Under the pieces are notes generated by a model. That model was not told the DNA's origin. It worked only from the letters and a program-made list of their open reading frames with translations, and made no database searches. DNA of 64,000 nt from contig NC_091276.1 of NCBI RefSeq assembly GCF_042100115.1, positions 620,001-684,000 of the forward strand, read 5' to 3'. The translations under genes were made by a program, and so were the position numbers. The stretch is from Alternaria dauci (taxonomy: Eukaryota > Ascomycota > Dothideomycetes > Pleosporales > Pleosporaceae). Shown here piece after piece: positions 1-64,000 of the stretch (its first letter is position 1; every line of letters starts with the position of its first letter).

Positions 1-1572
1 GCGCAAAGACGTTGGAAGATTCCGAGTCGATGCGCAAGCAGATTCGGTACGCAGAGCCTGGAGAGTTCACGAGACGCGCGTTCGCAAACAACCGGATGGA
101 CCTGCCCCAGATTGAGTCGCTCGGAGAGACACTGTCAGCTTCAACGGAACAGCAGCGCAGCATCTCTGTGAGAGGTACCACCTCTTCGCTAGCCGTACGA
201 TATGAGAACTGGCGCATGCTGCTGCTGCAGGCACGAGGCGAGCTGGAAGCCTTGATCGACTTCTCAGAGGATCAGCACTTTGACGAATCACCCGCTGTTC
301 TATGCGCCAACGTCGCAGATCAAGTTCGCGCCCTGCAGATGCAGATGGAGGTGCACATTGCGAATGCTTTTCGCGGAGAATTGTTGCGCAACGGCATCAG
401 CGTTGCGCTTCTTGGGGCGCCCAACGCAGGCAAGAGCAGCTTGTTGAACCGCATTGTTGGAAGAGATGCCGCCATCGTTTCCCAAGAAGCCGGAACAACA
501 CGGGATATAGTCGAGATAGGACTAGATCTGGGCGGGTGGCTTGTCAAGATTGGAGACATGGCTGGTCTACGCCGGGCTGGAATAGCAGGGGCGGACATTG
601 TCGGGGCTGTTGAACAAGAAGGCATCAGGCGCGCGAAGCAACGGGCGCTAGAGTCAGACGTTCTGATCGTCGTCCAAGACGCTACAACCGAGATGGACCC
701 CGAGGTCATGGAGACGGCAAAGCAATGTGTTGACATGGGCGTTGAAGTTATTGTCGCCCTCAACAAATGTGACCAACTCCAGACCTTTGAACTTTCGCGG
801 ACGGCATGGGAGGAGAAGACTTACTCTGCGCTGCGTCTTCCCAAGGACCGTCTGTGCTTCATTTCTTGCACGTCACCGGTGGCACCTTCGTACACATGGA
901 AAAGCGACAACATTCCAGCATTCCTTACCACTTTACAAGACACCTTCAGATCCATGACAGCCGCGTTAGTTCCTGAGTCAGATCCCGACCCGAGCATTTG
1001 GCAAGAGTCGTTGGGCGCGACCGAGCGTCAACGTCTTCTTCTCTCCGAGTGTCTCAGCCACCTCTCCACCTTTCTCACGGCCGTTGCCGACCCCTCGGCA
1101 GATCCAACCAGATCCGGTGAAGAAAATCTAGACGAGGCCGACGAGGTTGACATTGTAGTCGCAGCAGAGTGCCTCCGCTCCGCCGCCGACGCCCTGGCCC
1201 GCATCACTGGTCGTGGTGATGGCGGCGACGTTGAGGAAATATTGGGGGTCGTTTTCGAAAAGTAAGTTAGTTACCTGAGCCAGTTCCTCGCGTATCCTCA
1301 TGTCGTGTCATGTTCTGGAAGCTCTCGTAAGGCGTTCTACACTTTGGCCCCATTCAGGTCAGACGACAGCCACCGAAAGGGGGCTAAGCGGGCTTTGCTG
1401 GGGAAAGCCACAACGCTTATAGTGCAGGCGCTTCTGTGCAGTATCGATTGTTGCACGGGGCGTAACTTTCCCCATGGTGCTTGCGGGCTTACGTACACCT
1501 GCGGTGGCGAAGAACACGTGACGAGTATCTGGCTAACATCAATCTTCCTGTAGGTTCTGTGTCGGCAAGTAG
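1..1572 (+). CDS. MSS1: Mitochondrial tRNA modification GTPase MSS1/MnmE (5' partial)
   Basis: The reading frame is already open at the left edge, so the N-terminal start lies outside the window. The visible part begins just before an AEPGEFTRRAFANNRMDL block, which is the end of the N-terminal tetrahydrofolate-binding domain of the MnmE family. A helical region follows, then a G domain: a P-loop GAPNAGKSS about 135-143 codons from position 12, a TTRD switch, a DMAG (usually DTAG) and an NKCD. The main exon runs into a stop right after a GTAAGT donor at 1262. Joining to the acceptor at 1553 adds a second exon, 1554-1572, that supplies FCVGK and a stop. That cysteine motif is the family's C-terminal signature, which strongly supports the 292-nt intron. 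MnmE/GTPBP3 proteins act with MTO1/GidA to modify wobble uridines of mitochondrial tRNAs. The function is confidently assigned by family, and mitochondrial location is inferred from the fungal orthologs. Confidence 0.93.
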
Positions 1573-2308
1573 GGATCAGTTTCGCGACGTCAGCGGCCAT
1601 GCTCAGTATACGTTGCTATCAAAATGGCGTGTTATATTGTCTCGGAAGGGGAATTCCTAGGATATCCAACGTCTATCGAAGAAAGAGCAGGAGTGATATC
1701 ATTCTACGCCCAGGCCACCTGGCCATTCAAAACACCTCAACTCCACAAAACCGAGATCTAGTGATAAAAGAAGAATGACTTGGTTGGAAAGCAAAGCAAA
1801 AGAACCGTGAAAATCAAAACGCCCAAACACCAAATGACTCCGTCTCTAGATCTGATACCCCATTGCGTTACCGAATCCGTTACCCAGTCGCTCAATGAAG
1901 AGCTTATCCCAACTCATCCAACGCCTCATAATGCCGTATAACTACATATTCTCATGATTCCGAACTCCGTATCCAGATGTCAAATAACTCCGTCGCTTGC
2001 TAATGCCGAATGGAAACAAGAAGACCAAAAAGAAGCCGAGGCTGATGAAGAAAGAAAAGATGTTGGTACAAGATAGGAAAGGAGAGGTGATGGTACAGTG
2101 TTGAAGGAAACATGAAGATGAGAGAAGAGGGACGTGGCCGAAGCCTAGGAAGTTGAACATGGCTTCATCGTTCGAGACGCCACTTGCGGAATGTTCGTGT
2201 GGCGGGTAGTGGGTAGTAGCGAGGCGGGATGGCGTAAGGCGTAGCCATGCTGAACCACGCCGCTATGATGCTGATAGATGTTTCGGATTGCGGGAGCAGC
2301 CGCTGAGC
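1573..2308. other. Intergenic stretch, one weak ORF
   Basis: No recognisable gene. A 72-codon minus-strand ORF at 1942-2160 has a hydrophobic Phe/Leu-rich core that could span a membrane and a basic tail. I recognise no family, and it may simply be the 3' untranslated part of the transcript that starts near 2690 on the minus strand. Confidence 0.4.
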
Positions 2309-2368
2309 TTAGTTGTAGCCTCCACGGCCCATGTTGGAAGACTCTTCTTGGGGAGTAGGTGGTGACAT
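2309..2368 (-). CDS. Candidate 19-codon ORF ending in MGRGGYN
   Basis: On the minus strand an ATG in good context (CAACA before the ATG) opens a 19-residue frame, MSPPTPQEESSNMGRGGYN. A second ORF 104 bp upstream on the same strand (2472-2495) ends in the same seven residues, MGRGGYN, using different synonymous codons at three glycines. The repeat at protein level suggests real translation or a duplicated terminal exon. The GRGG-type motif loosely recalls fungal DUF3602 (PAR32-like) repeats, but I cannot assign a family. It could also be the last exon of a spliced gene whose other exons I did not recognise. Confidence 0.35.
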   Translation of the reverse strand: MSPPTPQEESSNMGRGGYN

Positions 2369-2471
2369 TGTTGTTGTTGTGTGATTTGATTGTTCGGCTT
2401 TGTTGTTGATTGGCTTTTGGAGTGTATGCAAGTCGTGCTTGTTGTTTGACGTCGATATCAATGTTCAGGTC

Positions 2472-2495
2472 TTAGTTGTAACCACCACGACCCAT
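2472..2495 (-). CDS. Candidate 7-codon ORF MGRGGYN (upstream copy)
   Basis: Seven codons and a stop identical in protein to the C-terminus of the ORF at 2309-2368. The frame is open upstream to about 2680, but that part looks like leader sequence. An AG 11 nt before the ATG could be a splice acceptor, so this may be a terminal exon rather than a free peptide. Confidence 0.3.
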   Translation of the reverse strand: MGRGGYN

Positions 2496-2699
2496 CGAGG
2501 TAATGTCTTGGATGTTGTGTAGTTGAAGGTGGGTAGTCTCAGAATGAAACAATGCTGATGGCGAGCAAGACAAGGTGCGTAGAGGATGTATCAGAAAGCC
2601 GCTGACGAAACAATGGAACAATGGTAGAAGACGGAAGAAGGAGGTGTGAATGAATGCTGGATGACTGAAACTTTGACTCAAAGGGAAGAAGCGACTCGA

Positions 2700-2855
2700 C
2701 TTATATGAAACAAGAGGCCGACAAAGACACCAGAAAATGCACGATAGCAGACTAGGAAAGGTAAGAAAAAGGGCGTTCGGGTGTTGTGACTGAGTTTGAT
2801 CCGACTGTTCTTGCCTGCTTTTCCCATGGTCCAGGCATCCAAACCGTCTTTATAC
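2700..2855 (-). promoter_or_regulatory. TATA-like boxes for a minus-strand transcript
   Basis: On the minus strand GTATAAAG lies at 2848-2855 and CATATAAG at 2700-2707. They are followed downstream by a C/T-rich tract (about 2690-2540) typical of fungal transcript leaders, leading into the two MGRGGYN ORFs. Confidence 0.35.
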
Positions 2856-2868
2856 CGCACAGTTCACC

Positions 2869-5800
2869 TACCAGTTCTCCCCCCTACACCACCAACCACA
2901 ACGGCGGGATCCCGTGGCGGACGCACCCTGCTGCGCGCCACGAACTAGGCATCTAGTCATCATTTTGCGGTTACTCGGCGGCCGACTGCGCAGCATGCAA
3001 AGCGTTGTGCTTGGGTAGACAGGAATAAGTTTCAGGGTCTGTGGGTGGGTGCGTTGGTGCGAGGGGTGCGTGCGTGCGTGGGAAAGCGTGGCAGTGAGCA
3101 GGGAGGGGGGGACCTGTGTCCGCGGCTCGAAACTGGAGCCGCAATGCAATGCACGCGTTAGGGTGGATGGGATGAGATGGGCGTGCGCGGCTGATAGACA
3201 TCCTTGCACCTGATTACATGGAATCGTAAGGAATCGTGTAACTGCATCCCCCCATTGGTGAGCTTTGTAAGTATGCCGATTGCAAAGCAGGGAGAGTTTC
3301 CGTCTGCACAGTGACCGGACGAACATGTCGACGACGCATCTCTGCCTGCTATTGCGTATTCCTCAGCCGTCACGGCCACACGTCTTCTCTCCACCATCAC
3401 CACTACCACCACCACGCCACGCCGTTACGATTAGAACGCGTGGAGCCCTCGCCAGGGCACTTTCTCGACAAGCGCGGGACGATTCGCGATTGGTCGGTTA
3501 TTCGTAACGCACGACACAGTCATACAACATTCGTCGCGACAAGCATGTTTCCTTACACCACATGGCGTACCTGCGCAGTGTCCTCACACCAGGAAAATTG
3601 CACAGACCTCTGCGAGGTAATTCATCCTTTCCCGTCGGTCGCGCGTTTGGGCGACTTGCAGTTTCGAGTCAATCATCGCAGCGAGCCGGTGGTTACTCAT
3701 CCTTCACGTCCCCATTTATCGACGATTGCTGTGCTGCACCTCGCTTGGCCGGGGCCGTTTTCCGTCGACACTCGGCGAGGACAATGCTGCGTGTGCGACA
3801 CAAATGCTCGCAAGCCATGTGCAAACAGGCGAACTGCTTCTGGACGACGTTGCAATGTGTCGTTCCAGATTTGGAGGCCGCCCCATGGTCTTGGGTCGTC
3901 TGAGGGAGCGAATAGGGCCGCTCAGGTGGCCGAAAAAGCTGTTTCGAGCCCACTGGGAGATACAGTGCATGGCGGAGCGTTTGAGCCTTACCCGCTTACA
4001 TGCCTGGTGCATCAAACTGGTGGACTCTGCTTCCCATGCCCGACCGTTGGTGCCTGGACCTCCGGAACGACCCTGGCTTAGGAAAATTTACACATGCGCC
4101 AGTCGCGGGACGTGTAGTCCGATCATGACAAAGTATGAGCCATTCGGTGCAGCTAGTGCACAACGTCCAGCTGTGATGCAACACCCCAAGACCCGCTTGT
4201 TGCGATAATGCGCAGTCGCTATGCCTTGAATAGGCTAAGCTACCGCTGTCATACTCCAGCTTGGCCAGAAACCTGTCCAAAAAGGTACATGGAAACGCAG
4301 GAACAGAGTTTACTTATTGCTGTGCGTCGGCTGAAGACGAGGGTTGTACGCACTAGGGCTGTGAAGTCACATTACTAGTCCACGCCTGCGGGAAACGCTC
4401 GTCTGCTGTCCATCGTGACTGGCTGTTCCGATTATGTCGACTTTCACTATCTGCGCGCATAGACAATGGGCACCGCAACCATGTCGAGACTCGGACAGCG
4501 ACATACGCCTCGAAGCTTGACGACGCCTCAATCCGCACTGTCCAGATACCGGTACGCCCTATGACACTCCCATACCGTTTAGAGAAAGAGGAGTGAGACT
4601 TGGCCAATACAACTTGCATAGACGCTCACGTTCGTTCGGTTTCCCGCTCAACTCGGCATCGGGAAAAGTGCCACGTTTTTCGTGACGGAAGGACGCCCAT
4701 GGGCGAGCCAGCACCACGGCATCCCGACAGCTTGGATAGGAAGATCTGCAGCAACACTACAGCGAAAACCCCTGAGACTATCTATGGGCTCCGATGACGA
4801 TCGGTACCCAGCGCAATGGGAGCAGGCAATGAATCCTCTGCCGAACGCAGGAAAATGCGCGACATTGGAACACAAGGCTAACCGGCAGGCATATTTGATC
4901 GTACAGCGTAGGTGCAGTATCGCGATCTGTTTTCAAGCCATGCGATTGGTGCGTCCTCGAAAACGAAGAATGCGACGTCAAATGACGACGCCGGGGTAGT
5001 GGCTTTCGCAATTACAATACGACACCTCTAACCACCAGTATTGCACACGTCGCCGAGGTTCATCTATCACATGAAGACACAAACATCACCGACCCGAAAG
5101 CTCTACGCGCCCACCTCGCAGCATATCAACTTGCATCGACAAACGTCTGCAAGCATATCAGCAGCTTCGCTTTCCTTATACACAGCCCCAAAAATAGGAC
5201 CCCAAACCATATCGATCTGTGTCCTTCAAACAAGCGCGACAAGCGCTTGTAGGGCTGACTGAGCCATACCGTCAGCGCATTCACCCGATTTGGTATCTCC
5301 GCGCTGCTGTTCAGCTGAGCTCCCTCATTGGCTAGTCTTGCAGTAGTACAGATGTATTTTGGGACATATGTCAGCTGCAAGAATTCTACCTATCTGGGAC
5401 ATATCTGGCAAGACTTTAGTCACAAGAAGAGCGGATTTGGGTTATTTTGGGGCCTGAAGACTGCTCGACTGGGGAGTCATATGTAGATTAGGAGGCCACG
5501 CGTGTGTACTCGGTGTCTGCAACAGTAGATAAGACTAACAGTCTAAATCTCGGATCCATCAACCACCTCGGACATGGTAGCGAGGGCTGTGTCTGCCTAC
5601 TCGGATTTGACGTAGCATCCATCTTCGCAAACCCAACATCCCCGACGGCCAGATACAATAGTCCGGCGCACAGTATTAGCCACACCAAAGCCTCGCGTAC
5701 AATGATTTTTGCAACATCATGCTGGTGCCAGGCTACAGAGCTCATCACCGAACATGATCGTCGCACCCGAGACTGAAATGGGTACGCTTCCGCCTTCCGA

Positions 5801-6486
5801 GTAGTTGCACAATGACACTTCTGAAGTTCGCAACGCCGCAGCACCCGAGTTGCAAGGCCAAAGACGGTGAATACAATTCTCCGAAGCGTATGGTGAAATC
5901 TCTGATGTTGTAAGGAACCTGCGTAGTAGGGCACGTGGCTTACTGTTCTAGGTTGCATGCACCGCCTGACCGACATCAGAGGTCCGATGTGCACGGCGAG
6001 GAATCAGGAGTCATTGATGCAATTCCGACTCATCGTCCGTGTTCAGACCGCGAAGTAGATATTTGCCACGGCTCCTATCGATTTCTAATACGCCAGCGTT
6101 AGCAATCACGATGTTGATTCGGAGCGACCGACCCACTTACTTGGCCTGCAGCCTCGTGCTCTCGGGTAAGGCTGACCGGCCGGCGTCCGATGTACAATCC
6201 CTCTACCGGATGCAGAGCAAGGCTGACCACGCCGCAATTACGCGGAAATGCGGGTAGAAGCTTTGAACTCACCACGGCGACGTTGGTAATGCACAAATGT
6301 CAAGATACGTAACCTCTTTAATGTATCTCGGAGAGACCGAGAATGAGTCGCGTCCATCACAGTATCATTTCCACCAATCGGGAATAGAGCGACAGCATGC
6401 ACAAGAGAATGTAAGATGAAAAGGATTCATATGAACAAACAGAGACAAAACAGGAACGACTCTAGGCACGATCTTCTCATCTGCCT
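2869..6486. other. Gene-poor stretch of about 3.6 kb
   Basis: Only unrelated, overlapping ORFs on both strands, the largest 256 codons at 3311-4081, rich in His, Cys and Arg and without any recognisable domain. Around 3020-3100 there is a G/T-rich low-complexity tract. At 6078-6120 on the minus strand a short frame reads INIVIANAGVLEI, resembling the NNAG region of short-chain dehydrogenases. The flanks do not continue the family, so at most it is a decayed fragment. Confidence 0.4.
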
Positions 6487-7836
6487 TTACCTACTAAAGA
6501 CCAGCAAATCCGGCTCTACAGTTCCCAACCTGCCAGTCCTGTTCAGCAACCTCCTTGCACTCTGGATGCGCGAAAGAAAAGACCTCGATTCAGGCCGCTG
6601 GCTATCGTCAACATCGAGACACATCTCAAGATATGTACGCAACTCGGATGTGTACTCTGTAAATCCTGGATGACGATTCTGGTACAAAAACCCCGGGTCG
6701 GATACATCTGGCCGAGGGCGATTGGTCTTGCAATACATGAGCGAAATGATCAACCCAATCTGGTACATGTCAGTTGCCTCCGTTGGCTGAGCACCTTCTG
6801 GAGGCACATAGTAACTCGATACAAGCGGTAGATCCTCAACGGGGGTGGGGTGCGCTGCCATTTCGCTATCCGTGATGGCGCAGCCGAAATCTGCGAGTTT
6901 GATGTGTACTGGGTAATCGTATGGTGACATTGGTGCGCCGAGCGTGCAGAAGATGTTGGATGGAATGATATCGCGGTGGGATATAGCGTCCCATGTGCCA
7001 GGTAGAGCGTCGTCGGGTCCATGGTGGAGGTACTTCACTGCGGACACAAGGGCTTCGAAGACTTGCCATACAAAATCTTCAGGTATGACATTCTCTTCTT
7101 GATTGCAGAGTCGAATTGCGTCGAACAGAGTCTTTTTGTCGCAGTATTCTGTCACCAGGTAGGGTGTAGCGTGGCGCTCCGTGACTGGGCTTGGTGTATG
7201 CGCGTCGAAGAAAGAAACAATATTAGGGTGAGACAAGCGGCGCAGGATATTAATCTCTCGAGCTGAACAACCGGGATCCACAGCTTCTGAAGTCAGTAGC
7301 TTCATAACACGTATAAAACCATGCGTGTTGTCCAGGACCAAGAGGATACCTTGATTACACGAGCCCTTGACTCCCGTAATCTTTTCCTTGATATACCATC
7401 GCCCACCAACGATTTTCCCAACAGCAAACTTGTCGCCTGCGCATTTCTCGCTTTCCCGCATAAGTAGCCATCTCTTAGCACTGTCAATTGAATGTCTCCA
7501 CGTCTCTGGTTTATTGTTGGATAATAGTCGCACGAAATTGGCTAGACCTGGAGCATCAGCAGGATCTTCCTCCGAAACCGTGAGGGCTGTATGATCAACT
7601 AACTTGGTAACGATATTGGCATCGTTTTTTGGAATGTCGTAGATCTTTTGGAAGTTACGGAGAGTGAGCTGATCGGGTTGGTCGAGCGAGGGGTTTTCTT
7701 TGATCTGGAAGTCGGCAAGGCCTAGCATGGTCTCGCAGAATGCTGATGCTTCGTCTTCGTGAGTCGCAATGCCGCTGTCTTTTCGCTCCAACTTTTGGAG
7801 GTTGTCGGAAGCTGCGGCGTCTGTATTTGTAGACAT
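6487..7836 (-). CDS. Divergent protein-kinase-like protein
   Basis: A single-exon frame giving about 449 residues from the ATG at 7836, chosen because it matches the start of the paralog at 8247. An in-frame ATG at 7884 would add 16 residues. The N-terminal third is not recognised. The C-terminal part carries protein-kinase landmarks in order: a Gly-rich GSCNQGI segment, a RVMKLL lysine, the catalytic loop HRDIIPSN, ADFGCA for the metal-binding DFG, and VPPEG in the APE position. The catalytic Asp, the Asn and DFG are kept, but the usual Lys of HRDLKPxN is Ile. Substrate and pathway are unknown. It is transcribed divergently from a paralog and the two share about 410 bp of upstream DNA. Confidence 0.8.
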   Translation of the reverse strand: MSTNTDAAASDNLQKLERKDSGIATHEDEASAFCETMLGLADFQIKENPSLDQPDQLTLRNFQKIYDIPKNDANIVTKLVDHTALTVSEEDPADAPGLANFVRLLSNNKPETWRHSIDSAKRWLLMRESEKCAGDKFAVGKIVGGRWYIKEKITGVKGSCNQGILLVLDNTHGFIRVMKLLTSEAVDPGCSAREINILRRLSHPNIVSFFDAHTPSPVTERHATPYLVTEYCDKKTLFDAIRLCNQEENVIPEDFVWQVFEALVSAVKYLHHGPDDALPGTWDAISHRDIIPSNIFCTLGAPMSPYDYPVHIKLADFGCAITDSEMAAHPTPVEDLPLVSSYYVPPEGAQPTEATDMYQIGLIISLMYCKTNRPRPDVSDPGFLYQNRHPGFTEYTSELRTYLEMCLDVDDSQRPESRSFLSRIQSARRLLNRTGRLGTVEPDLLVFSR

Positions 7837-8246
7837 TTTGTAAGGCATGTAATCGGATAGCGGGGATGGGCTGTGGATGACCACGTATCACACGAGCTTG
7901 CTTGAGACAAATGAATTTTTCGCGGCGCAGCGGCCAGATATTATAGAACATGCTTCCAGACATCGTGTGAATACTAGCTGATATGTGTTGTTCCTTTACC
8001 TAGGTGAATACCAGTGACACAATGCTGAGTTACGGTACGACTAATGGTAGTGTTCTAGTATTTGGTTACCAGTTCTTGAACACTACAAGTTTGTCGTACA
8101 CACCGCCAGAGCGGTCTGCAATAAAACTGCATAGCGGGAGTATATAAGATAGTTCATAACCTCTTATTCACTTTGTCATCATTCATCATCGACGATAACA
8201 TTCATCACAATTCCCTTGCTGCAACAGAGTTTCCGGATCTTTCAAC
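7837..8246. promoter_or_regulatory. Bidirectional promoter of two kinase paralogs
   Basis: The 410 bp between the two divergent kinase-like genes. A TATATAAG box at 8141-8148 lies about 100 bp before the right-hand ATG, followed by a C/T/A-rich leader. No comparably clear TATA box was seen for the left-hand gene. Confidence 0.5.
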
Positions 8247-9734
8247 ATGACATCGAACGTGAACACTACAGGAGAAAAAGACGTTCGCAATGATAGTGTA
8301 GTAAGAATATTGGACGAGGCTATAGCAGAACTCAACGACATCACATCTCGTCTAACGCTGTCTACGCGGGACGACCTTGAGCCAGTACCCAACCCAACCA
8401 CCCAGAGTCCGGAGGCTCGTGATTATACTAGCGAGTTTGAGAAATTCTGCGCCAAATCTGGTGTTGATCAGCCCTACCCCGATCATCATACTCCTTTTCG
8501 GAGGTTCCTACATGAAAAAGCATTAGAGCCTCGTTCTAAAGACCCAGAGGACTACCCAGGCTTACAGCACGCTGCCACTCTTTTTCTCCGCGATAGCGAA
8601 GCAGAAGATGGCAACAACTTTGATCGCCTGGATAAGGATCTACAAGACACGCTAAAGGACATACTGAATTCCCGGTTCGCGGATGATATAGCGCATGATC
8701 GATTCGTACCTGGTCAACTGATTGGCCATGGTATGACCGGATTAGAATGGATGATCACCTCTCAGCTCTTCGGCGTTGGTGGTAGCTTCAACCGTGGCAT
8801 TTTTCAGGTCGAGGAAAATTTTGAACCAGATTTTCTCGACGATTACGGGACTGGGAACTTTTTCAAGAAGACAATCTCTATCATGAAGACGCTCCCTTCG
8901 CCTGCGCTCGATCCTGGCTTTGCTAGTCGAGAAATCTCGATCTTGAAGGATTTAAATCACGACAACATCCTCGCGTTCTGGGATGGCCGTGTGCCAAGAG
9001 AGCGACATGAGACAGGCTGGATGGTCACGGAATTCTGCAATAAAGGTACGTTGAAGAATATTGTAGAGACGTACGCCAAGGCAGATGCCTCGATTCCTGA
9101 ACTCTTCGTCTGAGCTATCTTGGAAAGCTTGGTGCGAGCCCTAGTGTACTTGCACTACGGTCCAAATCTACTCAAAAAGTTCGATCGGCAGAAACCTGGA
9201 AGTGAGGCTCTTGAAACTACTAAGGATGATTCTTGGGATCCTGTATACCATCGCGACATAATTCTGACCAACGTATTCTCCAACTCTAATCCCTGGGATG
9301 TGTCCAAATATCCGCAAGTGAAGTTGGGCGATTTCGGCTGCGCAATGAAGCAATCAGAAGTTGACACGAAAGACGACAAAAAATACCCTTGGTCAGATGA
9401 AACGCCGACCATGGATGAGGACTATGTGCCACCGGAGGGTCAGTATGCCACAAAAGCAGTCGACGTATACCAGGTCGGGTTACTCATGTGGTGTATCGTG
9501 CGGAACGATACGAGTCCCTCTAGGAGTCTCATTATAGAGGCGTTACAACCAGAAGATGTCGAGACTCCAAGCTCTTCTCGCTACTCGCGCGAGCTGCTGC
9601 GCCTCCTCAGAAGGTGCGTGAAGAAAGAGCCAGAAGATCGCATCGACTTTTTGCATCTGTTGCATCTCATCCGGCACGACAAGAATGTTCTACTTTCTGA
9701 AAACCGCTTGCCTTGGGTCGAGCTACTCGCATGA
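8247..9734 (+). pseudogene. Protein-kinase-like paralog with an internal TGA
   Basis: The frame from ATG 8247 is open for 288 codons, meets TGA at 9111-9113, then continues in the same frame for 204 more codons to 9734. Both halves align with the kinase-like protein at 6487-7836. Before the stop come a GVGGSFNRGIF Gly-loop-like segment and SIMKTL with the lysine; after it come HRDIILTN, GDFGCA and VPPEG. At the TGA the paralog has Trp in IPEDFVWQVF, so a single TGG to TGA change explains the break. The stop precedes the catalytic loop, so the truncated product would have no active site. No usable short intron removes it. Either this is a recent pseudogene, or a strain polymorphism or sequencing error. 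Confidence 0.75.
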
Positions 9735-10311
9735 GCCTGCTACTTTCTTTTCGTCGTTGAAGCTGTCCATAGCTGAGAATACTTTGCATGAATTACCCAT
9801 AAACGTACCCGATAGATGAATCTATTTTATCCTGCACAACCAGGTACTACACCGCTCCACGTCTGGAACCTTGTACATCCCATCTTTGCCTCCCAAATCC
9901 CGTCTTGCTCGCCTTGTTCCACTTCTTCGCCGATCTAATCGGCGTTCAGTAACTTCGGCGACTTCGTGTTTGCATCAAGACCGAACTACCACCGCGCCAA
10001 GGATGCATTGCTTCATAGGATGTCATCCATCGCAAGGCACCCGATGCTTCTAACTCGTCGCGTGCAACAAATCTTCCAAGTTACGCGTGTATGTGGACAC
10101 ATAAGCGTCCGTCAGGATAACTTTCATGTGGGTCAGGCGGGCTATGTGGGCCTATCTCAGGATCAGGCCGGCGGTCCGTCGAATGATGAAACGCTACGTA
10201 GTTGTGACACCTTAGATCCAACGAATGAAAATACTGTGTCTTCTTAATATTTGCCACCGCACATATTGTTGGACAACGACCGTCGTCTTCCGTCGTTATT
10301 GCAATACCAGA

Positions 10312-10360
10312 AGTGGTGACCTCAAAGAACAGAACGTCTTGAATCGTGACATCGCTTGGG
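10312..10360 (+). repeat. Degenerate direct repeat, copy A
   Basis: About 49 bp beginning AGTGGTGACCTCAAAGA that aligns with 11171-11219 with scattered substitutions and about one indel. It overlaps the LNRDIAWA frame. Confidence 0.4.
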
Positions 10361-11170
10361 CCCAGATAGGGGAGGATTTAGAGCAATCATTTTGTTTCGT
10401 AGATCTGAAGATTCCCGGATACCGCCTTGCGGGGCCGCTAGGTCCATATGGAGATAAGATCGTGGCTTTGAGGGTACATAGATTGCGCCAGCAATACCCT
10501 CGTAGGCGGTCTAAGAGGGGCCAGGGAACTCTGCTCCAATCGCATCACTGGCTCCAGTGTGTGGTACTCCTTCATCTCCTGACGCGCAGGGGCGAGCACT
10601 CACTTCGCATTGCCATCCGCTGATCAGATCCCGTCAGAAAGCTACTGACGCGCTCCTTCGTCCGCCAATCTTCTCTTCCTACGATTCCGCTCCGCGAAGA
10701 CTGTATGCGGTGCAGCTCTGCAGCCCTGTGAACTTCTCTAATGAGACATAGCTTGCGTGGTTCCTGGGGGCCTCGTTTTTGGCGATCGCAATCACATGTA
10801 GAAGGGGCTCCACAAGTGATGTGGAACATCGTCGGTGTAGACCGCCAGTAGGCTAGGGCCAAGCATCGACTACCCGCCGCTAGTGCCGCCACCCGTGCGG
10901 TTTAACCTCGGGAACCATTGACAGTTCCCCATTACGTCCTCACTTGTTGCGATTTAGTCTGCAACGTTAACTTTGGTATTGTTTCGTCCGTAATAACATC
11001 GTCTGCCATTTGCCCATGGTGGAGTGAATACTGTATGCGTCCATGGCACCGTTTACGGAATTATTACAGTATTATATTGTTGCGCAGGAAATTTCATTCC
11101 AGCGCTGCTGGTAAGCAGGCACGGCCACAAGGCCGTATACATGGATAAAGCGCTTCGATAATCGTCGTCT

Positions 11171-11219
11171 GGTGGAGACTTCAAAGATCAGACGTCCTAA
11201 TTCTGATGCCGCTATATGG
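11171..11219 (+). repeat. Degenerate direct repeat, copy B
   Basis: About 49 bp beginning GGTGGAGACTTCAAAGA, related to 10312-10360. The reading frame seen in copy A is not preserved here. Confidence 0.4.
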
Positions 11220-11547
11220 AATTTACCATCAGGCGAACACCACCATGGACGAGATCAACAAACATCGACTGTGAAGAAAGGCAGCGCAGTAGTTAGCGGT
11301 CGGTATGACTCCAGCAGGATGATTTAGTTCGTCCTCCTTTCGGGAGTAACCTGTTGATCGGCGTACTCCAGCCGTCACTTCAACTTCACTACTGGGTGCC
11401 TTACGATATTGGCTGCGACCTTCCGCACGGAAGACGCCTTAGGCCACCTACACTTGGCTCTTCAGTGGACTGCAGCGACTTTGAGCAAAAGGCTCCACGG
11501 CTGTTTGCCTAAAGATGTCGGGATGTTGATCGCAAGCCTGAGAAACG

Positions 11548-11553
11548 TATAAG
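11548..11553 (+). promoter_or_regulatory. TATA box of the small secreted protein gene
   Basis: TATAAG about 160 bp before the ATG at 11710, followed by a C/T- and A-rich leader. Confidence 0.5.
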
Positions 11554-11709
11554 TATCAGCCTGTTCTTTCTTCAAATGCTCATCATCCAACACAGTCTAC
11601 ATACCTCCAACACATCTTCACCTCACTTCCACTCCAAATACTCCATCTGTGCGTCTCCTCAGGCTGTTTCGCTCTTGCTTCAACTGACCCAGTCTCTCAG
11701 AACTCCAAA

Positions 11710-12138
11710 ATGCAGTTCACTCTCGCCTCCGTCATGGTCATCGCTGCCGCTCTCGCTCCAGCAGTCAGCGCCTTCTCCGTCACCGTAAGTGTTTTACTCA
11801 GACCCTCGATAGCTCTTCTTCTCCCAGCGCGGCCTTTGCTGACTTGATACTCTCATTAGAACTGTGAAACCGGACAGTACAAGAACTACGGCGCAAACGG
11901 CAACAGTGGCTGCAAGGGCTTCGTCACTGGCAACAAGGTTGCATACGACAGCAACAAGGGTCTCACCCTGAGGGTTTTCGGTTCGACCAACTGCCAGGGC
12001 ACTGCTATCAAGGAGATCTGTAAGTATCCACGTATCCAAGCCATGCAGAGATATGCTGACTCTATATCTCCTTTTGCAGCCCAGCAGAACACCTGCATCG
12101 ACGTTGGCTTCAACGGACTGTCCGTCGAGGTCTTCTAG
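11710..12138 (+). CDS. Small secreted cysteine-containing protein (candidate effector)
   Basis: Three exons, 11710-11784, 11860-12019 and 12080-12138, joined by two short introns with GTAAGT donors and TTAG and GCAG acceptors, give 97 residues. The N-terminus MQFTLASVMVIAAALAPAVSA is a textbook signal peptide with an AxA-type cleavage site. The mature part is about 76 residues, rich in Gly and Asn, with four cysteines (NCETG, GCKGF, TNCQG, NTCID) that could form two disulfides. The gene has its own TATA box and stands alone in a gene-poor stretch, as many plant-pathogen effector genes do. I do not recognise the family. A secreted host-interaction or antimicrobial role is inference from size, cysteines and secretion only. 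Confidence 0.85.
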
Positions 12139-13176
12139 ATCGGAAGCAGCGTCTCAATTGGCGAGAAGGAAGAGGAAAATCATGTTATCGGATAAGGGAA
12201 GAAACCTGGAGGCGACGCTATCCAACATAGCCTAGTCGTCCGCCATGTGCCTTAGCTATCCGGAACTGTTATAGAAATAGTCAACAATGAACTTACACAT
12301 TAGTCCCGATTTTCCAATGATGACTTTCGACAGGCGTCCCTGCCTCTTTGTTCTGACGTCCATGGCCTAGCTTTGATGCGGCAAATTCCAACAGACAAAC
12401 AGTGAAACAAGAACTTGCAACAGCTCGTTGTGCGAAAGTGCCAGAAGGTTCTTGGAGTTGCGTGTTACTGATCGAGAGCCCCACAAGCCATGCCACACGA
12501 GCGGCGCGGCTGTTGCGCGAGTGCCTAAACAGACTGGTAGCCGGCTGCCATAACTAGTTATGATGCGTCATCACAATAGCTAGTCGTTTGGTCCTATTCG
12601 AAGCGGTCACGGTAGCCGGTGCATCTGTAGTGTCTTTGATGCCCAATAGGTTAATGGAGACTAGGCGGAGCGGCATCTTGATAGATTTTGTCGTGGCTCG
12701 CAAGCACGTGATGGTCGCATCATTATCGGGCCGATCCAATCGGCTTCTGGGAGAATCTGTGACGCGGGAATAACGCCACCCCTCACATTGCTCAGGGCCA
12801 TTACATTGACCCCATAAACCACCCATCCATCGAATAGCCTAACTCGATCCCCAGGCACCCCCGAGAAGGCCTATCTAGATCTGTGTTTCGCCTAAATCTG
12901 CCGAGGCATCGTTGCCGGGCCTAGCTTGTAGCGTACCGCGATGACGTTGCCATGGATCATTCTCGGACGAGCCTGTGGGGGTCATTGTTCAGCGACAATC
13001 CCATGTAACCGCTTAGAAATGCGAAAAGATCAAGCAATGACGAATCACTTATAGACCGGTGTCGGTCGCGCAGTCGGTTTCTGCATATCCTCGAATACAC
13101 AGTTTACAAACCTCGATCTCACTACTCAAAACATACAACTCTTTTTCTGTTAGATACTCATTCAATTTCAGCAAAT
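12139..13176. other. Intergenic, no gene seen
   Basis: Only short shadow ORFs. The last 100 bp before 13177 are a C/T- and A-rich leader for the oxidoreductase gene. Confidence 0.6.
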
Positions 13177-14526
13177 ATGGCACCACGACGATACGAAGCA
13201 GCGAAGGTAGACCCTGCCCCATTGGGCAAGCCCCTCGACTTCGCATTCTCCAAGAAGACTGCTCAGAACCGATTCCTCAAGGGTGCAATGACCGAACGCC
13301 TGTCATCATGGGATCCCCAAAACCTCGAAGCTCGCGGTGTACCCTCGAAGAACCTGGTCAACGTCTACCGACGATGGGGTGAGGGTGAGTTCGGCGTCAT
13401 CCTTACTGGCAACGTCATGATCGAGTACGACCACCTAGAGGCTGCTGGTAACGCCATCATTCCCCGCGATTCAAAGTACGAGGGTGAGCGATTTGAGATG
13501 TTCAAGGAACTTGCAACCCAGTCTAAGAAGCACGGTTCCTTGATCGTTGCTCAAGTCAGCCACCCTGGTCGTCAGGTACCCGAAAACATTCAGAAGAAGC
13601 CCATCTCCGCATCCGACGTACAATTAGAGGGCAACATCATGGGCCTGACCTTTGCCAAGCCCCGCGCCGCCACCGACGAGGACATCCGGAACGTCATCGA
13701 AGGCTTCGCTCACGCCGCTGAGTACTTAGAGAAGGCTGGATACGACGGTATCCAGCTCCACGGTGCTCACGGCTACCTACTCGCACAGTTCCTCGCTCCA
13801 TCAACTAACAAGCGCACTGATAAGTACGGCGGATCTCTCGAGAACCGCGCCCGTATCATCACCGAGATCGGCCAGGAAATACGCAAGCGCACATCATCCA
13901 ACTTCGTGCTCGGCATCAAGCTCAACTCGGTTGAGTTCCAAGACAAGGGTTTCAGCACGGAGGAGGCTGCGACCTTGTGCAAGTTGCTAGAGGACAACAG
14001 CTTTGACTTTGTCGAGCTGTCCGGAGGTACATACGAGCAGCTTGCTTTCGGTCACAAACGTGAATCGACTAAGAAGCGAGAAGCCTTCTTCCTCGACTTC
14101 GCCGAGAAGATCACACCATCGCTCTCCAAGACCAAGACTTACGTTACTGGCGGCTTCAAGAGTGCTGCTGCCATGGTGGACGCGTTGAGCGCTGTCGATG
14201 GTGTCGGACTTGCTCGCCCGGTGTGCTTAGAGCCTGAGCTGCCTCGCCAGATCATCAACGGGGAGGTCCATGCTGCGATTGATCAACTGACAGACGACAA
14301 CGACTTTGGTATGACCAACGTCGCGGCTGGCACGCAGATCAGGCAGTTGGGCAAGGACCAGCAGCCTATTGACCTGAGTGACGAGAAGAACTTTGAGGCG
14401 TTCAAGAAGGACATGGGTACTTGGGCCCAAGGTTTGTCGGAGGATAAGACCGGTAGCAAGTATGGATTCGTCGACATCGAGAGCGTTCAGGCCACCCCTT
14501 ACGCCTCCGCTGCATCTACCCCATAA
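13177..14526 (+). CDS. NADH:flavin oxidoreductase, Old Yellow Enzyme family
   Basis: An intronless 449-residue frame. The whole protein matches the FMN-binding TIM barrel of the Old Yellow Enzyme family: an N-terminal KNRFLKGAMTE-like segment, SHPGRQ near 128-133, the LHGAHGYLLAQFLAP block with the substrate-binding His pair at about 195 and 198, and TNKRTDKYGGSLENR after it. VTGGF and GVGLARP mark the phosphate-binding end of the barrel. Such enzymes use FMN and NAD(P)H to reduce activated double bonds. The real substrate is unknown. There is no signal peptide, so a cytosolic location is likely. The C-terminus extends roughly 70 residues past the barrel, which is common in fungal members. 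It converges on the lectin-like gene at 14656. Confidence 0.93.
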   Translation: MAPRRYEAAKVDPAPLGKPLDFAFSKKTAQNRFLKGAMTERLSSWDPQNLEARGVPSKNLVNVYRRWGEGEFGVILTGNVMIEYDHLEAAGNAIIPRDSKYEGERFEMFKELATQSKKHGSLIVAQVSHPGRQVPENIQKKPISASDVQLEGNIMGLTFAKPRAATDEDIRNVIEGFAHAAEYLEKAGYDGIQLHGAHGYLLAQFLAPSTNKRTDKYGGSLENRARIITEIGQEIRKRTSSNFVLGIKLNSVEFQDKGFSTEEAATLCKLLEDNSFDFVELSGGTYEQLAFGHKRESTKKREAFFLDFAEKITPSLSKTKTYVTGGFKSAAAMVDALSAVDGVGLARPVCLEPELPRQIINGEVHAAIDQLTDDNDFGMTNVAAGTQIRQLGKDQQPIDLSDEKNFEAFKKDMGTWAQGLSEDKTGSKYGFVDIESVQATPYASAASTP

Positions 14527-14655
14527 AGGTAAGATGCATCAATAATGTGTAAATAAATAGAAGAAGTAGAAATGAAGTGAACGATCAAAACCAACCCGTT
14601 CTAGTATCCATTGCGTGCCAAAACCTCAAGTCTACTACTAACAGTACATGCAAAA

Positions 14656-15249
14656 CTACATTACATACATCAGCTCCGGCGTAACAGGTCTATCATAATA
14701 CTCCTCCTCGCTTATCTCCCTGATAACCTCAATCCTCCACCTCTGCGTTTTCCTCCCCTCATCCTTCTCCCTCACCACAACCTCCCTCCCATCCTCCCTC
14801 TCGCCAACATCCAAAACTTTCAACACGCCACTCGCTCCATTCCCAATCCACCACGTCCCATCGTCCCACTGTCCGACCCTCCAGTCCAGCGCCTCCACTG
14901 TATCAGTAGCGTCCGCCCGCCTCAACACCGCTTTCGACGTGTCGTCTGTGTAGACGTCGAGTTGCCGGTTTGGTCCTAGCCACCATGTGCGGAGACGGTA
15001 GGTGTTGGGGGTAATGGGCGTATCTACTGGTGCCTCGCTGGCCTGGGGAGGCCGATGAGAGGTACCTGATGGGGTAAAGGACCAGAATTGGCCAGAGTAG
15101 TAGCCTTCGCGGGTGAGTTTGAGATGACCGGCACTGTTTTGTGTGCCGGCTTCGTTTATGACGTCGAGGGTGGGATTGGAGGGGTTGGAGGTGTTTGTTA
15201 TGCGGTGAAAGTGGTATGGGGAGATGGTTGGTTGCGATGAGGTTGTCAT
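14656..15249 (-). CDS. Beta-trefoil / ricin-B-like protein
   Basis: An intronless 197-residue protein without a signal peptide. It contains repeated Q/D-x-W type signatures (GQFWSF, ALDWRV, QRWRIE) separated by about 45-70 residues, and strand-rich segments such as YRLRTWWLGPNRQLDVY, which suggest a beta-trefoil of the ricin-B lectin type. The Tyr- and Glu-rich C-terminus is not recognised. It may bind carbohydrate inside the cell, but this is inference from fold alone. No catalytic toxin domain is present. It ends 130 bp from the convergent oxidoreductase gene. Confidence 0.75.
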   Translation of the reverse strand: MTTSSQPTISPYHFHRITNTSNPSNPTLDVINEAGTQNSAGHLKLTREGYYSGQFWSFTPSGTSHRPPQASEAPVDTPITPNTYRLRTWWLGPNRQLDVYTDDTSKAVLRRADATDTVEALDWRVGQWDDGTWWIGNGASGVLKVLDVGEREDGREVVVREKDEGRKTQRWRIEVIREISEEEYYDRPVTPELMYVM

Positions 15250-15925
15250 TCTGGATGGTGGTGGGAGATGGTGATGCGAAAACTAGTTGGGGAAGATTCT
15301 GGAGAAAATGAGGATGTTTGAAGCATCGTGAGTTTTGTACTTCAAGCATGATGGTAATTGACATTTTGTTGAGTGAACTTGGAACTTTCAGCTGGCCACT
15401 GACTTAACAGATTGTATCTGTCGTCCTGTGGCGTTTAGCACGAGACATACAAGACGCATAGAGCATTGTCCTATCAAAGATTTACGAATGGGCCAAGGAC
15501 ACGATCGATTGGAGGTGCTAGATGCACTTTTCAGGCAGCCAGGAACACGATCAGGGGAGTGCGTCGATCACTTGACCAGCTGACAGTCAGCCGCTAGGCG
15601 AAGTCCTCACAAGTGTCCCAATTCCGGCGGTTTATGAGTTTTGTTGGGACATGTGGTGATGTTCGTGACCTGAAAGCGTATTCGTTGAGGCCGCGATGGA
15701 TTGAAACAACGAGGGAGAAGAGAATAGAAGTTGGGTGAGAAGACATGGGTGACGTCATGTTCGACCATTGGGGATAAGCCTAGTCATGGCACAGGATGTC
15801 AAGAATAATTGCCAAAGCCTGATCATGAAGACAAATAGCTTCTTCCACAGGTACTGCAATACCACTATAGTTGGTAGGTTGGCATAAATGATTTTAAAAG
15901 AAACAGTCGTGCGGTTTCCTTATGA
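15250..15925. other. Intergenic, no gene seen
   Basis: Upstream region of the lectin-like gene. No recognisable coding frame or repeat. Confidence 0.6.
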
Positions 15926-16105
15926 TTATCTCTCGTTGCAATCCGAGTAGTCGTCTGTTTCATCTTCATTCCTCCCGTTGTACTTAGCCCTCCTTGGCTC
16001 CTTCTTCAATTCATCCCCCATCTCTTTGCTATGATGGCGGAGGTAAAATTTTCCATCCCTATAACTCCCACAGCCTTGTGGTCCCCTGTGTCCGAAATAC
16101 ACCAT
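15926..16105 (-). CDS. Candidate 59-residue ORF, unassigned
   Basis: ATG at 16105 opens a frame of 59 residues with a strongly charged C-terminus (many Lys, Arg, Asp, Glu) and a YRDGKFYLRHH segment, ending at 15926. Composition looks protein-like, but the start context is poor, another frame across the same DNA is also open, and no family is recognised. It could be an exon of a larger gene or chance. Confidence 0.28.
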   Translation of the reverse strand: MVYFGHRGPQGCGSYRDGKFYLRHHSKEMGDELKKEPRRAKYNGRNEDETDDYSDCNER

Positions 16106-16304
16106 GCGAAGTCGATATAGGACAAGGGTGGTATGTAATCAATATACAATGAACAAGTTCAGTCGAAAGATTGGTGAGAGAACATGATTCCTGGTATTGA
16201 CTCGTGCATGTCGCTCAGGATAGTATGGTGAAGAATGAATTCTCGTGAGAAATGGTATCTAGTTTGCGATTCGAAAGCGTGGTAAGGGCATCGAGGTCGA
16301 TTAG

Positions 16305-17604
16305 CTATGCGCTGTATGAGCTGATGAAGTACTGAGTGAATGTCAGCGTGGTGGATGAGAGTGGGGGGCATGTAACGTACCGTCAAAACCGACTCTTCCT
16401 CGCCATTGTCGTTAGGCAAGTACACATAAAGAATGAGTGCGTGCTCGTGACAGAAGCCTTTGCAATATCAGCATGCGAGTAGAGGTGGGCTCTGTGAAAC
16501 TTACAAGCAATGACCCGTCCGCCCAACCTGCCCACACTCATGACCTTGCCCCAATCGCGCCCATCAATCCTCACTGTGGCCCATCCCTCTTCGCTACGCC
16601 CGTCAGCCGACCCGAGCTGCTTCATACGCGTGCTCGGGTGTTCAGCAACGCCATCCTCGCCACCAGCGACATGGCCAGGGTCTAGTTCTGGGTTGTTGAG
16701 ATCGGTCCAGATGGAAGATATCTTCATGGCGTCAGATCTGATGCTGATTTTGAGACATCCATGCATATTTGCCGAGACCTCTAGGCGGGTTCTCGCCGCG
16801 GTCGTCGCACTGCTTGCCTTGGTGGTGTCTGCCAGTGCTAGTTTGGTGAACCTGTCGCTGATACTTTTCAGCTGCATCAAGGGGGGCAGTATGATGTGCA
16901 CGTCCGGCTCCCTACAGACGGGCTCGTGCAGGTGCGCTACTATATCCGGAGCAAGCACTCGTATAGGTATCTCCTGTGTGACGATGGTCTCGCGGTTCCC
17001 TCCCCCGAATTCGTTCTCGAAGGCGGCATCGAAGCCGTCGTCATCACCGTAGTCTTCGTCGTCATCGTCGTCATTGTTCGAAGCAGTAGGGAAGGCGCTA
17101 TACGTGGTCGAGGACGCGGTAGTGGTGATGGTAAGGGCGAGCACGGGCAGGTTGTCCTTCTTGGTGAGGCGTATCTGGGCCGACGTGGCATTGAGCGCCG
17201 ACTTTAGGGCGCGATTCAGCGACGCGAGGGGGACTTCGAGGTTGATGACATTGTCTGCAGCCGACTGCACGCTGATGCTCTCAAAGATGGAGTCCTGTGC
17301 GGCGCATTAGCCTCCACACACGGCCAAGACGAGACGATGTGCTTACAATTGAGAGAACACTGCATCTGGTTAGAAGGAGCGACACCAAGATACGAAGCGT
17401 CTACTCACGCCCATACTTGTGTGCCCTGCTCTGGTATGATGGTGAAGCATATTTGCTGCTCGCTGAGCTTCACCCACGCGAGCGGACCGAGCGAATTGAG
17501 CGACGCTGTGAGCTCTGGCCCGTGTTAGCTGCCGTCTCGAGTACGTGTCACGTGTACCTGCTCGTAAAGGTCGTAGTGTTCTGTATTGACGCCTTGAAGC
17601 GCAT
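16305..17604 (-). CDS. HUS1: Checkpoint clamp protein HUS1
   Basis: Six exons: 17562-17604, 17409-17514, 17347-17359, 16505-17294, 16381-16457 and 16305-16331, giving 351 residues. The N-terminus MRFKASIQN, then WVKLSEQQICFTIIPEQGTQVWA, NVINLEVPLASLNRALKSA and QIRLTKKDNLP are typical of fungal HUS1. The C-terminus reads LILYVYLPND and then TYFISSYSA. HUS1 is the third subunit of the PCNA-like RAD9-RAD1-HUS1 ring that signals DNA damage in the nucleus. An acidic DDDDDEDYGDDD loop sits about a third of the way in. Exon 3 is only 13 nt. The first intron fits the frame only as GC-AG (donor GCAGGT at 17561, branch CTAAC, acceptor CCAG). An ACGCGT MluI box lies 40 bp upstream. A 47-nt spacing of most introns supports the model. 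Confidence 0.9.
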
Positions 17605-17643
17605 CTTTGCGTCGTCGTCGCACAATGCAAGCGGGACGTCGCG

Positions 17644-17649
17644 ACGCGT
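17644..17649. promoter_or_regulatory. MluI cell-cycle box upstream of HUS1
   Basis: ACGCGT 40 bp before the HUS1 ATG. This is the MBF (Swi6/Mbp1-type) binding core known in yeasts to drive G1/S expression of replication and repair genes. The fungal role here is inferred. Confidence 0.45.
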
Positions 17650-17890
17650 CGTGAGATGTGGAGGGGAAAGCCGCCGAGGCGAACGTCATCGCTGCGCTTC
17701 ACCAACGCCATCACCATCATCACTTCTTCTTCTTCTTCTATCATTATCATCGCGGAACCAAAATTTCATGTCACGTGCATTGTCCCGAGACTGGAAACAT
17801 AGTACGCACATGGCATATCCTCAACCGGTCTATTCGCAACTATATACGGCGATACAGCAAGTCTCGTCCATCCCTCGGCCATAGCCTCCT

Positions 17891-18656
17891 CTAAACCGTC
17901 TGTCTCTGCACCGAAATACCAGTATTTGAAATTGTCGTCTTCGAATACATCTAGTCAAATATTAGCCGAGGCACGCGAAACTTCACACACAACTAACCTG
18001 TCCACTGGTTCCTTGTATCTCATATCTTCCTGCGCCTGAAATCGGAACGTTTACGCCCTTCTTGGTCGTCGCAGTCACCGCAGTGAATGATATCGTCCCG
18101 AAGTTTGGGGTGGCCACCAGCTGACCTGGAATTACTTGATATGCCTGGACGAACCAGTCTGCTGCAAACGCAGTCAAAGCGGATGGGTCCACGCCGGCAG
18201 GGGCTGCGAGCGTCTGCGTCGTCCTTTTGTTCTGTGTCTTGTTCTCGATGGTCACGGTACCCCCAGCAGTAGCCACATTGACAGTCACAGTGATCGAGTT
18301 CCCGTTTGCGACAGGAACAGACGACGTAGTGTCCGTCACTGGACCGGGAAAGTACGCAGAGAAGCTCTTCAGGGTGCTGTTATAAACAATACCACCGCCG
18401 AGAACGTTGTCCTGGTCAAGTGTGTCACCAATGCCCACCCAGATTGAGAGCCGATTGGAGCCCGACAGGTTCGGCACTGTAAACTGTACACGCAGTTGGT
18501 ATACATCTCACACGCACCATGGAAGTAACTCACAGTCCCTGTTACGGTGGCAAACGAGTCGCCTGCTGGTGCTTTGAGCACAGCACCACCTCGGTTCAAG
18601 TCAAAGGCGGCAGATGCGGCCGACACGCAGCACGCCAGGAGAGTAGCAGTTCTCAT
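17891..18656 (-). CDS. Secreted G1-peptidase-like (scytalidoglutamic fold) protein, probably inactive
   Basis: Three exons, 18534-18656, 17998-18483 and 17891-17950, give 222 residues. A signal peptide (MRTATLLACCVSAASA) is followed at once by the mature domain, RGGAVLKAPAGDSFATVTGTFTVP, with no long propeptide. WVGIGD, ITVTVNV, TVTIENKT, ADWFVQ and TPNFGTISFT follow the order of the G1 (aspergilloglutamic) peptidase beta-sandwich. In active members the catalytic pair is a Gln in the AILQTG region and a Glu in AEWIVE. Here the corresponding places read VLGGG (about 68-72) and ADWFVQ with Gln154, so hydrolysis is doubtful. The last intron uses a GTTAGT donor. Its acceptor gives a 19-residue tail ending TISNTGISVQRQTV. 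Another frame beyond that acceptor is open for 60 codons, so the C-terminus is less certain. Confidence 0.8.
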
Positions 18657-19810
18657 GGCTGACTTAGGGCTGTCCAGTAAGAAGAGAAAATGCCGTGTAA
18701 CAAGACGTCCAATGAGAAAGAGATGGGAAGGCTTCTGAAGTCGAACAACAGAACCAGTCGGTGTTCCAGAAGGATATTTGAAATTCCAGAGGCTCTGGTT
18801 GACAGCACCACATGGACTATATTGCTTTCAAGGAAGCGTACCCGGTTGATCAAGCCTCACACTTTGCGATCCGATTAATTCTACCCAAACAGCCTGTTCT
18901 TGTCTCGTGCCGTTCGCCCAAACCATGCAACTACGTTCCTTTCTCGTCATTCACTCTCCTCAGCTGGGCATCCTGTAATGGTCCAATGAGCATGCGAAAA
19001 TCATTCATAGCGTGCCAAGGGTTCCTTGCGAGTGGGATGCATTTATGAGGTACGGGGCCTGGTCAATTAAAAGAATTGAGGATACTAGTACCCCACAACT
19101 TGGCGCGGCGGCAAATGGGATTGTCTCAACGTCCGCGAACATCATCTAGCCAAAATTCGAAAGGACCAGTCACAGCTTCTGTATCACGTGGGGTGTCATT
19201 GTAGAAGTGGGGCGTTACACGTTCCGCTGCCCATTGATGTAACTGCCGACGAGATGTCAAGACTCGCGATATTCGACAAATTTCGGAGAGCAATATCACT
19301 GGAGCTTTTCGGGCTTGAGGGAGGGTCATTTCCAATCACAGCAATAATGTTGCTGACTGAATGCGTCACACTCACCATCGTAATGAGACCGTTTCAACTG
19401 CTCCAACCGATCCCGGTGTCCACGTAATGTCACCAAAAGTACCATGAAGGGCATGGCTGCCCGATTTGATAGGACAAGTCAACATGAGTGGATGATGAGC
19501 AACCAGGAGTGGCAACTGAGAGACGTTGATGTGCGTCAAACCCACCCATGCGATGCCAACATGCACCCGCCTCCATATCAAGGACCCAGAATTGCCCTAG
19601 CTTCATCCCAACACGAGATATCGCTCATTGCGACTTCTACCAAGACCGGATCATGCCTTTGCGACACAGCATACCCGCTCGGCATTACCATCCCTGATCC
19701 CGGTGATATCGTATGCATATCTCACACGGTTGTATAAGACGTTCTGTACTCTGGACGCAATCATACTACCAATTCACTATCTTCCCTTACACATCACCAC
19801 TCTCTTCAGC
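18657..19810. other. Divergent intergenic region with TATA box
   Basis: Separates the G1-like gene (minus) from the DUF1996 gene (plus). TATAAG at 19733-19738 lies about 75 bp before the DUF1996 ATG. Otherwise nothing recognisable. Confidence 0.55.
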
Positions 19811-21112
19811 ATGAAGGCATTCACTGCGACCGCTCTCGCGCTTGTCGCACCCGCGACTGCGCTACTGCGCTTCCCATGCGCTCAGCTAGTCATCGACAGG
19901 TTGGATCCGCTGGTCACTCCTGGCCAGGCTCCATCCCCTCACTTGCATCAAATCCTCGGAGGCAACTCCTTCAATGTTACCATGGACCCGGAAAAGGACA
20001 TGCCTGGAGAATCAACATGCACATCCTGCCAGTTCAGCGAGGACTTTTCCGTAAGTAGCACTACTCGCATCTCGACAAGCCCAGCCCAAACTAATGAGCG
20101 TCCAGAACTACTGGACCGCCGTGCTGTACTTCAAAGCCCGAAACGGTACATACAAGCGCGTCCCTCAAATTCCAAACTCTGGCTTCAACGGCGTCAACGG
20201 AGGCATGACGGTATATTACATGCAAGACGGTCTCTACAACTTCCAGCAGACGTCCAAAGTCCAGGCCTTCCAGCCGGGCTTCCGCATGTTCATCGGCGAC
20301 GTGAATGCGCGTACCAAAGAAGAAGCCGAACGCTTCCGTCAACTGACATTTACTTGTCTCAACGACATCAACACGCGGGATCCGCAGACCCTGGATTTCC
20401 CTACTCAACCGTGCAAGACGGGCATCATGACTGCAGTTCGCTTTCCTACGTACGTCGCTTCCCCGTCTATCTGTTCACTGGGTACGATCTTGTTAACACG
20501 ATACCTAGCTGCTGGGACGGAGTAAACCTCGATTCTCCAGACCACATGGCACATATGAGTTACCCTGAGTTCGGATCTTTTGAATCTGGCGGCCCTTGCC
20601 CTGCCAGTCATCCCGTGCGCATGGGTCAGCTCTTCTACGAAGTCATCTGGGTAAGAAGTGCCCATAGCTGAACTACATGTGGAACATACACTGACTTTGT
20701 ATGCTTGACCTTGTAGGACACAAGCAAGTTTAACAACAAGGCTGATTGGCCCGAGGATGGTAGTCAACCGTTCGTCTGGAGTTTCGGCGATGGGTAAGCA
20801 CTCCTTCTCCCTCTTGCTTCGTACTTGTTACAGTGTATGCGACGAGATGCGGTCGCTAATGTTGGACGTTTGTGTAATAGAACGGGCTACGCGAACCACG
20901 GCGATTACCTATTCGGCTGGCAAGGCGACGCACTCCAACGAGCTCTAGACTCGCCTTGCTACCAGAACTGTCCTACGCTCAAGACGCAGAATGCCGCTGC
21001 GATGAACAAGTGCACCGTTCCGCGCGTTGTGAGGGAAGACATCGATGGATGGGTCAGTGAGCTACCTGGTGGCCACCAGGCGCAATATGTCAAGAAACGG
21101 TGGGCCGAGTAG
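19811..21112 (+). CDS. Secreted DUF1996-domain protein
   Basis: Five exons, 19811-20050, 20106-20449, 20509-20650, 20717-20793 and 20881-21112, give 344 residues. A signal peptide (MKAFTATALALVAPATA) is followed by the DUF1996 core: RLDPLVTPGQAPSPHLHQILGGN, CTSCQFSEDFSNYWTAVLYFKARNG-type segments, GGMTVYYMQDG, CWDGVNLDSPDHMAHMSYP, CPASHPVRMGQLFYEVIW, and TGYANHGDYLFGWQGDALQRALD near the end. The many cysteines and histidines of the family are kept. Function is unknown; members are secreted or wall-associated proteins common in Dothideomycetes. All four introns have canonical ends. Intron 1 begins GTAAGTAGCACT and ends GTCCAG, which resembles the intron inside the tRNA-Arg gene at 26740-26793. 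Confidence 0.92.
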
Positions 21113-21429
21113 ACTCAATACTCGTTTGTGAAGTTAACAACACCGAGAGATATTAGATGAGAGTTAGGAAACTATGACTATTGACTATGACTGTAGTAGC
21201 TATCTGAGTTTGTAGAAACGATGGATGCAAGATGCGCGCTTTTCGCGTCTTGTCTTTGCTAGTAAAACATGAAATGGTGTGTTGCAACACAAAGCCTGTG
21301 ACAATGATGGTGGTATATGACTCCGGCCGAAAAAAAAAATGTTAACGCCGCGAGTTGAGACGCAAGACGGTTTTCAAGAAAAATAATCGCTGTCGGTGAC
21401 AAAGGAAAATTCGGAGATGGAGAGACATC

Positions 21430-23291
21430 TCACAGTGCGCGCGCGATCCACTCTCCAGAGTTCATTCGTGAATGAGGTGGTCGGGTACCAGGCTCCTGTT
21501 TGTGGAGGCTGCATTTGGCGCTGCCGCGTATGCGTATCACAGTGACTTCGCTCGAGTCTGCTTCAGTCTGCATACTCGCGTCATCCCTTGCCCGTGGCGT
21601 TGGGCATGTGCATGTGTCTTCAGCGCCATCTACCTCTACGTCGTCGTCTTCGAGGTATATTGTGGGTGCAACACTGCTTCCTCCATCCTCGCTCTTATCT
21701 TCAGACTGGCCGAACTCCTTGTCCCAAATCCCATGACTACTGTGTCTCTTCAGGCCCAAGTTCTTCACAATCTCCTCGAGTTCTATTGCACTCACTCTGA
21801 CTCTTCCACTCTTTTCTTTATCAAAGTCCGCTTCAGAGCCTTTGTGCGAGTCTGCGCTGAGTTGTGACCAATCACTCACTCTTCGCGTGCTGGCTGTTGA
21901 CACAGAAAAGCGTGATGATGGCCCTAGCTTCGTCTTACGAGGAGGGCTAGATCGGGTCGAGGGAGCCTCAATGTCAAAGTCGAGATTCGATTCGTCGTCG
22001 TGGAAACGCGACAAGCTGCGGTTGCCGTGTTGAAAGTGAGTGGGGAAATAGGCTGTATCAGGCTTGTAGATGACCGTCTGACCTGAGTAGCGAGAGTTAT
22101 AAGAATGATTCGTTTCGTGGTTGTAAGTCTCGGAGTAGCTAGGAACGACCTCGTCGACATCGCCATGGAGTAGATGTACGGTGCTGCCGGCTACAGGGCC
22201 AGAGATACCTACGGAGCGTGGAGCGGCACGGGCAGCGCTGTCGGAACCGCGGATCGCCCTACCAAGAGGTAGCAAGGTGCTGAGGTTAACAGCTATCATT
22301 GCTGTTAGAAACTCGCAAATTCCCCACGTGGTGAAGTTCAAGTCGAAGTTGTTCCGATAGCCGACCTCGGCCCATGAAGTAACGACCATCCAGGTTCTGA
22401 TGATAGCTGCTGCGCAGGCAAAGAGTCCCAAGGATACCACAGCAAGAAGATGCAGAGTAGATCCGAGCTTCAGCGAAGAGTCAAGGGTGATGGGGACCGT
22501 GAATAAAATCAGTAGTAGGCTCGACGCAGCGTTCACGGCTGAGTCACCGGGTCAGTGTGATTCCTTATATCTCTAGGCGTTGGTACTTACGGTAATTCGC
22601 CAGAGCCCAGTGCTTTGACTCGCTTTGCGACATACACAGTGCCCTGGCATCTGAAAGATCCCAGGCCGCTATCAGAGGGACACACTGAGAGAGGAGTGAT
22701 ATGAACCACTCAACCGTGTGCCAGAATACCAATACTGTGTTGATCAGCTCTGGTGTTGGAGAGTATCGTTACTGGAAACCTACGCATGAGACTGACGAGA
22801 ATAACAGTGCGTACCATGAGCAAGCACGGATGACTCCTGGTGTCGGCCAGAGGCAGCAAAGTAAATGCAGCCGATAGCTTGACAGCACCAAGCCCAAGGA
22901 TGATGAGCGAGTTCAACGCCCACATCCACGGGCCCATCTGAATGGTCTTGCTAACCGGTAAGACATAGCCGTCTTCTTGCTGCCCGATACCAAGCTCTAC
23001 GACTCCAGTGAATGTGATGAAGATTCCTATTGTGCATAACTGTTTTGCGCGTTAGCTTTTATAGAGCCTGTTTGATCCAAGTCTCGGACATACAGCGGCC
23101 AGGACCATGAGCCCATCATCGATGGCGAAGGAGCGAAGGAGCCTTCCACGAGTAAAGGCTCTTAGCGAGTAGATCAACAGCCCGCTCAAGGCCAGCGTAA
23201 CGGCAATGGCAAGATGAAGGGGCCCCTTGTCGGGGACTTGCCAGGGCAGAGGAGTGCCGGAGGGTGAAGCTGCGCTGGCATTGACATCCAT
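21430..23291 (-). CDS. Fungal rhodopsin-like (SAT4-type) integral membrane protein
   Basis: Four exons, 23094-23291, 22784-23039, 22591-22734 and 21430-22538, give 568 residues. The first about 290 residues contain seven predicted membrane segments (for example HLAIAVTLALSGLLIYSL, DDGLMVLAALCTIGIFITF, WMWALNSLIILGLGAVKLSAAFTL, NAASSLLLILFTVPI), with the DDGLMVLA motif and the NFDLNFTTWGICEFLTAMIAVNLSTLLPL segment typical of the fungal Rhodopsin_dom_fungal family. The long hydrophilic C-terminal half is Ser-, Asp- and Glu-rich and likely cytosolic. The family includes receptor-like proteins of unknown ligand in plant-associated fungi. No CFEM domain is present. Intron ends and phases all agree. 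Confidence 0.87.
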
Positions 23292-26200
23292 TGTATGAGG
23301 CGACAGTAATGGTGTCCTGTTTCCTCTGCGAATTCATGCAAAGTTGTCGACCAGAGCTTGGGGGAGTTGGTTGAAACGAGTGAATGTCTGATGAGAAGTA
23401 CACGGGTGAAACGAACGTATGGGCAGGAATAAAAGAGCGTGGTCGAGAGGAAATGGAGGAGACCGGGATGATTAGAGAGTGTCTTGTACGACGAATTGAA
23501 CATGGCGTTTCAGCCCGGGGTAGCACCGCAGACACAGGCGCATGGTTCACGGCTCCTCGCCGACGTCGCTATAGAGATAGCAGAGCTGCACTGGCACAAT
23601 AGCGAGCCAATCGTCGAGTTGTCATAGTCTGCAAGGTACTCGAGCGGGGATGATTTTGTTTTGCCGTTGGACTAGTTCTTTCTCTGCAGGGATCTAGTGT
23701 CTTCCATGGTACAGCACGGTCGCTCTAGTGATGCTATCAGCACCCGAGACTGGATTCTCAGGTACCGCTTCGGACGGCTCCAGTACGCGACTGTTTTTCT
23801 CCATGCTGATCTTCTTTACCAAGGACATTTCAGGGCTCATAGAAGTCTCTCAGGGTCAAGACGATGAGAGCCTTTTCCCGCGCATCGGTTACCTACTCCC
23901 ATATTCGTACCATATGCATCCAAAAACATACAAATGCTCTGTCGATGCCATGTCGTCACAATCCGATGTGCAGCTACCCGGACAAGGCAGATGATTTGCC
24001 CCTCTCCACATCATGCAGCCAAAACTGTCTTAGTAGAGATTGTGGCTTCAGTTTCGAGCAGTAGTAACTCAGTATTGCTGTACAGCCCAGAAAGAACAAA
24101 CTGAAAAAAGAAGAGGTAAAGTTAAATGTTGCTCAGGGATAGATTTGTGTTAAGGATTCGTGTGGATGGGTGGAGAGTGGCGCACGCTCACCTGCATGCG
24201 ACTGGTCGACCGCACCTTTGCTTTTGCTCGTGATCTTCAGATTGACGAACGGGTCTTACGAATCCCAGCGCCACAACGATATGCGAGATGCAGGAGATCT
24301 GTTGGAAGGAGGATCCATCAATCGAAGACCTGATACGAGCTGAAGTGCGGAGGCAATACAGGGACATGCGAGGAGGCGCATCACGACACCGATGTCGTTG
24401 GGACGGGACAGGCTCGTGGCTCAGCGATTCATCTGGTGTCGACTATACCCCCCACGCAACAGCTGGTGGATGGCCGTCAACGGTATGAAACGCGTTTCTG
24501 AAAAAGCATTCCTGTGTTGGAGTGGTCGACGGGTTGGCGGAGTCGAAGAGGTCTTGGAGGTGGTTAGGTTGGTAGCGAGGATGCCGCTTTCAGTGGCCCG
24601 GAGGATTGTGGCTCGAGCTCTGGCTATTCATGGAGATGATCAGGATGCTAGCGGCGCGGAACTCGCGTTGCGCCGGCCTTGGCACGCTAGCTCGGTTCAA
24701 CAACTGGCATCCAACCCTCTGAATCCATACCATCTTACACTGGTGTATACGCACAGCACAGTGCCTGCCGGATTCCATTCCAGATGTCTCTTTTCGGTTC
24801 CGCCAACTCCAAAATTCGGTTTGATCAGCTACACCCTCCGAGGAAGCCTGCTGACTGCCACGACTAAATATAACCGAAGTGTTGTCGGGGCCATGAAGGA
24901 TACACACCAGGTTTTTTGCCTCTACAGCACAGGCGCTCGATCCTCGCCTCAGGATACTGAAGAGGGTGCATCTGCATTTGGTACGGCTTCGGTGGTGCGA
25001 CTGTGGAGAAACACTCTGGTCGTGCAAACTGTGCGAAAATAGGTAGACGCGATATGTACGGGCCGGACACGACACGCGCTTTTCCCGACCAAAGTTATGG
25101 AGGCGGGATCCAAGAAGATGCGTGTCGGTGAGCCATGTTGAGATATTGAGGATAGCGGTGTTCTTTGCCGCTGCCTATCATCACGATGTGGATTCAATAC
25201 TGAAGGGTACATGTCGGTCTGAGATGTTGAGAGATTGGAAGAAGCGGTATCTTTTGCCGCTGCTCGTTGTTACCAATCGGTTTTAACACGTACCAGCTGC
25301 CCTGCTTATCATACTACGGCAACTACCGCAACTGCGGCGACTATCGCCATATCTCTGGCGGCTAGCCAAGACGTGCGTGCGCTGGCACTTCCAATGGAGC
25401 GTCTTGCCTATGTGCTCGACTACTCTGAGCCTCATGATCGGGCGAAAGGCATACTTTGTGTCTCAGACTTATTAGCGCCGGAAAACGCTGCAAGTACGAT
25501 CGGTTCAGCTTTCTGTATGGAGAAATCATACCATTCGATCTTCTGGCGTCTCCAGCCGGATTGTGTTGCACTTTCAATACAACCCATGATATCGTGCGAT
25601 GAAGCTCTTGAGCAGACTCCCCTGGTCGCGAGGACTCGCTGCACGTTGAATTCGACAAGTCGACAAGAGCAGCTGCCACGGTTTATGAGCGGTCAGATTT
25701 GTTTGCGAATGGAGAGTCAGCACTTAAGCATTCAAATTTCGGGGCTCCTCATTCCATTTGGACCGACCCCTCTAATCTAGTCGGTACCAAGCGAACGGAG
25801 GCGCTCAGGTTCCATCTCATCACTTCAGTGGATATAGCAGAGAAAGGGATACCGCGCAATAGGTATATGCACCCATCACTCAGGAAACCTTCGCAGCTGC
25901 GTATGCCGTCCCCTGAGTTTGACTTGTTAAATCTATTGAATAATTGGAACACCATTTCTTTGTGGCCGTCCATGGGGTGTAGGTGAAGTAGCTTTTAAAC
26001 AAGCGCATCTGAAGACCTGTAAGGTAGTTGTGTTTGCCATCAAGGCGAGCGACAGATAATAGTCGTTGTCCAGTGTGGATCCCAGATAGAAAGAAAGCTG
26101 GTTAGAAGAGTCTAAGACTGTTGATAGATCAGGATACAAGCAATACTGACCGTCTCATCGTGGTTGTCCTGTGCGAGACAGCTAAGTAATAGAGCGCATG

Positions 26201-26578
26201 CGACGAATAACCTAATGATCAAATAAAGTAAGTAACTACTGTTCTTCATAGACCCATCGAATTCACAGTATGAGCAAGCGAGTAAAGCCAACTATAGTTT
26301 TATTGAAGATGTGCTACTAGTGGCATAGTTCATCATGCTGGTACAAGTGCGTAGATTACTGTCCTTCAAGGAGAACGCAAAGCGTCACACATGACGACTA
26401 TATTACCGCAGGTATGGTTAAGCATGTAGGAGGTTCAAGAGCCAATCCTGACGCTCGCAGATGCGATGTTCAAACCTCACAATGTTCGATGTTCTCCTCT
26501 AGTCAAACCTCAAAAAGGTCGTCTCTTCCACCTTACCACCATCTCCACCACCACACCACCCCAGACCATCACAACCGC
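23292..26578. other. Gene-poor stretch of about 3.3 kb
   Basis: Contains only overlapping unassigned ORFs, the longest being 216 codons at 24392-25042 without recognisable motifs. A degenerate 60-bp direct repeat lies at 25121-25270. The right end flanks the tRNA pair. Confidence 0.5.
25121..25270 (+). repeat. Degenerate 60-bp direct repeat, two copies 88 bp apart
   Basis: Copy 1 (about 25121-25180) and copy 2 (about 25209-25270) share TGTCGGT, ATGTTGAGA, AGCGGT and TTTGCCGCTGC in the same order and spacing. Confidence 0.5.
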
Positions 26579-26583
26579 AAAAA
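26579..26583 (-). terminator. Pol III terminator after tRNA-Gly
   Basis: A run of five T residues on the minus strand, 20 bp past the 3' end of tRNA-Gly. No run of four or more T occurs in the 31 bp between tRNA-Arg and tRNA-Gly. Confidence 0.55.
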
Positions 26584-26602
26584 GAATAGCTAGAGCAGTC
26601 GC

Positions 26603-26690
26603 TGCATCGGCCGGGAATCGAACCCGGGGCTAGCCGAAACTGTCCTGTGAAGGATGGCAACGGCTAATTTTACCACTAAACCACCGATGC
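26603..26690 (-). tRNA. tRNA-Gly(GCC) with a 17-nt intron
   Basis: The 5' GCATCGG pairs with 3' CCGATGC plus discriminator A. The T arm is CCGGG-TTCGATT-CCCGG. The anticodon stem is AGCCG/CGGCT with loop TTGCCAT and anticodon GCC at 26656-26658. An intron of 17 nt (26638-26654) follows the base 3' of the anticodon, the canonical position for tRNA endonuclease introns. Mature length is 71 nt. Both A and B boxes are intact. It lies 31 bp downstream of tRNA-Arg in the same orientation. Confidence 0.95.
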
Positions 26691-26721
26691 GAAAGATGCC
26701 AAGCATGATGAACTGTTGGAG

Positions 26722-26858
26722 TGACCTAACCAGGGGTCGCTGGACAGATGTTAGGAGCTGTGTTCGAATAGAAGGCAACTGAGTGCTACTTACAACCTGG
26801 AATCTCTTGATATCGAACTGAGTCGTAGTCAAGCGCCTTGCCATTGGGCCATTAGGCC
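26722..26858 (-). tRNA. tRNA-Arg(ACG) with two introns, one spliceosome-like in the T-loop
   Basis: Removing two insertions restores a complete tRNA: acceptor GGCCTAA pairs with TTAGGTC (one G-U) plus A73; D arm GCCCAATGGCAAGGC; anticodon stem CTTGA/TCAAG with loop CTACGAA and anticodon ACG at 26824-26826; T arm CCAGG-TTCGACC-CCTGG. The first insertion, 26812-26822 (11 nt), sits at the canonical intron position. The second, 26740-26793 (54 nt), lies in the T-loop between positions 55 and 56 and starts GTAAGT, contains CTAAC 17 nt before its end and finishes CCAG. It splits the Pol III B box (GGTT / CGACCCC), while the A box TGGCCCAATGG is intact. Whether the gene is expressed is unknown. Confidence 0.9.
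26740..26793 (-). other. Spliceosomal-type intron inside a tRNA gene
   Basis: 54 nt with donor GTAAGT, branch-site-like CTAAC at 17 nt from the 3' end, and acceptor CCAG. Length and signals match the protein-gene introns of this window. The exact removal of these 54 nt regenerates the universal T-loop, which fixes the boundaries. No bulge-helix-bulge was evident by eye, and no group I or II core could fit in this length. Confidence 0.85.
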
Positions 26859-28749
26859 AGTTGTTGCTTAGTAATGATGGAAGAACGAATAAAAGAAAAC
26901 ACTATATTGTCAATCGTGTGCGATTCTTCAGCGTAGGATTGAGATTGCGTTCAAAAGGTGGTATGGTGGGGCAGTGTTGCCGCAAACTTTTTCTTCGGGA
27001 GGTTTGCCGTAGTGGGGCATGCATATCCACCGGTCCAACCAGAAAAATCGTGTCCATTCCAATAACATGCTAGCAAACAGCTCCACCTGCAAACCTTCGC
27101 AGCCTCGAAGTGTGCTCTATCTCCCTTGACATACAACGCTGAAACTGGGTACTTCCACACCACGTGCGGGAATCCAAAGCCACGATGCTAAAGTCGACCA
27201 CAATGCCAAACCCCAAGGGACATATTCCGAAGTACGTCCGACTCTGCTCTCGTTAGTGTGATTCCATTTCTATTTCTCAAATAGTACAGGTCTGTCACCA
27301 GAAGATTACTCCAAGGTCGCAACGTACTCTATCCTTGATCCCCATATTTGTTGGCCAAAGTGCTATATTTTACGCTCTACACGCTTTATTGACGTCTAAA
27401 CATGTTGCATAAACTACCCCTACAAGCAATTCTCTATAAGTTGATGGTACAAAATTCTTGCATGCTTGCGTCGCGATATCCTCTGGCCATATTCCAGTAT
27501 GAAGCATGAGACGAATGCAAGCCAGTGGTTGTTACAAGTTATGAAATTCGAGCCTTCACTAAGTTCAGCTGTTTAAAGAACGAACAATGCCTGAGGCCAA
27601 AGAGATCTGGCTTCGCCCTTCTTTCACTGTACGCGACAATCGGGAAGCCTCGTACATCGCCAATAGATGAAGACCAAATCCGACAAACCTTCAATACGAC
27701 GACCTCTCCAACTGCGCCAGTATCATCAAAACTCATTGCATCCACTGATCTCGAGGTCACAAGCAGTTGCTCCAACCTCGATCTCAAATCGCCATGGAAT
27801 CAAAGAGCAGCGGTCCACTATTTAAGCCGGTAACAGCGAAGTAACCCATCCAGGCAAGTGACCACACACTGCAGGCTTCATTACAAGTAACTGTGAAAGA
27901 CGCTACAAAGACATGGGCCTTCCGAATCCACTGAGAATAGTCGAAAAAGATGCCAATGTAGACCTTGAGCGCCTCAATAACAACACAAATTAAAGTTCGG
28001 ACCGTCTGCAGTTCGTTGAGGTGTCGTGTCGGGTGACATCCTTATACGCGCGAATCCTCTCATTTTGAGAGAACCTGTTCGTTCAGATCGATGAGAATCG
28101 TGTGGTCTTACGCGCAACACATCAAGCTATGCTAAGCAGTGTTCATAAGATAAGCAATTTTCCGTGGAGTCTTTTGCAGTTTTGATAGCTCTAAAAGATA
28201 CTGTGGCAAAGGTTGATAAGGAAATGTCAAAGTGGAATTACCAACAGCTACACTAGCGTGGTTTCAGCACGACATCTCTGCGCGTATGCAGGTGCATCGT
28301 CCGGCCCTCGTTCCTTTCTCGATATCCCCCCATTGTTCAAAGATCATCAGAGTCTAGCTAGATGGGCCCACAGCCCGGATGGATACCCGAACAACTTCCT
28401 ACCCGGGTGCATACGTACTTTTCGCGACAAGAAGATACGATGCACTACCCCACGATAGGAAAGAGACAAGACTCGATGCAGCGACAAGACACGCTTAGCA
28501 TTTACCCTGGATCCGTTACACGGTCTGATTGGCTTGTGGACCATGATCTTGGCCCACTCTACTCTTGGTACATGCCTTGAAAACTACAAACATATCAATT
28601 GTGATTAGACAAGGCAGCAAGTGGCACATGATGCAAGAATGCACTCCGAAGGGGACCCAAGAACCCTATATATTTGGCCTCATGAGCACCAGTTGAGTAC
28701 CGCACTGGCCTCAACTACTTAAGCATTCTGATATCTCGGTGTGATTAAG
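26859..28749. other. Gene-poor stretch with a promoter at its end
   Basis: No gene recognised among short ORFs. TATATAT at 28667-28673 lies about 80 bp before the aminopeptidase ATG. Confidence 0.55.
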
Positions 28750-29982
28750 ATGAAATCTGCAGCTCTCCTCGCCGCAGTATGTGCGACTACTGTGTTTGCA
28801 AAGCCAGAGCAGGTCGCGCCTCGAGCGCTATACACGATTGAAGTCGCCCCTGGAGAGACTCGTCAAATCACAGACGAAGAGAGATGGGAACTTTCCGCTG
28901 TCAGTAATATACACCTTCAACAGGACTCTCCTCATCTGATCCTCTTTTAGAACGGCGGCTGCGGAAACCATTTCTTCGACATCAGCGACTCCCATGTCGC
29001 ACCTCTCGCAGCCAGAGCAGTACCACCCTACCCGCAAACGTTTAATCACCTGGAGAACGTCAAGCGACTTTTCCCAGAACTCAGTTGGGATAACATCAAG
29101 AAGAACCTAGAGACCTTCTCTGCCTTCCACACGCGTTTTTCCGAAAGTGCGTCTGGCGCTGAGGCTGCGCAGTGGCTTCTTGGTCAGGTTCAAGACGTAG
29201 TGTTGAAGTCTGGAAAGAGTGGCGTTACTGCCGCAGCCTTTCCTCACACCCGATGGCCACAAAACTCCGTCATTGCACGTATTCAAGGACAAAGCAATAG
29301 GACTGTGGTTGTGGGTGCTCATCTCGACTCGATCAACGTAGCAGATCGGGTAAACGGACGTGCGCCTGGTGTTGATGATGATGGTAGCGGATCACTCCTC
29401 ATCCTAGAAGCTCTCCGCGTGTTGCTAACCGACAAGGACTTTGATTCAAGCAAGCTGAAAAACACCATCGAGTTCCACTGGTATGCGGCCGAGGAGGGAG
29501 GGCTGCGTGGTAGCCAAGAAGTCTTTACACAATATGCGGCTGCCGGCAGGGATATATGGGCCATGTTACAGCAGGATATGGTTGGGTACACGAAGGGTAC
29601 TCTTAACGCTGGAAAGCCAGAGAGCTTCGGCCTTATCACCGATTACACGGATCCGGCTCTCAACGAGTACCTCACTCGTGTCATCACAGAGGTACGTGCA
29701 TGCGAAGTAAGACACAAACCAGCGGAGTTAACTTGACTATAGTACACCGATATCACGTACGTCAACAGCACATGTGGATATGGATGTTCTGATCATGGCT
29801 CCGCGACGAGGAGTGGTTACCCTGCGGCATTCGTCTTCGAATCTGCTTTCCAGTACCGAAACCCTTACATCCACACCGTCTACGATACCATGGAACACAT
29901 GGATCCCAACCACGTAATTCAACATGGAAAGCTCGTTTTGGGTTACCTATATGAGCTCGGATTTAGTCAGAATGACTTGTAG
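28750..29982 (+). CDS. Secreted M28 leucine aminopeptidase
   Basis: Three exons, 28750-28899, 28951-29691 and 29743-29982, give 376 residues. A signal peptide (MKSAALLAAVCATTVFA) and a short propeptide are followed by the M28 zinc-peptidase domain. The two-zinc ligands are visible in order: VVGAHLDS (His), PGVDDDGSG (bridging Asp), AEEGGLRGS (catalytic Glu and zinc Glu), QDMVGY (Asp) and YIHTVYDT (His). CGYGCSDHGSATRSGYPA carries the disulfide and DH motif of LAP1-type enzymes. The protein removes N-terminal residues from peptides outside the cell and matches the usual length of fungal LAP1. The first intron uses GTCAGT, the second GTACGT. Confidence 0.94.
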
Positions 29983-30206
29983 GTACTGTCAGCGATGTAT
30001 TAATACGCTTTCATCGAAAAGCAATCAAATGATGGCCATTGTGAAGCGCCAGTTAGTACCAAGAATTGTGATGCATGTCTCCTACTGTGACTTAAGGGTC
30101 AAAATATGGTAGCTTCATCGTGTATTCTGCCTACTACATCGACTTGATGAGAAACAGATAATACTTTGATCACATAGCCAGCTGGCAAGTCCTACCTAAA
30201 TCAGGT

Positions 30207-30847
30207 CTACCGTACCCATCCCACAGTCTTGTCCATCTTCTGTAACCAGTGTGCTAGTATACTCTCCTCATCAGGATTGTTCTGAGACTTGAAGTTCATT
30301 TCCACCATCTCTCTCACAATAGAGACGACGCCAGGCATATGCTCGTCCTTTATTCGCAAAGGAGTTTCGTGATCAAACACCTCGCTGATCAAATTCAGTG
30401 TATCGTTGATCTTCCCTTGGATATCAGAATCGAAGATCTGCTTGTAACCGTACAACTGCCTAGCCCCACACCACAGTTGCAGGACGAATTGTGAAGCTTC
30501 GATATCGGATGTTACCCCATCGAGCGTGTTGGCGGCCTCGCGTTGTCCAGGCATAAACTCAGGCTCACGAACGAGGCAGAAGAGGACTACATCTGGATGA
30601 ACCGGACAGGTGTTGTGGTGTTTGAAGTGATTGGTGAGACAGTCACGGCAATACACTCCGTGACAGGGATGAGATTGGCTTCGTATGCGGAAGACTCGTG
30701 CGGAGACAACTATGGCAGTCAGTAGAAAGCGTGGAAAAGGTTTTGGTGGTACGTACATGGGAGTGAATGTCCGCAGAGATCGCATCTTACGTTGCTCTCG
30801 ATACATTCATCGAGGAAGGATTTGCGGTCTTTCAACGATGTATCCAT
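30207..30847 (-). CDS. Small RING-like protein, paralog 1
   Basis: Two exons, 30757-30847 and 30207-30709, give 197 residues. CDLC near residue 22, PCHGVYCRDC near 50 and CPVH near 65 form a compact RING-like zinc motif. The rest is helical and not recognised. Its C-terminal region (FDSDIQGKINDTLNLISEVFDHETPLRI, then PGVVSIVREMVE) aligns with YDSNIEDEVTF and PGVREVARVML of the next gene, so the two are tandem paralogs. A ubiquitin-ligase role is possible but only inferred. The intron is 47 nt with GTACGT and CATAG ends. Confidence 0.75.
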
Positions 30848-31298
30848 GTTTTATTGTCGTTGGTGTAAGTAGGGATTCGAAAGACGGACGTGCTTCGCCT
30901 TCAAAGATATAGAAGAGAAAGGAGAGTTGAGTGCGTTCTTTTATCTTGTAGAAAGTGCTCCTGTTTATATGTGGCTAGGAGAGTGAGGGACTCCGCTACT
31001 GACTATATCACGCCCGTGATAACATGCCTAATCGACGAGAAAGCCTTGGTAAATTTAGTGCTACCAATAGTGAAAGCACTGTGTTGATTTCGAGTGAATA
31101 AGGGCTTGATCTAATTCATGCAGAGTCCGCTGGTAGCTCTGCTTCTGCCCAGCTTGCACATTTGCCAGCCTAACGAGAAACAGCAGACAAGGGTATGGTA
31201 CAAGGTTACAAGCCTTTAAGGTAGTAGAAATGATGACGTGAAAGAGATACACTGGAACTGCTCTCTCACACCTCCGATGTATCAGGCGCTAGACCTGA
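30848..31298. other. Intergenic, no gene seen
   Basis: 450 bp between two RING-like genes on the same strand. Nothing recognisable. Confidence 0.6.
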
Positions 31299-32243
31299 CT
31301 ACTGATTGCAGTGGAGTTGATACAGATTTATCCGAAAATCACGGTCCGACATCACCTCGCTTTCTTCGCGGGATTTGAACCTCCAATCAAAAACTTCCGC
31401 CAGGCAGTCCGTGCAGCTTTTAACCTCATTTTTTGTAAGCGGAACAAAGCAGCCATTTTTATGATGCTCCCCCAACATCACCCGTGCCACCTCTCTAACA
31501 CCAGGCCAGTACTCGCTGAATACAATAGGGATTCGGTACGGATTGTGCAATTCAGCCATCGAGGTCAAGCAAAAGGTGACTTCATCTTCGATATTAGAAT
31601 CGTAGATGATCTCTTCCCTTTTGTAGAGATTGTGCAGGTTTTTCCAAATGAGCTTGACGAATGACTTGGCCTGTGTCCAGGTGTCGAAGTGATGAGCTAA
31701 ATGGCAGTCATCGATAGGTACCGGTCGCGCGCCTTCGGCGACTTCGGGTTTGTCGGGTTTTAAGCAGGGTAGCTGTTTACAAAGGGGACATTTGATGGGT
31801 GGTCCGTGTACTGGGTCGGAATCGGCTTTCAATTTGTAGAGGCAATCATCCCCAAATTTGTGTGGACAGTCTGTGGACCTCATGTATCTGCGTTTAAACC
31901 GTTCGTCGATTGGCTCATGGTCTGCGTCAAACAGTTCCATACAAATGCCGCAGTGTTCGAGAATAAAGTCCTCGCTCAGAAAGTCGCAGCGCAAAGTCGC
32001 GGCGCGAATTACGCCTTGCTTTTGATGATGGCATTGTGCAGTTGTTGAAAATTTCGCTATCGTTGGGAGATGGAATAATATCGTTGAAACCTGACGTTGA
32101 TTTAACCAGCCAAGTCCTTGAAACCAGTCGGTGCAAAGCATGAAATAGTCGTGGGGGAAGCCGCCTCTGATATATCCTGTTTTGTTGCCGTCGAAGGGCA
32201 TTTCATCACACGCGTCGAATGGCGCAGAAGTCCAAGGAACCAA
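31299..32243 (-). CDS. RING-like protein, paralog 2
   Basis: A single frame of up to 314 residues. The start is uncertain: similarity to the neighbouring paralog begins only near ATLRCDFLSEDF, about residue 83, so the first part may be leader or contain an unseen intron. The RING-like region reads CGIC, CPHKFGDDC, CPLC. The expected fifth ligand between His and the last Cys of the second cluster is Gly, so the fold may be degenerate or use a nearby Asp. The C-terminal half is shared with paralog 1. Function unknown. Confidence 0.65.
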   Translation of the reverse strand: MVPWTSAPFDACDEMPFDGNKTGYIRGGFPHDYFMLCTDWFQGLGWLNQRQVSTILFHLPTIAKFSTTAQCHHQKQGVIRAATLRCDFLSEDFILEHCGICMELFDADHEPIDERFKRRYMRSTDCPHKFGDDCLYKLKADSDPVHGPPIKCPLCKQLPCLKPDKPEVAEGARPVPIDDCHLAHHFDTWTQAKSFVKLIWKNLHNLYKREEIIYDSNIEDEVTFCLTSMAELHNPYRIPIVFSEYWPGVREVARVMLGEHHKNGCFVPLTKNEVKSCTDCLAEVFDWRFKSREESEVMSDRDFRINLYQLHCNQ

Positions 32244-32545
32244 AAAACGCCATTCGATACCGTCGGCTCTCCGCAGTGGTGGATTCCAGCGCTCATACTT
32301 ACGCCTTTATGGTCTGGTGGGTGCAAAAGCAAAACCACAAAGACCCGGTTCCCGCTCAAATGTTCAGAGCGGGCACCAAAACAAAAGAATGCTAGTCTGG
32401 GACCAGCAGCCTCAAAATGCTTTCTGTAACCATTGCTACCGTGAATAACACGTATACGACAGTATCAAGTGACGAGAAGAATAGTAGTTCCTAGCTCGAG
32501 AAGCAAAACGTCTAGTGAGCGTATTTCTTAGCGTGTGCGGTCTTC

Positions 32546-33442
32546 TCACTGCAAAAACTTTGGGGGTATTGACATGACAGTCTTCAGCTCAGTACTCAAA
32601 GAAATGTCGCTGACAGGACGAGACGGATGTAACAGTGATGAGCCTTTCCTCAAAGCCGTAGCTAATGGGTGGGTCGAAAGACTATCTGACTGTTCCTGGT
32701 CATGCGTACCCTTGGAGGTCGAAAGAGCGTCGAAAGGATCAAGACCGGCGGCGGACTCAACATCCGGCGATGATGGATGTAGCAGTGTTGAACGCTGTCG
32801 CGGCTTCTGCATGTCGACATCGCCACGATTCGATGCTGAAACAGTGCTGCATTTCCTTCGCATTGCTGACACTGGACAGTCTGTTTCGAACCATCCTACC
32901 TCATTGAAAGGGGCTATGATAGACTCGATCGAGTCACGGCGTGAGAGCTCTTGCTTGAGATTCGGGCGCCAGCTTGGTCTGCGGTTCGATGGAGGTTGCT
33001 GGTAGGGATGATCGCGGTTGCGATCGACTCGTCGTGTTCTTCGCACTTTGAGCGGCGTTACTGTGGTCTTGGGCGACAATGGCGGTGAGGGAGGGTACGC
33101 GTCGATGTCGATGCCGATGTCGACGTCGATGTCGATTTCTTCATTGTCTCGATGCGATGGCTTGGCTTGGAAGTACCAGGGTCCGACTTCCTTCTCGTGA
33201 TAGCTAGGTGTAGTGGATGGACTACCTTCTCCGCGCTTGGCTATTCCGCCTCTTCGTGCAAACGACCTGCAGTTGCTGCAATCTCGGCACGAGTTTTGAC
33301 AGGCGAGCGTATCGGCGCACATTTGGGAAGGCGCAAAGTTTATTGTCGTGTGATGGAGCCAGGCCTTGGAAGTCTGGGTAGACAAGCGTCGAGTGATTGA
33401 GGTAAATGATCTTGTGATGTTTTGATGCCCGATATCAAGCAT
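32546..33442 (-). CDS. Unassigned protein with Cys cluster and acidic repeat
   Basis: A single frame of 298 residues, rich in Ser, Pro, Arg and Asp, likely disordered. A cysteine group (MCADTLACQNSCRDCSNC) lies near residues 41-58. An Asp/Ile repeat (DIDVDIGIDID) near residue 105 comes from a GATGTC-type hexanucleotide microsatellite at about 33108-33140. The first ATG is used, but M41 is an alternative start. I recognise no family. Confidence 0.5.
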   Translation of the reverse strand: MLDIGHQNITRSFTSITRRLSTQTSKAWLHHTTINFAPSQMCADTLACQNSCRDCSNCRSFARRGGIAKRGEGSPSTTPSYHEKEVGPWYFQAKPSHRDNEEIDIDVDIGIDIDAYPPSPPLSPKTTVTPLKVRRTRRVDRNRDHPYQQPPSNRRPSWRPNLKQELSRRDSIESIIAPFNEVGWFETDCPVSAMRRKCSTVSASNRGDVDMQKPRQRSTLLHPSSPDVESAAGLDPFDALSTSKGTHDQEQSDSLSTHPLATALRKGSSLLHPSRPVSDISLSTELKTVMSIPPKFLQ

Positions 33443-34068
33443 TTGTATTGGATTGACGGCTAGTTAGAAGATAAAGAGAGGATGACTCGAATACGCCGAC
33501 CACAGTCACTGTTTATGTCACTGTGGCTGGTCGCACGGTTGTTGTGAAGCGCGGGCGTTATCGAAGATGGTTGGTGCCCTGCATGGACGACCGTTGGCAC
33601 AGTAAACGCCAACATGCGCACACTGCAAGCTCGGGGCCGCAGAAAACAAAAACAAAGGCTAATAGATGCGAAAGGCAGCATGGCAGCTAAGATGATTTGA
33701 ATAATCTTTCACCGCTTCCCTGTCTGTTGACCACATACCGGTGTTTCTATGCTCGCTTGAACTGCCTCGATGGATTCTCCTTGCGCGCGATTACGACATC
33801 AGTGTTAACCCCAGTCTGCGCGTGATTTTGCTTCTGATGGATCGGCCAGTTGGTAGACCCTGCGTCTAATATTGGCGCCCGGTGCTGGTGGTAGGACGGA
33901 CCGATCAGTGCGCCCGATTACTGTGCCCTGCATACTTTGATCTCCGAATCAAGGCGTATGCAGTTTGCGCGGCGCCAATTTCCCCATGATTTCGTTCAAC
34001 GTATCCAACGATCGAGTTTGATCCGGCTACCCGTGGTATTCTCGGTTTGGTACGGTGCCCGCACGCGA
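33443..34068. other. Intergenic, no gene seen
   Basis: 626 bp between the 3' end of RNH201 and the start of the unassigned gene on the same strand. No feature recognised. Confidence 0.6.
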
Positions 34069-35144
34069 TCAAAACACATCCATCTCCTGGGTAACTCTCT
34101 TCCCGAACCAGTCCACCAGTTCGTCGCCGCCGCCATCATTCTTGCCGCTGAAGAAATCTGTCATGCGCATGTCATTTCCGTCGTCTTCCGTAGGCCACTC
34201 GATAGCGACATCGGGTTTCTTCCCTTCTAGAAGCTCCTTCGCGGTTCCCCACGAAAAGCGAGTCTCGCTGCCCCAGCCGAAAAGAGGGTCCATGTTCTGC
34301 TTCAGCCAGGTCTGTGTCCTTGGGTCGGACGGGTATCCGGAACCCCAAGCCACCTTGACCTCAGCATCTTCGTTCGCCTCGGTAGCGCGATTCTGGTATG
34401 GTTCGTAGCAGACGTCTAGGGCGGCGTCTCGGGTGACTTTGGCGCATACCGATGCTGCACTGACAACAGGGTACAGACTATCGGCTTTCTTCGCGACTGT
34501 GATCCGTATCGTAGGCCATATCCTCTCTAGCTTCTTCTGGTAGATTTCTGGTTTGCCAATGGTGTCGATGTAAATCTCCTTGACGTTGACTCCTCGAGCC
34601 AGCACTTCCTTGATCAGGTCGATGGTCGCATCCATGGCTTGGGCGTTGAGATTGTATACGTTGGGGGACAACATGTTCGCGGAGATGTCTTGAGCTGACA
34701 TTACACGTGTTGCCCACCCGCCAGCCTCGTAGAGATCTGAGTCCTTGGTGCAGAGCTTGCGCATGAGGTTTGTGCGGACTTCGGGAGTTAGGACTTTGGA
34801 GTCGTCGAAGTGGTGCGTTTCGGCGAGGAGAGAGTGGTGGAGTTCGGTTGGTAGATAGAAGAGTCCGTATACCATGGGCCCTGGACATGTTAGCGACTGA
34901 AGGGACTCTCACGGGGCAGGCACGTACCCAAGACCGGACCTCGTCCAGCTTCATCAACACCCAGCACGACTTCTCCAGACATGTCGTCGGCTATTTGCTT
35001 CGGTATTGGTGAGAAATGCGAATATGACTTTCCGCCAAGAATGTCTGGCCTGTAGATTGAAGGTGCCATGAAGACATCGGAGGGCGGTGATTCCAGCTCA
35101 ATGTCTTGAGTGTCCATGTGAACATCTTCCTGTGACTCTGCCAT
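34069..35144 (-). CDS. RNH201: Ribonuclease H2 catalytic subunit
   Basis: Two exons, 34928-35144 and 34069-34880, with a 47-nt GTACGT-CCAG intron, give 342 residues. [21 protein letters not shown] is the hallmark RNase HII motif with the first catalytic Asp and Glu (DEAGRG). IYIDTIG and the AKVTRDAALD block supply the remaining acidic residues, and GSGYPSDPRTQTWL is the conserved substrate-facing segment of eukaryotic RNase H2A. The enzyme cuts RNA-DNA hybrids and single ribonucleotides in DNA, in the nucleus with two accessory subunits. An ACGCGT box lies about 86 bp upstream of the ATG. Confidence 0.95.
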
Positions 35145-35229
35145 TTTTCACAGCGTCTAGATTCGGTAGTACAATCGCGGGCGTAATGTGTCGTATGTGG
35201 TTGCAAAGTAATCGGATGAGGGAGACGCG

Positions 35230-35235
35230 ACGCGT
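35230..35235. promoter_or_regulatory. MluI cell-cycle box upstream of RNH201
   Basis: ACGCGT about 86 bp before the RNH201 ATG, next to a further ACGCGA half-match. Confidence 0.4.
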
Positions 35236-35620
35236 TCTTCGGCGGTTGAGACGCGACCGAGGCGCTAACGACGTGAATGGTACCGGAGCACGGCAGAACA
35301 ACGGCAAGAGCCCACACACACCTCATGCGTACACGGCACGTTGCATGCCGTTTTCCACACTTTTCTCCGAAACCTACTGCAATGGGTAATTTCGCGCCCG
35401 CAAGTCATGGTCGTGCTACCACACAAGCTGTCTCGCTGCATGAGTCTCGCCGAAGCCAGTCACTTTTCCCCCCGAGGTGGTTGCATGGATTGTAAGATGG
35501 GTGGTAGCACATTACAATGCGACTACGGAAACGCTACGTACGAGATCAATTGCGCTTATTTTACAGTCATTGCCACACGAGGCCTCCTCGAGAACCAAGG
35601 CAGTTCTACACACTCGTGCC

Positions 35621-36803
35621 CTATTTGACAGTAGGGGCGATCGCCTTGCTGACACTAGTCCGGACAAACTCTTGCATCCAATTTGGCAATCCTCTCAACA
35701 TAGACACGTTCTTCATACTGCTAGGCAGTATCGCCTATCCGCCACGGCAGCTCATGATCCTCTCAAAAGCTGCATCTGCAATGTCACTCGGCTCAATGAT
35801 TGCTTCTCCCGCCTTCTTGAGCCCCTTTTCTATAGGTATGATAAGAGGGGTGCGAGCGTAAGTGAGATGTATGGATGTCGTCAGCACGTTCGGGCTCTTG
35901 TAGTGGAGCTTGAGTTCCGCGTTGAGCGCTATCTTGAATCAGCATGCTGCATCAAAGAGCAAAGCAAACAACCTACATTCATGGAAGCCGAGAATAGCCG
36001 ACTTGGTTGCGGAGTAGTCGGCCATACCACCGACACCCGTGAAGCTCGCAGTACTTGCGACTGTTACGATATGGCCCTTGTTGTTGCGGATCATATCTGG
36101 TAGGAATGCTTTGACGGTGTACCAATTGCTGAGCACATTGACTTGGAAGATCTTCTGGAGGTAGACGTCGGACGTGGAGAGAATGGTATGAGAAGCTAGG
36201 ATGCCGGCGTTGTTGACGAGGATTGTCGGTGCGCCCATCCCGTCCTTGATCTTTTCGGCGACCGAATAGACCTCAGAGGGGTCAGTAACATCGCATTTGA
36301 AGAACTGTACACCAGCATCTGTCAGGCGCGTCAGTATTCGGCAATACTTGCCAAAGTGAGTGATGGTATGTCTTACGGCCCTGCAGACTGGGAGGCAGTT
36401 GCTGGATATCTAGCACCGCTACCCTTATTCCTTTTGCAAGCAATCTCGTGACCACCATCTCCCCGATGCCGCTACATCCTCCTGTGACGACTGCCACCTC
36501 GTGGCTCCAGTTCCATTTTGCCTTGTCACTTCGTAGCCTGCCCCCGTTAAGGGCAATTTGGTTAAGCTGGTTGTTGACAACGCTTGCTGAGCCAGCTATC
36601 AGAAACCCCGTCAAGGCCTTCAGAACCCGTCCATATATGCGTGCGTCTTGAAGAGCAGGAATTTGAGTCGTGATTTGGCTTCAAAGGTGTGCAGGCCCTT
36701 TTGTCAAGGCCCATAGTAGAGTTGCCGTCACTAGCGGATTGAATGCAATCTGACCAGCAGAAGTGGTAATGAAACCGACAATGTTTGTCAATGTTTCCGC
36801 CAT
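35621..36803 (-). pseudogene. Short-chain dehydrogenase/reductase with two nonsense codons
   Basis: Three exons, 36377-36803, 35977-36318 and 35621-35928, keep one frame of 358 codons that fits the fungal membrane-anchored retinol-dehydrogenase-like SDR family. The N-terminal anchor is FNPLVTATLLWALTKGPAHL. VVTGGCSGIGEMV is the cofactor site, LVNNAGIL the NNAG motif, and S...DYSATK the catalytic Ser, Tyr and Lys. Two in-frame stops interrupt it: TGA at 36681-36683 (codon 41), where family members usually have a basic residue, and TAG at 35735-35737 between RGG and AILP, where Gln is usual. Both are explained by C to T changes on the coding strand. No ATG after the first stop would rescue the cofactor domain. 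Splice signals are intact, so decay looks recent. Confidence 0.8.
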
Positions 36804-38954
36804 ATTTGAGTAAACACTTAGTGAAAGTAGAATACGGAATACGAGTGCTCTAGAAGAAATATCACTTATATAACTTTCTTTTGTGTGCACCGCGCGTTAC
36901 CGGTCCGTTGGCATCGAAAGAGGGGGCTGATCATGTTGAAACCTCGGCTGATCTTACGTCTGAATGCTCATGTTTACTATACGGAACAGTTGGAAAGTCC
37001 GGTTGCGACAAATCGAAAAAGAGATGGTAGGAGCTGGCGGTGAGAAATACGTGCTGGGAGATGGGTATCTATCTCGGAACGTTGGTATGCGCATCGATAT
37101 TCCGAGGTCGGAACCGAATCACACGCTGATAAATGGAGACGGTAATGTGTCTCGCGATAGCTCCCCATTCATTGTCCGGATTCTCGAGGACTTTTCGAAG
37201 AACGCAGCCATCTTGGCGATGATACACACGGACATTGCGCTGTCACTGGCATACTCTGCATCATGTTCTGAGTCTGTTCTCCAAGAATGCATTAGAGACG
37301 TGGCAAATGAGAATGTCGGACACCGCTGTCGGATGCGTTGCTTGTCGGGTGCAAAGATCCGCAGTGCTCCGGGCCAAGGTCTGATTAGTTGGCTATCGGG
37401 CCAAGCAAAACACGTGTTGCGGTGTCCTCCCACGAGAAACTCTGTGAGGATATGGCAGTGAAGGTTTGCCTTTTGAAGTCGCTTGTGATGGATATCTTCG
37501 CACACGTTACTTTATTTCCGCCGATGGTTGTGTATACGAGCACCGCTTTAGCCGGTCCTACGGAATCCACCGTGTATCCCTTACTGATTGGCAGATGCAA
37601 GGTGCGTGCGGGGAAATGCCTGGCTCTCGATTCTGAAACGAGAGCGGTCAGGAGCTGTCTAACCGCATTGGCTGCGTTGGATAACGAGGCGCCTCATTTG
37701 AGAGGATCGTCATCGTCGCGATGAAAGAGATGCATATGTGGCCACCGTAGTGGATCAACCGACTGAGCAAGTGCTGGCTGACAACGCCTCATTATCAAGC
37801 GCATCAGCATCTCCCAGCCGCAGGTAACAGCTCTGGCATGCTAAAGTCCAAATTCATGCTTCTGCACGACATGTCCACCATACTGGCGCGGCATGCGTAG
37901 CGGCATGCATCGGTGTTTGGGATGGTGGATGCCCCGCCAGTCCTTCGGCCGTGGAGGCTGCCCCTCCTTTGTACTGTATGGCGGTACTACTTGCTGCTGC
38001 AACCTTGACTGGTTCAACGACTTTCTGGGCGAGGAGCTGCCGGATGACGTGAGGGTATTGCGCACCGCCCGCCGGCATCTCCATCCCACTCCAGGGGCCT
38101 GGAACACGCTGTCGAGAAGCATTCAGAACCACGTTTGCCGCGCATATCGAGCTAGAGTGGGTCGGATGCAATCACGGAAGGCTGTGACAGCTGCGCGAAA
38201 GTGTGTGAACGGCTGGGACGACGCGCAGAAGGGTGGGATGCAGTGTAGGATCCGCTGCGGGCTCCGAGGCCATGACTACACAGCATTCGCAATGCTCACG
38301 ACGAGCCTCGCCCTTGGTGCTAGGTGCTTTTTCTTAGAGTAGCGGTGCATGTACATACATACAGTACAAGGCCTTGCGGGAGAACAGGAGGGTCCATAAT
38401 CTCGATTGGGCACAGTAGGCGACAAGCAGATGTGCAATATGTGCGGACGCTCGCAGCCAGCACTAGTGTTGAGCGCCACATTGTCCCCTGATGAGTGATG
38501 TGATGGACCCTGAGCTCAAGAGTCCAACGCTCCACTCCCGCTCCGTCTGTACAGTAGACTTGCTCTTTCGACGCTCCCAGGTTGAACCGTTGGCCAATCC
38601 TTCCAGGCTTTCTCAGACTGTCCTTAGCCACGACTCGTGCTGTGCATAGGCCGTCAAGTGCGCGCTGCTGCGACCCGCTTCATAGCGACTTGGGTTCCTG
38701 CCTACGTACCGAGCCTCCAACAACGATTCCGTCCCAACCCTGTAACACGACCAAGAACAGCGAGCAGCGAGGGCAGCAGCAAGGGCATTTGCCCCGTGTA
38801 CGAATTATCTGTATGTTGACTGCGCTTTCCGTGTGCTGCGACAAGTGCCTGCCGCGTTCAGGTGAAACCACACCGCCCGCCAATCCCCCACACCAGCTTC
38901 CTGCAGAGTCGCGCTGACCGAACTGGCAGTGTATTTCTAGTATTTCTAGTTAGT
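36804..38954. other. Gene-poor stretch of about 2.1 kb
   Basis: No assigned gene. On the minus strand a frame open over about 37385-37690 reads like protein (HLPISKGYTVDS, AVLVYTTIGGNKVTC), but its start is not found and no family is recognised. A 165-codon plus-strand ORF overlaps it at 36964-37461. The last 100 bp precede the PUF gene. Confidence 0.4.
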
Positions 38955-41900
38955 ATGGCCTACCAGGGCATGGGAGGGGGCAACGGCCTCAGATCTCCTC
39001 GCGAAGAATCGTCATTCCTTTCCCTGAATCGCGCCGCTCAGAACCACAACGGCGACGGCCGCGCGACGCTGCAGCGCCGCTTCACCACCAACAACATTCC
39101 CACCATGAGCACACCACTGTCGCCAATCGGGCAGCAACGCAGACAGGCGGCAGAGCCGGCCGAATTTACTACAGCGGTATGTGGCCACTCTCGTACAAGT
39201 AAGAGGCGGACGTGAGGTGCTGGCCCTCTGCCGCACTTTGCACATGGCTACTCAGCAGCTGTCGCAACCATGGCGGAGAGACTTTGAAACCGAATCCTTC
39301 AGCTCTGCAGGTTGCTGAAGTTGCTTTCCGTCAGCTGCATATATATATATATATATTTATATACGTATATCCGCGGTGAACAAGAGTCTGGGCTAACGAC
39401 CAATGCCAACAGACGTACCACAAGCTCCAAGTTGTAAGTCTACTTCACTTCGTCTTCCACCGTCTCTCACCAGGTACCCCTCATTTTCCACGGCAAGTAA
39501 GATTGCAGCCGCCAAGGGTGCCTGACCAGGTGACGACGCGCAAATAAGTCAACAACAGTCTCTCGCCTTTGTTCCTCCTACACTCCTACACCACAACAAC
39601 AATCCGCCGCCTCCGCAAAAGCCTCATTGCTATTATCACTCCTGTACATCTCACAGTCTCGACTCGAGACCCCCATTCCTTATCTGCATTCTCATTATTT
39701 CCCATTTGCACTCATCTTACGTCAAGGGCGACGCTGTTGCCTCACGACAAACCCTCTGGCCGGTCCGCGTGATCAACTAACAGCTTGCTAGCTTGAGAGG
39801 AAACGAATTGAACACGAGTATCTCAAAGAAGCGAAACGGCGCTTCGACGCTGAGATGGAGCTCCTCAATCTGCAGGCCCAGCACGGCGAGACTGAGTCCA
39901 ACCGATTCTCAAACGATCACTACGGCGGCCCTGCTCACAGCCAGCCCACCACACCGCCTGAGTACAACGAAGTCAACGGCTTCCCGTCTGCTCTATCGCG
40001 TCCGAACCGTTTCAGCATGTCTAGTATCAACCCAGGTATCATTACACGCAGCAGCCGCGCCAACTCCCAAGTTACTTCTCCTCCTGCCAACTTCCAGGGA
40101 AACGGTAATCTTCCCTCTCACTCGATGCCAGGATCTCGCCGCAACTCTGATGAAGACCACGATGACTTTGAGAACGACGACTTCACCCCTCTGAGCCCAG
40201 CTGCCCGCAAGTAAGTCTACCCGTAATGGTTCCATCTTATGCAAAGCTGACTTAATCAGGAACAACCGCATGTCGATGCCCGTTACTAGAATGGACTATG
40301 GCAACCGTGGCGGTCTTCCAGATGTGACCTCTCTTCTGGGTCACATCGACACCGCCGGTTTCTTGTTTGGTGATGATGCAGCTGCTTCTCAAGACCACAA
40401 GGCGTTCCTTCAGATGGGCAACACAAAGGACGACTTTCCTGTCCTGGTCCGCCGCGATGGTGCTGGTAACGGTACGAAACTCTCTGCGTCTTCTGCTGCA
40501 CTTGATTTGGCCTTCTCACAATCCCCTGGCTCCGATGCTCAGTCCACTGGCTGGAACAGATACCGTCACCGTCAGGCTCAACAGTCCCTTCCTGCTAACA
40601 CATTCCGTAAAGCTTCCCAGATGGACGAGTATGAGTCCGGTCGTTCCAACGGCAATGTCGACAACACGCCCAAGAACAACCGTCGCTCCGTCGAGTTCAA
40701 CTTCAGTCCCAAGAACAACGAGCCCAAGCGCGCTAGCTACACTGGTCCAGCCAACGGTATGCCGAAGTTGACCCAGTCCTACTCTACCAACGATGTTCCG
40801 ACCCTCAAGAACGGAGTCAACGGCGCCAATAGTATTGGTTTCACACACTCGCAGCAGTTCCACAACCACAACGCTAGTCTGGGTCGCATTCCGTCAAATG
40901 TCCTGTCCAACCGTAACAGCCGGGATCTCTCACTTGTCAACCGTGAGCCTGAGTATCATTCTCCGCAGTCAGGCCTGCACGCAAGCGCTGCTCCTTTTGG
41001 TCCTGCAACCACGTCAGCCGCTACCAATGGCAACAGTGGTCTTCCATCGACTGTCGGTTCACCAACCATGTCGCAGTACTCCAGTGTTCAAGCCGCCAAC
41101 CCGGGCTACTACGGATACGGTATGAACATGCTCAACAGCGCTATGAACGGTCTCAACCTTGGGGTTGGAGCTGGTCCCGGCCCTCAGTACGGCGGACCTC
41201 CTGCTTATGGTCCCAACGGCATGTACGGTGGTGGACAGCAGCAGTACAATCCATACGCCACTTACGGACCAGGTGGTCGTGTACAGGACAGCCAGGCTCG
41301 GGTCATCCAGAGCCGTCGTCTGCAGAACGATGCAAACAAGTACATGAACTACGATCTGAAGACTATGCCCCGCCACGAGATCTACAGTCTGTGCAAGGAC
41401 CAGCACGGATGTCGGTTCTTGCAGAAGAAGCTCGAGGAGCGCAACGCAGAGAACATTCAAATCATCTTTGACGAGACTGCCCCTCACGTTGTTGAACTCA
41501 TGACTGACCCGTTCGGTAACTACCTTTGCCAGAAGTTGTTGGAGTACTGCAACGATGAGCAGCGTAACACTCTTGTTCGCAACGCTTCCCCCGCCATGGT
41601 TCAGATCGCGTTCAACCAGCACGGCACTCGCGCCTTGCAGAAGATGATCGAGTTCATCTCCACGGACGAGCAGGTTTGTAATGACCGTCCATGATTCCCA
41701 ACTTTTGAGCTAACCCCTTCTTAGACCCAGATGATTATCCGAGCCTTGTCAGGACAAGTTGTAGATCTGATCCAGGATCTAAATGGCAACCACGTCATTC
41801 AGAAGTGCTTGAACCACCTCAAGTCTGTGGAGGCTCAGTTCATCTTTGATGCTGTAGGCGAGAACTGCATCACCGTCGGCACCCATCGCCATGGTTGCTG

Positions 41901-42732
41901 TGTTCTTCAGCGCTGCATTGACCACGCTGTCGGCTTCCAGAAGGTCGACCTCATCCGCAAGATTACGGCCCATAGTTTCCATCTCGTCCAGGATCCTTTC
42001 GGCAACTACGTGGTTCAGTACATCCTCGACCTCAACGATGCTGCCTTCACAACACCCATGTGTCAAGGCTTCCAGGGCAAGATCTGCGAGTTGTCCAAGC
42101 AGAAGTTCAGTTCCAACGTCATCGAGAAGTGCATCCGCTGCGCTGAGCCGCACGTCAAGGGCATGATGATTGAAGAGTTGCTTGATGTCGAGCAGCTTGA
42201 GCAGCTTATGCGCGACTCATACGGCAACTACGTTATTCAGACTGCACTCGAGTTTGCCCCTGCCGAACTTTGCGTGCACCTTATTGAGGCCATGCGTCCG
42301 ATTCTGCCTTCGATCCGCCAGACGCCTTATGGCCGTCGCATCATGAGCAAGGTCGGAGAGCGCGAGACTCGTCTGGCTGCATACACGGGTGGGCGTACCT
42401 CTTCTGGTCAAGCTTCTCCTGGTGCTGCCCAAGGCTCTGAGTCGGGTGCCGTGTTCAGTCAGGCTCTGCCACAGTACCAGCAGAACAACGTCTCGGCCAG
42501 CTACCAAGGCGCCAACGGTCCGTCTAGCTTCCAGACACCCATGTACACGGCAAACGCAAACTACGGCCCCAACATCATCTCGCCGCAGCCTCATCGTCAG
42601 CCTCACCGCCTGAGCAACCCACAACACATGCACAACCCTATGCAGGACAACCGCCAGAACTACCAAGGCTACCAGAACCAGCAACAGTACGGTGTGACTC
42701 AGGCCAACGGTAACAACGGCAGCTGGTTCTAG
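38955..42732 (+). CDS. PUF-family RNA-binding protein (PUF4-like)
   Basis: Five exons, 38955-39176, 39413-39433 (21 nt), 39792-40210, 40260-41673 and 41725-42732, give 1027 residues. The first two thirds are disordered and Asn-, Ser- and Pro-rich, with a short coiled coil (LERKRIEHEYLKEAKRRFDAEMELL). The C-terminal third is a Pumilio-homology domain with eight repeats whose RNA-reading triplets are visible: HGCRFLQKK, FGNYLCQKL, HGTRALQKM, NGNHVIQKC, HGCCVLQRC, FGNYVVQYI, FSSNVIEKC, YGNYVIQTA. The domain is closest in memory to yeast Puf4. Such proteins bind 3' UTRs and repress or destabilise mRNAs in the cytoplasm. A Gln-, Asn- and Pro-rich tail follows. Exon 2 encodes only TYHKLQV. Intron 4 uses a GTTTGT donor. 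Confidence 0.93.
39339..39356. repeat. (AT)n microsatellite in PUF intron 1
   Basis: An uninterrupted run of AT dinucleotides followed by TTTATATACGTATAT. Confidence 0.8.
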
Positions 42733-43737
42733 TAGAGCCAAGTGGCCGACGAGGTTATGACTTGACGAGCTACGGTCTGTCTGCAAACACATCACTAGCC
42801 AACATTGATGCCAGTAGATTACACTGGTGTTGGCGTTTGTCATGTTGATGGGTCGATTTTCCTTGCATCTATCGTTCTGTCTGTCACACTGGGCGGATGG
42901 ATCGATCTTGTATAGTACGACTACACGAGCATCATCGCGAAGCCCCGGCAGCATTCGGCATTGACACGGCGTAGGGATACGATGGGTTACACGGCGTTTC
43001 TTCCCCTTTCACTGATTGTATTCTACCCCCTTCATTTTTGACCCATTGATTGCTTCCCCTTGCATGACTTGTCTTGACGATACGGCACCTCGGTGCACCA
43101 AAAGGAACGTTTCAGCATGAGCACGAACACGAACGAGCACGAGTACACTAGCACTGTCGCCGTATGGCGGCCAACCTTCTCCTTTGCAGACGCTTGCAAT
43201 GGCGCTTGTCGTGAGCCTGGAGCTAGGTGGCAAGTCTTAAGTAGACAATTGTAGAATCAATATTCCAGAAGTTGTGCAACATGGGCGTGCGTGAAACAGG
43301 ACATGAATTAATTGTACGAAGAGGCTCGTTTCTGCAAAGTTTGTAGTTGGAACTTTGCTGCCCGATGAATGCCGGCCAAGATTGCATCGATGTCATGAGA
43401 GGGGGCTCAGCGCGGGTGCCAGTTTGGCTGAGCATGTGAGACTATGACGCGATGCTTCCGCCTTCCGCATCCGGATCGACCATTTGAAACGAGCACCTTC
43501 CTCGTTGCTCCTAGACACGTACAAACCACGCCCCGATACAACCAACCAACCCTCTAACGTGGTCCGACAGCATTCTATCTTGCCGTGTCCGAAAGCACTA
43601 TACTGCGATAAGACGACGGTCCGACACCCACGCTCTCCCGGCACTTTGCAACCCACCCTCGGTCGATTACGAGCCAGGAACCGCAACTCCACAAACTCCA
43701 CAATACCAGACTGCGCTACTTAACAACTCCAGACACG
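42733..43737. other. Intergenic, no gene seen
   Basis: 3' region of the PUF gene and upstream region of the I9 inhibitor gene. A short (GAGCAC)-rich tract lies near 43120-43150. No gene recognised. Confidence 0.6.
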
Positions 43738-44110
43738 ATGCGCTTCGCTGTCTTCTCCTTCCTGGTTGCCCTCATCGCTACTCTCGCCATGGCCGCCGCA
43801 CCCCACCGCTCCGTCATCATTAGCTGGCCAAACGACACGCCCGACGAGATTGTCGAGCAGAGCAAGGAGGCCATTCGCCAGGCCAAGGGTAGGGAGACGC
43901 TTTTCTACACCCTATGCACGATTGCAGGAGGCATGTACTAATAACAGTGGTTTAGGTGTCATTACTCACGAATACAACATCATCAAGGGCTTCGCTGCCC
44001 AGGCCCCGGCGTCGGCTCTCGAGATGGTGACGACGTTGAGCGATGTGTACAAGTGTGAGATTGAGGAGGATGGCATTGTTACTACGCAGAACGACAAGGT
44101 GGGCATCTGA
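43738..44110 (+). CDS. Secreted I9-type proteinase inhibitor
   Basis: Two exons, 43738-43888 and 43956-44110, give 101 residues. MRFAVFSFLVALIATLAMAAA is a signal peptide. The rest matches the inhibitor I9 / subtilisin-propeptide fold: HRSVIISWPNDTPDEIVEQSK, then GVITHEYNIIKGFAAQAP and a C-terminal IEEDGIVTTQN. Yeast Pbi2, a cytosolic inhibitor of vacuolar proteinase B, has the same layout (ILHEFDIIKGY), but lacks a signal peptide. Here the target would be a secreted or vacuolar subtilase; this is inference. The intron uses a GTAGGG donor. Confidence 0.85.
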
Positions 44111-44770
44111 TGGGATGGTGGGGAGAGGATTGGGAGAAAGAAGGGGATGCAAGTTGACAAAGTCGCTCTTTGATCATTCGCCCTTGTGATGTATGATTGG
44201 AGTTGGCGCAAGGGCCGGGTTGGTTGGCGTTTTATACGAACGTTAGTCGCAAAGTGTATTGATGCTTTTGCTTTTGCGGTTGCCATGTACAGTGCAGTTT
44301 CATACATCTGTTGCGATAGTGATGTCCTTTGGATGGTGGAACCCTGCAGCGGCTCTTTCCCCGCGGATAGCAGCCAGCCCCAAGGGACGTGCATCCGTCT
44401 CAGCACAACGGCGGCTTCATGCGCGTCATGTCCCGGCAGGCAAGAGGGCAGCAGTGAAAGTCACGTTGATGCCCCTCACTCTACGACGCCCAACTCACGA
44501 CTGCACGGCCCGGCAGACGAGGATTGACGACGTCGCCGCGCGAGTGTGCTGTATTTCGGCTTAGCGGTCGGATCACCCCCAACCTCACCGACGCGCGACA
44601 CGTCCTCGAGCAAGGAACAGCCTGTGCTTGGTGGAGCACGTACTCTTCACCGCAACGCAAAAACGCAAACTCGAGATGCATGACTGCTACTCACTTTATT
44701 CCGTCCGGATACTAGCATACACAAACCTGCACGCGGGTAACAAGCCCCGCGACACACCACCACCGCCGCC
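44111..44770. other. Intergenic, no gene seen
   Basis: 660 bp between the I9 gene and the Hook gene, both on the plus strand. No feature recognised. Confidence 0.6.
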
Positions 44771-47674
44771 ATGGACGACTTCAAGCCCGAGCTGCTAAAG
44801 GCTCTCCTCGACTGGGTGCGTCTCTACACATGTCTTGCACCATAGGCTCGAGTGGCACTGCTAACACCTCGCGCCCAGGTCAACACGTTCGACCTCCCCC
44901 ACAGAATCACATCGCTCAGCCAGCTCGAAGACGGCCAAATACTATGGCAGATCCTCGCCGACATCGACGCCGACTACTTCAACGAGTCGCTGCCCAATTT
45001 TGAAGAAAACCACCGCCGCCAGTCCGACAATTGGATACCGCGATGGCAGAACCTCAAATACATCGAACGCACAACCTCGACGTACATACGCGAAGAATGC
45101 GAGCAGCTGCCCGTCCTCACCAAACGCATGATACCAGACCTCAAGGCAGGCGCGCGGGACGGCTCCACAATGCTTGTTGCGAAGCTCACCATGGCCGTGC
45201 TGCTGGCTGCATGCTTCTCGCCGCGGAGCAACCAGCGGATGCTGCAAGTCATGCCAAAGCTCGGCCAGAAGACGGCCGAGACCATTGCCGAAGCCATACA
45301 AGAGATGCAGGCCTTGGACCAGCGCATGTCGGAACTAGGCGTAGATGCCGAGTTGACCTCCGATCCAGTGCCCACAGGGTATAGAACGCCCACGCGAGCA
45401 ATGTCTGGGCAACCGCCGCCAGCAGGGAATGAGCTGGAGCAGGAGGCACAACTGTTCGAGGCGAACAAGGATAGACAAGCACTGAAGGCGCAAGTTGGAA
45501 AGCTACTTGACGAGCTGAAGATCTCAAGAGAACGGATAGCAAAGCTCGAGGAGGAAGTCGCCGAAGCAACTGCCTACCTCGACGTCCGGGCCGGCCAGGC
45601 ACAACGAGCCCAATCAGACGATGTCGAGAACTTACGGAACGACCTGCTGCGCGACCGACAGTACATTGACCAGCTCGAACAAGACCTTGTGCACACGAGA
45701 GAAATCATGGAAAGCCAGAAGCGGCGTCTCGATCGGTTAGAGGGCGAGGAAGGATCCAAGCAGGAGCTGCGTGATCAGCTACAACTAGTCAAGGCGGAGC
45801 GCGATGAGCTGAGCCAAAAGGCCAAAGCCAACGAGAACCTGAAGAAGAAGATCGAGTCTCTCACCAAAGAAACCAAGCAACTGGAGTCGCTCCGGGAAGA
45901 CTACCAACAGGCCCGCGAGCGATTAGCGCAGCTTGAACAAGTCGAGGAGCGCAACGACATCCTGCAGAACATCATCAAGGAGAACGGCCAGACGCTTGCC
46001 AATGGCGAGCAGGCCATTTTTGAAGAAAAGGGCAAGCGGACACGAGTTGAGCATGAGAACTTGCTCCTCATGAAGCAACTGGAACAGACCCGCGAACTAC
46101 AGTACAAAGCAGAAGACGCTAAACAGGAGCTCGAAGAACGGATACGCGAACTGGAGTCATCGAATCACGCAGACCGCGGTGACAGCCTGGAAGACGAGCT
46201 CATACAAGACGAACAGGATACTGAGGTGAAGCCGGTGTCTGACGGACGGGTGAGCGCAGACGCCATCGCCCTGCAACAGAGAGTGGATATCCTGAATGCC
46301 CGCCTCAAGTCGTTGGAAAGCGAAACTCTTAAGCAGATGCAGGAGAACCTCGGTCTACGGTCTGACATGATGGCGGAAAAGGACGAGAACAGCCAGAAAC
46401 CTTTCCTGGAGCAGAACGAGAAGCTGACGTCGGCTCAAACCGAGCTGGAGGAGCTCCGTCGCCGGTTGCGCGAGCAAGACTTGCAAATGGCCGAACTCCG
46501 CAATGAACTCAACAGAAGTACGTGTCGCGATGCGTTTACGAGATTGTGCTAACTTTGCTAGAATCCGACATCGACGACGACACACGGTCAGCTGCTGTCC
46601 AAAAGGAACACGAGCGCCTGCTGGTACTGCAAGAAAGGACTAATGACAGACTACGAGAGCTCGAGCTTGCCAACGCAGAGAAGTCGGGTCTTCTACGGGC
46701 AGCCTTGCTCGACCGTCAGAACCTCCCGCCAGAGCTTCTCGAACTTAAGAGGGTCGAGACGATACGGCAGATGCGTGAACGGATAGAGTCTGTCATCAAG
46801 GCACCACCAGAAGTACAGCCACAAACGCTAGATACCACGAGTACGGAGATTGCCGAGACGGTACTGTCCGCCGAAGCAGCCCTAGAGAAGGCAAAGAAGG
46901 TAAGTGCCAGACAAGCATCTCATAGCAAATCTTCTTCGGCCTTTGATGCGGCGATTTCGACAATGAAGAGACAGCTCGAGCCATCACTCACTGCAGCTAC
47001 TCTTGTCTCGCCGACTTCGCCGTACAAGCATCGTCTGGGCAAGGATAAATCATTGTCAGATATGTCTACTTCAACAGCTGGGACGGGACAAACTACGTGG
47101 GGCCGCATGGCGCAGCTGGTCTCGCCCAAGCGGAGAACCAAGTCGACGTTTCAACCGTCCAATGACTCTGTGGCAAGTTTGTCCTCGGCCTGGCTGCCTG
47201 AGTATACGCACACCTTTCAAATCGACTTTTAAACCTCCCTTCCTCTCATGTACTCTAATTCAATGCAATCACGCCGTTGCTAATACGAACCCAGGACCTC
47301 CAAGACCAACTCACCACCTCTAGCGCCCTCCGCGAGCAGCTCGAAGCCGCGCGGAAGGAGACGTCAGAGAAGGGCTCGGTATGTCGCGTCCCCTCCATCT
47401 CGCGTTCAGCAGCCTGGCAACCATGGATATGGTAGTCTTGTGGCTGTTTGTTTAAATCTATGCCCAACCCAAATGCCAACAAAGACAGGTCGAACTCCAA
47501 CAAGAAGTCGAAAACCTGCGACGCGAAAACGCCCTCGTCAAGAGCATGTGGTATGACATGAACCAGCGGCTCCTGAGCAACACGGTTATCCTGCAAAGAC
47601 GCAGCGAAGCACCCAAGGGCTGGCTCGGAAAACAAAGAGCTGTTGTTGGTGGCGGAAGCGTCTTAGTACGTTAG
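44771..47674 (+). CDS. Hook-family dynein adaptor
   Basis: Exons at 44771-44815, 44879-46517, 46562 to at least 46899, 47295-47378 and 47489-47674. The N-terminal Hook domain reads MDDFKPELLKALLDW, VNTFDLPHRITSLSQLEDGQILWQILADID and DNWIPRWQNLKYIE. It is followed by a coiled coil of some 400 residues and a conserved C-terminus, NALVKSMWYDMNQRLLSNTVILQRRSEAPKGWLGKQRA, that binds cargo factors (FTS/FHIP in known complexes). The protein links early endosomes to dynein. Between 46900 and about 47180 the frame stays open and reads like a Ser/Thr/Lys-rich coding insert. A GTAAGT at 46900 can splice directly to the acceptor at 47294, so that segment is either a long intron or an alternative coding region. 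The end could also use a GTACGT donor at 47666 and finish near 47769. Confidence 0.87.
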
Positions 47675-48169
47675 CTCCCCTCTTCCTTTATTTTGTCAAC
47701 GGGGGTGCTTCGTGTACCCCCAACCCCTCCTTCCAACACATGGCTAATGAGTCTCAGGGCAGGAGGTAGCAGGAACGGGGACACCAGCGTACTCGTCGTC
47801 GTCGTTGAGCGGAGTGGCAACAGTAGGCGTACCGCGTCCACCGATGACGACGACGACGAGCATGACAATGACTGGCTCCTCGGATAGCGTGCTCGTCTCT
47901 TTTCTCTTCATTACGCATTTTGTAGGGTCGGAGAATCGGGTTTGGTTCAGCATAGCGCAGGTTTGGTGGCATTTGTATTGCGTGAGGATGTATAGACGTA
48001 TTGTCTTTTGTCACTTATACCCCCTTTTATTTATATGCGGTAGTAGTAGCTTCTAGCAGGAGACGAAGAAGAAATAAATAAAAGACAAAGATGTATGACC
48101 GATTCTGGACTTGGCACTTCAAAGCTGGATTTACGTTGCATGTATATGTGTATCTACCGTTTCTTTTCA
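47675..48169. other. Convergent 3' region
   Basis: Between the ends of the Hook and RAD57 genes. Only shadow ORFs with a GAC/GTC-rich tract near 47790-47870. Confidence 0.55.
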
Positions 48170-49587
48170 TCATTTCTTTTCTTGTTGTTTCACCAAATGT
48201 CTAATCCCACTCTTTACAATCTCAAACTCGACACCCCTGCCCTCCGACGGCGGAGCCCACGGCGCAAACACCACCTTGAACCAGCGCCGCCACCTCGCTA
48301 CATGGTTCTCTTCTGCATCGTTCCACTGGTCCTGGCCATTAACAGTATGGATCAGTGGTCCTCTGCTAGCAAAGACGGGCATCTTTTTTAGCACGATGCG
48401 GCACGCGAGTTGGTTTGTCCATACGAGGCCGAGGGAGGGCGTCTTTTGCACGTGGGCTTGTTCGTATTGCGAGTCGCCCCAGCCGGTGAACCAGCGTTGT
48501 TGGTGGTCGAGAGAGAGGGGGTCTGGGGAGAGGATGAGGGTTTCGGTGGGTTGGGAGGCTGGCTCGGGGGCGTGGGTCGTGTTGTTGTCTGCATGGTCTG
48601 CTTGGCTGTTGGTCGAGGTAGTACGCACAGTGCCTTGGCTGTTAGTGGATGTTGTTCGTGAAGCAGTGTTGGAGGATACAGCAGACGGCGCCTTTATGAA
48701 TCGGTCGGCGACCTGGTTGGCGACGACGATAGTTATGCCTTTTGTGCGCGCGAGTTCTCTGAGCAGTTCGCCTAGCTGTACGAGCTGTGTGCCTCGTCTG
48801 GCCATGGCCGCGGCTCCATTTCCTGCGCCCTGCTTCTCGAACTCGGCGCGGTAGTTGGCGGCCACAGAGTCCAGGATGACGAGGCCGATGTCATGCTTCT
48901 CGATGGCTACAGGTAGCTGGTAGCGCAGAATATGCTCCTGCGATTCAAGATCGGGTGTCTGTATGCTCAACACGCGCGAGAGTGACGGCTTCTGGTCGGC
49001 GGGCAGTGAAGCGAGGGCCGGGTGGGAGGACAGCAGCTGGGCGAGACGGGTCGTAGATAGTACTGCCTCGGTAGATATGTAGACTGCCGATTTGGCAAGA
49101 CCTTGGGGAGGCGGCAACTGTGAAGCCAACAGCAAGGTGAGCAGTAGTTGCGTTTTACCGGCACCACTAACGCAGTCAGTATAGTCTTGTTGAACAACAC
49201 CCCACCCGTACTGACGTACCTCTCACCCGTCACCTCTACCAGGTACCCGCGCGGAATGCCTCCACACAAGGCCGCGTCGAGCTCTTCATCCAAGGTGCTT
49301 ATACAAGTCCATCCATGGTTCGGAGCGTCCGGGTTACCCGATGCGGCAAGGAAGGAATTGCCGACTGCTTCCTCTCCGCCGAAACCCAGTTGGTGGTGTA
49401 GGGCCGCCATCACGGCATCTGCGAGCTTCCTCACCTCTCCCGCCGGCAGCTGGGCGCGTTTGGCCACGTCGGCCGCGTCCAGGGTGAGCAGGTCATTTGA
49501 GGAGATGAGGGCCTTGTCGAGCGAGGGCAGCAAATGGGTGTAGGGTTTCGCGTCAAAGTCAGGCAGCACCTGCAGCAGATCCGTCAT
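48170..49587 (-). CDS. RAD57: RAD51 paralog RAD57
   Basis: Two exons, 49220-49587 and 48170-49166, with a 53-nt intron, give 454 residues, close to yeast Rad57 (460). The intron interrupts the Walker A motif; joining regenerates VEVTGESGAGKTQLLLTL. IGLVILDSVAANYRAEFE is Walker B and its extension. TWCISTLDEELD-type residues before Walker A and GITIVVANQVADRF after Walker B are typical of the RecA core. Rad57 works with Rad55 to load Rad51 in homologous recombination. A low-complexity insert near residues 230-290 contains RTTSTNSQ twice. The ATG at 49587 is used; an upstream in-frame start at 49695 seems less likely. An ACGCGT box lies about 135 bp upstream. Confidence 0.92.
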
Positions 49588-49721
49588 GGGCCAAAGTGTC
49601 GCATTTGCGCGGCTCTGCGGATGGGCACGCGCGAGTTCGGTTCTGGACTCGCCCTCTTTCGGTCCAATGTCACGGGCGGAGAGAGGTTGGGACAAACGTT
49701 GGCGGTTGGATGCTTTGTCTG

Positions 49722-49727
49722 ACGCGT
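49722..49727. promoter_or_regulatory. MluI cell-cycle box upstream of RAD57
   Basis: ACGCGT about 135 bp before the RAD57 ATG. Confidence 0.4.
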
Positions 49728-50857
49728 GATGAAATGTGTTCGCGTATGTTCGAGAAGCGCTTGGCGGCTAGTCGATTAGTCCGTCGACAGAGGCCATGGT
49801 GGGGGTCTTCCGTTTCTCCCAAGGTCCGTGTCCTACGTCACTCCCTGTCCCCCCGCTTCTCCACACGTTGGCATACATCAGCCACTCCTCCAATCCCAGT
49901 CTGCCCAAGACCAAGGCCCAGACATCGACACCTCAGGCTATCTACCTAGCCTGCGTAGAGCTCGTAAGCAATGACCGCATAGGCGCGCAAATATCATCCA
50001 AGTAGCTACAGTCCATAGTCCCGTCCAACTCGAGTGCCTTGTAACCGTCGTCGTAGAACTGCCCAAGCAGATTTCTCCGATTACCCGGTCCGCCCACGCG
50101 ACGGTGCGTGTCTGTTATGAGTTCGCGCTACCGCAGACGCTTCCACTCGTCCGTAACATAGATAGCTGCTTTCTAACAGGCCCACTAGTACCCCTCGGGA
50201 GCACCAGCCTTGCGCGCCTACCGTATCCTCACGACCGAGTCTCTCTCGCATTTGCTGTGCTTCCAGCGCGGCTCATCTTTTCCGGTCCTATATCCCTGTC
50301 CTGCTGCATCTTGGAGAGCACAATATCGCCCATTGGAGTACCGTAAGTTGTTGCGCAAGAGTGTACATTGACTACAGCAGCTCCAGCAGCTTCATTTAAC
50401 TTTTACCAGTCGAACAAACGCCAAACTATTCGCAGCCCATCTAGGACCTGACGCTACTGTGTAAGTTGCATTTCTCCTTGCATGGGCCTTTCGTTGGTTC
50501 TGCACAGCGGGTCATTCACCTCTCTCGTCTGCCATGGTCCGCGTCACGTTCCGGGTCAGCGGTCGGCTACCTGGGCGGCCTACTTGCATCACCTTGTCTG
50601 TTTATTACAAAGCCTATCGCGCGTTTCACATGCCCAGTTATCGTGTGGACCCACCCCCAGACATACTTTCCCCATTCGTCTCGAGTCTTATAAGAAGCTT
50701 CCCTTCCCAAGTACCTTGATGCTCTTCGCGAACCTTGAGTAGTACCCATGCCGGCCTACTGTCTTCAGGACTGTCACTATTTCTATCGCAGTGCCTTGCG
50801 GCATCTAAACATTGCCACCTCCATCTCTCCTCTCTACGCGTAACTGACACACTCGTC
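49728..50857. other. Divergent intergenic region
   Basis: Shared upstream DNA of RAD57 (minus) and the carnitine acetyltransferase (plus). Several C/T-rich tracts, no gene recognised. Confidence 0.55.
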
Positions 50858-53613
50858 ATGGCAGTCCGCACTTTTACCCAACCGTCCTCCCTCGGGGACA
50901 CACTAGTCAAAGCATCCAAGATGCCTACCTCAGAAGGCAACGACACGACTCGCTCGTTGGAGAACGCAAAGAACAGCACACAGTCTCACCCTGCCGAAGC
51001 ACAGGCACCGTTAGCGAGCCATACGAACCCAAACTCAAGACCAGGCATTACCTTTGCACACGAAGACAGTCTCCCAAAGCTTCCTATTCCAGAGCTAGAC
51101 AGTTCATGCAAGAAGTACATTGCTGCCCTCAAGCCCTTGCAGTCACCAAAGGAACACAGCGACACGGTTCACTCTGTAGAAGACTTCCTCAAGACGGATG
51201 GTCCAGTGCTCCAGGAAAAGTTGAAGAGATACGCTAGTGGAAAGAACAACTACATCGAGCAGTTCTGTAAGTCCATGTCTTGTTTTCCAGATGGCACGAG
51301 TGAGCAGTATTTGCGGCCGTTCCATAATCGACAGTTGAAAGTGTCATTCATATCCACGCATCATACGCTGACCTATCACTAGGGTATGATTCCTATCTGA
51401 ATTTTGACAACCCGGTGGTACTTAATCTAAACCCATTTTTCTTACTGGAGGATGATCCCACCCCAGCCCGCAACAACCAGGTCACTCGCGCAGCCTCGTT
51501 AGTGGTCTCGGCACTGTCGTTTGTCAGAGCTGTTCGACTGGAAGAACTACCGCCTGACACAATCCGCGGCCAACCGCTGTGCATGTACCAATACTCGAGA
51601 CTTTTTGGTACTGCTAGGATACCCACCGAACATGGATGCCAGATTGGTCAAGATCCGACGTCCAAGCACATCGTCGTCATGTGCTATGGCCAGTTTTACT
51701 GGTTTGACGTTCTGGATGATAACCACGATCTGATCATGACAGAAAAGGATATTGCGCTCAACCTCCAAGTCATTGTAGAGGACGCACAGGAGATACCGAT
51801 CCAGGATGCTGCCAAAGGAGCACTGGGCGTGCTCAGTACGGAGAATCGAAAGGTCTGGGCGGGCCTGCGCGATGTGTTGCACAGGGAGGAAGGTTCAAAC
51901 AATTCCGACTGCCTCAACATTGTCGACTCGGCACTTTTCGTCTTATGTCTGGACTACACCGAACCACAGACAGGCGCTGATCTCTGCATGAACATGCTTT
52001 GCGGTACGAGCAAGATTGAGCGCGGTGTTCAAGTGGGAACATGCACAAACCGCTGGTACGACAAGCTGCAGATCATCGTTTGCAAGAATGGAAGCGCTGG
52101 TATCAACTTCGAACACACCGGGGTCGATGGCCATACAGTACTAAGATTCGCATCCGATGTATACACAGACACCATCCTCCGGTTTGCCAGGACCATCAAC
52201 GGCAGTGCGCCAAGTCTTTGGGCTTCTTCCAGCCCAGATCCTGCAAAGCGCGACCCAGACAGTTTCGGTGATGTACAAACAACGCCTCACAAGCTTGAGT
52301 GGGACATGTTGCCGGAACTCAGCACAGCACTTCGTTTCGCCGAGACACGCCTAGCAGATCTTATCCAACAGAACGAGTTTGCGACTCTGGAGTTTCCCCA
52401 CTATGGAAAAAACTTTATGACTTCGATGGGTTTCTCTCCAGATGCTTTTGTCCAGATGGCCTTCCAGGCAGCGTACTATGGGCTGTATGGACGGATAGAA
52501 TGCGTATATGAGCCCGCCATGACCAAGATCTACTACCACGGACGTACGGAAGCCATTCGGTCTGTGACAGAAGAGTCAGTTGACTTTTTGAAAACGTTCT
52601 GGGGCGAGAATCCGGCAGCGCAAAAGATCGAGGCACTCCGAAAGGCTTGCCAGAAGCACACTGAGAACACAAAGATCTGTTCCAAAGCGCAAGGTCCTGA
52701 CCGACATCTCTACGCCCTATACTGCATCTGGCAGCGTGCCATTGACGAGTCAAACGACACAGCTAGCAGTGATAGTTGGGACTCTACGCGACCATCCAGC
52801 GCTGATGCATCGGGCGTAGGATCACCCAACCGCAACTCGATACTATCAGAGAACGACTCCATCTCCAGTTCACCGCCACCAGCGCCAGTGCAACACTCAG
52901 TGCCCGCCCTCTTCGCCGACAGCGGCTGGGACAAGATCAACCAAACCATTCTCTCCACCTCAAACTGCGGCAACCCTTCGCTCCGTCAATTCGGTTTCGG
53001 CCCAACATCCGCCGACGGATTCGGCATCGGCTACATCATCAAAGACGGCAGCATCTCCATCTGCGCCTCGTCCAAGCACCGCCAAACCGCGCGCTACATT
53101 GACGCGCTCGAATCCTACTTCTTGGAGATCCGCAAACTCCTCCGCCAGATCAAACGCCGCGGTACTTCGGCCGATAAAACCGCAACCCGTGCCCGCGAAG
53201 CAGAAGACCGACCCTTGGCTAGCCGTTTCAAGAGCAGAGGCAGAATCATCCTAGGAGACGGCGGCAAGCAACAGACGCCCGCAGAGAGCATAGTAGATGA
53301 TGACGACGACGACGGTCTTGGTGGATGTAGGACTCCCCCTTCCCCTCCTTCCCTTCTCTCCCTCGATGAAGTCTCGAGCCATGCTTCTTGTTCCTCTTCT
53401 TCTTCTTCTTCTTCTTCTTCTTCTTCTTCTCCCTCTACACCTCCCTTTTCGAGAGTAGGTGGTTTGCCGCCTACGCCTCCGCATTCTCCGCCGTTTAAAC
53501 CCATGACGCCTGTTTTGATGAGTTCGCCGCATAAACCGATTCCGGTTGTGAAGACTGTCAAGGCGAGGAAGGTGCCGACTTCGGCGCGGAAACCGATCTT
53601 TTACTCGTCGTAG
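50858..53613 (+). CDS. Carnitine O-acetyltransferase (YAT-like)
   Basis: Two exons, 50858-51266 and 51383-53613, give 879 residues. The intron falls inside IEQFWYDSYLNFDNPVVLNLNPFFLLEDDP, a signature of the choline/carnitine acyltransferase family. INFEHTGVDGHTVLRF carries the catalytic His at about residue 382, and KIYYHGRTEAIRS the carnitine-binding segment. FGFGPTSADGFGIGYIIKDGSISICASS is the conserved C-terminal block. Such enzymes move acetyl groups between CoA and carnitine. There is no peroxisomal tripeptide, and the extended acidic and Ser-rich tail recalls yeast Yat2, so a cytosolic or outer mitochondrial place is likely. The tail contains a poly-Ser run from a TTC-type microsatellite. 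A start at 50921 is also possible. Confidence 0.93.
53394..53430. repeat. (TTC)n microsatellite coding poly-Ser
   Basis: A run of TCT/TTC units inside the acetyltransferase tail. Slippage would change the number of serines without a frameshift. Confidence 0.8.
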
Positions 53614-54736
53614 TGTTTTTTTTTCCTTCTCCTTTTGTTCATTCATCGTTGTATCTTTCCTTGACCCTAGAGGATTGTCAAGAAGCATGGAGAACAGCAT
53701 TGCAAGAGACTTCATTGCCCCCACCCACCTACCCACCTATCACATTTCTTCTACCCCAATAACAACAACAACAACAACATCCCCCTTGCACGTTTCATTT
53801 TGGCTGATTTGTTGCTTTTCTTGCCCGATTATAGATGGCTTCTTCGATGCGGGAATGCTTCGTCAGGCACTCAACGCCAATCGAGCGCAGAACGAACCCG
53901 TCGAGCGCGACGTTATACGCAGGAATATTGGGAGGAGGCTGAGGTTGGCGGAGTACTAGTAGTAGTTGTTTAGGGACTGAAGGGGTCTGGCTGGATGGAT
54001 GGAAGGCATGGTTGTATGGAGATACAGTGTAGGGATGAAGTAGGATGGGTGTGGCATACAGTATATTAGGATGAAGCAACGCGATGTATCGCTGATACAA
54101 TGGAATACACATCTTACTCATCCAATAGCCATGCCAATCAAACGTCTTGGCTCACACAACGGGCTACGAAACATCGTGTGGGATAGGTGACTACGGCTCT
54201 AAAGTCAGATCATCAAAGATAAAAGAAAATGGTACAAACAGCGACCATTGGCTGTGATGATGCATGTAGGTAAATAATTGACAGAGTACCTTGCAACCAC
54301 ATTTTCTCAAGTACCCTTCCATGCGAAAGACTGCAGTGCAAACAGAGTAATGCTGGGTGCCCTAGATTGTAACTGATCGTCTCCAAAGCGTTACCTTTAT
54401 CGCCACATACACAACCTGTATCTATAGCCTGAGTTACTCGGACCATCAGCACACACCACTTTACAGATCACAAGACAAAATGGCCAGCGCATATTCTGAT
54501 ATATCACATTGTTCTGCATCTTCCAAGACTCTAACGGTATACCGTCCCTGGAAACACCTTTGCTAGCCCGGTCTTGGAGAGAGAGAAAAAAAAAGATCCT
54601 TGATACATGCCTCCCCCAGCCTGATATCCATAACCCTAGATAGCCATGTTTACCAAAAGAAGCCGATGTAAGAAGATGCTGTTGTTACAAAAAGAACAAA
54701 ACGCCCTTTTGCTCTGGTAAAATCAGAGCAGAGAGT
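53614..54736. other. Convergent 3' region with a weak ORF
   Basis: Contains an (AAC)n tract near 53760 and an ORF to 53959 whose end reads MLRQALNANRAQNEPVERDVIRRNIGRRLRLAEY. It is preceded by a TTATAG acceptor-like site. I recognise no family and list it only as a possible small gene or exon. Confidence 0.35.
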
Positions 54737-57183
54737 TTAGTCAGTAATCCTCCAGCTCTCGAACCACTTGAGGTGTTTCCACTGGCTGCTAGGTCCGACC
54801 ATACCAAAGGAGATGGCCCGGAACAGCCAGTACAGGAAGATGGTGGCAATGTAGAGTACAGCAAAGATACCCCACTGGACTTGCTTGCTCAGCTTCCTCG
54901 TGGTAAAGTCGAGGCAGAAGCCCATGACGATGATGGCGAACCACAAAGCGGGGTAGTAGTGGTGCACATATGTAACACGGCCCATGGCGACGAAGGGTGC
55001 GTAGTGGAGAGCCCAGCCGATGATGGGATAGATACCGGAGTAGTGGAACAAGTCGATTTCCGATTGCTTCAGGTCATTGTATCCACGTTGCCAGCGGACG
55101 ACGTAAAAGAGGACAAGAAGAACGAAAATGCCTAGCGAGGCAGTGCTGCCCCAGTAGATCAGGGGGTTGCCCAGGAGGAAGTACTTGACGACTGTGGTTG
55201 TGTTAGAAATGTAACGGGGCAAAGTGGGGTGCATGCTTACTGTCATCATTCCAGCCGCACATGCGGAGACCGACGTGGAGGATGGGCCATTGCCAGAAAC
55301 TGGAGGCAAGGTCGTCTTGCTTGTCAGGGTCGGGAACAAGGGCGTTGTTAGATGTCATCATGGCAACGTTGAGATGGATAAAGTCCTGGAGGAAGGGCGA
55401 CTTGTAGTCACCAGGGTTGCCTGGGGGCAGTCTCTCGTTGGTGTGGCTTTCAATGTTCCAGTGTGTGTAAACATCGCGAGGGTTGTTCTTCTTGACGCAG
55501 GTTGTCTCAATCTGCTTGAAACCCCACTGAGGTAGGTTGACGTTGCCAGCGCGGAGGTAGCAGCCCAAATCCTTGTGCTTCAGACGGAAAGCGGTAGTAA
55601 GCGTCCGGAGCTTGGAGTAGTCCCTCGAAGCAGCGTCGCGTACAACCTCAACAACCCAGTGGTCCTTGGTGTCGCCAACAGTTGTGTTACCGTAACAAGA
55701 AACTTCCCAGTCACTCTTTGTGACAGGGGCAGCGACTTGGTGCGAGTGGAGGTTGCGGCCAGTCTGGGCGTGGATCAGACGGATAACGTCACCGTTGCCA
55801 GGGTAGCGGAGCTCCTCATCGGGCTTGTATTCGACCTCGTGGCGGTTGGGGTAGAAGAACCAGTCGTTGTTGGCATCCTTGTGGTGGTAGCAAGTGATTT
55901 GCTGCTGGGTAGAGCCCTCGGGGTAGGTCTGGACGTGAGAGTGGAGCAGGCCACCTCCGTAGCCCATGTTCTTCAGCGTCGTGCGGGAACCGTATGCGAT
56001 TTCGAGAGGGCTGTTCTTGCCGACCTCAGTTCCTCGCAGGTTCGCTTGGAAGAGAGAGCTCATTTGCGCATCGCCGGGTCCACTGTTTTCGAGGATGATG
56101 AAGTGGAGGTAGAAGGAGAACATGTAGACGGCGAGGGGGATAAGGATCAGACTGAAGACGCGGAAAGCGAGGTGTGTGGCTAGCTCGATCTGGACATGTT
56201 AGTTTGATAGCGAATGGTAGGTAATTCGACGTACCTTGGGCATCTTCAGGTCACCAAACTTGCGCCAGAGGTCTTCAATGGTGTACAATCCAACAAGAGC
56301 TGTGACGAAGAATCCAACCCACTTGACACTGCATACACAGCCAATTGAAACACCGGTAAGCATCAGCCATAGACCCCATTCAGGAGAGAATGGGTCATGT
56401 TGCTGGCGGTGGAACTTGGACCAGCAGAAGACGGTAGTGAAGGTGAAGCATAGCAGCATAGAGTCGAGGAGAATAAAGCGGCTGATGGTGGTGTACGAGT
56501 TCTCACAGAGAACGGCCAGCGTGACGAACCATACGGTCGGACGGCGGAAGTTCAGTTCCCTGGCGGTAAAGTAGGCCAGGGGAACGCAGACGGCACCAAA
56601 AGCCGAGTTGAAGAGGCGCATAAACGTGTAGTTGAGCTCCGGGGGGTATGTTTCTCCAGACTTGAATTCGAACGATCCATTGTATCCTGCGAGGTATCCC
56701 GACAAACCAACGAGCATCTTTCCGAGCGGCGGGTGGACGTCAAAGTAGAACTCGCGCTTGAGGTAGTGTGAACCGAACTTGCCAAAGCTGCACCAAGTCA
56801 GAACGAGTCATGCAAGGCTGGGAGCTGATGGACTTACTGGGCTTCGTCCCAGGTGACGATTGGCGAGAGGCCAATCTTGTACATGCGCGTAAAGAAGGCG
56901 AAGAAGGTGAATATCAGAGGTGCCCAGATGAATTCATACTCGTCGAGGACGGAGATGATGCTGAAAGGCTGTGGTTTGGTTAGCAACGAGTCCCTGCAGC
57001 CCACCAGAGTATTGACAGCTCCGAGGCCGTTTGTGCGAGATGGCGTACCTTGTCCTTTGACTTCTCCCTCTCTTGTGCGAGTGCAGCGATTGGCGCTGCG
57101 GCCTGTGATGGCGCGGCTACATTTCTCCTCCGCAGCTCTTCGGCTTGTGCATCGGCGCCCGTCGTGTGCGCAGTCGATGCCAT
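54737..57183 (-). CDS. PMT2: Dolichyl-phosphate-mannose-protein mannosyltransferase, PMT2 type
   Basis: Five exons, 57049-57183, 56838-56968, 56235-56787, 55241-56189 and 54737-55191, give 740 residues. After a short hydrophilic start, the first luminal loop carries [30 protein letters not shown], with the Asp-Glu pair essential for catalysis in the family. Several membrane segments follow, then MIR repeats ([55 protein letters not shown]), and a C-terminal set of membrane helices. Pmt2 pairs with Pmt1 in the ER and adds the first mannose to Ser/Thr of secreted and wall proteins. Length and intron positions fit the family. Confidence 0.94.
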
Positions 57184-57943
57184 GGTGATGGGTGGTGACT
57201 GTCTCTCTGGCTGTCTCCAGATAGTATTGCGACGTCGTGAAGGAGGTGGAAGGGATTCGTGGCTTGAGGCTGGATTGGGTAGAGAACGGTTGGTCGGTAC
57301 CACGGAGCTTGAGCAAGTACGCGATCAGTACGGCTCGAGAGAAGGGAATCAATTAAAAAGTGGCCGTGGGCCGTAGAAGAGAAGCCCAAACAACCAAAGG
57401 CATAAAAGGGAAGCTCACGGGGGGAAGGGAGAGCAATGGAAGAATCTCCTGCGCTGCGAGATCGAGGAGGTGGGCTGTTCCCGAATTAGACTACAGTACG
57501 AGCAAAGGAAGCTAGAGCCCGGCCGCCGCCTCAGGGCACGGGAGAAGCGACACCTGTTCACATCCATCACGTGAAACCCACTGTTCCATTCAGCTGGCCC
57601 CAATCGCGCTCCCGAGGCGCCGTTGTAATGGTAATCTGCCCTGAGTGCGAGGCTAAGCTGGGGAGGGGGGACCGTCCTTATGCACGTCACCTAAGCCTAT
57701 TGCGTAGATCATATGCTGGGAAAATCATGGTACTTTCGTCTTGTGGAAGACGCATTCCTCTAACCTACTCAACACACACGCAAACAAACAAACGCCCAAA
57801 ATATGCTTCGCATACTCTACCAACCCAAAAACTTCGCTCGATGAACCCTTGGCTCGTGATATTGGAACATGTGCATCGCCTGTCTAGATGATGCAGATAT
57901 ACGTAGGAAATGCAAAATTGTCAACGTGCACACCGCGTGTGCT
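57184..57943. other. Intergenic, no gene seen
   Basis: Upstream region of PMT2 and the 3' region of the sugar transporter, both on the minus strand. No feature recognised. Confidence 0.6.
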
Positions 57944-60241
57944 CTAGTCCTCGTCCTGTCCGACCTGCTTGTACTTTCCGCTCGAGCTGTCGCCCTCGCC
58001 ATTGCCTTTTGTCCGCTTGACCATGTTGCTGATCCAGCCACCAAGACCGTCGCCGTTCTCCGTGTCGGCCTTGGCCATGTCCTTGTTGCCGTTCTCAAGG
58101 TCAGGGGGGTCGATGTTGAGTCCGGGGATCGCCTCGTCTGGCGCACGGCGTGCGCCGCGGATATCAAGCGAGGGCACAGGAGAGCCGCGACCTTCTCCAC
58201 TGAATAGAGATTCGGCCTGCGCTAGAGTCTCGGGAGTCGGCATGACTGAAGTAGCGTCGCCGAACAACGAGTTCATATCTTCCAAACGAACGTTTGCAGT
58301 TTCGGGGTAGATGAAGTACACTGAATACGGTTAGCAAGTCGCTCCAGCCCATATGATCGATAAAGCTTACCAATGACAAAACTGGCTGCGCAGAAGAAGG
58401 CGTGAATAAGGTACAGTCGCCACTGGATGTGCTCCTGCAGAATGGGCGTCATTTCTCCAACCAGCCAGTTGAAAGCCCAGTTAGTCGCGGTACTCAGACT
58501 GGCGCCCTTGGCACGAATGCTGAGAGGCAGGATCTCCGGTGGGTACAACCACGGGATAGGGCCCCATGAGTATCCAAACGCGGCATTGTAAATCATGACG
58601 AATATGACGACCATGTTGGGTGTCCAGGAAGCTTGCAGGAACTGGAAGTACGAAATGGCCGAGAGCGAAATCAACATCATAAGCGCTCCAGACAACAGAA
58701 TCTTCCGGCGACCCAGAGTGTCCACAATGTACCATGGCGGAATCGTGGATAGCAGGTACGTGATGGCGTTGATACCCGTCATCAGAATAGCCTGGCGGCC
58801 GTACCAACCAGCCTCTTCGAAGACGAGCGGTGCATAGTACGAGATGACGTTGATGCCGTTGAGTTGCGCGAGGGCTTGAGCGGACATGGCAATGAAGACG
58901 CGTTTGGAGTATCGTTTGAACATGTCGGGGTAGGATCGTTCACCTTCTTGACGCTGGAGCAGCACGTTCATCTTGATCTCTCGGTATTCATCTCGTGCTT
59001 TGGGGTTGTGAATATCGCCCTTTCCGTACAAATTGGCAATAACTACAATGCCCTCCTCGTCGTGGTCGTTGTCCAAGAGCCATCTGTATGTGTCAGTGGA
59101 TTCCCGGGTGCGGAGGTCATGGTACAAACCTTGGAGACTCGCAAATGAGCAAGCTTCCTGCGGCCAAAAGAAGACCCATGACGCACTGCATGAAGAGCGG
59201 GACTCTCCATGACCAGTCGTTTTGGATATAAGTGCAGAAGTAGTCAACCCACACACTGACTGCGTAGCCCGTGATGTTTCCGGTGAATTCTATGCAACCC
59301 ATCCTTCCTCGGTTGTGGGGAGGCGAGATCTCGGACTGGTATACGGGCACGATGGTAGATAGCGATCCAACACCCAGACCGGCAATGACTCGTCCAAGAA
59401 GCATGGTCGGAATGCCCGTCGCGAAGGTCTGGAGAGCACCACCTACGACGAAGATGAGCGAGCCGTACAAGATGGTCTTCCGTCTTCCAATCACATCACC
59501 AATGCGGCCGACGACCAGCGATGAGATGAAAGCACCAACTTCGAGGATAGCTACCATTGTACCGAGTTCAGCGGCGGACGGTTGGTTGAAGTAGTCCTTG
59601 AAGTAGATGCCGCTGTCGGGTTGTTAGATGCGGTCAAGGGCGGAGGGAAGGGGGTTTGCGACGGCGTACGTGATGATACCGGACATGACACCCTGGTCAT
59701 AGCCAAAGAGGAAGACGCCTAATGACACAAAGACACTTGTGAAGTAGCTGTTGCTGTTAGCTTGGAGCGCCAGAAGTTGGGATACTGTGCTGCCTACATG
59801 AGCTTCTTTCCGTGTAACCCGTGGATACGGGAGGGCCCATCGTTGGGTGCCATGATGGCGGCTAGGATCTTCTCTGCCTTTGAGATTGTTCGTGGCCCCG
59901 GGTCAGGAATCTCAATGTCTTCTAGGCGGATGCCGTGGGAGCCCTTCTCGTGGAGGTCCTGGGAAGCAAAGCGAGCTCGCTTTTGCTTTTTGCCTGGCCG
60001 CGACGAGTTGCCGGCTTCGAGGTTGATGCGGAGCGGATCTTCGCGGTCGGCGAGCTGGTCGACGAGGTCACCAGTGTCGCTCCAGACGGAAAGGTCCGAG
60101 GCGTCGGACGAGGGCGTGTCAAACGAGGAGCGCGCGCTGTCCTTATCGTGGTCGTCGAGCAGATAAGCGGAATCTTGGTCTCGGGGGCGGGCAGAGGACG
60201 AGAGGTTGTGGAGCGGGATGTTGGCAGGCCTCCTGTTTCTG
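57944..60241 (-). CDS. MFS sugar transporter with long N-terminal tail (5' end unresolved)
   Basis: Exons found: 59798-60241, 59670-59753, 59130-59612, 58371-59083 and 57944-58320. Sugar-porter motifs appear in order: GYDQGVMSG, GRIGDVIGRRK, VPVYQSEISPPHNRGRMG, CESPRWLL (usually PESPR), AQLNGINVISYYAP, GPIPWLYPPEILPLSIRAKG and YPETANVRLEDM. Twelve membrane helices fit. The exon at 59798-60241 is open for 147 codons before the first helix and ends MAPNDGPSRIHGLHGKKL. Only one ATG (59853) lies in it, yet the 129 upstream codons look coding and acidic. The true start is therefore probably in an exon upstream of the TCTAG acceptor at 60242, which I could not place. Which sugar is carried is unknown. 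Confidence 0.88.
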
Positions 60242-62275
60242 CTAGAGTAGGAAGGAATGGTGAAGGTGGCAGGCTGTTAGGGAGCAGCCCGACTCCAAGG
60301 TGGTGGATGGGAGAAGGAACGTAAAAAGGCGGCTCGCTGGGGGGCACGTCACAGGGTCAAGCAGCCGAGACGAGGGATGTGGTAAAGCTAGCGCAAGAGC
60401 GGTGAGAAACTCGGTCACATTGGGCTACAGTGGGAAAAAGACAGTGGGCACGATAGCGCTTCGTGATCAGAGATGCTGGAGCTGCAGTGCATGCGAACGA
60501 ATGTAGCTCCCTGTCCGGGCTCCGCTGCCGGGCGCACTTGGCGGGAAATGGTGCTTCTTGCTGCTCGGTCCGAACTTGTTGCGACTGGAGCTGCTGTCGA
60601 GCGCGCGGCATGTCATGCACGATGATGTACACGCACAGGACCGCCTTTGTTTGTTATCTCGACGGGGCCTGATGCAGTGACGGGAAACATGTATTTACTT
60701 ACGCACCGCCATGTTCTCGCTACCGCGCATCCGTGCCGTTGACAACAGCTACCCTTAGGTCCCGCGATGCAGCACAAGTCTTGGGCACAGCACCGTAGCT
60801 CACGAGGCTCCCACTACACCTGGAGGGGCCGACTAAAAGTGCACCACCAACCTTCCGCCCTGTACGGGGCTCTCCTGGAGTGGAGGCGGGTCACGTTGGG
60901 GTCTTGGTCTCGACGATTGGAGCCCCGCGTGGAGACGGGCTGCAAAGCGGAAAGATAGCCGCGATCAACTTCGCACAGCTCATGCGGTGTGTGGATATTC
61001 GAGTGGTATTCGTGTTGTGAGAAGGATGCGGGCTTGACTAAACCGCAAGAAGCAGCACGAGGCTACAGTACGACGTGTAGGCGGAGACGCAGGGCCACAT
61101 GGTGCAGTTCTCGTGATGATCAGATAGCAGGGCACCGACACGTTCTCGCATGCTTCGCTTCGCGCGTAAAACGTGGGCTGGTCGAGATTGCCACAATGTG
61201 TGCTTTTCTTGACTGTAGACTACGTATAACGTGGCTTCATTTGATGATCAACTAGGCTTCTTTTTTGTATCACAGCTGCTCGAAGCAACTCATATATCCA
61301 ACGCGTTGACGCGTTTCTAATCTCCCCAAAACCTCTCGTCGAGTTACTATAGTTACTAGCGCTGGAACGGAAGACCGTCAAAGCCCATCCAGTCGACACA
61401 GTAGACGCCGGAGACCCTCCTGACGTTTGCAAGCTGCAGCATCGCTTCGACGACGAAACACGCATCTCTTCCGGCCCCAGGCAACCCTGGATGCATACAC
61501 GGCTCTTAATAATCGAGGTCAGCAGTGGCTAGGTAGAATAGAGTTGTGTATCACAGGAAGGTTCGGTAGTCGAGCAACGCGACGACACAAACAAGGGCAA
61601 GGTCCATACAGCGAATGACTCCATTGTACTACTGGCAGAGTCGTTGTGTTGTGCGTCATGCTGGATTTGACACATCAAGGCCCACGGTGCTCTGCCGCTG
61701 GATGCACATTGATCTACGGCCCCCTTTCTCAAACGTACTAGCGCTGCCTATCGCCGCCTCTGATTGGACATGTCCGAGATTAACGTGTTTGTTCGGCATC
61801 GTGGTTCCTCGTTTCTTGCTTCTGACGAAGGCTTGAAGAGAGTCGGTTTGTGTGTGTTTCCAGAACAATCGCCGGGCATCCCTAACTATAACCGCCGTCG
61901 CAAAAGCCAATTCAAGTCATCCTCCGCAGGGGGTTGGCTTAGCGGAGCGCGACGATTCGGAGCCAGTGAGATTTGTGCAGCCACAAAATAACCCGCCCGC
62001 GCGCGCCCTGGTAACCAGACATCAGAAGCTGGAAGGCTTGGCTTCGTGCATTGTTTCAAGGAAGCTCCCCCAGCCACAACCACATACGCTGCAGCGCATC
62101 ATCTTTCACCGCCGCAATCACCTCTCGATACGCTCTCACCTCCACCACCTGTCGTGGTTGCGCCAATCTTTTTCGCCCTCTATCGCAGCGCTCACAGCCC
62201 CGATAACGATCGCTCCCCACAACAAAGGGCACTTGAAGGCAAGGCTGAGGCTCCGCTGCCCGAAACGAAAAAGAC
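60242..62275. other. Divergent intergenic region of about 2 kb
   Basis: Likely holds the first exon of the sugar transporter and the promoter of the CHS7-like gene. Otherwise only shadow ORFs. Confidence 0.5.
61301..61314. promoter_or_regulatory. Paired MluI boxes
   Basis: ACGCGT at 61301-61306 and again at 61309-61314, forming an inverted repeat AACGCG-TTGA-CGCGTT. It is about 960 bp from the CHS7-like ATG, so its target is unclear. Confidence 0.35.
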
Positions 62276-63506
62276 ATGTCAAGATACGGCAAGTTCGATG
62301 ACTTTTGTCGGGACACTGGAAACGAGTGGTCAACTCTGCCAGGTAAAACACCCCCGTGATGCCCATGTTGTTATTGTTCATGCTGACGCGCGACAGTATG
62401 CTACGTATGTTGCGCTCGCTGCACCCCTTTGGCCGCCCATTGTTCGCCGACGCGACGCTAACCCATGCTCCACAGCTCTTCAACCCAGCTTCGACAATAG
62501 ACGGCAATGGATGGCAGGACGGCTGCACCCTACAAGGCTTCTCTGTGGGTGGAGGTGATCGGCTGCGCAATCTGGGTACGAGGCATATGCGCATTGTGAG
62601 GATGTTTTGCTCACACCACCAGGATCCATAATACTATGCGGCATTGCAATCCTCACCACCCTCTTCCTGCTATGGAGATCGCAAAGAAAGAAGGCTGCTG
62701 TAGGGCGAAGGTGCGCAGTCATGCTCGCGCATTGAGAATGCACAACTAACGGCGCGCAGAGAAATGCAGCTCTTCCTCCTCGGCTACATTGTCATATCCA
62801 TCTGCGAAATCTTTACCATTGGAGGATTCCCCCTCAATAGTACTGTGCGCATTGTATGTACTTGGTCCTGCATATCGGAATGCAGAGTCTAATCTCACTG
62901 CAGGTCTTTGTCGCTATCCACGTCGCTGCCATCACCGCCACGTCCTGGATCCTCATGCTCAACGGCGCCGTCGGCTACCAACTACTTGACGACGGCACGG
63001 CAGTATCCATTGGTCTGCTCTTGATCTCGTCGCTCATCATTTTCATTGGCACCGGTTATATCGCCCTCGACACTGGACTCAGCTGGACGGGTTACTGGGA
63101 CGACACTCGCTTTGTGCCAAACCAAGCCTACGCGCTATACACCCTCTACCAACTCGTGCCGCTACTCTTCATTGTCATCTTCTTCTGTCTCGAGGCCTTC
63201 CTGGTGTTGCGCATTCTCGGCGAGCGCAAGCCAATGCGTAAGGAATTACCAAATCTCGTATACAGCTCGTACTAACTTGTTCCAGTCTATCTGCTTGCTG
63301 CTGCTCTCCTCTTTGCCATTGGCCAAGTCTTCCAATATGTCGTCAGCGTCCACATCTGCAACGGCTCCGACGGCAAGATCAACGGAGGCCTCTTTTCGAC
63401 CCTCTTCACTCTCCTGTCGGTAGTAATGATTTGGGTGTTCTGGTCGAGCATCACCGAAGACGACTGGCCCATGCCAACCGTCGCTGGGTCAGGCGCGTAC
63501 AACTAA
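62276..63506 (+). CDS. Chitin synthase export chaperone-like protein (CHS7 family)
   Basis: Seven exons, 62276-62342, 62397-62404 (8 nt), 62476-62575, 62623-62710, 62760-62853, 62904-63237 and 63286-63506, give 303 residues. The start MSRYGKFDDFCRDTGNEWSTLPVCYLFNP matches the FGxFDxxC...LPxC opening of the Chs7 family. Seven membrane segments follow (for example SIILCGIAILTTLFLLW, MQLFLLGYIVISICEIF, VFVAIHVAAITATSWILMLNG, GLLLISSLIIFIGTGYIAL, LLAAALLFAIGQVFQYV). LNGAVGYQLLDDGT parallels the NGFVGFQLYEDGT family motif. Chs7 helps chitin synthase III leave the ER. Exon 2 is needed to keep the frame: reading on from it without splicing reaches a stop in 22 codons. The short C-terminus makes it a shorter paralog rather than certain CHS7. 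Confidence 0.88.
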
Positions 63507-64000
63507 AAGTCGACCATCGTGGGTTGACTAGTAATCTGAAGGCTGTACAGACAGCGACGGCGTAATGTTCTTATGATGGCTTTTGCCCGGCATAGCGTAT
63601 ACCATTTTGGGGCTCCTTGGACGCGTTTGATGCGTCATGCTGACTTGTGCTACGATATACATAATGTTTGCTGAATGGATTCTATTGATATTCGAGACCC
63701 GTCTTCACATGCAAACCAGAAACCGTAAACATGAAAACGTGAGAGCGCGTCGAGCCTATCACGTGTGAGACACGCTTCCGCCTAGGTGGACCCAAGATCG
63801 TCAAGTGAACTCACCACCTTCGAAACACTCGGTGCCTGCCACAATTTGGTGAACCTGTAGCTGACGATGAGGAAGCTTGGACTAACCTCTTCCGTTGAAT
63901 CTGACACCATCCAACATTACATATGAAGCTTATTACATCATAACATCAGCCTTTTTTTGCGGCACACGACCGTACTTTGACGGACACCGAATCGCGCGCA
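63507..64000. other. 3' flank, no gene seen
   Basis: Downstream of the CHS7-like gene to the window end. No feature recognised. Confidence 0.6.

Follow-up and report, generated by a model that had tools for sequence, protein, structure and literature searches.

Eleven tRNA genes of Alternaria dauci carry between them 13 introns of spliceosomal type, placed in the T arm or inside the anticodon. The reading that best accounts for them, to which we give a probability of about 0.86, is that these are working tRNA genes with U2-type spliceosomal introns, that they are transcribed by RNA polymerase III (Pol III), and that the intron itself brings a box B where the gene needs one. The grounds for this that are seen directly are the anatomy of the genes, the recurrence of the arrangement in 11 genes, the conserved signals, the paired changes in the exons, and the TTCGA borne by the introns.

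One of these genes lies in the window, the whole stretch of 64,000 nt that was analysed. It is a tRNA-Arg(ACG) gene with two introns on the minus strand (26722..26858). Its 5′ exon part (26794..26858; 65 nt, counting an 11-nt intron) comprises the acceptor strand, the D arm, the anticodon arm with that short intron, the 5′ strand of the T stem and T54-T55, and includes an A box, TGGCCCAATGG (26841..26851), the 5′ part of the Pol III internal promoter. The 11-nt intron after the anticodon, correctly noted in the sequence-only reading, follows position 37 (26812..26822) and is by its position of the ordinary tRNA endonuclease type. The second intron is of spliceosomal type, is 54 nt long (26740..26793), and separates T55 from C56 in the T loop. 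Read from 26793 to 26740 it runs GTAAGTAGCAC…TATTCGAACAC…CTAACATCTGTCCAG, GTAAGT…CCAG, with a 5′ splice site GTAAGT (26788..26793), a box-B-like element TATTCGAACAC (26760..26770), a branch-point sequence CTAAC (26750..26754), and a 3′ splice site CAG (26740..26742). CTAAC starts 15 nt before the end of the intron; the 17 nt given for it originally was a miscount. The 3′ exon (26722..26739; 18 nt) supplies the rest of the T loop, the 3′ strands of the T and acceptor stems, and the discriminator A. A tRNA-Gly(GCC) gene (26603..26690, minus strand; Rfam RF00005, 51.7 bits) follows 31 nt downstream, with TTTTT after it (26579..26583). Elsewhere in the window, two adjacent minus-strand open reading frames (ORFs) at 30207-32306 hold Cys/His-rich motifs that resemble RING fingers by eye.

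ARAGORN found nothing in the unspliced window gene and called tRNA-Arg(acg) in the spliced one, and, with the gathering score as threshold, the Rfam tRNA model did not find the unspliced gene. When the ends of the excised segment were varied within 25 nt either side, exactly one of 2849 cuts of at least 30 nt around the site restored a T arm of 5 bp and 7 nt with a TTCRA loop, namely the GT-AG cut 26740-26793; likewise, among 17 GT-AG pairs around the intron, the predicted one alone restored the T arm. The initial claim of a tRNA-Arg(ACG) gene with a spliceosomal-type intron in the T loop is thereby confirmed, in its coordinates, its minus strand, and the GT-AG excision that uniquely restores the T arm. 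The combination GTAAGT-CTAAC-YAG occurs four times in the 64-kb window, as two nested pairs, one of which is the Arg intron, against 0.23 expected, and none of 100 shuffles reached four. For the two Arg genes that were folded, only the spliced RNA forms the full cloverleaf; the folding energies of the spliced and unspliced RNAs of these two genes were unremarkable against shuffles. A candidate mRNA intron at 20051-20105 of the window starts with GTAAGTAGCACT, the same 12 bases as the window tRNA-Arg intron.

The whole genome (34.9 Mb, 10 contigs) was searched with the spliced gene, which yielded five tRNA-Arg(ACG) genes, a lower bound, each matching only up to one point in the T loop. Their inserts are 54-57 nt long, start with GTAAGTA and end with CAG in all five, and every one contains TTCGAA and CTRAC. 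The sequence-only reading had pointed to the other Arg(ACG) copies as the place to look, and the finding that all five are interrupted, at the same site, is the strongest argument that the intron is real. No uninterrupted cytosolic Arg(ACG) gene was found in the A. dauci genome by the spliced-gene search or by a T-loop pattern, both of which give lower bounds. The T-loop pattern, written for an uninterrupted Arg(ACG) gene, had three matches (two in the reversed control), which by their sequence are not tRNAs; a further pattern, for Arg(ACG) 5′ halves, had no matches and was uninformative, being blind to the five known copies. Another tRNA-Arg(ACG) sits in a mitochondrial-type cluster on contig C3, and is not a cytosolic gene. 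That cluster (G000:C3:3344209-3399162; L001, L002, L008-L010, L015, L018-L023), a tRNA set of mitochondrial type, is embedded in a contig of 3.4 Mb and bounded at either end by the same tRNA-Asn, in opposite orientations; it is either mitochondrial DNA joined to a chromosome by the assembly or a very large nuclear insertion.

The original observation was therefore right, and it is part of something larger: 13 such introns in 11 tRNA genes, together with a box B carried in the intron. The hosts are five Arg(ACG) genes, one Arg(CCT), two Pro(TGG), one Pro(CGG), one Lys(CTT) and one Gly(GCC), and the insertion sites, given as the two tRNA positions that flank them, number five: 34/35, 53/54, 54/55, 55/56 and 57/58. 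The Arg(ACG) introns all lie at 55/56. One Pro(TGG) gene (L036/L141), reached by a pattern search, has introns at 34/35 and 55/56; a D-arm pattern led to the other Pro(TGG) gene (L161), with introns at 34/35 and 54/55, and to the Pro(CGG) gene (L163), with an intron at 34/35, inside the anticodon. The Arg(CCT) gene (L140; 53/54) came from a 123-nt Rfam match, and the Lys(CTT) (L164; 57/58) and Gly(GCC) (L165; 57/58) genes from a combined DNA query. All three Pro genes found are interrupted inside the anticodon, two of them also in the T loop. The position-37 intron is likewise found in ten of the 11 genes, L140 being the exception, so that Pro L141 and L161 bear three introns each. In L161 and L163 the position-37 introns are long, 24 and 31 nt, and start three bases beyond the spliceosomal-type 3′ splice site; two splicing systems would thus act within three bases.

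Unspliced, none of the 11 genes was found by ARAGORN; after intron removal a cloverleaf was found for every one (for L163 once its full 3′ end was given), L161 being named Gln instead of Pro because of the placement of its position-37 intron. The Rfam tRNA threshold was reached by one unspliced gene (L140), another match, in L031, being the neighbouring tRNA-Gly. In each of the ten genes with a T-arm intron, the unique GT-AG pair that restores the T arm is the predicted intron.

The tRNA census was partial, with 63 of 931 candidates scored, so that gene counts are lower bounds and an Arg(ACG) or Pro gene that is uninterrupted but divergent in sequence could have escaped; within this partial census of the A. 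dauci genome no Pro(AGG) gene, which would be expected, was found. The Pro D-arm pattern occurred at four places (four in the reversed control), three of which are tRNA genes, two new and one known; the remaining match, L162, is not a tRNA. The first T-loop pattern had 35 matches against 40 in the reversed control, and thus no enrichment, six being recognised by context. A pattern for box-B introns before CRANNCC had six matches (control five), among which only tRNA-Pro L141 was recognised, and it missed the Arg introns because it demanded a C three bases after TTCGA. When tRNA sequences of other ascomycetes served as the query, three tRNA-Ile genes were all that came up. In viral (7) and genome (45) contig sets without fungal relatives, four of the 52 matches to the T-loop intron pattern, those bearing TTCRA, were inspected, and none is a tRNA.

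Interrupted tRNA genes invite the suspicion that they are dead. A 2014 review of tRNA introns, in the portion available, holds that, where one eukaryotic tRNA gene among many synonymous ones has an insertion in its D or T arm, it is supposedly a pseudogene in most cases, some algae excepted (PMC4090602), and three of the families here do have copies with an uninterrupted T arm: among the genes found, five of six Lys(CTT), five of six Gly(GCC), and one of two Arg(CCT). The interrupted Lys, Gly and Arg(CCT) genes could therefore be dead. As an account of the whole set, however, pseudogenes or non-functional tRNA-like loci have very little probability, since the five Arg(ACG) genes and the three Pro genes that were found are interrupted without exception. 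The codons CGT, CGC and CGA make up 72, 140 and 63 (275) of the 6553 codons in the window’s putative genes, represented by 16 stop-to-stop ORFs that do not overlap and are 300 codons or longer, a usage for which tRNA-Arg(ACG) should be indispensable.

The pattern of conservation points the same way. The 72-nt mature Arg(ACG) sequence is identical in four of the five copies, and the mean identity between mature exons is 97%; for the introns the mean is 71%, which falls to 58% (range 44-74%; shuffled 50%) when GTAAGT, TTCGAA, CTRAC and CAG are set aside. The flanks, at 54% and 52% against 49% when shuffled, are nearly shuffled-like. Splice signals and TTCGAA have thus been kept while the rest of the Arg introns drifts. 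The exons of the fifth copy, L035, differ at six bases: four belong to two stem pairs that are altered on both sides, one turns an A-U pair into G-U, and one is in the T loop. The double-sided changes include the outer T-stem pair, which closes across the intron, and all 20 pairs still form; the control for these Arg changes is weak, as 122 of 500 shuffles reach the count with just two distinct sequences to compare. In the three Pro genes, six pairs in the acceptor and anticodon stems are changed on both sides, all of them spanning introns, and 60 of 60 cells are paired; of 500 shuffles, two did as well on pairing, pairs changed and covariation score, and 173 did as well in how many pair types they had. 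As the 34/35 intron is common to all three Pro genes, their paired changes probably followed its gain. This analysis covered the Arg(ACG) and Pro genes, and for these, pseudogene status appears unlikely: exon pairing is kept by double-sided changes across the introns. Several intact Arg(ACG) genes, together with tRNA-seq that lacks a spliced product, would, in the sequence-only reading, have marked the locus as a pseudogene; none intact was found in the lower-bound searches, and the divergent copy keeps its stems by paired changes.

The signals in the introns are those of the spliceosome. All 13 begin with GT and end with AG, the 5′ splice site being GTAAGT in ten, GTAAGC in two and GTTAGT in one, and all have a YTRAY branch-point sequence, the A of which precedes the 3′ end by 10-13 nt. 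Their lengths, 50-60 nt, can be set beside those of 75 motif-defined non-tRNA candidates, which average 54 nt with 45-70 nt imposed; that set is mixed, reversed sequence having given 34, so that many of its members are due to chance. The absence of T4 runs from the 13 tRNA introns is not significant (such runs occur in 12% of random 54-mers and in 11 of the 75 motif introns). By its signals, the assignment of the window insert to U2-type spliceosomal-type introns is supported.

The inserts might instead be ectopic introns of the tRNA endonuclease (bulge-helix-bulge, BHB), of the kind known from archaea, nucleomorphs and the red alga Cyanidioschyzon, and merely resemble spliceosomal ones; archaeal T-arm sites such as 53/54 and 56/57 are known, as are nucleomorph tRNAs with non-canonical introns, according to the part of the review available (PMC4090602). 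We consider this very improbable for A. dauci. None of the five insertion sites is the eukaryotic endonuclease position 37/38, and in the canonical register the 4-bp central helix of the BHB forms zero to two of its four pairs in all 13 introns; shifted registers are uninformative, since four of four pairs are reached somewhere in every intron. The tRNA endonuclease motif whose presence in relatives the first reading of the locus had named as the sign of an ectopic tRNA intron is accordingly not seen at the junction in the canonical register, the A. dauci genome being where it was looked for. Moreover, GT, AG and a branch-point sequence at a near-fixed distance are present in 13 of 13 introns. 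None of these three is required by the tRNA endonuclease.

An intron in the T loop also disrupts the promoter. The box B of a tRNA gene, the T-loop sequence GGTTCGANTCC (consensus GTTCRANNC), has its TTCGA core cut by the nine introns at 54/55, 55/56 and 57/58. All nine contain a TTCGA of their own, against none of the four introns that spare the core (Fisher p 0.0014 for all introns and 0.048 with homologous copies counted once, a contrast that rests on few independent events). The 53/54 intron ends in AG and leaves AGTTCGAGTCC across its 3′ splice site. As background, 4% of 54-mers drawn at random from the window contain TTCGA, as do six of the 75 motif-defined non-tRNA introns (a mixed set). 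The intron elements read GTTCGA in six of nine cases and the full GTTCGANNC in three; the base before TTCGA is A, not G, in three of the five Arg introns, and the closing C of the consensus is missing in six of the nine. Judged on these features of the DNA, the intron element is a likely replacement promoter where the intron cuts box B. Its TTCGA lies 81-144 nt after the start of the A box; the spacing of the A box and box B in yeast is given as 31-93 nt in the text available (PMC4937561), so that some intron elements are unusually far away.

An A box was matched in ten of the 11 genes, and T5 or longer lies downstream of ten of the 11. In the window Arg gene, T4 is absent from the 102 nt after the gene, and the first T5 comes after the tRNA-Gly gene; with a gap of 31 nt on the same strand and no T4 between them, the Arg and Gly genes may form one dimeric transcript. 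Two copies fit less smoothly. Pro L141 has no strict A box, and Pro L163 has TTTT inside the gene, in its position-37 intron, which could stop Pol III and argues against smooth transcription of that copy.

Both would be easier to understand if Pol II made mRNA-like precursors from these genes and the precursors were spliced as mRNAs are, the TTCGA of the introns being incidental. Spliceosomal introns normally belong to Pol II transcripts, which also speaks for this view. We nevertheless regard it as improbable, given that TTCGA is present in nine of nine introns that split box B against none of the four others, and given the A boxes and the T runs. Furthermore, the U6 gene of Schizosaccharomyces has an mRNA-type intron, and fission yeast U6, a Pol III transcript, loses it, as the accessible text reports (PMC10484740). 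The sequence-only reading had left three options side by side, and on the strength of the intron-borne box B and the T runs after ten of 11 genes, Pol III transcription with access to the spliceosome is favoured among them, while Pol II transcription and loss of function are disfavoured.

In outline, then, Pol III would transcribe the interrupted gene, placed by the A box and box B. Where the T-loop intron splits box B, TFIIIC would bind the substitute within the intron; where box B is not split, the ordinary one would serve. The nuclear spliceosome would remove the 50-60-nt intron through GTAAGT, CTRAC and YAG, which would leave a normal T arm or anticodon, and the tRNA endonuclease would separately remove the short intron after position 37. 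What we infer here is that Pol III is the polymerase, that TFIIIC uses the intron element, that the spliceosome takes out the introns, and in which order the two kinds of splicing occur.

How the introns arose is best seen in the Gly family. Once spliced, L165 has the same 88-nt sequence, in which the short intron is counted, as the uninterrupted tRNA-Gly gene of the window, so that the two differ by a clean 54-nt insertion; no target-site duplication is found beyond one ambiguous base. The Lys, Gly and Arg(CCT) introns look like gains in one family member, the alternative being loss from the others, and insertion by reverse splicing, as proposed at the outset, is compatible with the clean insertion in tRNA-Gly. 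The start GTAAGTTCA is common to four of the 13 introns in three families (L140 Arg-CCT, both introns of Pro L161, and L165 Gly) and occurs in none of 18 other GTAAGT motif introns, which makes copying between tRNA genes possible. Compared with each other, the 13 introns have only short stretches in common and none is near-identical to another; in 68 comparisons, intron sequence shared between families was hard to tell from shared signals. A more far-reaching idea, which we put forward tentatively and hold to be somewhat less probable than its opposite, is that these are dedicated Pol III-compatible spliceosomal introns, intron and promoter in one, which reverse splicing or copying carries from one tRNA gene to another; an essential tRNA supply (at least Arg-ACG, probably Pro) would then depend on the spliceosome and might be regulated by way of it.

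Among known systems, U6 of Schizosaccharomyces comes nearest: it too is a Pol III gene with a spliceosomal intron and a box-B match within it. Going by the title of Frendewey et al. 1990, this match reportedly lies inside the U6 intron. In A. dauci, by contrast, the hosts are tRNAs, in several families and at five insertion sites, and an intron has TTCGA only if it cuts through the core of the original box B; both full-length matches to U6 in the A. dauci genome look uninterrupted. Fungal introner-like elements, multiplying spliceosomal introns according to the title of a paper cited in PMC11889510, are another point of comparison, and they occur in Dothideomycetes. The 13 tRNA introns differ from them in not being near-identical, and only the GTAAGTTCA start in four of them hints at copying. 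Nuclear rDNA, a Pol I gene, is a further case of a non-coding, non-Pol II gene with spliceosomal introns. These introns are described in ascomycetes (PMC11889510, consulted in part); the host there is rRNA, and a split or replaced internal promoter goes unmentioned in the portion available.

Eukaryotic introns after position 37 also have nuclear tRNA hosts, and ten of the 11 A. dauci genes carry one, but the introns described here differ from these in their sites, their GT-AG ends, their branch point and their length of 50-60 nt. Eukaryotic tRNA genes are described as limited to one intron in the available text of tRNAscan-SE 2.0 (PMC8450103). T-arm and anticodon-arm insertions, with several introns per gene, recall the non-canonical tRNA introns of archaea, Cyanidioschyzon and nucleomorphs, which differ in being of endonuclease type or very short; GT…CTRAC…AG signals are not mentioned for them in the accessible parts of the two sources (PMC4090602, PMC3978253). 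The string ‘spliceosom’ is likewise absent from the available text of the 2014 review (PMC4090602). Among the full-text literature matches listed, a scope outside which most subscription papers and bioRxiv preprints fall, there is no report of spliceosomal introns in tRNA genes.

The essential decoder of CGU, CGC and CGA was found in A. dauci only as genes that apparently need the spliceosome. To our knowledge, nuclear tRNA splicing has been described as independent of the spliceosome. That only one of the 11 genes reaches the Rfam tRNA threshold suggests why genes of this kind escape notice. For the study of intron gain, tRNA-Gly and tRNA-Lys offer pairs of interrupted and uninterrupted paralogues. 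If the reading is true, U6 is not the only Pol III transcript open to splicing, and a gene with an internal promoter can accommodate an intron there when the intron supplies a replacement. If confirmed in RNA, the production of some tRNAs in this fungus would depend on the spliceosome, and its translation capacity would be linked to it.
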